DNA of 64,000 nucleotides from Bifidobacterium sp. ESL0800 (GTDB taxonomy: Bacteria > Actinomycetota > Actinomycetes > Actinomycetales > Bifidobacteriaceae): assembly GCF_029395355.1 (NCBI RefSeq), contig NZ_CP113913.1:496001-560000 (forward strand), given 5' to 3'. A model generated the notes under the pieces. The model worked only from the letters and a program-made list of their open reading frames with translations. It was not told the origin of the DNA and did no database searches. Positions 1-64,000 of this stretch are shown here, piece by piece (the first letter of the stretch is position 1; each line of letters starts with the position of its first letter). Made by a program: the position numbers and the translations under genes.

Positions 1-101
1 AATCCACCAAGTATTCTTCGGAGAACGAGTCCGAAGGCACGCTTGCTGGTTCCGACAAACTGGCGGCTCTTCGTGAGGAGCTCCTCAAGGAAAAGAAGTG
101 A
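1..101 (+). CDS. rpsA: 30S ribosomal protein S1, C-terminal end (partial)
   Basis: An open frame enters the window at base 3 and runs 32 codons to a TGA at 99-101, ending in the charged tail ALREELLKEKK. No S1 RNA-binding repeat lies inside the window, so the sequence alone does not prove identity. The call rests on gene order: rpsA directly precedes coaE and uvrB in bifidobacteria and in other Actinobacteria such as Mycobacterium. A strong terminator follows at once, so this is the last gene of its transcript. The start lies outside the window. Confidence 0.7.
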   Translation, partial: STKYSSENESEGTLAGSDKLAALREELLKEKK

Positions 102-139
102 AGTCGCCAAAGGTGATTTCACGTTGATTTCGTGAGATT

Positions 140-180
140 GGTCGGCACAGGCTTGAGGTCTGTGCCGACCTTCTTGTTTC
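140..180 (+). terminator. Rho-independent terminator after rpsA
   Basis: GGTCGGCACAG (140-150) pairs perfectly with CTGTGCCGACC (160-170) around a 9-base loop, followed by a T-rich run. The hairpin lies 38 bases beyond the rpsA stop and 30 bases before the coaE start. It also argues against any upstream start for coaE at 132, which would fall inside it. Confidence 0.85.
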
Positions 181-209
181 TTGCCGAAGCAGACGAAATT
201 GGGGGATGC

Positions 210-857
210 ATGAGAATCGGATTGACCGGAGGCATCGCGGCGGGTAAGAGCACCGTCGCCGCTCATTTGAAGGGACTCGGCGCCTGCCTTGTCGATTACG
301 ACCAGCTGGCCCGTCAGGTGGTCGAGCCCGGGAGCGTTGGAATGCGTCGAATTGCCAAGGAATTCGGAGCTGAGGCGATGAATCCTGACGGTTCATTGAA
401 TCGTCGATGGATGGCGGCGCATGTCTTTTCTCCGCAGGCTGCCCCTGATGCCAGGCAGAGGCTTGACGAAATCGAACATCCTTTGATATACCAGCGGGCG
501 CAGGAACTGGAACGCCAGATTGTCGAAAAATACAGGATACGCACAGTCGAACGCGAGAACTCCGGGCAGTCTTCCCTGAGTTCCGTGATCGTCCACGACG
601 TGCCGTTGCTGGCCGAAGTCATCGATACCATACCGTTTTCATTCGACCACATCCTTACGGTCGAAGCGCCGGAAGAGGTGCGCATCCAACGGATGATGGA
701 GGCGCGGGGGATGAGCCGAGAACAGGCCGAAGGCAGGATACGCCACCAGTCGAGCCGCGGGCAACGCGAGGCCATCGCCGACGTGGTCATTGACTCGACA
801 CAACCAATCGAACAAATGTTCGAGCATCTTGATATGCTGTTCGCACAATGGCGGTGA
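210..857 (+). CDS. coaE: Dephospho-CoA kinase
   Basis: CoaE phosphorylates the 3'-hydroxyl of the ribose of dephospho-CoA with ATP, the last step of coenzyme A synthesis in the cytosol. The 215-residue product opens with MRIGLTGGIAAGKST, whose GGIAAGKS stretch is the P-loop at residues 7-14. A D-Y-D-QLARQVVEPG region (about residues 29-40) follows, which is typical of the family and close to the substrate. The start is the ATG at 210 because the P-loop normally begins within ten residues of the N terminus and the earlier in-frame ATG at 132 lies in the rpsA terminator. A segment near residues 113-125 (RTVERENSGQSSL) looks like a small insertion in the lid region. Gene order rpsA-coaE-uvrB supports the call. 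Confidence 0.93.
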   Translation: MRIGLTGGIAAGKSTVAAHLKGLGACLVDYDQLARQVVEPGSVGMRRIAKEFGAEAMNPDGSLNRRWMAAHVFSPQAAPDARQRLDEIEHPLIYQRAQELERQIVEKYRIRTVERENSGQSSLSSVIVHDVPLLAEVIDTIPFSFDHILTVEAPEEVRIQRMMEARGMSREQAEGRIRHQSSRGQREAIADVVIDSTQPIEQMFEHLDMLFAQWR

Positions 858-978
858 ACGACGGCAAAATGATTCTATGGTAAATACGGTTCGGTTTGTA
901 GCGGGCTGATGTCAGGAATAACGCAGGCACGGCCGAGATTGTCGGTAAGTCTGGCAATGGAAGGAATGACGGACAAAT

Positions 979-3093
979 ATGGGGTTCAATATCGAGCGGT
1001 CGCATCATCCGTTTGTGGTGAAGGCGCCGTATCAGCCGTCTGGCGACCAGCCCGAGGCCATCGACGAGATCGCGCGGCGCATCAACAACGGCGAGAACGA
1101 CGTGGTGCTGATGGGCGCCACCGGCACCGGCAAGACCGCGACCACCGCGTGGCTCATCGAGAAGCTGCAACGTCCGACGCTGATATTGGAACCCAACAAG
1201 ACCTTGGCCGCGCAGTTGTGCGCCGAGTTCCGCGAGCTGATGCCCGACAACGCGGTGAGCTACTTCGTTTCGTATTACGATTATTACCAGCCCGAGGCCT
1301 ATATTCCCCAGACCGATACCTATATCGAAAAGGACTCGAACGTCAACGACGACGTGGAGCGCTTGCGCCACGCCGCCACGGCGAACCTCCTGACCCGCGA
1401 CGACTGCGTGGTGGTGGCCACGGTCTCCTGCATCTACGGCTTGGGCACGCCCGAGGAATACGCCGGGCGCATGCTCTTCCTGCACGAGGGGGAGGAAATC
1501 AACCGTGATTCCCTGTTGCGTAAGTTCGTCTCGATGCAATACAAACGTAATGATATCGCCTTTACCCGCGGCACCTTCCGCGTGCGCGGCGACACCGTCG
1601 AGATCATCCCGGTCTACGAGGAACTGGCCATCCGTATCGAGTTCTTCGGCGACGAGATCGACCGCATCTCCACATTGCACCCGCTGACCGGCGACGTCAT
1701 CGCCCACGAGTCGCAGGTCCATATCTTCCCGGCCTCGCACTATATCGCCGGTCCCGAGCGTACCGAACACGCCTTGAAGACCATCAAGGAGGAATTGGTC
1801 GACCGCACGGCCGAGCTGCGCAAACAAGGCAAGGAGCTCGAAGCCCAACGTCTTGAGATGCGCACCAACTACGACCTCGAGATGATTCAGCAAGTCGGTT
1901 TCTGCTCCGGCATCGAGAACTATTCCCGTCACTTCGACCAGCGCAAGCCCGGCAGCCCGCCGCACACCCTGCTCGATTTCTTCCCCGACGACTTCCTGCT
2001 GGTCATCGACGAATCGCACGTCACCGTCCCGCAGATCGGCGGTATGTACGAAGGCGACGCCAGCCGCAAGCGCACCCTGGTGGAGAACGGATTCCGCCTG
2101 CCCTCGGCGATGGACAATCGACCGCTGAAATGGCCGGAGTTTCTCGATCGGGTCGGGCAGACGGTCTATCTTTCCGCCACCCCCGGCGACTACGAACTCG
2201 GTCTTTCCGACGGTGTGGTCGAGCAGGTCATCAGGCCGACCGGCTTGCTTGACCCGAAGATCGACGTGCGTCCCGTGAAAGGGCAGATCGACGATCTGCT
2301 CGGCGAGATCAAGGACCGTGTCGCCAAGCACGAGCGCGTGCTGGTGACGACGCTGACCAAGAAGATGGCCGAGGACCTCACCGACTACCTGCTGGAGCGC
2401 GACATCAAGGTGGAATACCTGCATTCCGACGTCGACACGCTTCGCCGTGTGGAGCTCTTGCGCGAGCTGCGCGAAGGCAAGATCGACGTCATCGTCGGCA
2501 TCAACCTGCTGCGCGAGGGCCTGGATCTGCCCGAGGTCTCGTTGGTGGCGATCCTGGACGCCGACAAGGAAGGTTTCCTGCGCTCGCACCGTTCGCTCAT
2601 CCAGACCATCGGCCGTGCCGCGCGTAATGTGTCCGGAACCGTCATCATGTACGCCGATGAGGTCACCGACGCCATGGAGACGGCCATCAGCGAGACGAAC
2701 CGTCGCCGCGAGAAGCAGATCGCCTACAACAAGGAGCATGGCATCGACCCGAAGCCGCTGGTCAAGAAGATCAGCGACGTCACCGACATGCTCGCTCGTG
2801 AGGATGTGGACACCGAAACGCTGCTGGCCGGCGGCTACCGTGACGAGAAACGTGCCGGGTCCAACAAGCGCATCGCCCTGACCAGCCTCGACGAGAAGGA
2901 TCTGCAGAAGCATCACGACGACATCATCAACGCCGGCCTGCCCGCCCAGGACCTCGCCGACCTCATCCGCCAGATGAGCGAGCAGATGCACACGGCCGCC
3001 GAGCAGCTCCAGTTCGAGCTCGCCGCCCGTCTGCGCGACGAGATCCGCGACCTGAAAAAGGAACTGCGCCAGATCACCGAAGCGCAGAAATAA
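979..3093 (+). CDS. uvrB: Excinuclease ABC subunit B
   Basis: UvrB is the damage-verifying ATPase of nucleotide excision repair. It is loaded by UvrA and hands DNA to the UvrC nuclease. The 704-residue product has the family's usual length. Visible parts are Walker A GATGTGKT (residues 46-53), the beta-hairpin region [20 protein letters not shown] (about 95-115) that inserts between strands, helicase motifs including DESH and the QTIGRAARN motif VI, and a C-terminal UVR coiled-coil ([20 protein letters not shown], about 675-695) that contacts UvrC. The ATG at 979 gives the expected start [13 protein letters not shown] 121-base gap separates it from coaE and may hold its own promoter. No irregularity is seen. 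Confidence 0.97.
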
Positions 3094-3174
3094 CCCCCAT
3101 CGTGATCAACAACGATCAATGACCGCAGATAACCAACGTTGCATAAGGTCATCGCCCTCCCGTAGGGTGGAAAC

Positions 3175-4158
3175 ATGGCCGAAACACCCTTAGCGTTTAT
3201 GATCGCCACATATGTGGTACTTGCGATTTTCTTCGTTGCCGATTTGTTTGTGATCGGACGTAAGCCGCATGTGCCCAGCACCAAGGAGTGCGTGCAGCAT
3301 ATCGCCTTCTTCGTTGTTGCGGCGCTTATCTTCGGTGGTCTGGTCTGGTGGGTGTCGGGCTCGCAGCCGGCGCTGGAGTTCTATTCCGGCTGGCTCACCG
3401 AATATTCGCTCAGTATCGACAATCTCTTCGTCTTCGTCATCATCATGACGAACTTCGCCGTGCCGAAAAAGCTCCAGAAATACGTGCTGAGCGTGGGCAT
3501 CACCATCGCGCTCATCCTGCGCGGGCTGTTCATTCTGGTGGGCGCGGCCGTTATCCAACGTTTTACATGGGTTTTCTTTATTTTCGGGGCGTTCCTGATC
3601 TATACCGCCGTCAAACTGGTGGCCGGCGACGATGAGGATGAGGAGTATCACGAAAATGCGATCATTCGAGCTCTTCGCAAAGTGGTGAAAATCACAGACG
3701 AGTATGACGGCGAAAAAATCCGGACCGTGAAGGACGGCAAGAAGTTCTTCACCCCGATGCTCATCGTCTTCCTGACCATCGGCACCACCGATGTCATGTT
3801 CGCCTTTGACTCGATCCCCGCGATCTTCGGGCTCACCAAAGACCCGTTCATCGTCTTCACCTCCAACGTCTTCGCGCTGCTCGGTCTGCAGCAGCTCTAC
3901 TTCCTGCTCGGTGCCCTGCTCGACAAACTGGAATACCTGCCATACGGCTTGGCAGTAGTCCTCGGGTTCATCGGTGTCAAGCTGTTGATGGAAGCGCTTC
4001 ACGGCAATTCACTGCCGTTCATCAACGGTGGCAGGCCGATTGCCCAGGTGCCGGAAATCCCCACGTGGGTGTCTCTTGCTGTCATCGTCGTAGCCATCGG
4101 GACGGCGGCTGCGGCCAGCGTCATCAAGATGAAAGCAGACGCCTCCAAAACGAAATGA
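3175..4158 (+). CDS. TerC/Alx-family integral membrane protein
   Basis: A 327-residue polytopic membrane protein of the TerC family. Several members (Alx, MeeF/MeeY) export manganese or protect exported metalloproteins, while others are linked to tellurite resistance. Its exact substrate here cannot be read from sequence. About nine hydrophobic segments are visible. The family hallmarks are the acidic membrane motifs EYSLSIDNLFVF (about 78-89) and TDVMFAFDSIPA (about 204-215), whose aspartates sit in the bilayer and likely bind metal. A charged cytoplasmic loop (DDEDEEYHEN, then EYDGEKIRTVKDGKKFF) separates the two halves. The gene is monocistronic between uvrB and pyk. The length matches Alx-type proteins. 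Confidence 0.88.
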   Translation: MAETPLAFMIATYVVLAIFFVADLFVIGRKPHVPSTKECVQHIAFFVVAALIFGGLVWWVSGSQPALEFYSGWLTEYSLSIDNLFVFVIIMTNFAVPKKLQKYVLSVGITIALILRGLFILVGAAVIQRFTWVFFIFGAFLIYTAVKLVAGDDEDEEYHENAIIRALRKVVKITDEYDGEKIRTVKDGKKFFTPMLIVFLTIGTTDVMFAFDSIPAIFGLTKDPFIVFTSNVFALLGLQQLYFLLGALLDKLEYLPYGLAVVLGFIGVKLLMEALHGNSLPFINGGRPIAQVPEIPTWVSLAVIVVAIGTAAAASVIKMKADASKTK

Positions 4159-4175
4159 TGAAGGTCGATCCATGG

Positions 4176-4195
4176 TTATGTGAGCGCTCACATAA
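4176..4195. promoter_or_regulatory. Perfect 20-bp palindrome, LacI-family type operator before pyk
   Basis: TTATGTGAGCGCTCACATAA is its own reverse complement. Its core TGTGAGCGCTCACA is the symmetric core of the idealised lac operator, with the central CG step typical of LacI-family sites. It lies 106 bases upstream of the pyk start and just after the terC stop. In bifidobacteria LacI-type regulators such as AraQ control central carbon genes including glycolytic ones, so it is a good candidate site. Which regulator binds it is inference. Confidence 0.75.
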
Positions 4196-4300
4196 AAGTC
4201 GCCATAACAGGCCACATTGCTTGCGGATGCTAGTAGACTGGATAGATGTTGCGGGAAGATTTCCGCCAAACAAATGTCAGAAAAGAATAGGCAGGTATTC

Positions 4301-5749
4301 ATGAGGAAAGCAAAAATCGTAGACACCATCGGGCCGGCGAGCGAATCGCTGGAGAACCTGACCGAACTGGTCAAGAACGGTATGGATGTCGCGCGCCTCA
4401 ACCGTTCGCACGGCACCACCGATGACCACCTGAAGGTCTACAACAACGTTCGTCAAGCCGGCAAGACCACAGGCCGCAACGTCGCCGCCCTGGTCGACCT
4501 GCAGGGCCCGAAGATCCGCTGCGGCTGGTTCAAGAAGAACGCCGACGGCGAGGACAAGGTCCAGCTTAAGGCCGGACAGGAATTCATCATCACCACCGAC
4601 GACATCGAGGGTGACGAGCACATCACTTCCACCACCTTCAAGGGGCTGCCCGGCGATTGCCATGTCGGCGACCCGATCCTGATCGACGACGGCAAGGTCC
4701 GCCTCGAGGTCACCAAGGTCGAGGGCAACAACGTGCACACCAAGGTCGTCGTGGCCGGACCGGTTTCCAGCCACAAGGGCATCAACCTGCCGGGCGTGGC
4801 CGTCAGTCTCCCGGCCCTGACCGAGAAGGATGAGGCTGACCTGCGTTGGGCCATCCAGACCGGCGCCGACATCATCGCCATGTCCTTCGTGCGTTTCGCG
4901 ACCGACATCGACCGCGCCCACGAGATCATGGACGAGGAAGGCCGTCGCATCCCGATCGTCGCGAAGATCGAGAAGCCGCAGGCCGTCGAGAACCTCGAGG
5001 ACATCGTCAAGGCGTTCGACGGCATCATGGTCGCCCGCGGCGACATGGCCGTTGAGATGCCGTTCGAAGAGGTGCCGCTGGTCACCAAGCGCTGCATCGA
5101 GCTTGCTCGTGAGTACGCCAAGCCCGTCATCGTCGCCACCGAGGTGTTGGGCTCCATGGTCAATTCCCCGATCCCGACCCGCGCCGAGGCTTCCGATTGC
5201 GCCAACGCCGTCCTCGACGGTGCCGATGCGACCATGACCTCCAACGAGACCGCCGTCGGCAGCTATCCTGCTCAGACCGTCAACACGATGGCCCGCATCT
5301 CCGGCTACGCCACCGAGCACGGCTTCGACCGCATTCCTTCCATCAGCAATCTCGACATGTCGAGCACCGGCGCCGTTTCCTCCGCCGCCGTCGACCTCGC
5401 CGACAAGACCAATGCCAAGGCCATTGTGGCCTACACGCAGACCGGTTCCACCGTGCACCGCGTCTCCCGCGAACGTCCGGCCGCCCCGATCTACGGCATC
5501 ACCAACAACGAGCACACCTATCACTGGCTGGCTCTGAGCTGGGGCACCGAAGCGTTCTGCACCGACGCCGACTATCACGACATGAACCGTCATCAGCTGA
5601 TGATCTTCACCGACAAGCTGCTTCGCGATGCCGGCAAGGTCGTCAACGGCGACAAGATCGTCGTGCTGTCTTCTGCTCAGGGCGAGCAGAAGTCCGGCCG
5701 CACCGATTCCATCTACGTCCACACCGTGGGTGCCTGCGACGCTGACTGA
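4301..5749 (+). CDS. pyk: Pyruvate kinase
   Basis: Pyruvate kinase converts phosphoenolpyruvate and ADP to pyruvate and ATP, the final ATP-forming step of the lower glycolytic arm of the bifid shunt. The 482-residue product begins MRKAKIVDTIGPASES and carries the substrate loop RLNRSHGT, the B domain (about residues 70-170), the signature region IVAKIEKPQAVENLEDI with its catalytic lysine (about 220), the ARGDMAVEMP metal/PEP motif and a C-terminal regulatory domain. An in-frame ATG at 4274 would add nine residues. The ATG at 4301 was chosen because it matches the N terminus usual for bifidobacterial Pyk, though neither has a strong ribosome site. A LacI-type palindrome lies upstream and a terminator downstream. 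Confidence 0.95.
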   Translation: MRKAKIVDTIGPASESLENLTELVKNGMDVARLNRSHGTTDDHLKVYNNVRQAGKTTGRNVAALVDLQGPKIRCGWFKKNADGEDKVQLKAGQEFIITTDDIEGDEHITSTTFKGLPGDCHVGDPILIDDGKVRLEVTKVEGNNVHTKVVVAGPVSSHKGINLPGVAVSLPALTEKDEADLRWAIQTGADIIAMSFVRFATDIDRAHEIMDEEGRRIPIVAKIEKPQAVENLEDIVKAFDGIMVARGDMAVEMPFEEVPLVTKRCIELAREYAKPVIVATEVLGSMVNSPIPTRAEASDCANAVLDGADATMTSNETAVGSYPAQTVNTMARISGYATEHGFDRIPSISNLDMSSTGAVSSAAVDLADKTNAKAIVAYTQTGSTVHRVSRERPAAPIYGITNNEHTYHWLALSWGTEAFCTDADYHDMNRHQLMIFTDKLLRDAGKVVNGDKIVVLSSAQGEQKSGRTDSIYVHTVGACDAD

Positions 5750-5816
5750 AACCGTGAAAAGGTTTTTGGCGAAACGCTTCTAGCCGTTAGCTGAAAGCCC
5801 GGCTGTTTCTTGAAGG

Positions 5817-5872
5817 CGATTCCTGGTTGATAAACGGAAACGTTTTGGAACCGGGAATCGTCTCGTTTCTTG
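5817..5872 (+). terminator. Terminator after pyk
   Basis: CGATTCCTGGTT (5817-5828) pairs with AACCGGGAATCG (5849-5860), with one G-T pair, and an inner AAACG-GAAA-CGTTT hairpin fills the loop. A T-rich stretch (TCTCGTTTCTTG) follows. It separates pyk from the tRNA gene. Confidence 0.75.
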
Positions 5873-5990
5873 AACCGGCCATTGAGCAGAACGTGCGAGA
5901 AGACACGCAGATGACGAAATCGACACTCTGACGTCGCTTGATTATGCTACTTTTAAAGGGTTGCAATTCTGCAGTTGCGGCCAGATACAA

Positions 5991-6064
5991 GCCCTTGTAT
6001 CCCAATTGGTAGAGGAAACAGCCTCAAAATCTGTGCAGTGTGGGTTCGAGTCCCACCAAGGGCA
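5991..6064 (+). tRNA. tRNA with Leu anticodon CAA and a short (class I) variable loop
   Basis: The 74-base gene folds as a cloverleaf. Acceptor strands GCCCTTG (5991-5997) and CAAGGGC (6057-6063) match perfectly, the T arm is GTGGG-TTCGAGT-CCCAC (6040-6056), and the discriminator base is A (6064). The anticodon loop CTCAAAA (6023-6029) puts CAA at 6025-6027, reading UUG (Leu). Between the anticodon and T stems only five bases (GCAGT) are present, whereas ordinary bacterial tRNA-Leu has a long variable arm. One mismatch is seen in the D stem and one at the base of the anticodon loop. CCA is not encoded. It sits between pyk and pdtaR, a neighbourhood that appears conserved in Actinobacteria. 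A non-canonical or regulatory tRNA is possible. Confidence 0.85.
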
Positions 6065-6188
6065 CGTTGAGTGAGTTTATCACTTTTGAATGATTGATAT
6101 ATCATAGTATCAATGTACTTTGTACTCGACATTTGCCATAAGAGACTTGAGAAGGCGCGAAGATACGGGTGCAGGAGTGAATACAGAA

Positions 6189-6968
6189 ATGGAAAATGAT
6201 ATGGATCAGATACTGACCGATGAGGAATTGAAGGCCGCCGCCACCGATGACATCGAATCCGTCGCCGACGAAGCCAAGAACGAAAAAGCCGAAAAAGAGG
6301 GCGAGCCGCATCAGCGCACCGTCGTTGTGGCCGAAGACGAATCCGTGAACCGTATGGATTTGGTCGCCATGCTCGAAGACAACGGCTACAAGGTCGTCGG
6401 TGAAGCCGCCAATGGCGAGGAAGCTGTCGAACTTACCCGCAAGTTCCATCCGGATGTGGTATGCATGGACGTCAAGATGCCTCGCATGGACGGCATCACC
6501 GCCGCCGGCACCATCTGCGACGAGAACATCGCGCCTGTTGTCATGCTGACGGCCTATTCCCAGCCCGATCTGGTCAAGCAGGCCACCGGTGCCGGTGCCA
6601 TGGCCTACGTCACCAAGCCGTACGAAGAGTCCAAGCTGCTCCCCGCGCTGGAAGTGGCCATGGGCCGTTTCGCCGAGATCAACGATCTGCTCGATACCGT
6701 CGAAGCGAACGAAGGCAAGCTCAAGGAGACCGAGTCCCAGCTCAAGGAAGCCGAAGAAAAGCTCAAGAAGGCCGAGGATACGCTTGAAGAGCGCAAGCTC
6801 GTCGACCGCGCCAAGGGCCTGCTGATGGACAAGGCCGACTTCTCCGAGCAGGGCGCCTTCCGCTGGATCCAGAAGACCTCTATGGATCAGCGCATCCCCA
6901 AGAAGCGCTTGGCCATGGCCATCATCGCCAAGTACGGCGATCCGAAGCCGGAACCCAAGCAACGCTGA
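6189..6968 (+). CDS. pdtaR: ANTAR-domain response regulator (PdtaR type)
   Basis: A response regulator whose output is an ANTAR RNA-binding domain, which in Mycobacterium PdtaR acts as an antiterminator on paired hairpins in target mRNAs. The 259-residue product has an acidic, Glu/Lys-rich extension (about 1-42), a receiver domain (about 43-160) with the acidic pocket AEDE, phospho-acceptor D in VVCMDVKMPRMDG (about residue 97), the switch threonine in MLTAYS and K in TKPYEE. A heptad-like coiled coil (about 175-210, ETESQLKEAEEKLKKAED) and a C-terminal ANTAR domain (RKLVDRAKGLLMDK...) follow. The ATG at 6189 has AGGAG at 6173-6177. A GTG at 6177 and an ATG at 6201 are alternatives. The cognate kinase is not in the window. 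Gene order tRNA-pdtaR-polA matches other Actinobacteria. Confidence 0.9.
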   Translation: MENDMDQILTDEELKAAATDDIESVADEAKNEKAEKEGEPHQRTVVVAEDESVNRMDLVAMLEDNGYKVVGEAANGEEAVELTRKFHPDVVCMDVKMPRMDGITAAGTICDENIAPVVMLTAYSQPDLVKQATGAGAMAYVTKPYEESKLLPALEVAMGRFAEINDLLDTVEANEGKLKETESQLKEAEEKLKKAEDTLEERKLVDRAKGLLMDKADFSEQGAFRWIQKTSMDQRIPKKRLAMAIIAKYGDPKPEPKQR

Positions 6969-6991
6969 GCTTAAGGCAAAATCTTATGAAG

Positions 6992-7034
6992 TCGCCTGTC
7001 GATTCGCCTATGAATCGGCAGGCGATATTTGTAT
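6992..7034 (+). terminator. Terminator after pdtaR
   Basis: TCGCCTGTCGATTC (6992-7005) pairs with GAATCGGCAGGCGA (7012-7025) with one G-T pair and a six-base loop, then TATTTGTAT. It isolates pdtaR from polA. Confidence 0.8.
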
Positions 7035-7084
7035 AGTGGATAGAACACGGCGTACGAAACGAATTTGCAAGGAATGACGATCTT

Positions 7085-10000
7085 ATGAGCGATAGCGACG
7101 ATACCGAAAAGGCCGGCAACACCACAGCATCAAACGATACCTCGAAAACGGGTGATGACACGAAAACGAAAGAGGTCTCGAAAACCAAAGGCGATACGGA
7201 AACCAAGGCAGTCCCGACAGCAGCAACGGCCTCGAAGACCAAAGGCACGCTATTGGTGGTGGATGGCCATTCCCTCGCGTTCCGCGCCTATTTCGCACTG
7301 CCTGTCGAAAGCTTCACCACTTCCACCGGCCAGCCGACCAACGCTGTCTGGGGCTTCTCGACCATGCTCGCGCAGGTGCTCGATAACGAGAAACCCGATC
7401 ATCTCGCCGTCGCTTTCGACATGGCCGGCGGCACGTTCCGCAATAAGATGTTGCCGCAATACAAAGGCACGAGAGACGCCGCACCGGAGGAGTTGTTGAG
7501 CCAGCTGCCGATCATTCAAGACCTCCTGAAGGCGTTGGGCGTGCGTTATGTGGAAAAGAAGGGCTACGAAGGCGACGACATCATCGGCACTATGGCCTCG
7601 ATGGGCGAGGACGCCGGATACAAGACCTTGGTGCTCTCCGGCGACCGGGACGCATTCCAGTTGATCGATGACGATATCACCGTGCTTTACCCAGGCCACC
7701 ATTTCAAAGATCTGAAGCACATGACCCCGCAGGCCATCGTCGACAAGTACAAGGTCACCCCGCAGCAATACCCGGACCTGGCGGCCATGCGCGGCGAGAC
7801 CGCCGACAACATCCCCGGAGTTCCGGGCGTCGGCGACGGCTACGCGGCCAAATGGATCAACCAGTACGGCGGGCTCGAGGGGATCATCGAGCACGCCGAC
7901 GAACTGCCAGGCAAGAAAGGGCAGGCGCTGCGCGACAATATCGAACAGGTCAAACTCAACCGTCGTGTCAATGCCGTGCTGCGCGACATGGACCTCGGCG
8001 CCTCCATCGACGACTTCACCCTCGGCGGTATGGACATTGACAAGGTCAACGCCATTTTCGCCAAGCTTCAGTTCAGCAATCGGTCCAAGAACCGACTGGT
8101 CAAATCCTTCAACGGCGGGGTCATGCCTGACGTCGCTAACGTGACCGAGGATTCCACGCCGGCTGAGGACGACCAGCTGAGCATCAAAGAGCCGAACATT
8201 ACCGAGATCGCCGATGCCGGCGAATTGGGCGACTGGATCAACAAGAACATGGGTCCGGAGTTCGTCGCGGATATATCTGGTATTTCGGATCATGTATTGG
8301 AAGTTTTCGGAGCAGAGGGCGATGCGGCAACGGCGAAAGCCGGTAAAGCAGCTGGTGCCGATAAGGCTGATAACGCTGGCAATACGGGTAAATCAAGCGA
8401 GGCCGATGGTCCGGCAGAAGCCGGCTCTTCCAAGTCTGACAGCGACGAGCGGTCGGATGAACAGGCCATCATCGAAGGTGCCAAAGGGCCTGAGCTGGTC
8501 GATCACGACATGAAATGCTCCGAGCAGGTGGGCCATTCGTGGGTGCTCTATGCCGCAGGCCGTTCGAAACCGGGGAATGCCAGGCTTGAAACCGTTGTCA
8601 TGCTCGTCGGCGATGAGGCGGCTGTGATTGCGGCGTCGGCGATCGATGATGTCATGCGCGACGAGCTGCAGACACTGCTGGGCGCCTATCACCGCTCCAT
8701 GGTGGTGCATGGCTACAAGGAGCACCTGCATCTGCTGGCGTCCGTCGGTATTGCGCTTGCCCGTCCGCTGTTCGACACCAAACTGGCCGGATATCTGGTC
8801 CATCCCGATTTCCACGCCGACACCCTTGCAAAGGCAGCGGAACATTTCCTCAAGCTGGAAATCCCGGAGAGCAAGCCGAAGAAGGCGCAGGGAGAGCTTG
8901 ATTTCGGTGAGGACGACGACGCTGCTTCGAATGCTGAGGAATCAAAGGAAGCCCAGCAGGAAGCCGTCAAGGACGCCGCCATCGTGCGGGCGCTCGCCGA
9001 TTTCCTGAAGACCCCGATCGACCAGCGCAAGCAGTTCGGTCTGCTGCGTTCCATCGAATTGCCGGTCTCACAGGTGCTTTACGACATCGAGGACGCCGGC
9101 GCGAAGGTGGATCTGGGACGTTTACACGAGCTGCTCGACGGCTTCACGGCCGATGCCGACCAGGCCCAGCAGATCGCCTTTGAGGCCGCCGGCCACGAGC
9201 TCAACCTGCAAAGTCCGAAGCAGCTGCAGACGGTGCTGTTCGACGAAATGGGACTCAAGCCTTCAAGAAAAACCAAATCCGGCTCGTACACCACCAACGC
9301 AGCCACCTTGCAGAACCTGTATGTCAAATACGCCGAGGACGAGAAGGCCAGCAACTTCCTCGGAGCCCTGCTTCGTCATCGCGAGACCAATAAGTTGAAG
9401 CAGATTGCGCAGACGTTGTTGGAAGCCGTCAACGCGCGAGACGGACGTATCCACACGACTTTCGAGCAGACCGTCGCGGCCACCGGGCGCCTGAGCTCGG
9501 TCGATCCGAACCTGCAGAACATCCCCAACCGCAACGCCACAGGCCGTGAGATTCGCTCCGCGTTCGTGCCGGGCGAGGGCTTCGAGTCGTTGCTGAGTTG
9601 CGATTACTCGCAGGTAGAGCTGCGCATCATGGCCGACCTTTCCGGCGACGAATCGCTGATCGAGGCGTTCAAGTCGGGTGCGGATTTCCACCGGTATGTG
9701 GCCAGTCTAGTGTATGACATTCCGATGGATGAAATCAGCTCCGACCAGCGCAGCCACGTCAAGGCGATGAGCTACGGGTTGGCTTATGGGCTCAGCACCT
9801 ATGGGCTTTCGCAGCAGTTGAAGATCAGCCCCGCCGAAGCCGACGTGCTGAAAAACAAGTATTTTGCCACTTTCGGCAAAGTCCACGACTATCTCGAGTC
9901 GCTGGTCGCCACCGCGCGTCAGAAGGGTTACACCGAGACGATGTTCGGGCGCCGCCGTTACTTCCCGGGGCTCAAGTCCTCGCGCAGGCAGGTGCGTGAC

Positions 10001-10279
10001 GCCGCCGAACGTGGTGCGCTCAACGCGCCGATTCAAGGTTCGGCGGCCGACATCATGAAGATTGCGATGATTCGGGCCGACCACGCGTTGCGAGAATCAG
10101 GTGTCAAGAGCCGTGTCATCCTGCAGATCCACGACGAACTCGTACTTGAGGTCGCGCCGGGGGAGAGCGAGCAGGTCAGTGAGTTGGTGCGCGACGCCAT
10201 GGAACACGCCGTCGATCTGGCCGTGCCGCTGGACGTGTCGATCGGCATCGGCTCCGACTGGCAGGCCGCTGCGCACTGA
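7085..10279 (+). CDS. polA: DNA polymerase I
   Basis: Pol I fills gaps and removes RNA primers in lagging-strand and repair synthesis. The 1064-residue product has a Thr/Lys/Asp-rich tail (1-54) absent from most homologues, then the 5'-nuclease domain (about 55-330: LVVDGHSLAFRAYFALP, YEGDDIIGT, LSGDRDAFQL). A central region lacks the DxE residues of an active 3'-5' exonuclease, as is usual for actinobacterial Pol I. The polymerase domain (about 640-1064) has motif A CDYSQVELR, motif B RSHVKAMSYGLAYG and motif C QIHDELVLEV. A low-complexity Ala/Lys/Asp/Ser linker (about 415-460) interrupts the dead exonuclease region, and a second acidic stretch (GEDDDAASNAEESKEAQQ) follows near 615. Both account for the extra length over the usual 900 or so residues. 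The ATG at 7085 follows AAGGAATG. Confidence 0.96.
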   Translation: MSDSDDTEKAGNTTASNDTSKTGDDTKTKEVSKTKGDTETKAVPTAATASKTKGTLLVVDGHSLAFRAYFALPVESFTTSTGQPTNAVWGFSTMLAQVLDNEKPDHLAVAFDMAGGTFRNKMLPQYKGTRDAAPEELLSQLPIIQDLLKALGVRYVEKKGYEGDDIIGTMASMGEDAGYKTLVLSGDRDAFQLIDDDITVLYPGHHFKDLKHMTPQAIVDKYKVTPQQYPDLAAMRGETADNIPGVPGVGDGYAAKWINQYGGLEGIIEHADELPGKKGQALRDNIEQVKLNRRVNAVLRDMDLGASIDDFTLGGMDIDKVNAIFAKLQFSNRSKNRLVKSFNGGVMPDVANVTEDSTPAEDDQLSIKEPNITEIADAGELGDWINKNMGPEFVADISGISDHVLEVFGAEGDAATAKAGKAAGADKADNAGNTGKSSEADGPAEAGSSKSDSDERSDEQAIIEGAKGPELVDHDMKCSEQVGHSWVLYAAGRSKPGNARLETVVMLVGDEAAVIAASAIDDVMRDELQTLLGAYHRSMVVHGYKEHLHLLASVGIALARPLFDTKLAGYLVHPDFHADTLAKAAEHFLKLEIPESKPKKAQGELDFGEDDDAASNAEESKEAQQEAVKDAAIVRALADFLKTPIDQRKQFGLLRSIELPVSQVLYDIEDAGAKVDLGRLHELLDGFTADADQAQQIAFEAAGHELNLQSPKQLQTVLFDEMGLKPSRKTKSGSYTTNAATLQNLYVKYAEDEKASNFLGALLRHRETNKLKQIAQTLLEAVNARDGRIHTTFEQTVAATGRLSSVDPNLQNIPNRNATGREIRSAFVPGEGFESLLSCDYSQVELRIMADLSGDESLIEAFKSGADFHRYVASLVYDIPMDEISSDQRSHVKAMSYGLAYGLSTYGLSQQLKISPAEADVLKNKYFATFGKVHDYLESLVATARQKGYTETMFGRRRYFPGLKSSRRQVRDAAERGALNAPIQGSAADIMKIAMIRADHALRESGVKSRVILQIHDELVLEVAPGESEQVSELVRDAMEHAVDLAVPLDVSIGIGSDWQAAAH

Positions 10280-10385
10280 TGGCCAGTGGAAATCGCTGAT
10301 GCTGCTTGTCGCTGGTAGGTGAGCGTACGGATTGGCCGTAATCGGGATTTTCTCCGGGCTGCCTGCCAACTGGGAAGTGTTCGAC

Positions 10386-10430
10386 GATGGCTCTATTGTG
10401 GTAAGCAATGGAGCCATCTTTCGTTTATCG
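10386..10430 (+). terminator. Terminator after polA
   Basis: GATGGCTCTATTG (10386-10398) pairs with CAATGGAGCCATC (10406-10418), one G-T pair, seven-base loop, followed by TTTCGTTTAT. It lies in the 251-base gap between polA and the Nif3-like gene. Confidence 0.75.
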
Positions 10431-10530
10431 GCCGGAAACGCGATAAAGCGCTGCGTAATGATGTCGGTTTCGGTGGTGTTGTCAAGCACCGATATCCATT
10501 GGAATGGATGGCGAATAGTTCGGAGGAAAT

Positions 10531-11439
10531 ATGTCAGATCAGGAAAAGCCAAGACTTGCCGAAGTCGTCAAGGTATTGGAGACTCTGTATCCGCTCAAGT
10601 ACGCCGAGGATTGGGACCATCCAGGGCTGATCGTCGGCGATCTGAACGATACCGTCGGCACGATCGTCTTCGCCGCTGACCCGACCATGGCCGTGGTCGA
10701 CAAGGCGCTCGCGATGGGCGCTGACCTGCTTATCTGCCATCATCCGCTCTTCTTCCGTGCGGTGCACGAGGTCTCCGGGCTTGGCGTCCATGGAGCCATC
10801 GCCGGCAAGCTCTACCGGGCGCACTGCGGGTTGTGGGTCGGACACACCAACGCCGACGTCGCCTATCGTGGGGTCGCGCAGGCCGCCGCGGATGCATTCG
10901 GTTTGCAAGACCAGGTGCCGCTGGTGCCGGCAGGTGAGGAACACGGCCATGCCGTAGGGCTGGGACGTGTCGGAACGCTTGCGCAACCGATGACGCTGCG
11001 GACATTTGCCCAGCGTGTGGCCGATGAGGTGCCGAAGACGAATTATGGCATTCAGGTCGCCGGCGATCTCGATGCCGAAGTCCGAAAAATCGCCGTGCTG
11101 CCCGGATCGGGGGATTCCGATTTCGACGAGGTCCGGGCCAGCGGTGCCGATGTCTACGTGACCAGCGACCTGCGCCACCACCCGGCCACTGACGCGTTGC
11201 AGCAGGCGTGGTACGAGGCGAGTCTGCGGCGGCAGAACGGCGAGACGGGCGCGCGAGCGACCATGCGGCCGGCTTTGATTAACACTCCGCATTCGGCCAT
11301 CGAGTCGATGTGGTTCAGGTATGCGCTTGACGATATCGCCGACGGGGTGGAGCAGGCCACCGGTTTCCGTCCCGAAGCGCAGCGCGTCGGCATCGTCACC
11401 GACCCGTGGCAGCTGGTGCTCGGACGGGAAGGTGAATGA
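10531..11439 (+). CDS. Nif3-like dinuclear metal center protein (YbgI/GTP cyclohydrolase 1 type 2 family)
   Basis: A 302-residue member of the Nif3/YbgI/DUF34 family, widely conserved metal-binding proteins of unsettled function. Visible family motifs are the N-terminal EDWDHPGLIVGD (about 26-37), the metal ligands ICHHPLFF (about 69-76) and HTNADVAYRG (about 107-116), and the C-terminal GSGDSDFDEVRASGADVYVTSDLRHH (about 190-215), which holds further metal ligands. A Shine-Dalgarno GGAGGAA precedes the ATG. The stop overlaps the NUDIX gene start by four bases (ATGA), so the two are translationally coupled. The biochemical role cannot be stated from sequence. Confidence 0.88.
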   Translation: MSDQEKPRLAEVVKVLETLYPLKYAEDWDHPGLIVGDLNDTVGTIVFAADPTMAVVDKALAMGADLLICHHPLFFRAVHEVSGLGVHGAIAGKLYRAHCGLWVGHTNADVAYRGVAQAAADAFGLQDQVPLVPAGEEHGHAVGLGRVGTLAQPMTLRTFAQRVADEVPKTNYGIQVAGDLDAEVRKIAVLPGSGDSDFDEVRASGADVYVTSDLRHHPATDALQQAWYEASLRRQNGETGARATMRPALINTPHSAIESMWFRYALDDIADGVEQATGFRPEAQRVGIVTDPWQLVLGREGE

Positions 11440-12122
11440 TGGGCTCAACAGAATCAGCAGAATCAGCAGAATCAACACGGACGGAACGTATCCAGGAAGA
11501 GGTCAGCAGGCGTTTGCAGGCCTCGAGTGACGGTGTCGATATGGAAACGCCGGTGCGGATGCTTTCAAGCGAAACCGTCTATCGCGGGGCGATTTTCCAT
11601 ATCGATGATCGAAAGCTGGCGCTCGCTGGTACCGACGGCGGGAAAGTAACGGTGCGTCGCCAGATTCTGGTCCATCCGCAGGCCGTGGTGATGCTGGTTC
11701 ACGACGAGCTGACGGACCGATATTTGCTGGAACGCGAGTATCGTGTCGGGCCCAACAAGTTCGCTTACGGTTTCCCGGCGGGGCTGATGGAGGAGGGTGA
11801 AGAGCCTGAAACCTCGGCCTTACGCGAACTGCAGGAGGAAACCGGGGTCACGCCGAAAAACAGACAATCGGTGCGTATCGAACACGTCGGCAATTTTTAT
11901 TCTTCCGGCGGTATGACCAATGAACTCGCGCATATTTTCGTGCTTCATCTCTCGGCGTGGAAGCAGAAGCCGCGTCATTTCGACAAGGACGAGCACGTGC
12001 AGTCCGCTTGGGTGACGTGGGAGGAGCTGACTGGGATCGGCATTCAGGCCGCGGATTCCACCATCGCCATTCAACACGAGGAGATTCGCCGGTTGCGTGA
12101 GCAATTGACAACGAAAGAATAG
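11436..12122 (+). CDS. NUDIX hydrolase, ADP-ribose pyrophosphatase type
   Basis: NUDIX enzymes cleave nucleoside diphosphates linked to another moiety. The extended N-terminal beta region and the GFPAG lead into the NUDIX box suggest an ADP-ribose pyrophosphatase. The box is intact: GLMEEGEEPETSALRELQEETGV reads as G-x5-E-x7-RE-x2-EE-x-G at about residues 109-131, with the metal-binding glutamates present. The 228-residue chain begins with a low-complexity stretch encoded by a 9-base repeat (GAATCAGCA) at about 11453-11475, so the true start may be a later Met (for example METPVRML at about residue 36). It overlaps the upstream Nif3-like gene by four bases. Confidence 0.9.
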   Translation: MMGSTESAESAESTRTERIQEEVSRRLQASSDGVDMETPVRMLSSETVYRGAIFHIDDRKLALAGTDGGKVTVRRQILVHPQAVVMLVHDELTDRYLLEREYRVGPNKFAYGFPAGLMEEGEEPETSALRELQEETGVTPKNRQSVRIEHVGNFYSSGGMTNELAHIFVLHLSAWKQKPRHFDKDEHVQSAWVTWEELTGIGIQAADSTIAIQHEEIRRLREQLTTKE

Positions 12123-12320
12123 GCGAGCTCACCTTTTATTGTCGATTTTTCTTTTACGGTAGAAGATGTGTCTTTTTAAAAAAGAACGTATTATATGCGG
12201 TTCAGGAAGCAGAGCGCGTTTCATCTGCTGATTATTCGCACTGGAATTTATGCAGCGATACTCTGAAATTCAGATGTAGTGCAATTCTATAATCATTTCC
12301 AAAGTCGAATTCGACGGCGT

Positions 12321-13526
12321 TTACTGCGTCGCCGCAATGCGCGAATGCATGCGGTGGTTCTTGTCGACTGAGGATGGGATGGTGGCGGCGATGTTGGCTG
12401 CGGCCGTGGCTGTGGTCGAGTCCGCAGCAGTCTCTTCCTGATCGATACGCAGCACTTGTTCGGCGATACGATCGGCTTCGATGGCGGCGATCTGACGTGA
12501 GAACATAATGAACCAGCCGAGGAAGACGAGACCGGCCAACGCTTCGACGTTGGTCATCGTGTTGGCGCCGTTCAGCCATTGCACGAGCACGACGCCGCAG
12601 ACGGCAATGGCGAGGTAACCGGCCGCGTAGATGGCCACGGAAAGCTGTGGGGCGAGCCAGGGGAGCGCGAGCAGCAGCAGGCCCATCACGCAGACAATGC
12701 CGCGGGCGAAGACGTTGTGCAGAATGGGATGCGGCGTATAGCGGAACGTGCCGATGCCGATGAAAGCGAGGCCGGAGAAGGCGAGCATTGCCGAAAGGCA
12801 GATCAGACGCGCTTTGTAGTGCTTGATGCGGCTGGAACGCAACGGACCCTGTTCTTGGTGCCATTCGCGGCGCTGGCGGTAGGAGGTCACGAGCTCGGAG
12901 ATGGCGAAGTAGCTGACGATGATGATGCAGATGCCGGCGAGGATCAGCGTCGAGTTGAACATGCGGGCGGCGAAGGTGGTGCGGTCGCCGAGCTGGGAGA
13001 AATTGTTGGTGTACCAGTTCGGGTCGTCGGTCGTGAGCCCTGCGACGCTGACGCCGGCCACGACGAAAAGCGGCAGCAGGCCGGCCAGTGTTTTGGCGTC
13101 CATCAGCTCGGCCTGCACGAAGGTGACATAACCGGCGACGCCTGAAAAACCGGCGCAGATCGCGACGATGTATTCGAGGAACATCGTGCCCATCAGGGTG
13201 CCGGCCATGCTTAAGAGGGCGAACGAGGCGAGAAACAGCGTGGAGGCGTAGACCGTCGCCAGTGCCAGGATCTCGACCAGGCGGCGCAGGATTTCTATCA
13301 GGCGGTTGTGGGTGTTGAGCGAGCTGGAACGCCGGGCATAGCCGAAGATGAAGGAGATCGTGCCGCACGCGGCGATGATGATGGAGGCGATGACGAACTG
13401 GCGGCGGCTGATCATCCATGCAGCCGGTAGCAGCGAGACGCATAGTTCCATGACGCCCGCTCCCGCGATGGCGCAGATGATGAAGGAGACGAGCCCCGAG
13501 GTCTCCGTTCGCTGATGCAGTCCCAT
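12321..13526 (-). CDS. Polytopic membrane protein of unknown function (DUF998-like)
   Basis: A 401-residue protein with about ten hydrophobic segments from residue 12 to about 355, then a hydrophilic Ala/Thr-rich cytoplasmic tail. A region around residues 150-185 (NWYTNNFSQLGDRTTFAARMFNSTLILAG) recalls the DUF998 pattern, in which a polar SxLG motif is followed by FN and a membrane span. That resemblance is the only family hint. No catalytic or transport signature is visible. The gene faces the NUDIX gene tail to tail across a 198-base gap in which no clear hairpin was found. Its 5' end lies 117 bases from tRNA-Pro on the opposite strand. Function unknown. Confidence 0.75.
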   Translation of the reverse strand: MGLHQRTETSGLVSFIICAIAGAGVMELCVSLLPAAWMISRRQFVIASIIIAACGTISFIFGYARRSSSLNTHNRLIEILRRLVEILALATVYASTLFLASFALLSMAGTLMGTMFLEYIVAICAGFSGVAGYVTFVQAELMDAKTLAGLLPLFVVAGVSVAGLTTDDPNWYTNNFSQLGDRTTFAARMFNSTLILAGICIIIVSYFAISELVTSYRQRREWHQEQGPLRSSRIKHYKARLICLSAMLAFSGLAFIGIGTFRYTPHPILHNVFARGIVCVMGLLLLALPWLAPQLSVAIYAAGYLAIAVCGVVLVQWLNGANTMTNVEALAGLVFLGWFIMFSRQIAAIEADRIAEQVLRIDQEETAADSTTATAAANIAATIPSSVDKNHRMHSRIAATQ

Positions 13527-13643
13527 TGAAATTACCTTCTGTGTTCGAGATTCGCCTGATCCAGACGCTCTTGCCTATCTTAGCGAGTCGCATGGCCGGG
13601 GTTGCGCTATACTTATTTGTTGTGCTTGTTTTTGTGGGCACAT

Positions 13644-14334
<691 letters not shown>

Positions 14335-15653
14335 GGGTTATAGGCCATTTCGTGGTGTTTTAGGGTTGGCTTTCTAGTCGGTGGCGTCGGGGTATCGGGT
14401 GGCGGTGTGGAACTCGTTCCAGTCGATGCCGGTGCCTATGACGGGTTCGTCGCCCGTCCTCGCCTGTTCCTTGGCCGTCTCCTTCCTGGCCCTTTCGGCC
14501 TTGCGCCTCCTGTTTTCGAGGTAGGTGTCGAGCAGGGCGCCGGTGTCGGGGTGTGGGCTTCTCGTGTAGCATTTCCATTCGCAGGCGCGCATCATGTGCC
14601 CGCAGGGCATGCCGCGGTGGTCGTCGAGCATCCGCTTGATCGGGCTGTTGATCCCGCCCTCGAGCCCGTTGGTGTCGCGGGGCACCCCGCCCCCGGCGGC
14701 CAGGGCGGGGTCGGTGTAGGCGAACAGGCTCCCGTCGCGGAACAGGCGTTCGAGCCTCTTGTAGCAGCGGCGGAGCCGCTCGTGGGTCCACCACCACTTC
14801 CTTCCCGCCGCGCGGGCCGGGTCGTCCTTCGCCGTGGTGCGTTCATTGACCATGGCCTTCCACCGCTCGTACCACGCGTTGAGCCCCTCGCCCCAACGGG
14901 CCGCGCCTTCGGCGTCGCTGACCTTGAACAGCCTCGACGAGAGCTTCTGCAGCTCCCTGGCGGCCTGCGTCTTGGGCCTGTGCGTGAGGTCTCGGTTCGT
15001 GTCGAGGTGCACGTGCACCAGGCAGCGCTGCAACCGGGTGGCGGGCCACTCCGCATTCGCGGCGGCGGTCATGCCGCGCATCCCGTCGCTGACCAGAACG
15101 TCGGGCGCGGGCACCCCATGGAACAGGTCCCGGTACTCGGCGATGGACTCGTGGGCGCACCAGCGGATCCGCACGACCAGACCGGTCTCCCCGTCCATGA
15201 GCACCAGCAGGCAGCGGCCGTTGACATACGTGCCGTCCGTCTCCAAAACATGGGATCCCCGCGTGGTCATGGGGATGACGGGGTCGACCTCCCAGCACCA
15301 TCGCCGGTCGCGCCGGAACGAGCGCCCCTCCTCGGCAAGGGTATGGCCGCCCAGCAGCCGGGCGACGAACGAGTCCAGCTGGCGGAGCATCGCCTGCCTG
15401 TGGTTGGGGGCCGTCGTGCCCGCGTTGCATTCGGGGCATTTCCACCGCTGCGTGCCGGCCGCGGTGCGCCCGTTCCTCTTCATCCGCCCGCCGCAACGCG
15501 GGCACCGTTTCGCCTGCCTCGACCTCGCCCTCATACAGACAAGAATCACCCGTGAAGCCCACCGCTTTTATCCCGGGAAAAAAGAACAGAACGAAACGCT
15601 TACTCCCACAAGGCCAAACCCCGATCTTAAGCACCACATTCTGGCCTAAACCC
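14335..15653 (-). mobile_element. IS256-family (IS1249-type) insertion sequence, complete
   Basis: The element spans about 1319 bp and carries one transposase gene. Imperfect terminal inverted repeats are visible: the left end from 14335 reads GGGTTATAGGCCA...GTGGTG, and the right end, read inward on the complementary strand from 15653, reads GGGTTTAGGCCA...GTGGTG. The bases just outside are GACAAGGT (14327-14334) and GACAAGCT (15654-15661), seven of eight identical, which fits the 8-bp target duplication made by IS256-family elements. High GC inside contrasts with the A/T-rich flanks. It sits about 120 bp upstream of the NACHT gene. Confidence 0.85.
14374..15549 (-). CDS. IS256/IS1249-type DDE transposase
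   Basis: The 391-residue product begins with a zinc ribbon, CPRCGGRMKRNG...RWKCPEC (about residues 18-41), as in IS1249-type transposases. It then has the DDE triad: D in LETDGTYVNGR (about 104), D in VSDGMRG (about 155) and E in TNGLEGGINSPIKRM (about 304). The conserved C/D(2)H-like LQRCLVHVHLDTNR region lies between the second D and the E. The frame is intact and fills the element, so it may be active. The start may be the second Met (MRARSRQAKRC, 15534), as no clear ribosome site distinguishes them. Confidence 0.9.
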   Translation of the reverse strand: MILVCMRARSRQAKRCPRCGGRMKRNGRTAAGTQRWKCPECNAGTTAPNHRQAMLRQLDSFVARLLGGHTLAEEGRSFRRDRRWCWEVDPVIPMTTRGSHVLETDGTYVNGRCLLVLMDGETGLVVRIRWCAHESIAEYRDLFHGVPAPDVLVSDGMRGMTAAANAEWPATRLQRCLVHVHLDTNRDLTHRPKTQAARELQKLSSRLFKVSDAEGAARWGEGLNAWYERWKAMVNERTTAKDDPARAAGRKWWWTHERLRRCYKRLERLFRDGSLFAYTDPALAAGGGVPRDTNGLEGGINSPIKRMLDDHRGMPCGHMMRACEWKCYTRSPHPDTGALLDTYLENRRRKAERARKETAKEQARTGDEPVIGTGIDWNEFHTATRYPDATD

Positions 15654-15773
15654 GACAAGCTTCATTAATCCGGAAAGAAACTACTTGCTAAATAGTACTC
15701 TGGTTTAGAGGAAGCATAGTAAAAAGTTATATAATTGAAATATATTATAGAAGAGTGCTTAAGGAGAGCGTCA

Positions 15774-17639
15774 ATGAAGACTATGCCTATTGATGTCGAA
15801 GCTGTGGCCACGAAAGAGGCAGAGAATTTAGGAGAAAGTGCTGTACAACAGCTTTGGAAGTTCGGGAAGGAGAGATGGGATGAATGGAAGATTGGCAATA
15901 AAAAGTACTTCAATGACTATATTAAAAGAATAGCAAATCGTTACGGTAAAATGAAAACCTTGTTATATCAATCTCCAGAACCGTTAGAATCTTTCTTTGA
16001 ATGTCCCGATCTTTATTATCGTAATTCTCAACATGAGAGCATCAACTCGGCTTCATTTGATTCTGTCATTAAGATATCAAAGCATATCCTTATTGAAGGT
16101 ACTGCTGGGATTGGCAAAAGTACGATGATGAAACATCTGTTGCTGAGTGCAATAGAGGAAAAAGAATATGTCCCGGTGTTTATTGAATTAAGAGACAATA
16201 TTTCAAATCCGACTACTCTAAAAGAACAAATCCGGCTTTCTTTTGATCATTTTGGTTGCACCTTAACGCAACAAAACTTGAAATATGCATTGTCAAAAAG
16301 CTGTTTGGCAATACTTCTTGATGGCTTTGATGAGTTGCCGGAGTCACTTGCACGTGAATTTGTGCGTCAACTTCGTGATTTGGCTGATGAATATCCCGAT
16401 ACGCCTTTGATATTATCAAGTCGGAAAATCAGTGATTTTCAAGAGTTTGAGGAATTTGAAGTGATTGATTTAAGTCCACTTAACAAAGTCCAAGCAGTCA
16501 GTCTTATTAATAAACTCGATTACGATTCTGGTGTAAAGAAAAGGTTTGCAAAGGCTCTCGACGCTAGTCTTTATCACAAGCATGAATCTTTTGCATCTAA
16601 TCCTTTGCTGCTTACGATAATGTTGCTGACCTATGAGAGTTATGCTGAAATTCCTGATAAGATTCACATTTTTTATAATCGTGCTTTTGAAACGCTCTTT
16701 CAAAAGCACGATGCTACTAAAAGTGGCTATAAACGACAGATGCGTACCAAACTATCGATGGATGAATTTAAGAATGCATTCGCAAAATTCTGTTATAAGA
16801 CTTATTTGGAAGGCGAATTCACTTTTACGTATGACGAAATGAGCGCAAAGTTGAAAGAGATTGGTAAAGAATATGGGTTTAAGCCAAGTAGCTTTATCGA
16901 AGACTTGATTAAAGCGGTATGTCTCATTTGTGAAGACGGCGGACAATATACATTTACACACCGTTCATTCCAAGAATATTTTACCTCGTACTTCCTCCTT
17001 CAACTGACTGATAGTGATCTCCAAAAAGCAGGACAATTCCTAATTTCAGAGTATTCGCGAAGAAGTGCAGATTCCGTCTTGCCGATGGTAAGAGAAATGA
17101 ATCCTGCACGTTTTGAAACAGATGTGTTGACCCCTATCTTGGAATCTGTAGAAAAGAGTAGTAAACAGTATAAGGATTTATACTGCTGTTATATTGACCA
17201 AGTTCTCGACGGGAAAGTTTTTCGTGTTATTTTCCCGAACGAACATATTCGCGTATATCGTCTCCAGGTGGGACTTAAAAGTTTATTATCTGAAAATGCT
17301 AAAAGCAGCTTCTTGTTTGACTACTGCTTTTCATACCGTTGGAATGAACATGAGACAAGGTCTAAAAAAGATATAGAGCTTCAAAGGAATGCTCTGGAAC
17401 AATTTGCCCTTTATCTCAAGCGCTTGTACCCAATTCAGAAGTCAATAAGATTCAAAACTACTGCAAGATTCACTGCAAAGCTTTTACTGCGCAATGGAAA
17501 ATTACGTTCACTGTTTGAAGAAACATATTTAGGTAGTAGACTACTTGCTTTTTCGCATTCTCTGCAAAAGATAAAGCATAAGAATGAAGCTAAAGACCGT
17601 AAGAAAGCTTCTCAATTAGAATATCTTTTAAGTCTATAG
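15774..17639 (+). CDS. Stand-alone NACHT-domain STAND NTPase, candidate anti-phage protein
   Basis: A 621-residue protein of the bacterial NLR-like NACHT group, several members of which protect against phage. Residues 1-100 form a helical N-terminal region with no recognisable nuclease, protease or TIR domain. The NACHT core has Walker A GTAGIGKST (109-117), Walker B LAILLDGFDELP (178-189) with the extra acidic residue typical of NACHT, a sensor-1-like ILSSRK (about 213-218), the SNPLLLTIM helix motif (275-283) and the winged-helix FTHRSFQEYF (394-403). About 210 C-terminal residues show no repeat pattern and may be a sensor. The ATG at 15774 is chosen over 15735 because AAGGAG lies at 15761-15766. 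Codons are A/T-rich, unlike the neighbours, which points to transfer. The domain call is firm. A defence role is inference from the family and location. Confidence 0.88.
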   Translation: MKTMPIDVEAVATKEAENLGESAVQQLWKFGKERWDEWKIGNKKYFNDYIKRIANRYGKMKTLLYQSPEPLESFFECPDLYYRNSQHESINSASFDSVIKISKHILIEGTAGIGKSTMMKHLLLSAIEEKEYVPVFIELRDNISNPTTLKEQIRLSFDHFGCTLTQQNLKYALSKSCLAILLDGFDELPESLAREFVRQLRDLADEYPDTPLILSSRKISDFQEFEEFEVIDLSPLNKVQAVSLINKLDYDSGVKKRFAKALDASLYHKHESFASNPLLLTIMLLTYESYAEIPDKIHIFYNRAFETLFQKHDATKSGYKRQMRTKLSMDEFKNAFAKFCYKTYLEGEFTFTYDEMSAKLKEIGKEYGFKPSSFIEDLIKAVCLICEDGGQYTFTHRSFQEYFTSYFLLQLTDSDLQKAGQFLISEYSRRSADSVLPMVREMNPARFETDVLTPILESVEKSSKQYKDLYCCYIDQVLDGKVFRVIFPNEHIRVYRLQVGLKSLLSENAKSSFLFDYCFSYRWNEHETRSKKDIELQRNALEQFALYLKRLYPIQKSIRFKTTARFTAKLLLRNGKLRSLFEETYLGSRLLAFSHSLQKIKHKNEAKDRKKASQLEYLLSL

Positions 17640-17705
17640 AACCTTAGAAGGATAAGAGGGTGCGGACGAAAAGCTGGAGATGCTTTTCCTGTTTTCGTTG
17701 TCTGG

Positions 17706-17913
17706 TTATGCCATGAGGCAGAGAGCCCGGAGGTGCTGGTCCGGGTTCCTGTAGCCGAGGCTGGCCTTGATGCGTTTGCCGTTGTACCAGCCGATGTATT
17801 TGCCAGTCTTTCGATGACCTACTCGCAGGGAGTCGTTCCCAGTACTCGGAGTAGACGGCCACAGTCTTCATACGACCGAAGAACCGGTGGTGTCCGGTAG
17901 GTAGTTTGCGCAC
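17706..17913 (-). pseudogene. IS3-family transposase (OrfB) C-terminal remnant
   Basis: On the minus strand a frame ending at TAA (17708-17706) reads KYIGWYNGKRIKASLGYR followed by NPDQHLRALCLMA, the C-terminal signature of IS3-family OrfB integrases. Just upstream, in a different frame, RFFGRMKT...YSEYWERL matches the preceding part of the same domain, so a frameshift separates the two. The DDE core is gone. The remnant lies at the far edge of the A/T-rich patch, between the NACHT gene and the backbone methyltransferase. Bases 17914-18017 contain nothing further that I can recognise. Confidence 0.75.
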
Positions 17914-18017
17914 TTTGGTTTTTTAAGATTTGATAAGAGCCATGCTTCCCTGTCGAATCCCAAAATCTATTTGCGCAAAATTCCAGATATCACCAACTTG
18001 TGGGCTTCCCGCGGGAT

Positions 18018-18965
18018 TCAGACTTTTCGCGCCACAATCGAGAACGTCAGAGGAATACGTGGATAGCCTTCGGGCATATGCCATGATTCGTCCTGCTCGT
18101 CATATTCGAGCATCGGCAAGGACTGCCAATCGGAAACGTCATATTCGCCGATGCGCTCGATGCGCAGTCCCGCGTCGATCAGGACTCTTGTCATCTCGTC
18201 GAAGTCGTGGGCCCAGTTGTGGTTGTGGGTATGGGTGATTTTCGGCTTTGGTGAAGCATTGCTTTTGCTGCCGACAGTATTTTTCGAATTCGCGTCATCG
18301 GAATTCTCCGTTTGTGGGGCCATGGTATAGGTGTTTTCGGTGTCGTAGGAGTCTTCGGTACCCGGGAAATAGCTGTTGCCGATGCTTAGCCCGTCCTCGC
18401 CGAGCGCAAAGAGCAACGGATGGTTGTCGCGGATCATGAAAAATCCATTTGGCGCCAGAAGCGCGGCGATGGATTGCGCCCAGCCTTCCAACGACGGCAG
18501 CCAGGTCACCGTTCCCACGCTGGTGACGATGACGTCGTATTGCTTGCCGGGCAGCACTTCGACCGCCTTGCGTGCGTCGGCCTCGACGTAGGTGATGGCA
18601 GCTCCTGCTCGCTGCGCAATTTGCCGCGCGTAACGCAACGAGGACGAGGAGAAGTCCAGTCCGCAGACGTCCTTCGCGCCGAGTCTGGCCCAGCAGACGG
18701 TGTCGGTGCCGATATGGCACTGCAGATGCAGCAGCCGCTGGCCCTGAACCGAATGGTTCGGCAGATAGGGTTTGAGCACTTCGTAATCACGTCTGACGAC
18801 CGGATTCGCCAGCGGCGAGCCATTGATCAGCGCGTCGATGTCGCCGTAGCCTCCGTTGAAATGCACTTCGGCGCGATCGTTCCAGTTCTCGCGGTTGTCC
18901 TCGATTTCCTGTGCGTCCGTCGGTGCGGAATTTTGCGCTTTTATCACGTCATCATTGGCGGTCAT
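18018..18965 (-). CDS. Class I SAM-dependent methyltransferase
   Basis: A 315-residue cytosolic methyltransferase. Motif I is LLHLQCHIGTDTVCWARLGA (about 78-97), followed by the acidic motif II VCGLDFSSSSL (about 99-109), motif III VEADARKA and motif IV YDVIVTSVGTVTWLP. The order is that of a Rossmann-fold class I enzyme. Substrate is not evident. A hydrophilic insertion (about 215-245) rich in Asn/Ser and ending in a His-rich run (ITHTHNHNWAH) precedes the final strands; it could be a disordered loop or a metal site. The gene is the first backbone gene after the accessory patch, with a terminator between it and the DUF4173 gene upstream. Confidence 0.87.
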   Translation of the reverse strand: MTANDDVIKAQNSAPTDAQEIEDNRENWNDRAEVHFNGGYGDIDALINGSPLANPVVRRDYEVLKPYLPNHSVQGQRLLHLQCHIGTDTVCWARLGAKDVCGLDFSSSSLRYARQIAQRAGAAITYVEADARKAVEVLPGKQYDVIVTSVGTVTWLPSLEGWAQSIAALLAPNGFFMIRDNHPLLFALGEDGLSIGNSYFPGTEDSYDTENTYTMAPQTENSDDANSKNTVGSKSNASPKPKITHTHNHNWAHDFDEMTRVLIDAGLRIERIGEYDVSDWQSLPMLEYDEQDESWHMPEGYPRIPLTFSIVARKV

Positions 18966-19035
18966 CGGTTATCTGCTTTCCTGTTTTCGTCTTTTTCCTC
19001 ATCGATTCAACTGTTTCAAACCCAGTATAAATGAT

Positions 19036-19074
19036 ACCTGTCAGGCAGCGATTGGAAAGTGCTGTCTGACAGGT
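19036..19074 (-). terminator. Terminator after the DUF4173 gene
   Basis: ACCTGTCAGGCAGC (19036-19049) pairs with GCTGTCTGACAGGT (19061-19074), one G-T pair and an 11-base loop. It lies between the stop of the DUF4173 gene and the start of the methyltransferase. The trailing T run is weak. Confidence 0.65.
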
Positions 19075-19120
19075 AATGATTAATAGCAATAGGGAAGGAT
19101 GGGGCGCTCGATCATCCCTC

Positions 19121-20863
19121 CTAGATTCCCCATACCGGCCACTGTGTTTCGCTGGTGTTTATCTCGATTTCGTGGATTGCGTCCGCGGCGGCGTCTCTTG
19201 TCGATTCGGTCGGAGCTTGAGCCTTCAAGCGGTTGAGCGGGCCGATGGCCGACGAGGGGAGCTGACCGAGATAATCCGTATCGACTACTTCGATATTGCC
19301 GTTCAAGTAGCCGTCCACATCGACGTTGGCGATGATGGTGTCGGGCTGAATGAAAGCAAAAACAAGCCACAGTGCGAGCGTACCGAAAAATGCGACACGG
19401 AACAGTTCAAACGTCGGGCTTAGCAGTTTCCACACCGTGGCCACGAGCAGGAACGCGATGGCGACCATACCCCAGTATGTCAGCAGGCGTAGGCGCGTCA
19501 GGCCGTATTTATTGACGTACAGACTCATACGCCAGACGGCCGAGACCAACATCACCGTCGTGGAGGCGACCAGCACGAGTTCGAGCGTCAGCAGGGACTT
19601 CGCACGTTTTCCGTGCTTGTGCAGGTAGAGGCAGGCCATCACGATGATGAGGTTGATGGCTGTGACACCGACAAGCTGGAAGAATCCCGCGCGGGCGTAG
19701 GCTGCGTAGCCTCCGAAGCGTTTCAGCGTGTCCACGCCGCCGAACAGATATGTCGATTGAATGATCGCAAATACCAGATACACCGCGTCGAGCATGGCAA
19801 GCATCGTGTTGAGCGTAGCGGTCGAGGCATGATGATGGGAGATACTTGTGCGGAAATCGGCTTTATGATGCGGGTAACGCAGGCCGAAGAGCAAGGAAAA
19901 AGCGAGTGGGATGATCACTATGAAACGAATGGCATCCAGGAGGCGAGAACCGAAATCGATGTCGATGGCATTATCAAAAAGACGGTTGACGATCCATGCG
20001 AAATTGCCGTCAGCGGAGGATAGTGCAGGAACCACGATGGACAGTATCAGGATCGCGCACACCGCACCCATGATGATACTGCCGACCGCGTGTCCGCGCC
20101 CTTTTACCCACGATGAGGCGACGCGTCCCAAAACGGACCAATGACGGAACTGTTCGGTGATGAATGTGCCGAGCCCATGCAAGACCCCGCGCATGCGGAA
20201 CAGTTCGTCATCGTTTTCGCCGCTCAGCGACAGAACAGTCAGGGGCAGCGTTATGGCCAAGGCGCAAGCATTGAGTGCGCGGAGCCAGATGGCTTGAGAG
20301 AACGCGGGTACGAGCATAAGCGCCACAGTGCAGACAAGCAGGGCGAGTGACAGTTTTGACATGTGCGGATGCTGCTGTTTCACCGGTTTTGCCTGCTCGG
20401 TGTCTTGCGATTCAGGGGGCTTTTTCGGGTTCTGCGGTTCCTGTTTTCGTCTTAAAAACCAGGCGCAACCGAGGAATGTCAACAGGCAGACGCTCAATGC
20501 CACACCTCCCGCGATTGCGAAATATCCTGAAAGACGCAGAGGCGAAACGCAAATGCACCAAAGCAGCGAGAGTGCGATTGCGCAGATTAGCGAGGCTTTG
20601 TCGGCCTTGGTCAGCGGGGCAGGCGGAACCGTCGCACTCACCGCGTTGGAACTTGCATTCGCTGTATTGGTCGTGTTCTTTGCTGTGCTTGTGTCGATGG
20701 TTCCGGCATCGGCGCTCGCAGAGGTTGCGTCGCTGACTTCGTTCTGGGCAATGGCTTCGGATGGAGAAACGGAAGGTTCTGTGTAGGGATTCGTGGTAGA
20801 TCCTGTTTTGTGCTTGGTTTCGTTCGTTACAGGCCGTTTTTGGGTATAGTTGTCCTTAGACAT
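19121..20863 (-). CDS. DUF4173/DUF4153-family multi-pass membrane protein
   Basis: A 580-residue protein with a Thr/Ser/Asn-rich cytoplasmic N terminus (1-85) and about 11-12 predicted membrane spans between 88 and 520. A hydrophilic Pro/Gln/Lys loop (about 135-170) is visible. The region GGYAAYARAGFFQLVGVTAINL (about 376-398) is the signature seen in DUF4173 proteins. A soluble C-terminal tail (about 525-580) follows the last span. Function is unknown for the family. It lies 84 bases downstream of the HTH gene, on the same strand, and may share its transcript. Confidence 0.82.
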   Translation of the reverse strand: MSKDNYTQKRPVTNETKHKTGSTTNPYTEPSVSPSEAIAQNEVSDATSASADAGTIDTSTAKNTTNTANASSNAVSATVPPAPLTKADKASLICAIALSLLWCICVSPLRLSGYFAIAGGVALSVCLLTFLGCAWFLRRKQEPQNPKKPPESQDTEQAKPVKQQHPHMSKLSLALLVCTVALMLVPAFSQAIWLRALNACALAITLPLTVLSLSGENDDELFRMRGVLHGLGTFITEQFRHWSVLGRVASSWVKGRGHAVGSIIMGAVCAILILSIVVPALSSADGNFAWIVNRLFDNAIDIDFGSRLLDAIRFIVIIPLAFSLLFGLRYPHHKADFRTSISHHHASTATLNTMLAMLDAVYLVFAIIQSTYLFGGVDTLKRFGGYAAYARAGFFQLVGVTAINLIIVMACLYLHKHGKRAKSLLTLELVLVASTTVMLVSAVWRMSLYVNKYGLTRLRLLTYWGMVAIAFLLVATVWKLLSPTFELFRVAFFGTLALWLVFAFIQPDTIIANVDVDGYLNGNIEVVDTDYLGQLPSSAIGPLNRLKAQAPTESTRDAAADAIHEIEINTSETQWPVWGI

Positions 20864-20946
20864 GGTGGTTTCCTTTTCAAAATCGTATGGTTGACTGTTG
20901 TTGTCGGGCCACTGCGTTGTGGCGAACTGAAGTAAGGGTTATGGAG

Positions 20947-21159
20947 CTATCCCTCCGGTTCGTAGTGCAGCAAATCGGCGGGCTGGCAGTCCAGTTCCTG
21001 GCAGATGGCGGCCAGCGTGGTGAAGCGCACTGCACGGGCCTTGCCGGTTTTGAGGATCGAGAGGTTCGCCACCGTCACGCCCACGCGTTGCGAGAGTTCG
21101 GTCAGTGTCATGCGCCGGTCGGCGAGGATGTCGTCGAGGGTTACCGTGATGCGTCCCAT
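20947..21159 (-). CDS. Small XRE/Cro-type helix-turn-helix regulator
   Basis: A 70-residue protein consisting of little more than one helix-turn-helix (MTLTELSQRVGVTVANLSIL, about 17-36) with the C-terminal QELDCQPADLL typical of the small HTH family paired with DUF2975 membrane proteins. It begins one base after the stop of the DUF2975 gene (TGA-C-ATG), so translation is coupled. The pairing suggests that the membrane partner modulates or is regulated by this factor; that is inference. Confidence 0.9.
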   Translation of the reverse strand: MGRITVTLDDILADRRMTLTELSQRVGVTVANLSILKTGKARAVRFTTLAAICQELDCQPADLLHYEPEG

Positions 21160-21160
21160 G

Positions 21161-21706
21161 TCAGATCACCAGGTCGTTTTCGTCTTTGAGTTCGGTCGCG
21201 GCGGCGGTTAATGAGGCGAGTGCCACGGATACCACGGCAAGCACTGTGCAGAAGACGAAGGCCACGCCCGTGCCCAGTATGGTTCGCCCGCGTGTGTTGG
21301 TCAGCCCAAAGGCGGCTGCGACCAGCTCGATGATCCAGATTGCTGCCGAGACGCCGAAAGCCCCGCCAATCGTACGCAGATTGCGGACGTTGCTGTTGGT
21401 GAAGGTCTCTTCGCGTCCGATTGCCACAAAAAGTCGCCATGCGTATACCGCCACCACGGCCAAAGGCAGCATGCCGGTTGTGGCGAACAGAGCGGAGCCC
21501 TGCCTGAGGTCGCCGACCCTTTCGGCTGCGGGAAGCACGAGCAGCACGATGGCCAGGCATATCACGACCGCGAAGACGTCCGTGGCTTCGAGCAGAACCG
21601 CCAGCGTGTGGTGCGACATATGCGCCTTGCGCTTGTAGGGTTCGGTGTCGGATGTGTCTTGCCGAATTTTGCCGCCGCAAGTGTTTGTGTGTTCTTGGGC
21701 TCTCAT
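21161..21706 (-). CDS. DUF2975-family membrane protein
   Basis: A 181-residue protein with four predicted membrane spans (about 40-60, 75-95, 118-140, 150-172) after a polar N terminus. The segment FVAIGREETFTNSNVRNLRTIG between spans two and three is the DUF2975 hallmark, in which a short cytoplasmic loop reads E-x-F-x3-N-x3-LR. The ATG at 21706 is preceded by AAAGGAG; longer in-frame starts upstream have no such site and would add an unrelated leader. It is followed without a gap by a small HTH regulator, an arrangement common in this family. Confidence 0.87.
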   Translation of the reverse strand: MRAQEHTNTCGGKIRQDTSDTEPYKRKAHMSHHTLAVLLEATDVFAVVICLAIVLLVLPAAERVGDLRQGSALFATTGMLPLAVVAVYAWRLFVAIGREETFTNSNVRNLRTIGGAFGVSAAIWIIELVAAAFGLTNTRGRTILGTGVAFVFCTVLAVVSVALASLTAAATELKDENDLVI

Positions 21707-21990
21707 CTCAGTCTCCTTTGTCGCGCAGGCTATCCGTTGGTTACTTATCATAAGCGGTTCATATCGTTTTTCAATAAAAGGCATATCGTTTTTCAATAAA
21801 AACACAATTCGAAAATCAAAGCGTTTCGGGCCAAAGCGGAAATCGTTGATTTCCTGAACGGCATTGCTGTAGCGTTGACGATACATTCCAGAGCGATCCG
21901 GCCAGCTCGGCCACGGATTACGCAAGAGGAACGCCGAGAAGCGCGACGAGAAGAAAATACCGGGATACGGATAAGGATAGGAGAGCAACC

Positions 21991-23007
21991 ATGAAATTAG
22001 CAGTTCATGATTTGTTGATGCTCAACACCGGCGAGACGCCGAAAGAGAACGTGCAAAAAACCAGGGGACTCGTGCAATATGCCGAAAGTCTCGGATATAG
22101 CCGTTACTGGTTCTCCGAGCATCATGGCTTCCCGGCCAGCGCGAGCATTGCGCCCGAGCTGCTGGTGGCCTATTACGCGGCCGCCACGAAGACGATGCGC
22201 CTTGGTACAGGCGGCACCATGATCATGCATTATTCCCCGTTGAAGATTGCGGAGACCTTTAAGACGCTCGAGGCGATTGCACCGGGACGGATTGACTTGG
22301 GTCTGGGACGTGCCCCGGGCGGCGGCCCTGCGGAAATCATGGCCTTGTCCGAAGGACGGCCGATGCTTGATCGTGACCCGCAGATGTACGGCAAGATCAA
22401 CGACATTCTGGCGCTGCTTACCGATGGTCAGGCCGCTGATGCTAGCCCGCTCTATCGCAACGTTTTCGCCGCGCCTGATACAGACGAAGACATCCCGCAG
22501 CCGTGGATGCTCGGTTCGAGTGGACAGTCGGCGATGAAGGCCGCCGAGTTGGGCCTGGGCTATAGCTTCGTAAAATGGTTCGGCTACAATCCCGGCATTT
22601 CGCCCGCGGTGTTCAGGGCATATCGTGATTCCTTCAAGCCGAGTGTCTTCTTCGACCATCCCATCGTCAGCATGGATTATCGCGTGCTGATCTGCGAAAC
22701 TGAGGAGGAGCTGCATCGACACGAGAAGTCGTTCGAGCTGTCCTATCTCACCTTGGGCCAACCACAGGCCACATTGGTATCGCCGGACCGTGCGGAATCG
22801 TATGTCTACACTGAGGCTGACGAAGCCCGCTTGAAGCACGCTTATGACAACAGGATTTTGATCAAAGGCACCAAGCAGCAGGTCAAGGACATCCTCGACG
22901 AGGAGATTGCGGCGTTCCACATCGATGAGCTGATGGTTCATGTCCCGGTCTACAGCCTTGAGGCGCGAAAGAACACCTACAAGTACCTCGCGGACATGTA
23001 CTTGTGA
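21991..23007 (+). CDS. LLM-class flavin-dependent oxidoreductase (luciferase-like monooxygenase)
   Basis: A 338-residue TIM-barrel enzyme of the bacterial luciferase family that uses reduced flavin. Visible landmarks are LGYSRYWFSEHHGFPASASIAPELL (about 34-58), which lines the flavin pocket, MRLGTGGTMIMHYSPLKIAE (about 69-88), the phosphate-binding GRIDLGLGRAPGGGP (about 98-112) and PWMLGSSGQSAMKAAELGLGYSF (about 171-193). The length and start match the single-component LLM group; the substrate is not predictable. GGATAGGAG precedes the ATG. It is transcribed alone and ends at a strong terminator shared with the convergent catalase gene. Confidence 0.92.
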   Translation: MKLAVHDLLMLNTGETPKENVQKTRGLVQYAESLGYSRYWFSEHHGFPASASIAPELLVAYYAAATKTMRLGTGGTMIMHYSPLKIAETFKTLEAIAPGRIDLGLGRAPGGGPAEIMALSEGRPMLDRDPQMYGKINDILALLTDGQAADASPLYRNVFAAPDTDEDIPQPWMLGSSGQSAMKAAELGLGYSFVKWFGYNPGISPAVFRAYRDSFKPSVFFDHPIVSMDYRVLICETEEELHRHEKSFELSYLTLGQPQATLVSPDRAESYVYTEADEARLKHAYDNRILIKGTKQQVKDILDEEIAAFHIDELMVHVPVYSLEARKNTYKYLADMYL

Positions 23008-23073
23008 GCTACTACCTGCCGTATGCGATGACTGACCGGCTTCTACCATTGAAGACCAGTTAGAACCGTTCAA

Positions 23074-23124
23074 AAACAATGAAGAGGAAATCCCCACACA
23101 GGAAGGATTTCCTCTTCATTGTTT
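23074..23124. terminator. Bidirectional terminator between the LLM oxidoreductase and katA
   Basis: A perfect 20-bp stem: AAACAATGAAGAGGAAATCC (23074-23093) with its exact reverse complement at 23105-23124, and an 11-base loop. A-rich and T-rich ends on both sides suit termination in either direction for the two convergent genes. Confidence 0.9.
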
Positions 23125-23154
23125 CTAGGTGTAGATCACCTTATTAAAAAGAGA

Positions 23155-24612
23155 TTACTTTTTGATCTCGTCCATATCTAAACCAAGCGTTTCGGCCACG
23201 CGGGTGCCGTAGTCGGGGTCGGCCTTGTAGAGCTGGCGGGTCTCGAGCACCTGTATCTCGTGGGCGTGCTCGCCCTCGACCTGGCCGAGGCCTCCGGCGA
23301 TGGTGGCGACCAGACGCTGCTTCTCATCCTCGCTCAGGATGCGGTAGAGGTCGCCGGCGGCGGAGAAGTTGTCGGGTTCGTAGGCGGCGTAGTTGCCGGT
23401 CTTGCCTTCCAGTTGGTCGCCATGATTGCGGGCGGTGGTGTCCTCGGCCGGGCCGTCGTAGCTGTTCGGTTCGTAGTCGACGGCACCGTCCTGTGCGTTG
23501 TTGCTCATGAAGCCGTCGCGCTCGTAGTTGTGCGTCTCGACTACGGGTCGGTTGACCTTGAGCTGCTCGTAGTTGGCGCCGAGGCGGTAGCGTGCGGCGT
23601 CCTTGTAGGCGAAGATGCGGCCTTGCAGCATCTTGTCGGGGGAGGGCTCGATGCCCGGTACGAAGTTGGCCGGCGCGAACGCGGCCTCCTCCACGTCCTC
23701 GAAGTAGTTGTCGGGGTTGCGGTTCAGGGTGAACTCGCCGATTTCGATCAGCGGGTAGTCCTTGTGCGAGACGACCTTGGTGATGTCGAAGATGTCGTGC
23801 TTATAATCCAGCCCTTCCTCGTAGGGCAGGATCTGCACGCAGACCTTCCAGGACGGGTAGTTCTTCGATTCGATGGCGTCGAACAGCTCGTGCAGCAGGT
23901 AGTCGGTGTCTTCGCTGGAAGCCTTGACCGCGGCTTCCTCGCTCATGTTGACCACGCCCTGCTCGCTCATGAAGTGGTACTTGACCCAGAAGGCGGTGCC
24001 GTCGGCGGCCACCCACTTGAAGGTGTGGCTGCCGTAGCCGTTCATGGTGCGGTAGCTGGCCGGGTTGCCGCGGTCGCCCATCAGGTAGGTCACCTGGTGC
24101 ACGGTCTCGGGGGAGTGCGCCCAGAAGTCCCACTGGCGGGTCGCGTTGCGCAGGTGGGTGCGCGGGTCGCGCTTCTGGGAGTGGATGAAGTCGGGGAACT
24201 TCAGCGGGTCCTGGATGAAGAAGGTCGGGGTGTTGTTGCCCACGATGTCGTAGTTGCCCTGCTGGGTGTAGAAGCGCAGCGCGAAGCCCCGTACGTCGCG
24301 CAGGGTGTCGGGGTAGCCGAGCTCGCCGGCCACCTGCGAGAAGCGCAGGAAGATCGGGGTCTCCTTGCCCGCGCCGTTGAAGACGTCGGCCTTGGTGTAT
24401 TCGCTCATGTCGCGGGTGAGCTTGAAGGTGCCGTAGGCGCCGGCGCCCTTGGCGTGCACCACGCGCTCGGGGATGCGCTCGCGGTTGAAGTGCGCGAGCT
24501 TCTCGACCAGCTGATAGTCCTGCAGCAATACAGGGCCGCGAACACCGGCGGTCTGCGAATGGTTGTTGTCGGCCCACGGTTGGCCGGAAGCGGTATTGAG
24601 AGTGACAGTCAT
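23155..24612 (-). CDS. katA: Haem catalase (monofunctional, small-subunit type)
   Basis: Catalase converts hydrogen peroxide to water and oxygen. The 485-residue product has the usual small-subunit length. The active-site histidine lies in RIPERVVHAKGAGAYG (about residue 50), the distal Asn in DIVGNNTPTFF (about 121) and the proximal haem ligand tyrosine in RIFAYKDAARYRLGANY (about 330). The ATG at 24612 is preceded by GAAGGGA and gives the standard start MTVTLNTASGQPW. Most bifidobacteria lack catalase; the gene is reported mainly in bee-associated species. It is divergent from yaaA, another peroxide-stress gene, across a 368-base region. Codon usage looks like its neighbours, so recent transfer is not obvious. 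Confidence 0.96.
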   Translation of the reverse strand: MTVTLNTASGQPWADNNHSQTAGVRGPVLLQDYQLVEKLAHFNRERIPERVVHAKGAGAYGTFKLTRDMSEYTKADVFNGAGKETPIFLRFSQVAGELGYPDTLRDVRGFALRFYTQQGNYDIVGNNTPTFFIQDPLKFPDFIHSQKRDPRTHLRNATRQWDFWAHSPETVHQVTYLMGDRGNPASYRTMNGYGSHTFKWVAADGTAFWVKYHFMSEQGVVNMSEEAAVKASSEDTDYLLHELFDAIESKNYPSWKVCVQILPYEEGLDYKHDIFDITKVVSHKDYPLIEIGEFTLNRNPDNYFEDVEEAAFAPANFVPGIEPSPDKMLQGRIFAYKDAARYRLGANYEQLKVNRPVVETHNYERDGFMSNNAQDGAVDYEPNSYDGPAEDTTARNHGDQLEGKTGNYAAYEPDNFSAAGDLYRILSEDEKQRLVATIAGGLGQVEGEHAHEIQVLETRQLYKADPDYGTRVAETLGLDMDEIKK

Positions 24613-24980
24613 TGAAATCCCTTCTGTCATTTTGATGTATGAAGAAGATAACAATTCCGCCCGGTTTAAACAAGGGTTTCGTGCTCTTTTGTGGTCTTTT
24701 CTACATTTGGCCATCTGGCACTTGACAGCTCGGCTACTCGCTGTTTGCAATAGTTCGTGGAGTGATGCTGTGAAAAATGAATATGCATTCAGCGCAAGAG
24801 CCAGGAACGGCGTTTCGCTTTGGTTGCTGCAATTACATTGCCTGTGCAGGGCGTTTCAACGCCGTGTGTCATGGATTTTATACCGATTAATATGTACAGC
24901 CATGCGGATTCGCCTATGGAGATGTGTCGGATTCATGTTTCTTGACGTTTCGGCCTGCCGACTGGCTAGACTGGTGAATC
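24613..24980. promoter_or_regulatory. Divergent regulatory region katA/yaaA, with a likely leaderless yaaA promoter
   Basis: The 368-base gap contains no gene. On the plus strand TTGACG (24942-24947) and TAGACT (24967-24972) form a plausible -35/-10 pair with a 19-base spacer. The yaaA ATG follows only eight bases after the -10 element with no Shine-Dalgarno, so the yaaA mRNA is probably leaderless. A second TTGACA occurs near 24720. No clear OxyR- or PerR-type box was recognised. Confidence 0.5.
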
Positions 24981-25787
24981 ATGCATCTTCTTTTACCGCC
25001 ATCCGAAGGTAAGGCCGCACCGGCTGCCGGGCGCGCGTTCGATCTCGACTGCTTGTCCTTTTCCGAACTCAATGACGCCAGAGAAAAGGTTCTGCGCGCG
25101 TTGGTCGAGACGTCGAAACGCGAGGATGCCGGCGAAATATTGAAGGTCGGTGCCAAGGGGATGCGAGAGGTCGTTGCCCAGCGTGATATTCTCAATGCCC
25201 CGACCGCGGCAGCGCGTGAGGTCTATACCGGCGTGCTGTACGAGGCCGCACAGTTGCATCAAGGTGATGGTGTGCTGATTTTCTCGGGTTTGTTCGGTGT
25301 GACAACGGGCGAGGACTTGATACCCTCTTATCGGCTTTCAATGAATGTCTCGCTTCCCGGCATCGGTCCGTTGAAAACGTTCTGGCGCAAGGCGCTCGCG
25401 GGGTGGAGTCCGGAGGCCGGTTTTACCAAGGCTCCAAAACCGCAGGCGAAGAACGGCAGGTCGGTGGACGATTCGGCAACGCGAGAATCCTCAATAGGGG
25501 GCTGTGACGATACTGCCGACGTTACTGTCGATCTGCGTTCGGAACTCTATCGAGTCACTCAACCAGACGTGTCAAACGCGCGAGCCCATTGGTGGGACGT
25601 CCGCATCGCCGACTCGCGCAACAAGACAATCTCTCACATGGCCAAGCACTACCGAGGCTTATTGACGCGAGCCCTGCTCGATTCGCCAGCCCAGCCCGTA
25701 GACGAAGTCGCCCGCACGCTTGGCGCCACAGCTATCGAAAACGAAGGTAACATCCGCCATCTGACGTTGGTTCCTTTCGGCCTCTAG
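24981..25787 (+). CDS. yaaA: YaaA-family peroxide stress protein
   Basis: A 268-residue member of the YaaA/UPF0246 family; in E. coli YaaA limits intracellular iron under peroxide stress and so reduces Fenton damage. The hallmark N terminus LLPPSEGKA (residues 3-11) is present, followed by YTGVLYEAA (about 79-87), SGLFGVTTGEDLIPSYRLSM (about 99-118) and the C-terminal KTISHMAKHYRG. A less conserved Lys/Ser-rich stretch (about 150-180) looks like an inserted loop. Its position divergent from katA makes a shared role against hydrogen peroxide likely. Confidence 0.92.
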   Translation: MHLLLPPSEGKAAPAAGRAFDLDCLSFSELNDAREKVLRALVETSKREDAGEILKVGAKGMREVVAQRDILNAPTAAAREVYTGVLYEAAQLHQGDGVLIFSGLFGVTTGEDLIPSYRLSMNVSLPGIGPLKTFWRKALAGWSPEAGFTKAPKPQAKNGRSVDDSATRESSIGGCDDTADVTVDLRSELYRVTQPDVSNARAHWWDVRIADSRNKTISHMAKHYRGLLTRALLDSPAQPVDEVARTLGATAIENEGNIRHLTLVPFGL

Positions 25788-25792
25788 ACAAA

Positions 25793-25831
25793 TCGGTGGT
25801 TCCGTGTTCTGCTGTAATGCGAAACCACCGA
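25793..25831. terminator. Bidirectional terminator between yaaA and the MerR gene
   Basis: TCGGTGGTT (25793-25801) pairs perfectly with AACCACCGA (25823-25831) in the 59-base gap between two convergent genes. Confidence 0.6.
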
Positions 25832-25846
25832 ATTCGTTGACGAATG

Positions 25847-26653
25847 TCACTTCCACGCCACGTTGTCGAGGTCGACGCCTCGGGTGGCGGCGTTGGACTC
25901 GATGACTTCGCAGAGCCACTGGGCTAGGCCGGGCTCGATGTCGTCGTAGTGCTTTTTGAAGCGCGGGTCGGCGGCGTACATCCTGCCGAGGCAGACCTGC
26001 ATGGACGGGGTGACCTCGTAGTGGTAGAGCGACGCACGATGTTGTTCGGCGAGTTCATTGGCCTCGTCGCTGCCGGGCTTGACGCCGCGGCGCTTGGCGT
26101 CGGCCAGTTTCGTCTCGACTTCGCGCATGTGTCGCTCTTGCTTCATCTTCGTTTTCCCGTCCGTGGTGGTCTGGCGTTCGGCGAATTCCATCCATTGTTT
26201 GGTGTCGCCCCAACGATTTTTGGCCTCGCTCTGCCTCAGGTCGGGATTGGCGTTTTCTGTATTGGTCATGGTCGTTCCTTTCTCTGCCATGTCGATGAGC
26301 CGGTCGGTTTCGTCAAGGATTTTGCGGAGATGGTGCAATCTCTTCTCGAGGTCGTTTCGTCCCGCTTTGAGCTCCTTGACGACTTGCGGCGCAGGGGCAT
26401 CGAGCAGGCGCCCGATGCGCGTGGCCGGTACGCCCAGCTCCTTGTAGACGAGCAGACGACGGAGTCGATTCAGGTCACCCGGCACGTAAGCCCGATAACC
26501 GCTGGCATCGCGTCTCGGAGAGAGCAGACCAAGGTCTTCCCAATGCCGGAGCATACGCACGCTGACGTGGAACATCTGCGCCACTTCGCTGACTCTCAGG
26601 CCGATTGGCTCGGTCGATGCCCATGACGTTTTATCAGTATTGGTGTCGCTCAT
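25847..26653 (-). CDS. MerR-family regulator with C-terminal TipAS domain
   Basis: A 268-residue transcription factor. The N-terminal winged helix begins at LRVSEVAQMFHVSVRMLRHWEDLGLLSP (about 19-46), then the second wing YRAYVPGDLNRL and a long dimerisation helix (about 88-125, KELKAGRNDLEKRLHHLRKIL). The C-terminal part (about 130-268) reads as a TipAS antibiotic-recognition domain, with RWGDTKQWMEFAERQT and the terminal MYAADPRFKKHYDDIEPGLAQWL pattern. In Streptomyces TipAL activates its own gene on binding thiopeptides and other drugs. A matching palindrome in a 19-base promoter spacer lies upstream, so autoregulation is expected. No drug transporter target is adjacent. Confidence 0.93.
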   Translation of the reverse strand: MSDTNTDKTSWASTEPIGLRVSEVAQMFHVSVRMLRHWEDLGLLSPRRDASGYRAYVPGDLNRLRRLLVYKELGVPATRIGRLLDAPAPQVVKELKAGRNDLEKRLHHLRKILDETDRLIDMAEKGTTMTNTENANPDLRQSEAKNRWGDTKQWMEFAERQTTTDGKTKMKQERHMREVETKLADAKRRGVKPGSDEANELAEQHRASLYHYEVTPSMQVCLGRMYAADPRFKKHYDDIEPGLAQWLCEVIESNAATRGVDLDNVAWK

Positions 26654-26704
26654 TGTGTTCCTCCTTCGTATCTCGTCTGTGGCCGGCTTGCGGTCGCAAA
26701 AGAA

Positions 26705-26735
26705 ACGCTATGCCCTGACAATATGTCAGGGTCAA
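26705..26735 (-). promoter_or_regulatory. MerR-type promoter and operator of the TipAS regulator
   Basis: On the minus strand TTGACC (26735-26730) and TAGCGT (26710-26705) form -35 and -10 elements separated by 19 bases, the long spacer typical of MerR-activated promoters. The spacer carries the palindrome CCCTGACA-ATA-TGTCAGGG (26713-26731). It lies 52 bases upstream of the regulator start. Confidence 0.8.
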
Positions 26736-26844
26736 CAACCTTCGGCGTGTCGTACGGCTGGAGATATTCGGATTTCCGCGGCTTAGGGCCGGACTATGAT
26801 TTCAGATAAGAGACAACGGAGCGAATGACAGGGTTTGATATCAC

Positions 26845-28764
26845 ATGAAACGCAATGATGATCGGCAACAGCCCATAGATGAAGGAGCCTCGCAGCTTCC
26901 ATTTGATAGTAGTGAGGCCGAGTACACCGGCGAAACCGATCGAGCCGAACAGACTTTCGAAGCCAAGCGGACTCTCGAAACCGAACGGGCCGATGAAGCC
27001 AATCGCACTAGTCTGACTGTTCAAACCGCAGCAGGCGATTATGAACCAAGCCATAGGAAGCCGAGTACTGATGTTTCCGGCGCTTTACCCACGTCCGGTT
27101 GGGTAATGGAATCCGACAACACGCCAATAGATACGCACTTCAACAAGCCTTCCCCACAAAATAGCGACATGGATAAAAAGATCGACAAGCTTCAGATTCT
27201 TGTCGCCGTTGTGGTGATTATCGTGATTGTTCTGGCCTCTGCCATCGGTTTCGGGATGAGGGGAAGGGTCCAGCGTGCCGAGCAGATGATTGCAATGATC
27301 AAGAAGGAAATGTCCACTCCCGGCCGGCCGATCGTCGACAAGGTGGGCGATCAAGTCTCCAGACTTCGCGGCGATCGTTCGGCGATCGACAAGCAAGTGC
27401 TGGATATGATTCGTAGCAAGAACGTCGGCAAAGCGGACACGACGAAGCTCAACTCCCTTGTTTCCGATACCGACGCCGACAACGCGACGTTTGCTGGGCT
27501 CGACGGCATGGATACTGTGGAAGTGAAAATGCAACTCGATCGCTATGCCAAGGCCTATGCCGCTTACAAGGCCCCGCTCGACGATTACGCCAACCATGCG
27601 CCGGCCATTTCGACAATGTACAAGACCTGTGGCGGCAATTGGGGGAGTATTTCAGAAAGCGACAAGGATAAGGCGAAGTACGACAAGATGATGGCCTCGT
27701 GCCGAAGCACGGTTGCGCCGCTCTCGGATTCCGGCGATGCCGCGATGAAGTCCTTGGTCGCTGCGGTGAATGCTGCTTTGGATTCCAGCGATAAGGCCGC
27801 CAAGCAGATAGTCCCGATCGATGAGGATGCAGACGATATCACGGCCCAGGTTGACCGGATGGATGATCTGGAAGCGGACGCGGATCCGTCGTTCGGCATC
27901 AGGGAGCACGTGGAACAGTATGGCCGTGACCTGCTCGCCGAGCGTAATGCGTTTCATCTCAAGTGGTGCGTCGACCGCGCCCACAAAACCGAAAGCGCAC
28001 AGAAGAAGTCCGCAGCAGCCGGCGCAACGGCGCGCAAAGCGTACCTGAAAGGGCCAGGTAAGGCCGATAACGCCAGGAATCCGGAAGCGACGGCGAAGGC
28101 TGTGGGCAACGTCGCCCGGCAATGGAATCTGCTGGACTCCACCGTTGAGGCGCTTAACATCGAAGGCATGGGAAGTCTGGAGTCCGTTGACCTCGACGAT
28201 CTGGGCGCCGTCATCAAAGCCGCGGACACGGCCAACGAGGAACTTGCCAAGCAGATGGACGCCAACGGGGAAAAGGATGATAAAGCATTCAACGATTATC
28301 TGTCAAGCTATCGCAAGGACAAGTCGCTGATTACCGCGTACTCAACCACCATACTTGCGGTTTCGAATTCGAAATCGTCTTGCGCGAACCTGCCCGAGCA
28401 ACCGTCTTTGGATGCCAATTACACCCAGTTTTCCGGTTACGTGGACGCCTGTTCGGCCGCTTTGAAGCCTTTGAAAAAGGCAAAGGACAACAAGACCCAT
28501 GACCTGTACGCAACAATGTCGGCGAATGCGAACAAAAATGTGAAGATAGTTGCCCGGCTGAAGGCTCTGGGAGCGCCGAGCGATGCCGCCAACGGGCCGC
28601 ACGGCCATGAGTACCAGCAACTTCGCGCTCAACTCATCAAGAACACGGATTTCAAACACATGGAAACGTTCGACAACTATGCCAGTGATTTCAACCATGC
28701 ACGCAATGCGGTGGATGTGCTCGACGCGTTGCAACGCCTGTCAGGACAGTCTGTGAATGACTGA
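26845..28764 (+). CDS. Large single-span surface protein of unknown function
   Basis: A 639-residue protein with a polar, Glu/Thr-rich cytoplasmic region (1-110), one membrane span (about 112-138, LQILVAVVVIIVIVLASAIGFGM) and a 500-residue extracytoplasmic part that is predominantly helical, Ala/Asp/Lys-rich and carries cysteines at widely spaced positions (CGGNW, MASCRS, KWCVD, SSCANL, VDACS) that could form disulfides. The N-terminal half-repeat ETDRAEQTFEAKRTLETERA is notable. No family was recognised. Upstream there is no strong Shine-Dalgarno, so an internal start such as MDKKIDKLQ (27170) is possible. It may be a cell-envelope or cell-wall-associated protein. Confidence 0.7.
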   Translation: MKRNDDRQQPIDEGASQLPFDSSEAEYTGETDRAEQTFEAKRTLETERADEANRTSLTVQTAAGDYEPSHRKPSTDVSGALPTSGWVMESDNTPIDTHFNKPSPQNSDMDKKIDKLQILVAVVVIIVIVLASAIGFGMRGRVQRAEQMIAMIKKEMSTPGRPIVDKVGDQVSRLRGDRSAIDKQVLDMIRSKNVGKADTTKLNSLVSDTDADNATFAGLDGMDTVEVKMQLDRYAKAYAAYKAPLDDYANHAPAISTMYKTCGGNWGSISESDKDKAKYDKMMASCRSTVAPLSDSGDAAMKSLVAAVNAALDSSDKAAKQIVPIDEDADDITAQVDRMDDLEADADPSFGIREHVEQYGRDLLAERNAFHLKWCVDRAHKTESAQKKSAAAGATARKAYLKGPGKADNARNPEATAKAVGNVARQWNLLDSTVEALNIEGMGSLESVDLDDLGAVIKAADTANEELAKQMDANGEKDDKAFNDYLSSYRKDKSLITAYSTTILAVSNSKSSCANLPEQPSLDANYTQFSGYVDACSAALKPLKKAKDNKTHDLYATMSANANKNVKIVARLKALGAPSDAANGPHGHEYQQLRAQLIKNTDFKHMETFDNYASDFNHARNAVDVLDALQRLSGQSVND

Positions 28765-28913
28765 TTTTTTCACTTGGACCAAGTTGGTTTGCTTTGCTGT
28801 ATTGCTTGTCCGTAAAAGTCGGAAGATGATTGGGTTTTTCACTTGGGTCAGGTTGCTTGCCGCGTTTGGATATTTGGAGGCAACTGTAGGGGAGTTCCAC
28901 TAAAATCGCGACT

Positions 28914-30485
28914 ATGACAAGCGTTGAAGCCTTTGACAGCAGCTGTGATGATCGCCGCAATGACAGCCCGGCCGGGCCTTCTCATTGCGAGAACGATAAG
29001 CCAAATGAACATGTGGATTCCTCATTGCCCGCCAAATCCAAATCGTCTGGGCTGCCCGACCCGTGGCCGGCTCCGCTCGCCGAAGGCAGGCTGGACGCGA
29101 CCGTGGTCATCCCCGGCAGCAAGTCGTTGTCGAACCGGTATCTGATTCTGGCCGCGCTCGGGCACAGACCGGTCACGATCGAGGGCATGCTGCGCTCGCG
29201 CGACACGGAACTGATGGCCGGCGCACTGCGGACGCTCGGAGTCGGTGTCGAATTCGATAAGGGCGAGGAAACCCGCGTGACGGTGACGCCGCCCGCCTCC
29301 GGCCGATTCAACGGCAATGTCACGGTATTCTGCGGGCTGGCCGGAACGGTGATGCGCTTCGTGCCGGGGCTGGCGCTCTTTGCCGACGGCCCGGTGCGTT
29401 TCGACGGTGACAAGCAGGCTTACGCGCGTCCGATGCACCCGTTGCTTGACGGTCTCGAGCAGTTGGGAGCGTATGTCGAATACGAAGGGAAGCCCGGATT
29501 CCTGCCGTTCACCATTACGTCGCAGGAAATCCGGGAAAGCGATGAAAATGAGCAGGATTATGCGGATTCGAACTCCTCTTCTAGCCCTTCTGGCTCACAG
29601 CTTTCATCTGTGGCCATCGATTCGTCTTCATCCTCGCAATTCATCTCCAGTCTGCTGTTGGTCGGTTCGCGTCTGCCGCAAGGTTTGGACTTGAGGCATA
29701 CCGGAGCCAAGCTTCCCAGCATGCCGCATATTCGTATGACCATGGCCGATGTCAACGGTGCCGGCGGAAACGCCGAAATGCCTGAAATCGGTCACTGGCA
29801 GGTGCCCCATCGCGCTTTGCAACTGCTTGACGGAGTAGTGGTGGAACCTGATCTGTCGAACGCCGCCCCGTTCCTCGGCGCCGCGATGATTGCCGGTGGC
29901 ACGGTGAGCGTGCCGAACTGGCCGACCTCCACCACGCAGCCTGGTGGTCTGCTTCCCGATATTCTGCAGAAGATGGGAGCTTCGGTCACGTTGGATGGCC
30001 GGCCTTTCGACGAGGTTATGGCGGATGTGCGCAATCCTGAAAAGTCGGTTTCCGTGCCGAGAAACGGGACATTGACGGTTTCGATGAACGGATCGATTCG
30101 CGGGCTCGGCAAGGCGTTCGACATGTCTGCGGCAGGGGAGATCGCTCCCAGCATCGCCGCTCTTGCTGCTCTGGCCGATAGCCCCAGCGAGCTGGTCGGC
30201 ATCGGCCATCTGCGCGGGCACGAGACGAATCGTCTGGCGGCCTTGGTCGCCGAAATCACCCGTATCGGGGCCGGGGCCGAGGAATTGCCCGACGGGTTGT
30301 CCATCACGCCGGTGCCGCGTAACCTGCTGCACGGTGAGATCATGGAAACCTACGCCGACCACCGCATGGCGACGTTTGCCGCAATGGTCGGCCTTGCAGT
30401 GCCGAATACCCGAATCCGCAACGTCGCCACCACCCGCAAGACCATCCCTGACTTCCCGGGCATGTGGTACAAGATGCTTGGCTGA
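28914..30485 (+). CDS. aroA: 3-Phosphoshikimate 1-carboxyvinyltransferase (EPSP synthase)
   Basis: AroA transfers the enolpyruvyl group of PEP to shikimate-3-phosphate, the sixth step of the shikimate pathway. The 523-residue chain is long for the family (about 430). A 60-residue hydrophilic N-terminal extension precedes the catalytic start VVIPGSKSLSNRYLILAALG (about 64-83), with the substrate lysine. GLAGTVMRF (about 142-150) is the conserved PEP loop. An Asp/Ser-rich insertion (about 205-240) lies just before the SSQFISSLLL helix that normally contacts shikimate-3-phosphate. The C-terminal DHRMATFAAMVGL (about 483-495) is intact. The start at 28914 is the first in frame; a later one would remove the disordered extension. 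Confidence 0.94.
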   Translation: MTSVEAFDSSCDDRRNDSPAGPSHCENDKPNEHVDSSLPAKSKSSGLPDPWPAPLAEGRLDATVVIPGSKSLSNRYLILAALGHRPVTIEGMLRSRDTELMAGALRTLGVGVEFDKGEETRVTVTPPASGRFNGNVTVFCGLAGTVMRFVPGLALFADGPVRFDGDKQAYARPMHPLLDGLEQLGAYVEYEGKPGFLPFTITSQEIRESDENEQDYADSNSSSSPSGSQLSSVAIDSSSSSQFISSLLLVGSRLPQGLDLRHTGAKLPSMPHIRMTMADVNGAGGNAEMPEIGHWQVPHRALQLLDGVVVEPDLSNAAPFLGAAMIAGGTVSVPNWPTSTTQPGGLLPDILQKMGASVTLDGRPFDEVMADVRNPEKSVSVPRNGTLTVSMNGSIRGLGKAFDMSAAGEIAPSIAALAALADSPSELVGIGHLRGHETNRLAALVAEITRIGAGAEELPDGLSITPVPRNLLHGEIMETYADHRMATFAAMVGLAVPNTRIRNVATTRKTIPDFPGMWYKMLG

Positions 30486-30592
30486 CCGCGCGGCGCGTAT
30501 TGGCGCAGATGGCAGACGTGGATAAGTGAAATGCTTGAGCGCGATGTCTGATATCGCTTGGGCTATCCAACACGTCGCCTGAAGATATGGCA

Positions 30593-30629
30593 AAGGCCGG
30601 AACCGAATGTTTCCATCGGTTCCGGCCTT
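30593..30629. terminator. Bidirectional terminator between aroA and ackA
   Basis: AAGGCCGGAACCGA (30593-30606) and TCGGTTCCGGCCTT (30616-30629) form a perfect 14-bp stem with a nine-base loop, flanked by A and T on both sides, in the gap between two convergent genes. Confidence 0.9.
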
Positions 30630-30686
30630 ATCGTCATTTCACAGAATATCAGAATCCGATATCATCATCCTGCGAAACGAAACGGC

Positions 30687-31916
30687 TCACTTCTGGAAGA
30701 CGTTGCCGTAGGAGTCCTTGCCCGCGGCGGCGATCTTGTCGGCCTTGTGGGCGATCGCCAGCTCCTCGTTGGTGGGGATGACGGCGATGATCACGGAGCT
30801 GTCGGGCGTGGAGATGATGCGCGGTTCCTTGGAACGGGTCTCGTTCTTCTCCTTGTCGAGCTTGACGCCGAAGGGCTCGAGCTTCTTGCATACGCGGGCG
30901 CGTACAGCGTCATCGTTCTCGCCGACGCCGGCGGTGAAGGTGATCACGTCCACGCCACCCATCTGAGCGGTGTAGTTGCCGATGTAGCCGACGATGCGGT
31001 GGATGTAGACGCCCATCGCGGTGATCGCGTCTTCGTTGCCTTCCTTGATGAGGCGATCGACCTCACGCATGTCGCCGTAGCCGGTCATACCCATCATGCC
31101 GGACTGCTTGTTGAAGAGGGTGTCGAGCTGGTCGACGTCCATGTGGGCGTTGCGAATCAGGTGGAAGACCACGGCCGGGTCGATGTCGCCGGTGCGGCTG
31201 CCCATCATCAGGCCTTCGAGCGGGGTCAGGCCCATGGAGGTGTCGATCGGGCGTCCGGAGATCTGTGCGGAGGCGGAAGCACCGTTGCCGATGTGCAGCA
31301 CGATCTGCTTCAGGCCTTCGGCGGGCTTGCCGACGATGCCGGGGACGACAGAGCCGATGTATTCGTGGCTGGTGCCGTGGGCGCCGTAGCGACGGATCTT
31401 GTACTTCTCGGCGACTTCCTTGTTGAGCGCATAGGTGCTGGCTTCCTTGGGAAGCTGGAAGAAGAAGGAGGAATCAAACACGAAGATCTGCGGTACGTCG
31501 GGCAGCAGCTCTTCCATGACCTCGGCTCCGGTGGCCTCAGGGCCGTTGTGCAGCGGGGCGAGCACGGCGAGATCCTTGACCTGCTGGATGGTCTTGGCAT
31601 TGACCAGCGCCGGCTGCGGGAAGACGGAACCGCCCTGCACCACGCGATGGCCGACGGCGACGATGCCGGACTCCTGAAGATCGGGGCCGTATTCCTTGAA
31701 GAAACCGAGGACGCGCTTCAGACCGTCGGCATGGGTCTTGATCGGCTCATCGAGCTCGTGCTTCTCGCCATTGTATTCATGCTTGTAATGGCCATCAATG
31801 GGTTCGCCGATCTTCTCAACGAGGCCGCTGGCAAGAGCGTCCCCTGAGCCTAGATCCACCAGCTGGTACTTGATTGAGCTGGAACCGGAATTGATGACAA
31901 GGACGGTTTTCGCCAT
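30687..31916 (-). CDS. ackA: Acetate kinase
   Basis: AckA converts acetyl phosphate and ADP to acetate and ATP, the ATP-yielding end of the bifid shunt. The 409-residue product has signature 1 VLVINSGSSSIKYQLV (about 5-20), the catalytic RVVQGG (about 90-95), the phosphate loop LHIGNGASASAQISG (about 206-220) and TAGVGENDDAVR near the C terminus. The start is the ATG at 31916 because GGAGG at 31926-31930 has correct spacing to it; the ATG at 31925 abuts the ribosome site and cannot use it. It lies downstream of pta on the same strand, but a hairpin separates them and a palindrome sits just upstream, so it may also have its own promoter. Confidence 0.96.
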   Translation of the reverse strand: MAKTVLVINSGSSSIKYQLVDLGSGDALASGLVEKIGEPIDGHYKHEYNGEKHELDEPIKTHADGLKRVLGFFKEYGPDLQESGIVAVGHRVVQGGSVFPQPALVNAKTIQQVKDLAVLAPLHNGPEATGAEVMEELLPDVPQIFVFDSSFFFQLPKEASTYALNKEVAEKYKIRRYGAHGTSHEYIGSVVPGIVGKPAEGLKQIVLHIGNGASASAQISGRPIDTSMGLTPLEGLMMGSRTGDIDPAVVFHLIRNAHMDVDQLDTLFNKQSGMMGMTGYGDMREVDRLIKEGNEDAITAMGVYIHRIVGYIGNYTAQMGGVDVITFTAGVGENDDAVRARVCKKLEPFGVKLDKEKNETRSKEPRIISTPDSSVIIAVIPTNEELAIAHKADKIAAAGKDSYGNVFQK

Positions 31917-31946
31917 TGTTTGCATCCTCCATATCGATTGATTGAC

Positions 31947-31964
31947 CCGTGGACGTTACCACGG
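31947..31964. promoter_or_regulatory. Inverted repeat upstream of ackA
   Basis: CCGTGG (31947-31952) and CCACGG (31959-31964) form perfect six-base arms around ACGTTA, 31 bases before the ackA start. Size and symmetry fit a repressor operator, but no regulator can be assigned. Confidence 0.35.
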
Positions 31965-32075
31965 CTACCAAGTTTCCAGTTTACTCACGAGCTGTTACAA
32001 GAGAGGGCTGAAAGTGGCGAAGTACGCGCGAAGCAATCCTGAATGTTTTTGGTTGAATTCGTATTATGAAATGAG

Positions 32076-32114
32076 AAATCCCGGCATCTCGATATGGCGA
32101 GTATGCCGGGATTT
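32076..32114 (-). terminator. Hairpin after pta (terminator or processing site)
   Basis: AAATCCCGGCAT (32076-32087) pairs with ATGCCGGGATTT (32103-32114), extended inward by CTCG/CGAG with a one-base bulge. It lies 22 bases beyond the pta stop and would separate pta from ackA transcription, at least in part. Confidence 0.75.
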
Positions 32115-32135
32115 GAGGTGGAATTTGATTTTATA

Positions 32136-33818
32136 TTACTGTTGCGCTTCTACGGCGGTCAGGGCGACCGTGTTGATGATGTCGTCGACGTTGGCGCCGC
32201 GCGACAGGTCATTGACCGGCTTGTTGAGTCCCTGCAGCACCGGGCCGATGGCCAGGGCGCCCGAGGTGCGCTGCACGGCCTTGTAGGCAATGTTGCCGGC
32301 GGCAAGCGACGGGAAGACGAAGACGTTGACATGGCCTGCCACGTTGTTGCCCTTGGCCTTGGTGGCGGCCACGGTGGGCGACCAGGCGGCATCGAACTGG
32401 ATGGAGCCGACTGCCGGCAGATCCGGGGCCTTCTCGTGCACGAGCTTGGTGGCCTCCTCCACGAGATCGACGTCCGGGCCCTTGCCGGAACCGAGGGTGG
32501 AGTAGCAGAGCATGCCCACCTTGGGGTCGACGCCGAAGGCACGCGCGGTCTGCGCGGACTGGATGGCGATGTCGGCCAGCTGCTCGGCGTTCGGGTTGAG
32601 GTTGATGGCGCAGTCGGCGAAGACGGCCACGTGGTCCTTGAAGCACATCAGGAACGCGCCGGAGACCAGCGAGGCGCCGGGTTTGGTCTTGATGACCTGC
32701 AGTGCCGGGCGCACCGTGTTGGCTGTGGAGTTGATCGAGCCGGAGACCAGGCCGTCGGCCTTGCCAAGCACCACGAGCATGGTGCCGAAGTAGCTCGGGT
32801 CGGTCAGCTGTTTGCGGGCCTGTTCTGGCGTCATGCCCTTCTTGGCGCGCAGCTCGCAGAGCTTGGTGGTCATCGGTTCGAGTACACTCTCGTCGTCCAT
32901 CGGCTGATAGCTGGCCTTCTCAAGTGACTTCAGGCCGAGTTCCTTGCCGCGTGCGAGAATGGCGTCCTTGTCGCCGACGATGATCAGATTGACGATGTCG
33001 CGCTCCAAGAGGTAGTCCGCGGCCTTGATGATGCGGTCCTCGCTACCTTCCGGCAGCACGATGGTCTTCTTGTGGGCCTTGGCGCTGGCCAGCAGGCCGT
33101 TCTGGAAGGCGTAGGGGGTGGTCGGGGCGTCGAACGACGTGCGGGCCGCGGCCACGACCTCGGAGGCGGGAGCGTTGTCGGCGAAGGCCTTGGCGGCCTT
33201 GTCAGCGGCATCCGGATCGGTGTCGGAGGGGAAATCGACGGCCGGGATGGTCCAGACCGGAACGGGGGAGTCTTTCAGAGCTTCCTTGGCATCTGCGGCC
33301 TTTTCATCGGTGCAGCCGGTGACGAAGACGCCGGCGACCTTGCCGCCGGCCTGTTCGACTTCGGCCGTGCAGGTTTCGACGGTGGCCTTCACCTGTTCGC
33401 CGTTGCGCGGAATGGTGCAGATGGCCAGGAACGTCTTGGCTTTGAGGTCGGAGGCGATGTCGGCATTGAGCGTGAACGCTTCCGGGTCAAAGACGGCGGA
33501 ACCGTCGCTGCCGACGATGACCATGGAATCCGGATTCGTGCGCTCGAGCTCGGCGCTGTAGGCGGCGACGATATCACCGCGGGCGCCGCTCTTGTCTTTA
33601 CGCGCGCACTTGGGGCATACGCCGCGAACTTCGTCAACTGACTGGCCGGCGTTGGCGGCCTTGAGCAGTTCGGCAGTAAACGTTTCCTTCTTGCAGGCCA
33701 CCGGACGGAACACTGCCGTCTTGCCTTGAGCGGCAAGTGCCTTTACTACGCCGTAGGCCACTACGTTACGGCCGTTCTTGCCTTCTGGGCTTGCGATATA
33801 AATGACTTCGTTTGTCAC
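32136..33818 (-). CDS. pta: Phosphate acetyltransferase
   Basis: Pta interconverts acetyl-CoA and acetyl phosphate, linking the acetyl phosphate made by phosphoketolase to acetyl-CoA. The 560-residue protein has a two-part build: an N-terminal region (about 1-225) beginning MTNEVIYIASPEGKNGRNVVAYG, related to the dethiobiotin-synthetase/DRTGG-like domains of long Pta enzymes, and the catalytic PTA domain (about 235-555) with [47 protein letters not shown] and the C-terminal FPSLAAGNIAYKAVQR. A cysteine pair in VCPKCARKDKSG (about 67-78) is unusual in this N-terminal part and may bind metal. It is transcribed toward ackA. Confidence 0.96.
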   Translation of the reverse strand: MTNEVIYIASPEGKNGRNVVAYGVVKALAAQGKTAVFRPVACKKETFTAELLKAANAGQSVDEVRGVCPKCARKDKSGARGDIVAAYSAELERTNPDSMVIVGSDGSAVFDPEAFTLNADIASDLKAKTFLAICTIPRNGEQVKATVETCTAEVEQAGGKVAGVFVTGCTDEKAADAKEALKDSPVPVWTIPAVDFPSDTDPDAADKAAKAFADNAPASEVVAAARTSFDAPTTPYAFQNGLLASAKAHKKTIVLPEGSEDRIIKAADYLLERDIVNLIIVGDKDAILARGKELGLKSLEKASYQPMDDESVLEPMTTKLCELRAKKGMTPEQARKQLTDPSYFGTMLVVLGKADGLVSGSINSTANTVRPALQVIKTKPGASLVSGAFLMCFKDHVAVFADCAINLNPNAEQLADIAIQSAQTARAFGVDPKVGMLCYSTLGSGKGPDVDLVEEATKLVHEKAPDLPAVGSIQFDAAWSPTVAATKAKGNNVAGHVNVFVFPSLAAGNIAYKAVQRTSGALAIGPVLQGLNKPVNDLSRGANVDDIINTVALTAVEAQQ

Positions 33819-33944
33819 GAGATAACTCCTTTATGCATGTTGCGCACGATCTTTTCGATCAACTACGATATCGATCGTTTCCATTTTAGGCGGAGGTGTG
33901 ACGTAGCCGACGTTCGGTTTGACAATACTGAAATTGAACAACAG

Positions 33945-33978
33945 AAAAGGACACCGGGTCGAAACCCGATGCCCTTTT
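33945..33978 (-). terminator. Terminator after xfp
   Basis: AAAAGGACACCGGGT (33945-33959) pairs with ACCCGATGCCCTTTT (about 33964-33978) with two G-T-type mismatches and a tight loop. On the minus strand the T-rich end follows the xfp stop. Confidence 0.75.
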
Positions 33979-34020
33979 CCATCAAATGGCTACTTAAAGC
34001 GTAGACGAATGAGAATCAGC

Positions 34021-36501
34021 TCACTCGTTGTCGCTGCCGGTGCTCATGGCTGCCTTGGCGGCCGCTTCCTTGTCCTGGTTCTTGACGTCGGAGTATACGA
34101 AGCCGGTGTAATCCGGGTGATCGTAACCCTCGTCGACCGCGAACTGGAAGGCGTCCGTACGGAACTTCTCGAGCTTGGCGATATCGTCGGCGTACTTCTT
34201 GGCGTCGAGCGTGCGCAGCACCTCTGCGGTCAGCTCGTAACGATCCATGTCGTTGACGCGCACCATATCGTACGGAGTCGTGGTGGAACCCTGCTCCTTG
34301 TAACCGTGAACGTTGAAGTTGTCGTGGTTCGGGCGGTCATAGATGATGGCGTGGATGTCGTGCGCATAGGAATGATACGCGAAGAGGACCGGCTTGTCGG
34401 CGGTGAAGAGATCGGTGAACTCCTCGTCGCTCAGAGCCTCGTCGTTCTCCTTGGGGCTCTGCAGCTTCAGGGTGTCAACGACGTTGACGACCTTGAACTT
34501 GATGCCGAACGCCTTGAGCTTCTCGCTGGCGGCCATGATCTCGAGCGTGGGGACGTCGCCGACGCAGGCGAGCACGATCTGCGCTTCGTCGTTGTTCTTG
34601 GCGGTGGAGGCCCACTTCCACTCGGCTGCACCCTTCTTGAGCTCTTCGCGAGCCTCGTCGAGGGTCTGCCAGGTGGCCGCAGGCTGCTTGCCCGCGAAGA
34701 TGGCGTTGATCTTGTTGGTGGACTTGAAGGCCTTCTCGGCGACGGCCAGCAGCATGTTGGCATCGGCGGGGAAGTACTCGGCCACAACGTGATCGTTGTT
34801 GAACGTCTTGTTCAGCAGCACGGAGCTCACGCCCGGGTCCTGATGGGAGAAGCCGTTGTGATCCTGGCGCCAGACGTGCGAGGAGATCAGCATGTTGATC
34901 GAAGCGACGGGCTTGCGCCAATCGATGTGGCGCACGGTGGCCTCGAGCCACTTGGCGTGCTGGTTGAGCATGGAGTCGATGACATGGCCGAAGGACTCAT
35001 AGGTGCTCCAGATGCCATGGCGACCGGTGAGGACGTAGCCCTCGAGGAAGCCTTCCATCTGGTGCTCGGAGAGCTGCTCGACGACCTGGCCGGTGACGGC
35101 CATGTGCTCGTCGGTCTGCTCGGAGAGATAGCCGTTGTCCCACTGCTTGTTGGTGACCTCATAGGCAGCCTGCAGACGGTTGGAAGCGGTCTCGTCGGGT
35201 CCGAAGATGCGGAACGAATCCGGGTTCATCTTGATGATGTCGCGGGTGTAGTTGCCCAGCTGGCGGGTGGCTTCGAGCTGACCCCAGCCGTGGCCGAACT
35301 CCTTGACGCCCTTGACTTCGTAGGCATCGAGATCGGGGAGCTTCAGATCCTCGCGGATACGGCCGCCGTTGGCGTTCGGGTTCTGGCCCAAGCGCAGTTC
35401 GCCCTTCGGCATGAACGCGGTGACTTCAGGCTTGATGGCGCCCTTCTCGTCGAAGAGCTCTTCAGGCTTGTAGGATTCCATCCAGCCCTTGAGGACCTGG
35501 AAGTGGGCCTCGGTATCGCGGGCGGAAGCCAGCGGGACCTGGTGAGCACGCCAGGAACCTTCGGTCTTCTGGCCGTCGATGTACTTCGGGCAGGTCCAGC
35601 CCTTCGGGGTGCGGAAGATGATCATCGGGTAGGTCGGACGATCCATGTCGTCGGTCTGAGCCTTGGCCTTGATGTCGCAGATCTTGTCGAAGACCTCTTC
35701 GAGCATATCGGCGAAGCGGCGGTGGATGGACATGTGGTCCTCATCGTCGAATCCGGCGACGAACTCGTAAGGTTCGTAGCCCATGCCCTCGAAGAACTCG
35801 TGGAGCTCCTCATCGGGGATACGGGAAAGAATGGACGGGTTGGCGATCTTGTAGCCGTTCAAGTGCAGGATCGGCAGCACGATGCCGTCGGTGCGCGGGT
35901 TGACGAGCTTGTTGGACTGCCAGCTGGTCGCCAGCGGGCCGGTCTCGGCCTCGCCGTCGCCGACCACAGCCGCGACGAACAGGCTCGGGTTGTTCATGAT
36001 GGCGCCATAGGCGTGGCTCAGCGCGTAGCCAAGCTCGCCGCCCTCGTGCATCGAACCCGGGGTCTCGGGGGCATAGTGCGAAGGAATGCCACCCGGATAG
36101 GAGAACTGGCGGAAGAACTTCTGCAGCCCGGACTCATCCTTGGTGATCTTCGGATAATACTCGGTGTAGGTGCCGTCGAGATAGGACTGTGCGACGCCTG
36201 CGGGTCCACCGTGGCCAGGACCCATGATGAACACGGTGTTCTGCTGGTGGTCGGCGATGAGACGGTTGATGTGGCCGAACAGGAAGTTCAGGCCGGGGGT
36301 GGTGCCCCAGTGGCCCACAAGACGGTACTTGACGTCCTTGCGGGTGAAGGGCTCCTTCATCAACGGGTTGCTACGCAGATAAATCTGGCCGATGGAAAGA
36401 TAGTTGGCGGTGCGCCAATACTTGTCGACTCCTTCGAGAGCCTCATCAGAAACCGGCTTGCCGAGCTTCTTCCACGGGGTGCCAATAACAGGACTAGTCA
36501 T
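34021..36501 (-). CDS. xfp: Xylulose-5-phosphate/fructose-6-phosphate phosphoketolase
   Basis: The defining enzyme of the bifid shunt: it cleaves fructose-6-phosphate or xylulose-5-phosphate with phosphate to acetyl phosphate plus erythrose-4-phosphate or glyceraldehyde-3-phosphate, using thiamine diphosphate. The 826-residue length matches bifidobacterial Xfp. Visible are [20 protein letters not shown] (about 62-81), the catalytic GPGHGGPAG (about 94-102), the ThDP-binding [14 protein letters not shown] (about 181-194), [20 protein letters not shown] (about 470-490) and [18 protein letters not shown] (about 544-561) with active-site histidines. AGGAG precedes the ATG. It is divergent from guaA, a neighbour pair conserved in the genus. 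Product acetyl phosphate feeds AckA and Pta encoded next door. Confidence 0.98.
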
Positions 36502-36942
36502 TTATGCTCCTGTACTCCTGTACACATTGTGTGCAATTGATTATTTTCTTCGGGCTCAAACCTTTGTTACTATTGATGTTCAGGGTTTGTGCCCAATCGA
36601 TGTTCACTTTACGTGTCGACTCAGACTTTTGGACGTTTTTTTGCATCTATGTGCTGTCTTGCGCTGTTTTTGTGAAATAATGTTATATTCTACAAATAAA
36701 TTGTGAGATTTTCGCACGTAACAAAACAACTTACAAACGTTGAAATTGAGCCATAAACTCCGTAACGCCAACGCTTAGCGATGTTCGATTCACAGAAAAT
36801 TCACGCGGCGTGTTGTTTTTTGTGATGTTGTTTTTTGTTTGTTCCGATGCCATGTGGAGAACACTTGATTTTGTCGCATTGAACCGCGAGAATGGACACT
36901 ACTTTATATTTGTTTCATACTATTTATATATAGGGAGAGTCC
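36502..36942. promoter_or_regulatory. Divergent xfp/guaA control region
   Basis: A 441-base A/T-rich gap with no gene. It contains long T tracts (TTTTTTG repeats near 36820-36840) and a LacI-like imperfect palindrome CGCCAACGCTTAGCG (36766-36780; arms CGCCAA/TTAGCG). Close to guaA there is a run of TA-rich possible -10 elements (36904-36935) followed by GGGAGAG. Expression of xfp is normally very strong, and the long region would suit several sites, but none is certain. Confidence 0.45.
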
Positions 36943-38505
36943 ATGGCAAAAGGTCCAGTGCTTGTCGTTGATTTCGGTGCACAATACGCCCAGCTTATCG
37001 CACGGCGCGTGCGCGAGGCGCATGTCTATTCCGAGTTGGTGCCTCATTCCATGCCGGTGGACGAGATGCTGGCCAAGGACCCGAAGGCCATAATCCTCTC
37101 TGGTGGCCCCGCGTCGGTCTACGAGCCGGGCGCGCCCGATATCGACAAGAAGATCTTCGACGCTGGGGTGCCCGTGCTGGGTATCTGCTACGGCTTCCAG
37201 GTCATGGCCAACGAGCTCGGCGGCAAGGTCGACAAGGCGGCGCTCGGCGAATACGGCAAGACCGAAGCGGTGATCGACGATGCCGAAGGCGTGCTGGCCG
37301 GTTCCCCTGCCGAGCAGACCACGTGGATGAGCCACGGCGTCGCCGTCGAGCAGGCACCCGCCGGCTTCGAGGTTTTGGCACATACGCAGGGCGCCCCCGT
37401 GGCCGCGATGCAGGACGAGTCCCGCAAGCTCTATGGCGTGCAGTGGCATCCCGAGGTCAAGCACACCCCGCTGGGCCAAGATCTCTTCTCAACCTTCCTC
37501 CATCGCTGCGCCGGTCTGCCCAGCGATTGGGACGCCGACAACATCATCGACACCCAGGTGAAGAAAATCCGCGAGGAGGTCGGCGACGCCGAGGTCATCT
37601 GTGGGCTTTCGGGCGGTGTGGACTCCGCCGTCGCCGCGACCTTGGTGCACAAGGCCATCGGCGACCAGCTCACCTGCGTGTTCGTCGACCACGGCATGTT
37701 GCGTAAGGGCGAGGCCGAACAGGTCCGCCACGATTTCGTCAAGGCCACGGGTATTCGCCTCATTGAGGTTGACGCTTCTGAGGAGTTCCTGACGGCTTTG
37801 AAGGGTGTCACTGAGCCGGAGCGCAAGCGCAAGATCATCGGCGAGAAGTTCATCCGCACCTTCGAGAAGGCGCAGCGTCAGGTGCTTGAGGAGGCCGGGG
37901 CACGCGGCAAGGAAGTCAAGTTCCTCGTGCAGGGCACGCTCTACCCGGACGTCGTCGAATCCGGCGGCGGCGACGGCACGGCCAATATCAAGTCGCACCA
38001 CAACGTCGGCGGCCTGCCCGACGACGTCAAGTTCAAGCTCATCGAGCCGCTGCGCAGCCTGTTCAAGGACGAGGTGCGCGCCATCGGCACCAAGCTCGGC
38101 CTGCCCGACCAGATCGTCTGGCGCCAGCCGTTCCCGGGCCCGGGCCTGGGCATCCGCATTATCGGCGAGATCACGAAGGAAAGGCTCGATTTGCTGCGCG
38201 AGGCCGATGCCATCGCCCGCGAGGAGATGACCAAGGCCGGCCTCGACCGCGACATCTGGCAATGCCCGGTGGTGCTGCTGGCCAATGTCCACTCCGTGGG
38301 CGTGCAGGGCGACGAGCGCACCTACGGCTCGCCGATCGTGCTGCGGCCGATTTCCTCGGACGACGCGATGACCGCCGACTGGTACCGTCTGCCTTACGAC
38401 GTGCTGGCCACGATCTCCACGCGCATCACCAACGAGTGCCGCGGCATCAACCGCGTGGTGCTCGACTGCACCTCCAAGCCGCCGGCCACCATCGAGTGGG
38501 AGTGA
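36943..38505 (+). CDS. guaA: GMP synthase (glutamine-hydrolysing)
   Basis: GuaA amidates XMP to GMP using glutamine and ATP. The 520-residue protein has the class I amidotransferase domain (about 8-195) with its nucleophile in GICYGFQVM (about Cys 82) and the His/Glu pair in VQWHPEVKH (about 168). The ATP-pyrophosphatase domain starts with the P-loop GLSGGVDSA (about 222-230), and the C-terminal dimerisation domain ends in KPPATIEWE, the usual GuaA terminus. GGGAGAG precedes the ATG. Two hairpins follow the gene. With xpt and the NCS2 permease in this window it completes guanine-nucleotide supply by synthesis and salvage. Confidence 0.98.
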
Positions 38506-38565
38506 GCGTCAGCGGTCGTCGTTCACCCTGTTCGTATGGTGAACGGCAATCGTACTAGGGCTTAG

Positions 38566-38610
38566 AACGCTACTAAACCGGCCTCTGCGTTGGGTTTAGT
38601 AGCGTTTTTG
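38566..38610 (+). terminator. Terminator after guaA
   Basis: AACGCTACTAAACC (38566-38579) pairs perfectly with GGTTTAGTAGCGTT (38593-38606), then TTTTG. A smaller hairpin, GTTCACC/GGTGAAC (38521-38544), lies just before it. Confidence 0.9.
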
Positions 38611-38647
38611 CTGCCCAATTGGCATGGAACTAAGATTGTTCTCAATT

Positions 38648-38800
38648 TAGTGACATATAGAGTTGTCTAGTGGGCATAAATGGAGAATAGTCTTGAGCTG
38701 ATGACGTTTAGCATCGGCTAGTGTCTATAAATTGGGAATATTCTCGAATCAGTGACAGTTATCGTCGCCTTGTGTATATAAATGGCGAATAGTCTCGGAT
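38648..38800. repeat. Three tandem imperfect 51-bp repeats
   Basis: Units start at 38648, 38699 and 38750 and abut exactly with a 51-base period. Shared positions include TGAC near the start, a TATAAAT-like block and GAATAGTCTCG near the end. By eye, units two and three match at about 37 of 51 bases and units one and three at about 35 of 51. A decayed fourth unit may precede the first. The rest of the 560-base gap between guaA and the GNAT gene (38506-39065) holds the guaA terminator and no supported gene. Confidence 0.8.
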
Positions 38801-39065
38801 TGACGGGATGGCCGGAGAAGCTTTCTATGGATAGAATCAGCCTCTCATATGCTATATGTTGTGCTGTCTCTGCGATTCTTCCGTTGCTGATATATTGCTG
38901 TACAAAACTGATGGTAGCCAGCGATTTTTATTATGAGATGTTGAATCCGCCATTGCGCGTATAGAGTGAGGAAATGTCTGTTTCCTGTAGAGTTCTTCGC
39001 CCAATCGCCGGCGGCAAGGTGATGACTGGTTTAAACCAACCGCGTTCTTGAAAGGAAGGAATAAC

Positions 39066-39545
39066 ATGGACGACGAACTGAAATTCAGATATGCTGGGCG
39101 CGAAGACGTCGCGTTGATTCTGAAATTCATCAAGGAACTTGCCGATTACGAGAAAATGCTGGACGAGGTCGTCGCCGATGAGGAAACGCTCGAGGAGTGG
39201 ATTTTCGACAAGCAGAAGGCGGAGGTCATTTTCGCCTGTCTCGGCGACAAGGAGATCGGATTCGCACTGTTCTTCCATAATTTCTCGACGTTTTTGGGCA
39301 GAGCAGGCCTGTATCTGGAGGATTTGTATGTTTCGCCGGAATACAGGGGACACGGCTATGGTAAAGCGATATTGAAAGAGCTGGCCAGAATTGCCGTCGA
39401 GCGCAAATGCGGCCGTTTGGAATGGTGGTGCCTGGACTGGAACAAGCCAAGTATCGATTTCTACCTGTCGTTGGGTGCCGAACAGATGTCCGATTGGACG
39501 ACATACAGGATTGCCGGCGACACGTTGAAAGATCTTGCGCAATAG
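39066..39545 (+). CDS. GNAT-family N-acetyltransferase
   Basis: A 159-residue GNAT enzyme that transfers acetyl from acetyl-CoA to an amine. The core motif A is LYVSPEYRGHGYGKAILKEL (about 91-110), with the acetyl-CoA loop RGHGYG. The N-terminal ELADYEKMLDEVVADEETLEEWIF and the C-terminal RLEWWCLDWNKPSIDFYLSLGAE resemble the diamine/thialysine acetyltransferase (SAT) branch, so a polyamine-like substrate is possible but not proven. AAGGAAGGA precedes the ATG at 39066, which decides this start over an upstream in-frame ATG at 39048. Confidence 0.92.
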   Translation: MDDELKFRYAGREDVALILKFIKELADYEKMLDEVVADEETLEEWIFDKQKAEVIFACLGDKEIGFALFFHNFSTFLGRAGLYLEDLYVSPEYRGHGYGKAILKELARIAVERKCGRLEWWCLDWNKPSIDFYLSLGAEQMSDWTTYRIAGDTLKDLAQ

Positions 39546-39681
39546 ACATGTGTGAACCCTGTCGGAGCCTGAGAGAAAGTCTGTCGGCAGGTCGGTTACG
39601 GTTGAGCATTGAGGATTGTGGTTTTGCGGCCCGAATCGGGTGAGTTGACGCCTGTTCCTAATTGAATAAATGTCAAAGTGG

Positions 39682-39732
39682 CAACACGATAATGGTTTGT
39701 TCGCCTGTTAAGGCGAGAGACGATGCGTGTTG
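39682..39732 (+). promoter_or_regulatory. Nested hairpin in the leader of the MFS gene
   Basis: CAACACG (39682-39688) pairs with CGTGTTG (39726-39732), enclosing TCGCC (39701-39705) and GGCGA (39712-39716). It ends 34 bases before the GTG start and its AGGAGG site. It could be a terminator of the preceding gene or a 5'-leader structure; no known riboswitch was recognised. Confidence 0.4.
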
Positions 39733-39766
39733 CCGAATATCAACAAGTGGTTTAGGAGGATGAATA

Positions 39767-40981
39767 GTGAGCAAGCATATGAGCAGAGGCGCATGGCTGG
39801 TGGTTTTGGGATTGATACTGGCCGGTGCGAATCTGCGTATGCCAATCACTATGATGCCGCCGCTGCTGAATGATCTGAAGGCCGAAATCGGCTTGCCGAC
39901 TTCACTGGCGGGGTTGCTGACCACCATCCCGTTGTTGGGATTCGCACTCGCCTCGCCGATGATGGGCAAGTTCGGTGCTAAACACGGCAGCGACAAAGTG
40001 CTGGTCGTCTCGTTGATCATTCTGAGTGTCGGCAGCTACCTGCGTGTCATTCCTTCGTCATGGGCGCTGATGGTCGGAACCGCCATTCTCGGCATTGGTA
40101 TCGCTGGCGGCAACGTGCTGCTGCCAGCCGTCATCAAGGATCGTTTCCCAAATAACATCGCGGGCATGACCACCCTTTACACCATGGCGCAGGTCATCGT
40201 CGCGTCGCTCGGCACTGCCGCGTCTGGCGTCGTCGCCTCAAAGATTGGTATCCAGTCAAGCATGGCGATGTTTGCGCTGGTGGGCCCCGTCGCGCTGATT
40301 GTGTGGATATTCATTGCCGTGCTCAACCAACGTCGTTCCGGCTCATCGCACATTGCCGTTGACACTCCCGTCGACCGACCAATGGTCGACAGGACGCCGT
40401 GGCGCTCGCCGCTGGCATGGTTGATTTTGGCCTACTTCGGCTTGCAATCCATGCTGTATTATTCCCTGCTTACCTGGTTGCCTTCGATGTGGCAGGAGGC
40501 AGGTTTCAGCTCTGTGGTGGCGGGAAATCTCGCCACGCTCTTCCAGCTGACTGGCATGCCGCTGACACTGACGGTGCCGATGATTGCCGAGCGCAAACAT
40601 GGGCTGGCCATCATCAACGGCATCGTCGGCGGGGGATTCGCCCTTGGAGTATTGGGCATTCTCGTGCCGGGTGCGAACCTGCCGCTCAATGTGGTGGCCG
40701 CTGCCCTGATGGGTATGGCGTCGGCAGCGGCGTTCAGCATCTGCGTGATCTTCTTCCAGAAGCGCACCTCGAACGCGGCAGACACCGCGCGTCTGTCCGG
40801 CATGGCTCAGTCCGGAGGCTATCTGCTGGCGGCGGTCGGCCCGGTGGCGCTCGGCGCGCTCAATGGTCTCCTGCATACTTGGACACCTATCATCGTGCTG
40901 GTCCTCGTCGTCATCGCCCTGATGTACCTTTCCGGCCTCGTCGTCATCCGTCACCGTGATATCTATGAAGGGCTACACTGA
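39767..40981 (+). CDS. MFS transporter, CynX/NimT-like
   Basis: A 404-residue major facilitator with twelve predicted membrane spans. The N terminus LVVLGLILAGANLRMPITMMPPLLNDLKAEIGL (about 11-43) is the pattern of the CynX/NimT branch, where N-L-R in the first span is conserved. GKFGAKHGSDK (about 67-77) is the MFS loop 2-3 motif. The branch includes putative cyanate or drug/nitroimidazole transporters; substrate here is unknown. The start is GTG at 39767 because AGGAGG lies at 39754-39759. The aldo-keto reductase gene follows 38 bases later and may share its transcript. Confidence 0.9.
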   Translation: MSKHMSRGAWLVVLGLILAGANLRMPITMMPPLLNDLKAEIGLPTSLAGLLTTIPLLGFALASPMMGKFGAKHGSDKVLVVSLIILSVGSYLRVIPSSWALMVGTAILGIGIAGGNVLLPAVIKDRFPNNIAGMTTLYTMAQVIVASLGTAASGVVASKIGIQSSMAMFALVGPVALIVWIFIAVLNQRRSGSSHIAVDTPVDRPMVDRTPWRSPLAWLILAYFGLQSMLYYSLLTWLPSMWQEAGFSSVVAGNLATLFQLTGMPLTLTVPMIAERKHGLAIINGIVGGGFALGVLGILVPGANLPLNVVAAALMGMASAAAFSICVIFFQKRTSNAADTARLSGMAQSGGYLLAAVGPVALGALNGLLHTWTPIIVLVLVVIALMYLSGLVVIRHRDIYEGLH

Positions 40982-41019
40982 GCAGCAGTGGTTCCACCAT
41001 TACCTGAAAGGCAGAAACG

Positions 41020-41868
41020 ATGACGATTCTTACTGATACTTATACGCTGAACAACGGGGTGAAGATTCCGAAGATTGGGTTCGGCACCTGGCAGATTCCC
41101 GATGGGGAAGTGGCTTATGATTCGGTGCGGATGGCGCTGGACGCCGGGTATCGCCATATCGACACCGCCTACGTCTATGGCAACGAACGCAGCGTCGGAC
41201 GTGCGATCCGCGAGTCGGGAGTGGCGCGCGACGAGATTTTCGTGACCTCGAAGCTTCCGGCCGAGGTCAAGACGGCGGACGGGGTGCTGCCGCATTTCGA
41301 AGAGACGATGGAGAACCTCGGGCTTGATACCCTCGATCTCTATCTCATCCACGCGCCCTGGCCGTGGAGCCACGCGGGGCACATGCGCATGGACAAGGAA
41401 AACCTCGCCGTGTGGGGCGAAATGGAGAAGATCTACCAGTCCGGCCGCGTGCGTGCCATCGGGGTGTCGAATTTCGATGACCACGATTTGAAGAACATTC
41501 TCGACCATGCCGAGGTGACGCCTGCGGTCAATCAGATTCAGTATTACGTAGGTGCCACTGAGCCGCGCAACAGGACATTTGCCCAGTCGCACGGCCTGCT
41601 GATCGAGGCCTATTCGCCGTTGGCCACCGGTGGGCTGCTCGGTTCGCCGGAACTCAAGGCGATGGCCGAAAAGTACGGGGTCTCAACCGCCCAGCTGGCG
41701 ATTCGCTTCTGCCTGCAGAACGGTGTGCTGCCGCTTCCGAAAGCCACGCATCGTGAACATATCGAAAACAACGCCGATGTCGATTTCACCATCAGCGACG
41801 CGGATATGGACACGCTTAACGTCTTTACCGATCCGAATCCGGACAACCACAATCCCAGCCAGCGGTGA
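41020..41868 (+). CDS. Aldo/keto reductase (2,5-diketo-D-gluconate reductase type)
   Basis: A 282-residue NADPH-dependent TIM-barrel reductase. The first strand KIPKIGFGTWQI (about 13-24), the catalytic tetrad D-Y-K-H in YRHIDTAYVYGNE (about 46-58), TSKLPAEV (about 79) and LYLIHAPWPW (about 110-119), and the C-terminal cofactor region LPLPKATHREHIENNADV (about 235-252) are all present. Such enzymes reduce sugar aldehydes, ketones and methylglyoxal; the natural substrate is not evident. AAAGGCAG lies before the ATG. It ends at a strong terminator. Confidence 0.93.
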   Translation: MTILTDTYTLNNGVKIPKIGFGTWQIPDGEVAYDSVRMALDAGYRHIDTAYVYGNERSVGRAIRESGVARDEIFVTSKLPAEVKTADGVLPHFEETMENLGLDTLDLYLIHAPWPWSHAGHMRMDKENLAVWGEMEKIYQSGRVRAIGVSNFDDHDLKNILDHAEVTPAVNQIQYYVGATEPRNRTFAQSHGLLIEAYSPLATGGLLGSPELKAMAEKYGVSTAQLAIRFCLQNGVLPLPKATHREHIENNADVDFTISDADMDTLNVFTDPNPDNHNPSQR

Positions 41869-41892
41869 GAATCAGCCTCAAGATATTATCCC

Positions 41893-41942
41893 GCAGAAGT
41901 CGCCATCCCGAACGTTGTTGCGGGATGGCGACTTCTGCTTTA
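41893..41942. terminator. Bidirectional terminator after the aldo/keto reductase
   Basis: GCAGAAGTCGCCATCCCG (41893-41910) has an exact reverse complement at 41921-41938, a 10-base loop and a TTTA tail. It lies between convergent genes. Confidence 0.9.
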
Positions 41943-41984
41943 GCATCATGATTCCTGAATTTTTCTAAAAACCGAATAGGATTT

Positions 41985-42329
41985 TTACGGTTGTATGGTG
42001 CTGAGTAATTCGATGATTTCTTCATGACGCTCTGAAACATTCATCTCGGTGGTTTGAAACAGTTCAAGAATCTGTCGTGCGGTGTCGAGTGTTTCCTTAT
42101 CGCGTTCGCCGGCATCGGTCAGTGACGAGAGGTTGAGGAAAGACTCGAGTGAGTGAGAATTTTGGTCTTTCAAAGCGCGTTCGATGATGCCACGCAGCAT
42201 GATCTTGAGATTGCGTGAATTTTTGCGGTCGTTTCGACGACGTTCCAAATACGGTAGGAACAGCGCCACTAATACCGCTGCGGTCTCTGCTACTGCCGTG
42301 GCCCATTCTGCCAATGATCCAATCTCCAT
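41985..42329 (-). CDS. Small single-span membrane protein, unknown
   Basis: A 114-residue protein with one N-terminal hydrophobic segment (about 8-26, WATAVAETAAVLVALFLPYL), then a strongly basic stop-transfer ERRRNDRKNSRNLK and a cytoplasmic mostly helical domain rich in Glu, Ser and Thr. AAGGAG precedes the ATG at 42329; longer upstream frames lack such a site. Homology was not recognised. Size and topology recall small accessory or stress-associated proteins, but no function is proposed. Confidence 0.72.
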   Translation of the reverse strand: MEIGSLAEWATAVAETAAVLVALFLPYLERRRNDRKNSRNLKIMLRGIIERALKDQNSHSLESFLNLSSLTDAGERDKETLDTARQILELFQTTEMNVSERHEEIIELLSTIQP

Positions 42330-42585
42330 ATACTCTCCTTGGCGAAGCGTTGAAAGTGCAAAACCATACTGTACACCGTTCTCTGCAACGGGTGAATGCC
42401 GGCGATAGCGATCTGCGCTGCAGTCGGATTTGCGGATCTTACTGCAGAGCAATGGGAGCAATCGTTCATGTCTGTTGGACAAGTTGGTGTCTTGAAATCG
42501 AAACGTTTGCCTGTGATAATTGGTGAACGAGTGAAGTGGTTTAATAGAAGAATATGCATATTGTCATCTTTTGAAAGGGAATATC

Positions 42586-43758
42586 ATGAACGAGCAAGAA
42601 GCCATGGACCTGCTGCGCAAGTTCGTAGGACTACGTACCGAAAACGGCAACGAAAAGGTCGTAGCGGATGAAATCAAGGCGATTTTCGATAAAGCCGGCG
42701 TGCCCTGCAAGGTTCTGCCGCTTGAAGAGGACCCGACACGTGCCGACCTCGTCGCCGAACTCGGGCATGGCGAGCCGATTCTCGGGCTGACCGGGCATAT
42801 GGACACCGTCTCGGCCCAGCAGGAAGGCTGGAAGACCGATCCGTTCAAGCTCACCGAAGACGGCGATCTGGTCTACGGCCGCGGCGTGACCGATATGAAG
42901 GCCGGCCTTGCCGCCATGGTCATCGCCATGCTCAATCTCAAAAAGCATGAGGAGCAGATGCGCGGCACCGTGCGTTTCCTGGTCACGGCCGGTGAAGAGG
43001 TCGGCATGCCCGGTGCCGCTGCACTCGAAAAGCAGGGTTACATGAAAGGCGTCGAGGCGTTGCTCGTCGGCGAGCCTTCCGGCTACAACATCGTCTACGC
43101 CACCAAGGGCGAGCTGAACCTGAACATCGCGATGAAGGGGAAGGCTGCGCACAGTTCCACTCCGGCCGCGGGCATCAACGCAGTGGAGAATCTGATCGAA
43201 TTCCTCGATACCATTTCCAAGCGCATCAAGGCCGCAGCGGCCGGAAAGAGCAACCCGGACCTCGGCGATACCGTCTTTAATATTGACGTCATCCGTGGCG
43301 GCCAGCAGGTCAATGCGATTCCTGAGTCCGCCAGTGCCGAAATCAACATGCGTATCATCCCTGAGTTCAGCAACAAAGAGATTCTCGCTGTTTTGGACGA
43401 TGAGGTGGCGAAGTTCAACGACAGTCACAAGGCCACCGTCTCCTACGAGGTCGGTATGGATATCGTCCCCGCGATCGGCCCGAAGGACGCCAAGCTCGCC
43501 AAAATCGTCAAGTCGGTGGGGGAGCGCCATTTGAAGGAACAGGGCAAGCCCGGCGAGATCCCGATGTTCGGCGTATCCGGCGGCACCGACGGCAGTGTGC
43601 TCCTGCTCGACAGCCCGAAGGACACCGCCTACGTGATGTTCGGTCCGGGCAACGATACGATGCACTGCGTCAACGAAAGCCTGCCCAAGGCGATGTACTT
43701 CGATTTCATCGGCATCTATGACGACATCATCAACGAGTACATGGGCATTAGCAAGTAG
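42586..43758 (+). CDS. M20-family peptidase/deacylase (ArgE/DapE-like)
   Basis: A 390-residue zinc amidohydrolase of the ArgE/DapE/CPG2 group. Metal site one is LGLTGHMDTVSA (about 71-82), the bridging Asp is in YGRGVTDMKAGLAAMV (about 98-113), the catalytic Glu pair in VTAGEEVGMPGA (about 133-144), and further ligands in VGEPSGYN (about 161) and GPGNDTMHCVNE (about 358). The dimerisation domain carries KGKAAHSSTPAAGINAVE (about 188-205). Succinyl-diaminopimelate, acetyl-ornithine or peptides are possible substrates; the sequence cannot separate them. The ATG at 42586 follows AAAGGGA and is preferred over 42571. Confidence 0.9.
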   Translation: MNEQEAMDLLRKFVGLRTENGNEKVVADEIKAIFDKAGVPCKVLPLEEDPTRADLVAELGHGEPILGLTGHMDTVSAQQEGWKTDPFKLTEDGDLVYGRGVTDMKAGLAAMVIAMLNLKKHEEQMRGTVRFLVTAGEEVGMPGAAALEKQGYMKGVEALLVGEPSGYNIVYATKGELNLNIAMKGKAAHSSTPAAGINAVENLIEFLDTISKRIKAAAAGKSNPDLGDTVFNIDVIRGGQQVNAIPESASAEINMRIIPEFSNKEILAVLDDEVAKFNDSHKATVSYEVGMDIVPAIGPKDAKLAKIVKSVGERHLKEQGKPGEIPMFGVSGGTDGSVLLLDSPKDTAYVMFGPGNDTMHCVNESLPKAMYFDFIGIYDDIINEYMGISK

Positions 43759-43832
43759 TCGATTGCGTTTGATGCTGGTAAACGGACTCAGATAAACGGT
43801 TGCGGTGCGTTTCCCGGCATCGGAATGTGATA

Positions 43833-43881
43833 GTGCTGGTAAACGTACTGTAATAAGAGATTAAAGTACGTTTACCAGCAC
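43833..43881. terminator. Hairpin between the M20 and NCS2 permease genes
   Basis: GTGCTGGTAAACGTACT (43833-43849) pairs perfectly with AGTACGTTTACCAGCAC (43865-43881). The genes are convergent, so it likely ends both transcripts, although T runs are weak. TGCTGGTAAACG also occurs separately at 43773-43784. Confidence 0.65.
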
Positions 43882-43920
43882 GAAATTGCGATGTTTTGGG
43901 CGAAGGAGCCTGTTTTAGCT

Positions 43921-45486
43921 TCAGTCTTTAGTTTCTGCGGTATTGTTTTCTCCGGAACCGTTATGTGTGTTGACCAGGAAATGCGACTCGTTGGGAAGTA
44001 CAGCGTTCAAGATGATGGCGACCACGAACGAAACGGCGATGCAGTTGGTGGCGAAGATCGACTGGAAGAGCTGCGGGAACTGGGCGAAGATGCCGCCGAC
44101 CTGCGTGAAACCGATGCCGATGGTCAGGGAGAGCGCCGCGATGGTGGTGTTGCGCTGGCTGAAGCCTGCCTCGGCGATCATCTGGAAACCGGAGAGGATG
44201 ATGTTGCCGAACATCATGATGGTGCATCCGCCGAGCACGGCCTGCGGCATCGAGTTGAACACCTGGGCCACGGCCGGCACGAAGCTGGCCAGGATGAGGA
44301 TGAAGCCGCCGGAGAGGATGACCTTGCGGTTGACGACCTTAGTGACGGCCACCAACCCGATGTTCTGGGCGAACGAGGTCAGCGGCAGGCAGCCGAAGAG
44401 CCCGGAGACGGTGGAGATCAGGCCGTCGCCGGCGATGGCCCCGCTGGTCTCGCGGTCGGTGGGCAAGCGGTTCAGGCCCACCTTGGAGAGCGCCGCGGTG
44501 TCGCCGAGCACCTCGACCGAGGAGACCACGTAGAGCAGGGCGAACGAGATGATGGAGCCGGCGTCGAAGGTCGGCTTGAACGGCATGAAGCGCGGCAGGC
44601 TCACCACCTGCAGGCCTGTGAATCCGGAGAAGTCGACCTTGCCCATGAAGATTGCGACCACATAGCCGACCACCAGGCCGAAGAGCACCGAAAGCTGCTT
44701 GGCGGTGCCTTTCATCAGCAGTTGGAAGGCGAGGCATGCGACCAGCGAGATCAGGCCCAGCGTGAGGTTCTGCCAGCTGCCGAAGTCCTTGGCTCCCGAG
44801 CCGCCGCCGAATGAGGAGGCGCCGGTGGAGAGCAGCGAGAAGCCGATGGAGGTCACGACGATGGCCGAGACGATCGGCGGCACATATTTCTTCCAGAAGG
44901 TCGCGGTCAGGCCGAGCACCAGCTCGATAAGCCCGCCGACGATGATGGCGCCGACCAGGGCGCCGTAGCCCTGCTTGCCGACGATGGCGGTCGCGGCGGC
45001 GACGTAGGTAAACGAGATGCCGGTGACCATCGGCAGGCGGCTGCCGACCCGCCAGATCGGGTAGAGCTGCAGGCAGGTGCCGAGGCCGGCGACCAGCAGA
45101 CCGTTCTGGATGATCATCGCCGATTGCGCGGGGCTCAGATGCGCGGCGGCGGTCACCAGGAAGATCGGGGCGAGGTTGGCCACGAACATCGCCATGACGT
45201 GCTGCAGGCCGAAGGGGACGCCGCGCCAGAAGGAGATCTGCCCGTTGAGGCTGGTCAGGGCTTCTTCGGTGCTGGGTTTAGGCTGCTTCGATCCGTTCGC
45301 GGCGGAATCGTCGTCGTTTCGTTTGCGCCACGGCAGGTGGGAGGCAAGTCCTGAGACATTATTATCGGCTGCCGCCTGCTTGGTTGGTGAAGTCACAGTC
45401 GATTTATCATCAGACTTGTTTTCATTATTGGGGATGATGTTTGCTGGTTCGGCCTCTTCGTGGGTGCCGTGCTGATCAGTGCTCAA
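43921..45486 (-). CDS. NCS2-family xanthine/uracil-type nucleobase permease
   Basis: A 521-residue proton-coupled nucleobase importer. A disordered, charged N terminus (1-80) is followed by about 14 membrane segments. Family landmarks are FGLQHVMAMFVANLAPIFLV (about 92-111), the NCS2 signature around SSVEVLGDTAALSKVG (about 315-330) with its substrate-binding glutamate, and LPLTSFAQNIGLVAVTKV (about 367-384) with the QNIG motif. Its position downstream of xpt on the same strand argues for xanthine or another purine rather than uracil. A terminator-like hairpin lies between the two, so co-transcription is not certain. Confidence 0.9.
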   Translation of the reverse strand: MSTDQHGTHEEAEPANIIPNNENKSDDKSTVTSPTKQAAADNNVSGLASHLPWRKRNDDDSAANGSKQPKPSTEEALTSLNGQISFWRGVPFGLQHVMAMFVANLAPIFLVTAAAHLSPAQSAMIIQNGLLVAGLGTCLQLYPIWRVGSRLPMVTGISFTYVAAATAIVGKQGYGALVGAIIVGGLIELVLGLTATFWKKYVPPIVSAIVVTSIGFSLLSTGASSFGGGSGAKDFGSWQNLTLGLISLVACLAFQLLMKGTAKQLSVLFGLVVGYVVAIFMGKVDFSGFTGLQVVSLPRFMPFKPTFDAGSIISFALLYVVSSVEVLGDTAALSKVGLNRLPTDRETSGAIAGDGLISTVSGLFGCLPLTSFAQNIGLVAVTKVVNRKVILSGGFILILASFVPAVAQVFNSMPQAVLGGCTIMMFGNIILSGFQMIAEAGFSQRNTTIAALSLTIGIGFTQVGGIFAQFPQLFQSIFATNCIAVSFVVAIILNAVLPNESHFLVNTHNGSGENNTAETKD

Positions 45487-45798
45487 AGGGTCTCTTTTCT
45501 TGATGAAATTGAGATAGTGCTGATAGCTGAAAGCATACGCTCGTCAGTGGGCAGAACGGGTTCAGGGCGTTTCTTTGAGAACAATGCGGTCTGTTTGGTG
45601 CCAAAGATTCATCTTTGATGATAGTTTACGGTGCTGTTGGCGATGACCATATTGAATTTTGCAAGGTGCCGGTGATGAACGCTGACCAATAGGCATGCGT
45701 CCAACGGACAACACGAAACAGACAACAAAAAGCGGCCGTCGGGAATCATGTCTCCCGTGCAGGCCGCAGTACGTTCAAATAATTGAAGTCAGCAGGAA
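45487..45798 (-). terminator. xpt terminator and permease upstream region
   Basis: On the minus strand GCGGCC...GGCCGC (45732-45737 with 45762-45767), with an inner CGGGA/TCCCG pair, is followed by TTTTTGTTGTCTG, a good terminator 30-70 bases after xpt. The remaining 240 bases before the permease start show no riboswitch-like structure that I can recognise. Confidence 0.7.
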
Positions 45799-46377
45799 CT
45801 ATGCGAATTCGATGGTTCCGTTTTCGCCGTCCATCGACTTGACGATGGCCAGCGATGCTACCTCATAACCGGCTTCACGCAGTTCCTTGCCGCCGCGCTG
45901 GAAGCCTTTTTCGATGGCGATGCCGATTCCTTCGATCTTGACGCCGGCCTCGTTGCAGATATCGATAAGACCGTGCATGGCCTTGCCGTTGGCGAGGAAA
46001 TCGTCGATGAGCAAAACGTGCTCGCCGGGGTTCAGGAAGCGTTTCGAGACGATGACCGGGAATTCCTTCTGTTTGGTATAGGAATAGACTTTTGCCGTAT
46101 ATTGGTCGCCGTCCAAGTTGATGGATTGGGTCTTTTTGGCGAACACGACAGGAACGTTGCCGAAATGCTGGGCTGCGATGCAGGCGATGCCGATGCCGCT
46201 GGCCTCGATTGTCAGGATCTTGTCGATTTTCTTGCCGGCGAAGATGCGCGCCCATTCGTCCCCCATGTGGTTGAACAGCGTCACGTCGCACTGGTGGTTC
46301 AAGAAGGCGTCGACCTTGAGCACTTCGCCCGGTTTCACGGTTCCGTCCCGGCGAATCCTGTCTTCAAGTTCCTTCAT
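45799..46377 (-). CDS. xpt: Xanthine phosphoribosyltransferase
   Basis: Xpt makes XMP from xanthine and PRPP for purine salvage. The 192-residue product begins [14 protein letters not shown] and has the family's [12 protein letters not shown] (about 20-31), [16 protein letters not shown] (about 59-74), the Xpt-specific [25 protein letters not shown] (about 79-103) and the PRPP loop [20 protein letters not shown] (about 122-141). The ATG at 46377 with AGAGGA upstream fits family length; a longer frame would add 16 unlikely residues. XMP is the substrate of GuaA, also in this window. Confidence 0.96.
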
Positions 46378-46589
46378 GTTTTCCTCTCGTTTCCGTCGGT
46401 AGATTTTGGCGATGCCCGACGCCACGCATACATATATGGTCTACGAGCATAATCAGTGGAGGTGACGTTGATAAACGGCATCTAGCATCCGTCATCGATT
46501 TGACTTATATGTTGCGTGATATGACCGTTCCGCCTCGTGCCGCGGGCCGATGAGACGATGACAACTGGATGTGATAGAAATGAAGTCCT

Positions 46590-49400
46590 ATGACAGGCGG
46601 GCGCGGCTCTTGGCGACGCTCGCGAAACGGCTTGGTGAAGGGAATGGGTGTGGCACAGGATCCGGATTTGATTGCGCGAAGCGCCGAAGAACTCGTCGGT
46701 GATTTGAACCCGCAGCAGGCCAAGGCGGTGCAGTATCGTGGGCCGGCCTTGCTGATCGGTGCGGGGGCCGGGTCGGGCAAGACGCGCGTGCTGACCCGTC
46801 GAGTGGCGTGGATTCTTTCCCAATTCGGCGCATGGCCCAGCCAGATTCTGGCCATCACGTTCACTAATAAGGCCGCCGCCGAAATGCGCGAGCGTTTGAG
46901 GACCTTGATTGGCCCGGTCGCCGAGCATATGTGGATTTCGACGTTCCACTCCGCCTGCGTGCGCATTTTGCGACGCGACGGCAAAACGATCGGTCTCAAT
47001 TCCGGCTTCTCCATCTACGACACCGCCGACAGCCAACGGTTGATCAAGCTCATCGCTACCAGTCTCAACGTCGATCTGAAGCGTTATACGCCTCGTGCCA
47101 TCCTCGGTCAGATCTCCGATTACAAGAACAAACTGGTCGGATGGAAAGAACTGCTCAATACTTACGCACCCGATTACAAGCCCGGCCAGCAAGGCTATCA
47201 GATGGGACGTGCCGACAACGCAGATGCGGTGTATGCCGTAATCTACGCGGAATACCAGCATCGCTTGGCCGCGGCGAATGCCGTGGATTTCGACGATCTG
47301 ATTGTCCGTACCGTCGAGCTCTTGCATGATCACCCCGAAGTCGCGGATTATTACCATCATAAGTTCCGTTACATTCTGGTCGACGAATACCAGGACACCA
47401 ACCACGCGCAGTACCAGCTGGTGCGCGAGCTTTCCGGCATCGACGACCCCGATCGTCCCGCCATGGGCTCGCAGTCTTCCAACCAAGCGACCGCAGGACG
47501 CGAAGGCCCGGCCTGGGTCACCGTTGTCGGCGATTCCGACCAGTCCATCTATGCGTTCCGCGGCGCCGACATCAGCAACATCCAGGACTTCGAGAAGGAC
47601 TTCCCGGGGGCGCTGACGATCATGCTCGAGCAGAACTACCGCTCCACGCAGACCATTCTCGACGCTGCCAACGCAGTGATCGCCAAAAACACGGGACGCA
47701 AGCCCAAGAAACTCTGGACCGCGCTGGGCAAAGGGGAGCCCATCGTCGGCTACGCGGCCGACAACGCCCAGCAGGAGGGCGGCTGGATCGCCAACGAGAT
47801 CGCCAATCTCAAAAGCGAGCACGGCTACCGTTACTCGGACATGGCGATCATGTACCGTGCCAACGCCCAGTCGCGCGCGCTGGAGGAGGCGCTGATCAAC
47901 GCCGGCATTCCCTACCAGCTCGTCGGTGGCACGAAATTCTACGAGCGCCGTGAGGTCAAGGACGCCATCGCCTACCTGCAGGCCATCACCAACCCCGCCG
48001 ACAGCGTCAACATGCGCCGTATCATGAACACGCCCAAACGCGGCCTCGGAGCGCGGGCCGAATCCATGGTTGCCGCTTTTGCCGAGGCGCACAACGTACC
48101 GTTCTGGAACGGCATCGACCAGATGGATCAGATTGCCGACCTGCCCACACGCACCCGCACCAAGCTCGGCGAATTCCGCGATCTGATGCGAGACCTGATG
48201 CAGTTTGCCGCCGATCACGATTCCAAGCCTTCCGAGATCGTGGCGCAGGTGCTCAGCCAATCCAAGCTGCTCGAAGAGCTACAGCGTTCCACCGACCCGC
48301 AGGACGAGTCGCGTGTCGAGAACCTTTCGCAGCTGCAGTCCGTGGCCGCCGAGTTCGAGCAGAAGACGCCCGACGCCACGCTTTCCGGATTCCTCGAGAC
48401 CACGGCGTTGGTGGCCGATTCCGACCAGTTGCCGGGCGAGGGGGAGGACAGCGGCAAAGTCACGCTGATGACCCTGCACACCGCCAAGGGCCTCGAATAC
48501 CCCGTGGTGTTCCTCACTGGCATGGAGCAGGGCACGTTCCCGCATTCCCGCTCGCTCGAGGACGAACAGGAGCTTTCGGAAGAGCGTCGTCTGGCCTACG
48601 TCGGCATCACCCGCGCCAAGCAGCGGCTCTACGTCACTCGCGCGGCGGTGCGCTCGCAGTGGGGCCAGGCCAACGACATGATGCCCAGCCAGTTCCTCGA
48701 CGAGATCCCCGACGAGCTGATCGAATGGAAGCGTCGCGAGGCCGGCGTCGAGCGCATGCGCTCCGGGTGGGGCAGTGGCTCCGGCGACAGTGGTTTCGAC
48801 GACGAGTTCGGCGGCTGGGACGATGACGATGGTTTCTCTTCCGGTTCCACGTTCGGCGCTTCCGGGTCATCCTCGTCGTATGGCGGCTCTCGTAGTTCTG
48901 GGCGTTCCGGTTATGGCTCGTCGTACGGTTCCCGCTCAAGCTACGGTTCCGGCCATTCTGGCTACGGTTCCCGTTCCGGCTCTTCGTCCTACGGCTCGCA
49001 TTCCCGCTCGCTCTATGGAGCAGGTTCGGATTATCGCAGCTCCTCCTCGCATTCCGGTTACGGTTCCCATTCGTCGGGTGGCTCGTCGTACGGCTCCCGT
49101 TCCGGCTACGGTTCGTCCTCATACTCTTCGGGCTCGCACACCCGCGGCGGCAAGGTGACCACGCGCCGGACCGCGCCCAAATCCGCGTCGCGCTCGGTGC
49201 CGGCTTCGTCGCTTAAGAAAGACAACAAACTGAGCATCGCCGACTTCTCGGTCGGTGACAAGATCACTCACGACCAGTACGGCCTGGGCACCGTCGTCGA
49301 CACGCAGGACAAGGGCCGCAACTCGATCATCACGGTCGATTTCGGCTCTGACGGCGTCAAGCGCCTCATGCTGCGCGTCGCTCCGATCGAGAAGCTGTAA
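46590..49400 (+). CDS. pcrA: UvrD/PcrA-type superfamily 1 DNA helicase with Ser/Gly/Tyr-rich C-terminal linker
   Basis: A 3'-5' ATP-dependent helicase for repair and replication-fork maintenance. The 936-residue chain has motif I GAGAGSGKTR (about 57-66), Ia TFTNKAAAEM, motif II VDEYQDTN (about 265), motif III VGDSDQSIYAFRGAD (about 310-324), motif IV EQNYRST, motif V MTLHTAKGLEYPVVF (about 628-642) and motif VI RRLAYVGITRAK. From about residue 728 to 850 the chain is low complexity: first Gly/Asp, then about 95 residues of Ser, Gly, Tyr and Arg with a dozen Tyr, mostly in [G/S]Y[G/S]. The last 45 residues (FSVGDKITHDQYGLGTVV...) form the Tudor-like domain that in PcrA/UvrD binds RNA polymerase. 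The start is uncertain; MGVAQDPDLIAR (46644) is an alternative. Confidence 0.95.
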   Translation: MTGGRGSWRRSRNGLVKGMGVAQDPDLIARSAEELVGDLNPQQAKAVQYRGPALLIGAGAGSGKTRVLTRRVAWILSQFGAWPSQILAITFTNKAAAEMRERLRTLIGPVAEHMWISTFHSACVRILRRDGKTIGLNSGFSIYDTADSQRLIKLIATSLNVDLKRYTPRAILGQISDYKNKLVGWKELLNTYAPDYKPGQQGYQMGRADNADAVYAVIYAEYQHRLAAANAVDFDDLIVRTVELLHDHPEVADYYHHKFRYILVDEYQDTNHAQYQLVRELSGIDDPDRPAMGSQSSNQATAGREGPAWVTVVGDSDQSIYAFRGADISNIQDFEKDFPGALTIMLEQNYRSTQTILDAANAVIAKNTGRKPKKLWTALGKGEPIVGYAADNAQQEGGWIANEIANLKSEHGYRYSDMAIMYRANAQSRALEEALINAGIPYQLVGGTKFYERREVKDAIAYLQAITNPADSVNMRRIMNTPKRGLGARAESMVAAFAEAHNVPFWNGIDQMDQIADLPTRTRTKLGEFRDLMRDLMQFAADHDSKPSEIVAQVLSQSKLLEELQRSTDPQDESRVENLSQLQSVAAEFEQKTPDATLSGFLETTALVADSDQLPGEGEDSGKVTLMTLHTAKGLEYPVVFLTGMEQGTFPHSRSLEDEQELSEERRLAYVGITRAKQRLYVTRAAVRSQWGQANDMMPSQFLDEIPDELIEWKRREAGVERMRSGWGSGSGDSGFDDEFGGWDDDDGFSSGSTFGASGSSSSYGGSRSSGRSGYGSSYGSRSSYGSGHSGYGSRSGSSSYGSHSRSLYGAGSDYRSSSSHSGYGSHSSGGSSYGSRSGYGSSSYSSGSHTRGGKVTTRRTAPKSASRSVPASSLKKDNKLSIADFSVGDKITHDQYGLGTVVDTQDKGRNSIITVDFGSDGVKRLMLRVAPIEKL
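48874..49134 (+). repeat. Degenerate Ser-Gly-Tyr coding repeats in pcrA
   Basis: Short imperfect repeats of the TAYGGYTCC / TCCGGYTAYGG kind encode residues about 761-848 of the helicase, reading SYG, GYG and SSYG again and again. Such DNA can expand or contract by slippage. Synonymous third-base differences between copies suggest the protein pattern, not just the DNA, is maintained. Confidence 0.7.
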
Positions 49401-49473
49401 GGTGTCGGCTCGCCGCGTGGGCACGGGCATATAATCGTCTAGGTTCAGGCAAAACCGAGGGGTTCAGAGGAAA

Positions 49474-50364
49474 ATGACAGGGATTATTTCACAAATTGTG
49501 GCAGCCATCGTCATCGAGGTCGTCGTGTGCTTCCTGCAGTGGAAGGCCGTGCGCAGACCAGCGGTCTATCGCGGCGATCCGACCATGGCGGACGGCCGGT
49601 ATGATATGTATTACGAAACGGTGGATGGCGGCGTTGAGCCGGGAACCGGACACCAGGCCGACATCAACGACTATCTCGCGCCGGCGGGCAGCGATGTCAG
49701 CGGGGCGGTGGTCGCCTATGTGCTGTGCGGCATCATCGGCGGCTTGTTCTTCGTCTATCTGTCGCTGGCTTATTCGGCGGTCTGCACCGTGCTGATGGTC
49801 GTCATCCTGCTTCAATACCTGGCGTCGCTGGTGCTGCTCATTCGCAACGGGTCATTCGAGGCCAACAGGACCGGGTTCCTGTCGAGGTGTTTGGAATTCT
49901 TCGTCCTCTTCTGCGTGACGCTCTATACGATTGGTGCGGTCGGCGAGTCCCGCACCTCCGGCACCTTCGCCAAGCTGCTGCTGGGCACCGACGGACAGTG
50001 GCACCGCAAGTTCATCGACGACTTCGGCGTCATCATCCGCAATCTCCCCTCCTGGCAATTCATCGACTGGCTCGATGCCATCCAGCTGACCGTCGGCTCC
50101 ATCCTGTGTGTCTGCTTCCTGGTGTCCATGCTGCTGGAGTCGGTTGGTATGTTCGTGATCTGCGGCGGCTATGTCCCGCTGCACAGTAGTGGGTTCGTGG
50201 CGGGGAAGACGTGGGTGTTTACCCGCATCACCACGCGCAAGACCGTTTATCGGGTCCTGTGGTTCGTGTTGGCCTTTATCCTGAGCTCCCGTTCGGTGGT
50301 CACGATCTGCGTGGGCATCTACCGCTTCATCGCCGATTTCATCAGCAATTCCTACACCCACTGA
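49474..50364 (+). CDS. Multi-pass membrane protein of unknown function
   Basis: A 296-residue protein with an N-terminal membrane span (about 5-22), a polar loop with D/G/Y residues (about 30-72), then about five or six hydrophobic segments. RTSGTFAKLLLGTDGQWHRKFIDDFGVIIRNLPSWQ is an external or internal loop with a possible amphipathic helix. No family was recognised. GAGGAAA precedes the ATG at 49474. It lies between the helicase and rpsD and is probably transcribed independently of rpsD. Confidence 0.7.
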   Translation: MTGIISQIVAAIVIEVVVCFLQWKAVRRPAVYRGDPTMADGRYDMYYETVDGGVEPGTGHQADINDYLAPAGSDVSGAVVAYVLCGIIGGLFFVYLSLAYSAVCTVLMVVILLQYLASLVLLIRNGSFEANRTGFLSRCLEFFVLFCVTLYTIGAVGESRTSGTFAKLLLGTDGQWHRKFIDDFGVIIRNLPSWQFIDWLDAIQLTVGSILCVCFLVSMLLESVGMFVICGGYVPLHSSGFVAGKTWVFTRITTRKTVYRVLWFVLAFILSSRSVVTICVGIYRFIADFISNSYTH

Positions 50365-50673
50365 CGTCGGATCTGCGCCTTTGCACCGGCGCGTGGTCCG
50401 CATCGCGGACGGAGACGTAGAAGTCATGGCCGGAGCGGGGTGGCACCGTCGTTATGTTCGTCCTTACCCTGCGGGTAAAATAAGAGTTTGTGTCTGCCAT
50501 AAGGCGGACATTATCTGGAGTCTTAGCCCATCAGTGGGTCGGCGATATGCCCGGCAAAACGGGGATGTCGTTGGCGCTTGGCGCCTTGAAGCACTGGAGA
50601 GGCCCGGCTCAGCGCGGTTTCTTTTGATTCCGCGTTCCGTTCAGATAACGACAGAATACAAAGGAACAACAGA
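50365..50673 (+). promoter_or_regulatory. rpsD promoter and leader
   Basis: A 309-base gap. It has TTACCC-TGC-GGGTAA (50464-50478) and TGTCTGCC-ATAA-GGCGGACA (50491-50510, one G-T pair), either of which could end the upstream transcript or form part of an S4 leader. S4 commonly represses its own operon through mRNA structure, but the known S4-binding pseudoknot could not be identified here. Confidence 0.4.
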
Positions 50674-51300
50674 ATGACTAACATTCAGCGTTCTCGCCGT
50701 CAGGTGCGCCTTTCGCGTGCCCTCGGCATCGCACTGACCCCCAAGGCTCAGCGCATCTTCGAGAAGCGCCCGTACGCTCCGGGTGAGCACGGCCGCACGC
50801 GTCGCCGCACCGAATCCGATTACGCGGTTCGTCTGCGCGAGAAGCAGCGTCTGCGCGCCCAGTACGGTCTCTCCGAGAAGCAGCTTCGTGCAGCTTATGA
50901 ACAGGGCACCCACACCAAGGGCCAGACCGGTGACGCCATGCTCATCGATCTCGAGACCCGTCTCGACGCTCTGGTGCTTCGCGCAGGCTTCGCCCGCACG
51001 ACCGCCCAGGCACGTCAGTTCGTCGTGCATCGCCACATCATGGTCGATGGCAACGTGGTGGACCGTCCGTCCTACCGCGTCAAGCCCGGCCAGACCATCC
51101 AGGTCAAGCCGAAGAGCCAGACCATGGTTCCCTTCCAGATCGCCGCTGAAGGCGTGCACCGCGATGTGCTGCCCGCAGTTCCCGGATACCTGGACGTCAA
51201 CCTCGCCTCGCTCAAGGCGACTCTCACCCGCAAGCCGGAGACCAAAGAGATCCCGGTCGAGGTCAACATTCAGTACGTCGTCGAGTTCTACGCTCGCTGA
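50674..51300 (+). CDS. rpsD: 30S ribosomal protein S4
   Basis: S4 is a primary 16S rRNA-binding protein of the small subunit. The 208-residue product starts MTNIQRSRRQVRLSRALGIALT, has the S4 N-terminal domain with YAPGEHGRTRRR, and the S4 RNA-binding motif LETRLDALVLRAGFARTTAQARQFVVHRHIMVDGNVV (about 91-127). The C terminus NIQYVVEFYAR is typical. The N-terminal cysteine cluster of zinc-binding S4 is absent, so this is a zinc-free form. AAAGGAAC precedes the ATG. Unlike many bacteria it is not followed by rpoA but stands alone, ending at a terminator. Confidence 0.98.
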   Translation: MTNIQRSRRQVRLSRALGIALTPKAQRIFEKRPYAPGEHGRTRRRTESDYAVRLREKQRLRAQYGLSEKQLRAAYEQGTHTKGQTGDAMLIDLETRLDALVLRAGFARTTAQARQFVVHRHIMVDGNVVDRPSYRVKPGQTIQVKPKSQTMVPFQIAAEGVHRDVLPAVPGYLDVNLASLKATLTRKPETKEIPVEVNIQYVVEFYAR

Positions 51301-51334
51301 TTTCTGAATCCCATTCCTTTAAAGGACATACCGC

Positions 51335-51369
51335 AAGGGCCCTGTGAGTTTCAAGCTCACAGGGCCCTT
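51335..51369. terminator. Terminator after rpsD
   Basis: AAGGGCCCTGTGAG (51335-51348) and CTCACAGGGCCCTT (51356-51369) form a perfect 14-bp stem with a seven-base loop. The convergent ABC transporter gene stops at 51411, so the hairpin may serve both. Confidence 0.88.
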
Positions 51370-51410
51370 GGCGTTGTCGTGAATTGCCGTTCGACGGCAG
51401 GCGGTTGGAT

Positions 51411-52265
51411 TTAGAACCCGTCCTCGAAGAATTCGAGCAGGTCGGCCATCGTCAGCTTCTTCTTCTCCTCGGCGTTCAGGTCACGGACGATCTGGCCTTT
51501 TTGCAGTACGATGAGACGGTTGCCGTATTTCAAGGCGTCATCGAGGCGGTGCGTGATCATCAGACAGGTCAGTTGCTGCTCCGCGATGGTGCTGGCGGTG
51601 ATGGCCATGAGCTGCTTGGAGGTCTTCGGATCGAGAGCCGCGGTGTGCTCGTCCAAGAGCAGCAGGTCAGGTTTGGTGATGGTCGCCATGATCAGGCTCA
51701 GTGCCTGGCGTTGGCCGCCGGAAAGGTTGCCGGCCGGCGTGTTGAGATGTTCCTCGAGTCCGTTGCCGATGCCTCGGCACAGCTGAAAGAAGCGGTCGTG
51801 GTTGGGTGCCATCTCACGCATCTTCAAGCGGCGGGGTTGGCCGCGACGGGTGGCGAGCAGCAGGTTTTCGGCGACGGTCATCCGCGGCGCGGTGCCCATC
51901 TTCGGGTCCTGGAAGACACGGGCGATGTATTTGGCACGCGTCTCCTGAGAGGTCGAAGTGACGTCTTCGCCGTTCAGCAGCACGCGCCCGGTCGTAGGGT
52001 GGATGCCGCCGGCGATGATGTTGAACAGCGTCGATTTGCCCGCGCCGTTGCCGCCGAGCACAGTGATGAAATCGCCGGGTTTCACGGCGAGGTTGGCGTC
52101 GGTCAGGATCTCCTTGGTGTCGTCTATGCCGTTGTTGACCCTCACCGAGCAATGCTCGATGGCGAGACGAATGTCTTTCGGGTCGCTCACGCTTTGTGCC
52201 TCGGCAACGCTGGCAGTCAGGGCGAGGTCATCGTTGTTCGGCTTTGTCATCGTTTCGTCGTTCAT
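51411..52265 (-). CDS. ABC transporter ATP-binding protein of the TrpX-type importer
   Basis: The 284-residue ATPase powers the importer whose permease and substrate-binding protein are encoded just upstream. Walker A is VLGGNGAGKSTLFN (about 69-82), the Q loop VFQDPKMGT, the signature NLSGGQRQALSL (about 159-170), Walker B LLLLDEHTAALD (about 179-190) and the switch His in LMITHRLDD (about 215). A 35-residue polar N-terminal extension precedes the first strand. The start ATG overlaps the permease stop by four bases (52262-52265), so translation is coupled. Substrate is inferred from the binding protein and the leader peptide. Confidence 0.93.
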   Translation of the reverse strand: MNDETMTKPNNDDLALTASVAEAQSVSDPKDIRLAIEHCSVRVNNGIDDTKEILTDANLAVKPGDFITVLGGNGAGKSTLFNIIAGGIHPTTGRVLLNGEDVTSTSQETRAKYIARVFQDPKMGTAPRMTVAENLLLATRRGQPRRLKMREMAPNHDRFFQLCRGIGNGLEEHLNTPAGNLSGGQRQALSLIMATITKPDLLLLDEHTAALDPKTSKQLMAITASTIAEQQLTCLMITHRLDDALKYGNRLIVLQKGQIVRDLNAEEKKKLTMADLLEFFEDGF

Positions 52266-53191
52266 GCGTTCGCCTTTCCCTTGGTTGCCACGACGTCATT
52301 CTTCCTGAAGTATTTCTCGAAGCCGGTGGTCAGGTGCAACGCCCGCCTGAACTGGGGGATGAGCATGCACATTGAGAGCACGACCGCCGAGAAGAACTTC
52401 AGGTAGGTGGTGTCGAAACCGAGACGGATGACCAGAAGAATCAGCAGCTGGTAGATGATGCTGCCGACCACGGTGGCGAGCATGCGCTGGAAGAAGGAGA
52501 GCTCGCCGAAAAGGACCTCGCCGATGATGATGGAAGAGAGGCCGATGACGATGGTGCCCACGCCCTTGCTCACGTCGGCGTATCCGTCGTGCTGGCTGAT
52601 CAGCGCGCCGGACAGGGCGATCAGGCCGTTGGAGACCATCAGCCCCACGTTGGTCATCCGTTCGGTGTGGATGCCGAGCGATTTGGCCATGGATTCGTTG
52701 TCGCCGGTGGCGATGTAGGCCTGCCCGAATTCGGTGTTGAAGAACAGCGACATCAGGCCGATGACGATGGTCACGGCCAGCAGTCCGATGAAGACGGTGT
52801 CGTAGTTCGTCGGCAGATTGAGCGGGATGAAGACATCCTGGATCTTCGGCAGGTTCAGCAGGGAGAGATTCGGGGACTTCATGACGAAGAGCATCACCGA
52901 GTTCAACGCGCTCATCACCAGTATTCCGGCGAGGACCACGGGGATCTTGCCTTTCGTGTAGAGCAGGCCGGTCACCAGGCCCGCGCACATGCCGGCCAAA
53001 ACGCCCAGCAAAGTAGCCAGGAACGGATTGACACCAGCGGTGATGGCCGCGACGCACACCGCACCGCCCAGCGGGAACGAGCCTTCCGTGGTCATATCGG
53101 GGAAGCCCAGGATACGGTAGGTCATGAAGATACCGAGGCCGAGCATGCTCCACAGCATGCCCTGACCGATCGATGAGATGATCATGCTCAT
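52262..53191 (-). CDS. ABC transporter permease of the TrpX-type importer
   Basis: A 309-residue permease of the branched-chain-amino-acid/TrpY type with eight or nine membrane spans. The opening GQGMLWSMLGLGIFMTYRILGFPDMTTEGSFPLGGAV (about 9-45) is characteristic of permeases that pair with PF04392 (ABC_sub_bind) proteins. The EAA-like cytoplasmic loop lies near DNESMAKSLGIHTERM (about 158-173). It overlaps both flanking genes by four bases, which gives a tightly coupled three-gene operon. No homologous second permease is present, so it likely forms a homodimer. Confidence 0.92.
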   Translation of the reverse strand: MSMIISSIGQGMLWSMLGLGIFMTYRILGFPDMTTEGSFPLGGAVCVAAITAGVNPFLATLLGVLAGMCAGLVTGLLYTKGKIPVVLAGILVMSALNSVMLFVMKSPNLSLLNLPKIQDVFIPLNLPTNYDTVFIGLLAVTIVIGLMSLFFNTEFGQAYIATGDNESMAKSLGIHTERMTNVGLMVSNGLIALSGALISQHDGYADVSKGVGTIVIGLSSIIIGEVLFGELSFFQRMLATVVGSIIYQLLILLVIRLGFDTTYLKFFSAVVLSMCMLIPQFRRALHLTTGFEKYFRKNDVVATKGKANA

Positions 53192-54279
53192 TGCTTGCCG
53201 ACCTCCGTGCTGACGAGCTTGGCGCTCTTGCGCAGATTATCGGGGATGGTGATGCCGAGACGTTGCGCCTGCTCCTTGTTGATGATCGTGTCGCCGGTGG
53301 AGAACGTGTAGACCGGCATGGTGGCCGGCTTGCCCTTGCCCTTGAGGATCTGCGCGGCCATCTTGCCGGTCTGGATCCCGAGCTGGTATTGGTTGACGCC
53401 GATGGTCGCCAGTCCGCCTTGCTTGACCATCGTATCCACCGAGTTGATGACGGGACGGCCCTTCTTGTTGGCTTCCTCGGTCACCGTGGGCATGGCGTTG
53501 GCGATGGTGTTGTCGAGCGGGGTGTAGATGAAGTCGCACTTGTCGCTCATCACCTGCACGGTCTGCGCGATTTCGTTGGTCGACGGCACCGGGAATTTCT
53601 CGACATTCATGCCGAGCGCTTCGGCCGCCTTGGTGGCGGTCTTGACCTGCGACTTGGAATTGACCTCGGTGGAGGCGTAGAGCATGCCGACCGTCTTGGC
53701 CTGGGGCATCAGTTGCTTGCCGAGCTTGATTTCGGCGGCGACCGGCGGCTGGTCGGAGACGCCGGTGATGTTCTTGCCCGGTGCCTTCATATCTTTCACT
53801 AGCCCTGCCGCAACCGGATCGGTGACCGCGCCGAGCACGATCGGAGTAGTGGTGGTGGCGTTGGCCAGCGCCTGGGCGGCGGGGGTGGCGATGCCGACCA
53901 GGACGTCGGACTTCTTGTTGACCAGCTGCTCGCTCATCGTGGCGAGCTTGCTCTGGTCGGCTTGTCCGTTCTGGTCGAAGATCTGGATGTTCTTGCCGTC
54001 GACGAATCCTTCCTTCTTCAGTTCGTCGACCACGCCTTTATGAATCTGGTCCAACGCGGGATGACTGACGTATTGGAGGATGCCGACACGTTTCATACCG
54101 TTTTTCGTACCCGTCGACGACTGCACCGATTGGCTGACGGCCTTGCCGCCGGATGCCTGTTTGATGCCGGCCCGTCTGCCGAGTTCATAGGTGAACCCGC
54201 CTACGAGAATGAGGGCGATGACGACGATGGTCGCGGTCAGCGCCTTGCCGTGCGAGGTTTGGTGGTTTTCATAGCTCAT
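53188..54279 (-). CDS. trpX: ABC transporter substrate-binding protein, probable tryptophan (TrpX family)
   Basis: A 363-residue binding protein of the ABC_sub_bind (PF04392) family, whose tryptophan-linked branch is called TrpX. One N-terminal membrane segment (about 12-32) without a lipobox cysteine anchors it to the membrane. The mature part begins at MKRVGILQYVSHPALDQIHKGV (about 61-82), and VLGAVTDPVAAGLV and GVSDQPPVAAEIKL (about 140-175) are the usual ligand-cleft motifs. The ATG at 54279 is preceded by AGGAA and is chosen over frames reaching 54450 that run through the leader hairpin. Its upstream leader has a Trp-rich peptide and a terminator, which supports tryptophan as ligand; that assignment is inference. 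Confidence 0.87.
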   Translation of the reverse strand: MSYENHQTSHGKALTATIVVIALILVGGFTYELGRRAGIKQASGGKAVSQSVQSSTGTKNGMKRVGILQYVSHPALDQIHKGVVDELKKEGFVDGKNIQIFDQNGQADQSKLATMSEQLVNKKSDVLVGIATPAAQALANATTTTPIVLGAVTDPVAAGLVKDMKAPGKNITGVSDQPPVAAEIKLGKQLMPQAKTVGMLYASTEVNSKSQVKTATKAAEALGMNVEKFPVPSTNEIAQTVQVMSDKCDFIYTPLDNTIANAMPTVTEEANKKGRPVINSVDTMVKQGGLATIGVNQYQLGIQTGKMAAQILKGKGKPATMPVYTFSTGDTIINKEQAQRLGITIPDNLRKSAKLVSTEVGKQ

Positions 54280-54353
54280 AACGTTCCTGTTGCTCTTTCG
54301 ATTGGTAGGTATTGCCCACACCAAGTGAGATTGTTGCCTGTATCTAAAAATAC

Positions 54354-54381
54354 AAAAAACACCGAATAAACCACAACGGTG
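54354..54381 (-). terminator. Putative attenuator in the trpX leader
   Basis: Read on the minus strand, CACCG (54381-54377) and CGGTG (54364-54360) form a short G/C stem with a 12-base loop, followed at once by six T residues (54359-54354). It lies 113 bases after the leader-peptide stop and 75 bases before the trpX start, the right order for transcription attenuation. The stem is short. Confidence 0.55.
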
Positions 54382-54493
54382 ATTCAATCTTCCATTACGC
54401 TGCCACAATAAAACAACGGCTAGGAATGCTATGGAAACAAATGACGCCAAGGCGCGGGCACGATATTCAATTCTGGGTACTTAACAACTTGTG

Positions 54494-54550
54494 TTAGCTA
54501 CGCCAGCCACGCCAGACGAAATGCAACAGGAACCGTGATGTCGAAATCAT
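54494..54550 (-). CDS. Leader peptide with two Trp codons upstream of the TrpX-type operon
   Basis: An 18-codon frame, MISTSRFLLHFVWRGWRS then TAA, starts at the ATG at 54550. AAAGGAG (54565-54559) lies eight bases before it. The two TGG codons (54514-54512 and 54505-54503) fall within four codons of each other near the end, as expected for a ribosome-stalling leader. The bases covering the first Trp codon region (54507-54513) are complementary over seven positions, with one G-T pair, to 54451-54457 downstream, which would allow a 1:2-type pairing. An in-frame ATG at 54568 gives a 24-residue alternative. Too short for automated gene calling; the peptide itself probably has no function beyond sensing charged tRNA-Trp. 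Confidence 0.7.
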   Translation of the reverse strand: MISTSRFLLHFVWRGWRS

Positions 54551-54663
54551 ATCGACAGCTCCTTTCATTGCATCGTGAAACTCCTTTAACCATAGACATA
54601 CGGGCGGAAAACGACAAAAACGGATTCGCATAATGAGATACGGCGCTGTGAGATAATGGAGCC

Positions 54664-55338
54664 ATGTTGTTGCATCTTCATCTGGTCCGCCATGGGCAGA
54701 CCTATTTCAATCGCTATAACCGCCTGCAGGGCTGGTCGAATTCCCCGCTTACCGATTCCGGCATCGCCGACGCCGACAAGGCGGGGGAGAAACTCAAAGG
54801 CATTGATTTCGCCGCCGCCTATTGCTCCGACACGACCAGAGCGGAGCAGACCGCCGCTCGTATTCTCGATATCAACGAGCAAAACGGCCACAAACGCCCT
54901 GAGCTCGTCGCCGACATGCATTTCCGTGAACAGTTCTATGGGTATTTCGAAGGTCAGGACATGAGTATGGCGTGGTGGGCCGCCGGCGCGCCGCACGGTG
55001 CGAAGACCTATAACCAGATTGTGGAGCAATACGGGTTAAAGGGGACAAGGGATTTCCTGAAGGAAGCCGACCCGTTCCACGACGCCGAAAGCGACGAGGA
55101 ATACTGGAAACGCATCGAAGGCGGGTTCGCGCTGATCGCGGCCAACCCCGATCTCAAGGACGGCGATGATGTGTTGCAGATTTCGCACGGCAACACGCTC
55201 TTAAGCCTGATGCACCGTTTTGCCGGCCCGGGTTACGATCTTTCCGAGCGGCCTGCGAACGGCAGTGTCACCTCGCTCGATTTCGACACCGGCAAGCCGA
55301 TCGAGTCAGCGGTGACGATCGTCTCCTATAATCAATGA
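54664..55338 (+). CDS. Histidine phosphatase superfamily protein (phosphoglycerate-mutase-like)
   Basis: A 224-residue phosphatase of the branch that also includes cofactor-dependent phosphoglycerate mutases. The RHG motif LVRHGQTYFNRYNRLQGWSNSPLT (about 7-30) carries the phospho-histidine. CSDTTRAEQTA (about 59-69) holds the second arginine, and LQISHGNTLLSLMH (about 178-191) the second histidine. The length suits a phosphatase rather than a full mutase, so substrate is open. GGAG lies four bases before the ATG. It is divergent from the TrpX-type operon and its leader. Confidence 0.9.
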   Translation: MLLHLHLVRHGQTYFNRYNRLQGWSNSPLTDSGIADADKAGEKLKGIDFAAAYCSDTTRAEQTAARILDINEQNGHKRPELVADMHFREQFYGYFEGQDMSMAWWAAGAPHGAKTYNQIVEQYGLKGTRDFLKEADPFHDAESDEEYWKRIEGGFALIAANPDLKDGDDVLQISHGNTLLSLMHRFAGPGYDLSERPANGSVTSLDFDTGKPIESAVTIVSYNQ

Positions 55339-55428
55339 TTTCTGTTTTTTTCAGCGTCGTTGGCGTTGGGTAGTCTGGTGTTCTATTATGGCGCAAATGT
55401 CGAGGAACCGTATCGGAAAGAGGCTTAC

Positions 55429-55857
55429 ATGAGTATTGGAGATATCGCAGGGCTTATCGCCGCCATAGCATTCGCTGTGTTGGCAGGGTTCCTGATCTAT
55501 CCGCTCATCAGGCTGGGCAAGCTGTTCGACCAGCTCGCGCAGACCGTCAAGGATTCCGGCGATCATGCCATCCCGGCGCTTGACGAAGGCGTGACCACGG
55601 TACGTCAGGTCAACAAGTCGCTTGAGGATGTCAACAAGATTTCCTCGGCTGCTTCCACGACTGTCGGCAACATCGGAGCATTGACCGATCTTTATGGTTC
55701 GTTCCTGGGCAAGCCGGTCATCAAACTGGCTTCGTCCTTCTATGCCTTGAAATCCACCGCACAAAGCTTCATGCATCAGCACGGCGCGGCCGCTGCCGGC
55801 GGTGCCGCTGCCAAAGCGAAGGTTCCGACGGCCAAGGCAAAAGCCGGCAAGGAGTAA
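55429..55857 (+). CDS. DUF948-family small membrane protein
   Basis: A 142-residue protein with one N-terminal membrane span (about 6-26, AGLIAAIAFAVLAGFLIYPLI) and a DUF948 helical domain (LFDQLAQTVKDSG...VTTVRQVNKSLEDVNKISSAASTTVGNIGALTDLYGS). An Ala/Lys-rich tail follows. GGAAAGAGG precedes the ATG at 55429. In Actinobacteria this gene and the next precede alaS; function is unknown, with an envelope role suspected. The stop is two bases before the start of the next gene. Confidence 0.88.
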   Translation: MSIGDIAGLIAAIAFAVLAGFLIYPLIRLGKLFDQLAQTVKDSGDHAIPALDEGVTTVRQVNKSLEDVNKISSAASTTVGNIGALTDLYGSFLGKPVIKLASSFYALKSTAQSFMHQHGAAAAGGAAAKAKVPTAKAKAGKE

Positions 55858-55859
55858 CG

Positions 55860-56096
55860 ATGGTCAAACGAATATTCTGGGTGTCGCTTGGCGTTCTCAT
55901 CGGTGTGGTGGCCGTATCCAAGGCGGAGGCTTATGTGCGTGCCAATACGCCTGATAAGGCGCGTCAATTCGTGCTTGGTCCCGATCAGGACCACGTGATG
56001 CAACGCTCCTTGCGTGGTTTGTTCGATGAATTCAACGCCACGCGAATTGCCCGTGAGCAGGAATTGAATTCGCAATACGCCGATAAGCTCGGCTGA
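55860..56096 (+). CDS. DUF6167-like small protein upstream of alaS
   Basis: A 78-residue protein with a hydrophobic N terminus (about 3-22, KRIFWVSLGVLIGVVAVSKA) and a charged helical remainder ending FNATRIAREQELNSQYADKLG. It begins two bases after the DUF948 stop, with AAGGAG overlapping that stop, so the two are co-translated. The same pair is found before alaS in related Actinobacteria. No function is known. Confidence 0.82.
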   Translation: MVKRIFWVSLGVLIGVVAVSKAEAYVRANTPDKARQFVLGPDQDHVMQRSLRGLFDEFNATRIAREQELNSQYADKLG

Positions 56097-56316
56097 TTCC
56101 TTCTGCTTGGCGTCGTTCGGGGTTTGTCAATAACGGGGCGAATCAAGGCCGCGGCAGATACAGTGCAATAAATAATAAATATAAATAATATTGTGAGAAA
56201 AGAACTTTGGGATAACAGAGCCGAATGATCGGTTCCGGTAATGAAGTTTCAATTTCCATGTGATTATTAGAATCGCAACAGTTTCGTTGCGAATGAAGCA
56301 AGGAGCAGCAGCAAGT

Positions 56317-58998
56317 ATGCGCACCTCTGAAATCGCCAGTCGGTTCCAACATTATTTCGAGAGTCAAGGCCATCTGGTCCTCCCTTCGGCGTCATTGATT
56401 TCGCCGAACCCGACGACGTTGTTCACCATCGCCGGCATGGTACCGTTCATTCCCTATCTGCTGGGTGAACAGACACCGCCGTCGAGGCGCGTGACCAGCA
56501 ACCAGAAGTGCGTGCGCACGCTTGATATCGACGAGGTCGGCAAGACCACCCGCCATGGCACCTTCTTCCAGATGGTCGGCAACTTCTCCTTTGGCGACTA
56601 CTTCAAGGCCGAGGCGATCCACTATGCGTGGGAGCTGCTGACCACTCCGCAGGATAAGGGCGGCCTCGGCTTCGACCCGGAAACCCTGTGGGTCACCACC
56701 TATACCGACGACAACGAGGCACGCAGCCTCTGGGCCAACGAGGGCATGGACCCCGAGCACATGGAGATCCTCGGCATGGAAGACAACTTCTGGACCACCG
56801 GCGGCCCCGGCCCTGGCGGCCCCTGCTCCGAGATCTACGTCGACCGCGGACCGAAGTACGGCAAGGAAGGCGGCCCGTCGGCCGACGACAACCGCTACAT
56901 CGAAATCTGGGATCTCGTTTTCGAGAACTACGCCGTCGACAACGTCAAGTCCAAGACCGATCTGCACATCGTCGGCGAGCTCGAGCACAAGAACATCGAT
57001 ACCGGCGCCGGCCTCGAGCGCATGGCCTACCTGTTGCAGGGCAAGGAGAACATCTACGAGACCGACGAGATCTACCCGGTCATCGAGGCCGCAGAGAAGA
57101 TCTCCGGCCACAAATACGGCGCCGATCAGGAATCCGATGTGCGCTTCCGTGTCGTGGCCGACCACGTGCGCAGCGCGTTGATGATCATGAGCGATGGCGT
57201 GCGCCCCAGCAATGTCGGCCGTGGCTATGTGCTGCGTCGTCTGCTGCGCCGCACCGTGCGCTCGATGAAGATGCTCGGCGTCAACGAACCCGTATTGCCG
57301 ACCCTCTTGCCGGTTTCCAAGGACGCGATGGTGCCCAGTTATCCGGAATTGAACGACACATTCCACGACGTTTCCGAAGCCGCGTACGGCGAGGAGGACG
57401 CCTTCCGCCGCACCCTCGAGAACGGCACCACCATCCTCGACACGGCCGTCAAGAAGGCCAAGAAGTCCGAGGACGCCGAAATCTCGGGACACGATGCGTT
57501 CACTTTGCACGACACTTACGGTTTCCCCATCGAGCTGACTCGCGAGATGGCCGAGGAACAAGGCGTGAAGGTCGACGAGAAGGGCTTCCGTGAGCTGATG
57601 GACGAGCAGAAGGCTCGTGCCCGCGCCGACGCGCTGAAGAAGCGCCACAACGTGGACGTCAGCGTCTACGACGACTTCAAGAAGACCCTTGACAAGCCGA
57701 TTGAATTCCTGGGCTACAAGGACCACTCCAGCCGTTCGACCATCCTCGGCATCTTCGAGGAGGGCAAGGGCAGCGTGGAAAGCGTCCAAGGCCCGGCCAA
57801 CGTCGAGATCGTACTCGACCGCACCCCGTTCTATGCGGAGCAGGGCGGCCAGCTGGCCGACGAGGGCGAGATGATCTCCGACGACGGTGCCGTGCTCGAG
57901 ATCGATGACGTGCAGAAGCCGATCAAGGACTTGATCGTGCACAGCTGCAGGCTTACCGAAGGCAAGCTCAGCGTCGGCGAGAAGGTCAACGCCACCATAG
58001 ACGAGGAGCGTCGCCGTGGTCTGGCCCGTTCCCATACGGCCACCCACATGCTGCACAAGGCGTTGCGCGAGGTGCTCGGCGAGCAGGCGACCCAGCGTGG
58101 TTCGCTTGTGGCTCCCGATTATCTGCATTTTGACTTCCAGTGGCCTCAGGCCATGACACGCGAGGAGATCGACAAGGTCGAGGCCCGCGTCGTTGAGCGC
58201 GCCTGCGACGATCTGCCGGTCACCATGGTCGAGATGGACTATAAGGAAGCCATCAAGCTTGGTTCCATGCATCTCTTCGGCGAGAAGTACGGCGACCGCG
58301 TGCGCGTGGTGACCATCGGCGAGGACGCGTGGAGCCGTGAGCTCTGCGGTGGCACCCACCTCGATGCCACCGGTAAAATCGGCGAGTTCGTCATCACTTC
58401 TGAGTCCTCCGTCGGTTCCGGTGTTCGTCGTATCGAAGCGTTCATGGGCAAGAAAGCCTACGAATTCAACGATGCGCAGCACAAGACCGTCTCCGGCTTG
58501 GCCGACGAACTCAAGGTACGTCCAGAAGAACTACGCGACCGTGTGCTTTCCCTTGAAGCCAAAGTCAAGGAGGCCGATCAGCGTCTCAACTCGCTTTACG
58601 AATCCCAGCTTGAGGCTGCGGTACCGGCGTTGATCGCGCAAGCACAAGCCGATGCCGATGCTCCGGTGGAGCTGGTGGTCTCGAACGTCGGCCACTTCGG
58701 TTCGTTCGACGCACTGCGCAAGACCGTGATGGACATCCGCGCCAAGATCGGCGAGGCGAAGGCCGCGGTCATCGCGCTTTCCGGCGTCAACGAGCAGGGC
58801 AAGCCGATGGTCGCCGTGGCCACCAACGACGACGCGCGCAAAGCCGGTTTCAAGGCCGGAGACCTTGTGCGTGTGGCCTCCAAGGTGCTCGGCGGCGGTG
58901 GCGGCGGTAAGCCGGACTTCGCCCAGGGCGGCGGAGCCGATGCCTCCAAGATCGACGAGGCGTTGAAGGCCCTGCGTCAGGCAGTGCACAAGGACTGA
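56317..58998 (+). CDS. alaS: Alanyl-tRNA synthetase
   Basis: AlaRS charges tRNA-Ala and edits mischarged Ser and Gly. The 893-residue product has the class II catalytic core (motif 1 [16 protein letters not shown], motif 2 and 3 regions [14 protein letters not shown] and [19 protein letters not shown]), the editing domain with zinc ligands [13 protein letters not shown] (about 570-582) and [12 protein letters not shown] (about 675-686), and the C-Ala domain (about 750-893) ending with the Gly-rich [17 protein letters not shown]. The ATG at 56317 with AGGAG upstream gives the usual start [14 protein letters not shown]; longer in-frame ATGs do not fit the family. A 220-base A/T-rich gap separates it from the DUF6167-like gene and probably holds its promoter. 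Confidence 0.97.
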
Positions 58999-59003
58999 CG
59001 CAG

Positions 59004-59459
59004 TTGACTTGGTTGGGTGTCGATTTGGGAGATGCCAGGGTCGGTTTGGCTTTGAGCGACCCTGAGCTCACGTTGGCGCACCCGGAAGGCAATATCCAAG
59101 CCTACGGCGATTCCTTCCGCGCTTTGGATGCGGTCGTGGACTTCATCGACGAGCATGCCGATGTCGATAAGGTCGTCGTAGGTTTGCCGCTCCTGCTGAG
59201 CGGGGAAGTGGGGAAAAGCGCCAAAAAAGCCAGACGATGGGCTGCGAATCTGACCAAAAGGTTGGACACCGCCGTCCACAGCGAGGAATATAAAATAGAC
59301 AAGGTTCCTGAAATAGTACTTCAGGACGAGCGTCTCACCACGGTGAGTGCACACCACCAGTTGAGCCAAGCTAGCGTTCAAAGCAGAAAGCATAGGCCGG
59401 TGGTCGACCAGCAGTCGGCGGTTGTTATCCTCCAGTCGGCTTTGGACACGCGTAACTGA
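59004..59459 (+). CDS. ruvX: RuvX/YqgF-family pre-16S rRNA nuclease
   Basis: YqgF/RuvX is an RNase H-fold nuclease that matures the 16S rRNA 5' end. The 151-residue product has the first acidic strand WLGVDLGDARVGLALSD (about 3-19), the loop VVVGLPLLLSGEVGKSAKKAR (about 57-77) and the conserved VLQDERLTTVSAH (about 105-117). It uses a TTG start five bases after the alaS stop; no better start is in frame. The position between alaS and mltG is the standard actinobacterial order. Confidence 0.93.
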   Translation: MTWLGVDLGDARVGLALSDPELTLAHPEGNIQAYGDSFRALDAVVDFIDEHADVDKVVVGLPLLLSGEVGKSAKKARRWAANLTKRLDTAVHSEEYKIDKVPEIVLQDERLTTVSAHHQLSQASVQSRKHRPVVDQQSAVVILQSALDTRN

Positions 59460-59484
59460 CGATGCGCAAGCAGAGAGGGAATTC

Positions 59485-60666
59485 ATGCCAGAAGACTTCA
59501 ACGAGCTTTTCGACACGAACGCCGAGTGGGTCGATTCCACCGGTTCCTCTTCGCCTGCCCAGCCGCCAAGGCCCCCTGCTCAGTCGCGACACGAAATGCG
59601 TCAGCGCAGGATGCGGCGGCGTCGTCGGCGGATGAGCATCGCGGCAATCATCGTCGTGGCCCTGATTGTCGTGGGTTGTGGCGACTTCTTCGGTATACGA
59701 GCGGTGTCCCACCATCTCGGTGCCGATAAAAAGCAGGAGGTTTCCGTCGATTATCAGGGGCCTGGAACCGGTGAGATCTGGTTCTCCGTTGAGACCGGTG
59801 AGGGCGTCGCCTCCATTGCAGCTCATCTGGTCAAAGCCCACGTGGTCAAGAATGCGGATACGTTCGTGAGCACGGTTGCGGCCAACAACAGCACGCTGTA
59901 CCCGGGCACGTACCAGCTCAAAAAACATATGTCGTCTATGGACGCGGTGAAAATTCTCTCTGACAGGACCAAGGCTACAGGGTTCTTGGAAGTAAAGGCC
60001 GGGGAGCGCAGCGCAGACGTCATATCGCAAGCTGTACAGCTTTCCGGCATCGACCGGTCGCAGTTCGACGCGGTGATCAACGGCGGCGGACAGGGGATCC
60101 TTCCCGCGGAGGCCGGCGGCAAATTCGAAGGCTGGCTTGAACCCGGCGTCTACGACGTGAAGAAAAAAGGCAGCACTGCTTCTTCGATCCTGAAATCGAT
60201 CGTCAACAAGCGTGTGGCCAAACTCAACAAACTGAACGTGCCTTCGGGAGCGCAGCGCGAAACCATCTTGAACATGGCTTCCATCGCCGAATCCGAGGTG
60301 AACCGTACGGAATACTACGGTAAGGTCGTGCGCGTGATCATCAACCGGATCGACGGGGATATGCCGCTGGGCATGGATTCGACGGTCGCTTATGGAGCCA
60401 ACGTCAAACCGAGCGATTTGACCGACGCTATGCTGGGCGATGCCTCGGACCCCTACAACACCCGCATCAACAAAGGATTGCCGCCCACCCCGATCAGCTC
60501 GCCGGGAGACGAAGCCATCCAGGCCGCCATGAACCCGACCCCGGGTGATTGGCTCTATTTCGTCACCACGAATCTGCAGACCGGCGAGACCAAGTTCGTC
60601 GCCACCCAAGACGAATTCAACCAGATCCGCGAAGAATACAAAACCCAAAACCAAAACGCCAACTGA
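59485..60666 (+). CDS. mltG: Endolytic transglycosylase MltG
   Basis: MltG cuts nascent peptidoglycan glycan strands and ends their growth. The 393-residue protein has a basic cytoplasmic region with a Pro-rich and Arg-rich stretch (about 20-50), one membrane span (about 52-70), then the extracytoplasmic LysM-like and YceG catalytic domain. The catalytic glutamate lies in LNMASIAESEVNRTEYYGKVVRVIINRID (about residue 272) and the conserved LPPTPISSPGDEAIQAAMNPTPGDWLYFV (about 333-362) follows. GAGAGGGA precedes the ATG at 59485, which is chosen over an upstream in-frame ATG inside ruvX. Confidence 0.95.
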   Translation: MPEDFNELFDTNAEWVDSTGSSSPAQPPRPPAQSRHEMRQRRMRRRRRRMSIAAIIVVALIVVGCGDFFGIRAVSHHLGADKKQEVSVDYQGPGTGEIWFSVETGEGVASIAAHLVKAHVVKNADTFVSTVAANNSTLYPGTYQLKKHMSSMDAVKILSDRTKATGFLEVKAGERSADVISQAVQLSGIDRSQFDAVINGGGQGILPAEAGGKFEGWLEPGVYDVKKKGSTASSILKSIVNKRVAKLNKLNVPSGAQRETILNMASIAESEVNRTEYYGKVVRVIINRIDGDMPLGMDSTVAYGANVKPSDLTDAMLGDASDPYNTRINKGLPPTPISSPGDEAIQAAMNPTPGDWLYFVTTNLQTGETKFVATQDEFNQIREEYKTQNQNAN

Positions 60667-60705
60667 GCTATTTTTTAAATTTTATCGTTTATCTGTGGCC
60701 CAGTT

Positions 60706-61082
60706 TTCTATTAAGTTACTTTTAGCGGTTGGTCGTGGATTTGCTGGGATATACCATGCTCGAGACGCTCCTTGGCTGAGCCGTTAAGAACGAAGCCCTG
60801 TGGGCTCCGTTTAGGCGAAGTGAGCGCGTGACTCGCGCGAAGGCGAAATCTTTGATTTTGCTCGGCCGTGTCTTATGCCCGATCATCGCATATCCCGGCA
60901 AATCCACTTATGCTGGTATAAAAATATTCTCATTACGTAAGATTTCTAACTTACATGAGTGGAGTTGGGGGAATATGCGATGCTGAGGCGTAAAGCTTGG
61001 CCTACCGGCCTGGAGGGTGCCGAAGCATTGTATATTCCCCCAACTCCGCGACCAACCACTCAACGCAACTTACTAAATAGAA
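60706..61082. repeat. Nested inverted-repeat element, possible structured RNA or MITE-like element
   Basis: The 430-base gap between convergent mltG and the A24 peptidase holds no gene but four ordered pairings. The outer arms TAAGTT (60712-60717) and AACTTA (61067-61072) lead into GGTTGGTCG (60727-60735) with CGACCAACC (61049-61057). Inside, an 18-bp stem (60735-60752 with 60890-60907, one G-T pair) is followed by a 23-bp stem (60961-60983 with 61025-61047, two G-T pairs). Smaller hairpins such as GCGCG-TGACT-CGCGC (60824-60838) lie in the loops. The plan resembles a closed multi-branch fold. Terminal symmetry could also mark a small non-autonomous mobile element. Confidence 0.7.
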
Positions 61083-61096
61083 CTTAGCCAAGGCGG

Positions 61097-61582
61097 CTAT
61101 ATAGCGGGCAAAAGTGCTGCAAGAATTCCTGCGAATACGATGACAGGGACGAAGGGGGCTTTTGGTGAGTTGGTGGGGAATGAGGGCTTGACGATTCTGG
61201 GCCAGAGGAGGAGCCAGAGCAATCCTAGGACGCCCATCGTGAGCCACCAATAGAGGTAGGGCATCAGTCCGAACGAGCCGACGGCAAGGCCGACCAGAAA
61301 CGAGGCGGTGACGTCTCCGAATCCGAGGGCGCCGGGCTTCAGACGCGAAAGCAGGAACTGGATAGCAGCCGACAACAGCGCATATCCGAGCGGCAGCAGG
61401 ACTTCGGCGGGATCGCGTTCGACGATGGCGAGGACGAAGAAGACCGCGAATTGGCTCAATACTCCCAATAGCACCCATGTTCTGGGCACACGAAAACGAC
61501 GGATGTCTTCGACAACCAGAGCCAGTCCGCAGAGCAGACTCGGCAGTGCAGCAATGTAGGCCATATCGGTAAGATAGTGCAT
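61097..61582 (-). CDS. A24-family prepilin peptidase-like membrane protein
   Basis: A 161-residue membrane protein with about five spans, resembling the short TadV/CpaA form of prepilin peptidase that cleaves and primes pilin precursors on the cytoplasmic side. The two catalytic aspartates are visible in VVEDIRRFRVPRTW (about residue 26) and GALGFGDVTASFLVG (about residue 86), the latter being the family's GxGD motif. The C-terminal part has conserved small residues. The ATG at 61582 is preferred for length. Related Actinobacteria carry such a gene in the aroE-aroC region. No pilin or Tad gene lies in the window. Confidence 0.83.
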   Translation of the reverse strand: MHYLTDMAYIAALPSLLCGLALVVEDIRRFRVPRTWVLLGVLSQFAVFFVLAIVERDPAEVLLPLGYALLSAAIQFLLSRLKPGALGFGDVTASFLVGLAVGSFGLMPYLYWWLTMGVLGLLWLLLWPRIVKPSFPTNSPKAPFVPVIVFAGILAALLPAI

Positions 61583-61675
61583 AAACCCGTTATTTGACGA
61601 ATGGAAAGCGCGAAAAAGCGAAAAAATCAAGGTTTCTTGAGTTCCAGCTCGTCAAGGTTCGACAAGGAGTGAAGC

Positions 61676-62863
61676 ATGTTGCGTTGGCAGACGGCAGGGG
61701 AGTCGCACGGCGAAGCGCTGGTCGCGATGATCGAAGGGCTTCCGGCAGGGGTCCAGGTGCGCTCGCAGGATGTCGTGGATGCACTGGCGCGGCGGCGTCT
61801 TGGCTACGGCCGCGGGGCGCGCATGAAGTTCGAACAGGACAAGGTGCGTATGTTGACCGGGGTACGCCACGGAAAGACGCTGGGTTCGCCGGTATCCATC
61901 GAGATCGCCAACACCGAATGGCCGAAGTGGACCGAAGTGATGAGCGCCGACCCGCTTGACCACGAGCTTCCCCCGACCGGACGCAACGAGCCATTGACCC
62001 GACCGCGTCCGGGACATGCCGATCTGACCGGCATGCGCAAATACGGTTTCGATGACGCCCGAAACGCGCTCGAGCGTTCCAGCGCCCGCGAAACGGCTTC
62101 ACGCGTGGCGTTGGGAGAAGTGGCCGCGAAATTCCTGGAACAGTCCGTCGGCATTCGCACGGTGGCCCATGTCGTCGCGCTCGGCGGCGAGAAAATCGGA
62201 GCCGACGCCCCTATGCCGACGCCTTCCGATGTGGAAGCGCTCGACGCCTCACCGGTGCGCACGCTCGACAAGGATGCCGAGAAGCGGATGATGGCGAAGA
62301 TCGATGAGGCCAAGGCCCGGGCGGATACGCTCGGCGGCGTGGTGGAGGTCATCGCCTACGGTGTTCCCGCCGGGTTGGGCACGTATGTCGAAAGCGACCG
62401 CAGACTTGACGGCGCTCTGGCTGGCGCATTGATGGGCATCCAGGCGATCAAAGGCGTCGAGGTCGGCGACGGGTTCCTCGAGGCCGACAGATTCGGTTCC
62501 GAGGCCCACGACGAGATGTTCGTGGACGACAAGGGCCATATCCGTCGGTATTCCAACCGTTCCGGCGGCACTGAAGGAGGCATGTCCGACGGACAGCCGA
62601 TTCGTGTGCGGGCCGCGATGAAGCCGATTCCTTCCATTCCACGCGCGTTGCGTACCGTCGATGTCGCCAACGGCGAGGAGGCCAAGGCCATCAACCAGCG
62701 TTCCGACACCACTGCGGTTCCTGCCGCGGCCGTGGTCGCCGAAGCCATGGTGCGCTTGACGCTGGCCGGGTTCGTCATTGAGAAGTTCGGTGGCGACAGT
62801 GTCGAGGAGACGCGTCGTAACGCACGGAATTACCTCGATTCGTGGCCGGAGCACATGCGCTGA
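61676..62863 (+). CDS. aroC: Chorismate synthase
   Basis: AroC converts EPSP to chorismate with reduced FMN, the last step of the shikimate pathway. The 395-residue protein starts [21 protein letters not shown] with signature 1 (GESHG). [17 protein letters not shown] follows (about 41-57), then [35 protein letters not shown] (about 109-143), which is signature 2, and [23 protein letters not shown] (about 342-364), which is signature 3. AAGGAGTG precedes the ATG. It is followed 150 bases later by aroKB on the same strand. With aroA elsewhere in the window this supplies chorismate for tryptophan and other aromatics. Confidence 0.97.
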
Positions 62864-62871
62864 GACGCTGA

Positions 62872-64000
<1,129 letters not shown>

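Follow-up and report, generated by a model that had tools for sequence, protein, structure and literature searches.

The trpX-permease-ATPase operon of Bifidobacterium sp. ESL0800 is preceded by a conserved leader ORF carrying two Trp codons, and modelling of the leader RNA suggests that this operon is controlled by a translational attenuator of the ermC/cat type that responds to tryptophan starvation, a reading to which we assign a probability of about 0.6. The conserved RNA feature is the pairing of leader codons with the ribosome-binding site (RBS) of trpX, which in the predicted folds points to translational attenuation. Coordinates given below refer to the window, that is, the whole 64-kb stretch of DNA analyzed, and all elements described in it are encoded on its minus strand.

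The operon encodes a substrate-binding protein (trpX, 53188-54279), a permease (52262-53191, PF02653) and an ATPase (51411-52265, PF00005), in this order and with ends overlapping head to tail, the permease gene overlapping the trpX stop and the ATPase gene the permease stop. Its initial description as a PF04392-type importer of the TrpX kind is borne out, as the product of trpX matches PF04392 and scores 445.7 bits, above the curated equivalog cut-off of 390 bits, with NF041285, the NCBIfam model of the tryptophan ABC transporter substrate-binding protein TrpX. The best relative in the PDB is 3lft (4.8e-90), described with bound tryptophan, and the TrpX protein of S. suis serves tryptophan uptake, its gene being induced by tryptophan limitation via a T-box (PMC9382623). 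Tryptophan is the likely ligand of the transporter, an assignment that is supported because leaders with Trp codons precede trpX-like genes not only in Bifidobacterium but also in a second family of the order. Tandem trpX pairs occur in five genomes (L041, L042, L043, L044 and L048), the second copy being 56-60% identical to the query. In L048 (G086:C1:903700-913700) both tandem copies are split into two frames at a shared position, about residue 85-91, representing either a sequencing error or a shared feature.

The leader ORF (54494-54550) consists of 18 codons, with the translation MISTSRFLLHFVWRGWRS followed by a stop codon, and starts 271 nt 5' of the trpX ATG (54279), leaving a gap of approximately 200 nt between the leader stop and the trpX start. 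The first-pass annotation had recognized here an 18-codon frame ending in FVWRGWRS, with two Trp codons and a good Shine-Dalgarno sequence, upstream of trpX; both the frame (54550-54494) and the Shine-Dalgarno sequence, AAAGGAG (54558-54564), were recovered, the latter being invariant across ten aligned leaders. The first Trp codon, W13 (54512-54514), is the presumed main stall site, and the second, W16, lies at 54503-54505. A predicted promoter (TTGTCG, 17 nt, TATGGT; 54589-54617), spotted by eye, would place the transcription start at about 54582. Eight of 12 relatives have a TTGnnn-N16/17-TATnnT arrangement in the corresponding position, and a stricter sigma-70 scan listed no promoter. Also, the GGAG of the leader's own Shine-Dalgarno sequence (54562-54559) can base-pair with CTCC/TTCC of leader codons 7-8 (codons 6-8 span 54535-54528), bases that also meet the trpX Shine-Dalgarno sequence; self-control of leader translation through this predicted pairing is possible.

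Close trpX relatives were detected by protein search in 12 of 112 Bifidobacterium genomes, a result matched by NF041285, which picks out these same 12 from 189 genomes examined in the family. In every one of the 12 a leader frame occurs at the same place upstream of trpX. The Trp codons, whose conservation across Bifidobacterium had been proposed as a check, are indeed retained: both are present in 11 of the 12 leaders, W16 being TGG throughout and W13 being lost only in G012. Ten of the leaders are close homologues (LHFVWRGWRS, SHFDWRGWRS and similar), and those of G050 (...SAWRCWRRYL) and G012 (...SASRFWRS, with a single Trp codon left) are diverged from them. A sequence model built from the ten close leaders, leaving out G012 and G050, retrieves its source genomes with E-values of 4e-36 to 9e-28 and scores highest, in each of the 12 genomes, at the site preceding trpX, including the two left out (5e-5 in G012 and 0.005 in G050). 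Elsewhere in the 189 family genomes no site scored better than 0.008. Codon differences among eight leader homologues are 81 synonymous versus 76 non-synonymous, a synonymous share of 52% compared with the 25% expected from random changes (pairwise counts, which are non-independent). The exclusive tie of the model to trpX and the synonymous excess indicate that the leader ORF behaves as a translated frame linked to trpX, and the presence of a leader with Trp codons upstream of the TrpX-type importer throughout the clade is supported by these comparisons. A loose DNA motif of the Trp-codon segment was also searched across the genus; it matched almost all genomes at control level and was discarded as uninformative.

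When the leader of each genome was folded, leader codons paired with the region directly 5' of trpX. In the source genome the leader segment involved (strand 1, 54512-54533; GTTCCTGTTGC, TTTCG and TGG) covers the codons before the first Trp codon, and its partner (strand 4, 54283-54305; CCAATCGAAAGAGCAACAGGAAC) is the trpX ribosome-binding region, which would be sequestered by it. Specifically, GTTCCTGTTGC (54533-54523) is the exact complement, over 11 perfect pairs, of GCAACAGGAAC (54293-54283), which contains the trpX Shine-Dalgarno sequence, and TTTCG/CGAAA and TGG/CCA extend the helix. Strand 1 was delineated with RNAduplex, RNAalifold, a comparison of own and swapped leaders and a footprint scan, and strand 4 with RNAduplex and RNAalifold. 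Among the ten closest genomes strand 4 hardly varies in most, and in G092 it has diverged. In the two outlying genomes the contact is formed with other sequences, namely TTGGTCGTTCCGCTTCG with CGAAGCAAAACGAAACCAA in G012, and CTTGG with CCAAG plus CGTTC with GAACG in G050.

Unguided RNAalifold analysis of the ten leaders joined to their RBS blocks recovered the leader:RBS helix together with two further elements. One is a hairpin around the leader stop (P2, 54473-54506; CTGG/CCAG and TAAC/GTTA), in which CTGG/CCAG is invariant and the inner stem has two pairs altered on both sides. The other is a helix between strand 2 (GCCCGCGCC, 54451-54459) and strand 3 (GGTGTGGGC, 54314-54322). Strand 3 mimics the sequence of the Trp-codon segment (TTGGCGTGGGC and TTGGCGTGGC, respectively, in most relatives), and the two mimics have as alternative partners strand 2, which can pair with either, and the RBS flank CCAATCG. 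Both folds that use the free leader strand could close the RBS, as we infer by analogy with four-strand translational attenuators. In the consensus structure 88% of the cells are paired, versus 29-47% when partners are slid by one to three columns, and five pairs are changed on both sides, a number that 7 of 500 shuffles attain. Taken by itself, the leader:RBS helix shows no more covariation among the ten close relatives than shuffles do (174 of 500 reach it), given that most of the helix is invariant among them. Following the leader stop, the stretch CCAGAATTTAATATCG (TTGAATATC in the source genome; 54476-54461) recurs at the corresponding position in nine relatives (alignment A3, columns 64-78). 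Few regions outside the ORF are as well conserved, and yet its AT-rich part is left unpaired by the consensus fold; it is possibly a site for RNase, Rho or S1.

The specificity of the leader:RBS contact was assessed in several ways. Among eight representative genomes, only 0.0005 of the arrangements with swapped leaders and RBSs match the total obtained with own partners (p ~0.0005), and the fraction is 0.017 for the five most diverged genomes. Synonymous recoding of the leader weakens the contact in 10 of the 12 genomes (p <=0.018), including the diverged G012 and G050. Other results weigh against the contact. Duplex energies compared with GC-matched RBSs stand out moderately at most, with z values of about -1.3 to -2.7 in nine genomes, a weaker value in G025 and values near zero in G012 and G088; they are not exceptional when set beside arbitrary windows taken from these loci, which are richer in GC. 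Partition function calculations including 30 nt of 5' flank showed almost no leader:RBS pairing in 6 of the 12 genomes.

The effect of a ribosome on the leader was computed assuming a footprint of 31 nt, with W13 held in the A site. In the source genome the cost of opening the trpX RBS is 10.0 kcal/mol in the free RNA, 3.3 kcal/mol with the ribosome at W13 and 12.3 kcal/mol with the ribosome at the stop codon. The ribosome at W13 lowers this cost in 11 of the 12 genomes (mean 2.7 kcal/mol), and masking of the leader lowers it in 10 of the 12. A footprint slid along the RNA has a mean effect of about -3 kcal/mol over the leader codons and of about 0 downstream of the leader, and in the source genome the effect stops sharply between W13 and W16. 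In several of the relatives, the RBS is opened equally well whether the ribosome sits at W13 or at the stop codon, so that the on/off contrast is sharp in the source genome and blurred elsewhere.

These elements can be assembled into a candidate mechanism. When Trp-tRNA is plentiful, ribosomes would run through the 18-codon leader and leave, upon which strand 1 would pair with strand 4, strands 2 and 3 being paired inside and P2 formed at the leader stop. The RBS would then be closed and trpX poorly translated at high tryptophan. When Trp-tRNA is scarce, a ribosome would pause with its A site at the first Trp codon, covering strand 1 given the usual footprint, while strands 2 and 3 occupy each other and the trpX RBS stays free. 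Stalling would thus turn the importer on, with tryptophan acting as both signal and presumed ligand and with translation, rather than transcription, as the probable step of control.

The first-pass annotation had instead drawn a classical transcription attenuator, in which a terminator-like hairpin with six T residues (54354-54381) follows the leader and bases over the Trp codons pair with a downstream segment. The latter complementarity exists (54513-54507, GGCGTGG, with 54457-54451, CCGCGCC; seven pairs, one of them G-U), and its use in the RNA is a candidate only. As for the hairpin, CACCG and CGGTG (54381-54377 with 54364-54360) can pair and six T residues follow (54359-54354), but its status as a terminator did not stand. 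Local folding prefers UGAAUCAC/GUGGUUUA (-8.2 kcal/mol), a stem set apart from the T-run, over this weak one; a terminator pattern scan does not list the hairpin, giving another weak site (54461-54444) instead; and when all 12 Bifidobacterium leaders were searched uniformly for hairpins with T residues behind them, none that was both compact and strong emerged. The hairpin was hence rejected as a conserved terminator, and of the conserved stems looked for in the relatives, it was the set described above, not the terminator stem, that emerged. The 54444-54461 hairpin was also considered as a terminator; it is weak and would form when strand 1 is masked, which is the wrong direction for an importer. 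Transcription attenuation as drawn is therefore not upheld. Its general form, in which strand 1 is covered by the stalled ribosome, strand 2 finds another partner and one of these two hairpins fails to terminate transcription, retains in its favor the T-run in the source genome and the situation in a second family, and on balance we consider it unlikely.

Order-wide and second-family searches for trpX-like genes revealed six relatives in this second family with Trp leaders. G387 and G637 carry the leader MTY(M/S)NRQWWWLA before a trpX-like gene, and G563, G629, G653 and G659 carry a leader ending in MVARWR(G/S)W(R/F)(S/G)WRSA, which resembles the Bifidobacterium leader in its TGGCG repeats and its WRS ending. 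The TrpX-like protein of G563, the sole one measured, is 41% identical. Each of the six has a compact hairpin, with T residues after it, in the interval from leader to gene, and the search that was negative in Bifidobacterium, for which these served as positive controls, returned terminators of -14 to -21 kcal/mol. By sequence, these six leaders are ordinary transcription attenuators. The synonymous-recoding signal for leader:RBS pairing is absent in five of these terminator-bearing relatives and partial in G563 (z_syn -1.98). At individual loci, L098 (2733-2625, minus strand; same place in L128) presents a textbook trp-type attenuator, with a QWWWLA leader and a strong terminator before trpX. 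In L130, L131, L132 and L133 the trpX-like gene is preceded by an MVARWRxWxxWRSA leader, which contains three Trp codons, and by a terminator; GATCG segments before and inside this terminator resemble an antiterminator pair. The second-family leaders lend further support to Trp-tRNA governing TrpX genes in the order, and Trp-sensing control of TrpX appears well supported. A broader proposal, to which we give slightly less than even odds, is that a leader lineage of the W-R-x-W...W-R-S type senses Trp-tRNA on behalf of a tryptophan importer and has had its output device swapped, being an intrinsic terminator in one actinobacterial family and sequestration of the trpX RBS in Bifidobacterium, with the coding sequence of the leader doubling as the anti-RBS strand.

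Control at the level of mRNA, with a translating or stalled ribosome protecting the transcript from Rho or RNA decay and no intrinsic terminator needed, would suit the poorly conserved spacer of about 100 nt without a terminator, and the conserved AATTTAATATC 3' of the leader stop could serve as an entry site. This Trp-dependent alternative leaves unexplained the leader:RBS complementarity and its fit in the diverged genomes, and we rate it as rather improbable. A translated upstream ORF without a sensing role, acting for instance by reinitiation that raises trpX translation or through a small functional peptide, has precedents in conserved short ORFs with other functions and in the reinitiation proposed at leader genes (PMC4833913). 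However, the roughly 200 nt separating leader stop and trpX start are far for reinitiation, and leaders of quite another make-up (WWW, WRxWxxWRS) before trpX-like genes also contain Trp codons, making such an ORF a very unlikely explanation. In favor of a chance ORF with chance pairings, short ORFs are common and the loose motif search found matches in almost every genome at control level; against this stand the conservation, the synonymous excess and the exclusive link to trpX, and coincidence is hardly credible. The translational attenuator is the preferred reading.

The source genome possesses trpA and a trp cluster. No convincing candidate for a Trp leader was found before trpE in this genome and three relatives, so that the leader looks specific to uptake. 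G012, which has trpX and lacks a trpA match, may depend on tryptophan uptake. Genus-wide, trpA (G000:C1:2127838-2128536) scores 255-270 bits in most of the trpX clade and in four further genomes, and 207-227 bits in the remainder, a split into two groups that may reflect two separate origins of the gene within Bifidobacterium. The literature searched contained no description of a Trp leader from bifidobacteria, nor of one placed before an importer. If the proposed control is true, it would be, as far as the searched literature shows, the first Trp attenuator described from bifidobacteria and the first case of a Trp leader peptide controlling an importer of this amino acid. It would also fix the likely ligand of the transporter, and would represent one sensor whose input was kept while its output switched between transcription and translation.

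Among known systems, the trp attenuators of Actinobacteria such as Corynebacterium and Streptomyces act, in the passages of PMC1262725 consulted, on trp biosynthesis or trpS, and these passages report none from Bifidobacterium. They resemble the trpX leader in having a short peptide with Trp codons and Trp-tRNA as the sensor, and have GC-rich terminators and double or triple UGG, whereas the trpX leader belongs to an uptake operon, has spaced Trp codons (W-R-G-W) and is followed by no convincing terminator. The control of TrpX described so far is a T-box (PMC9382623). The Trp T-box of streptococcal trpXYZ (PMC9382623) shares with the present case the kind of importer and induction by tryptophan limitation through tRNA charging, but reads the tRNA directly, while the trpX leader would be translated. 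An Rfam search of the window found no T-box or other element, matching only two tRNAs. Mycobacterial polycysteine leader ORFs (Canestrari 2020), cited as translation attenuation in PMC13236596, are likewise amino-acid leaders in Actinobacteria and form the precedent there for amino-acid signals; they differ in sensing Cys, in being leaderless ORFs and in preceding cysteine genes. The second-family leaders (QWWWLA in G387 and G637; ARWRxWxxWRSA in G563, G629, G653 and G659) also place Trp codons before a TrpX-type gene, and differ from those of Bifidobacterium in the strong intrinsic terminators that follow. In ermC and cat-86, a ribosome stalled on the leader masks the strand that sequesters the RBS of the next gene, and the arrest is drug-dependent. 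The parts of the trpX leader match those of this translational attenuation, the proposed signal being amino-acid starvation instead of a drug.
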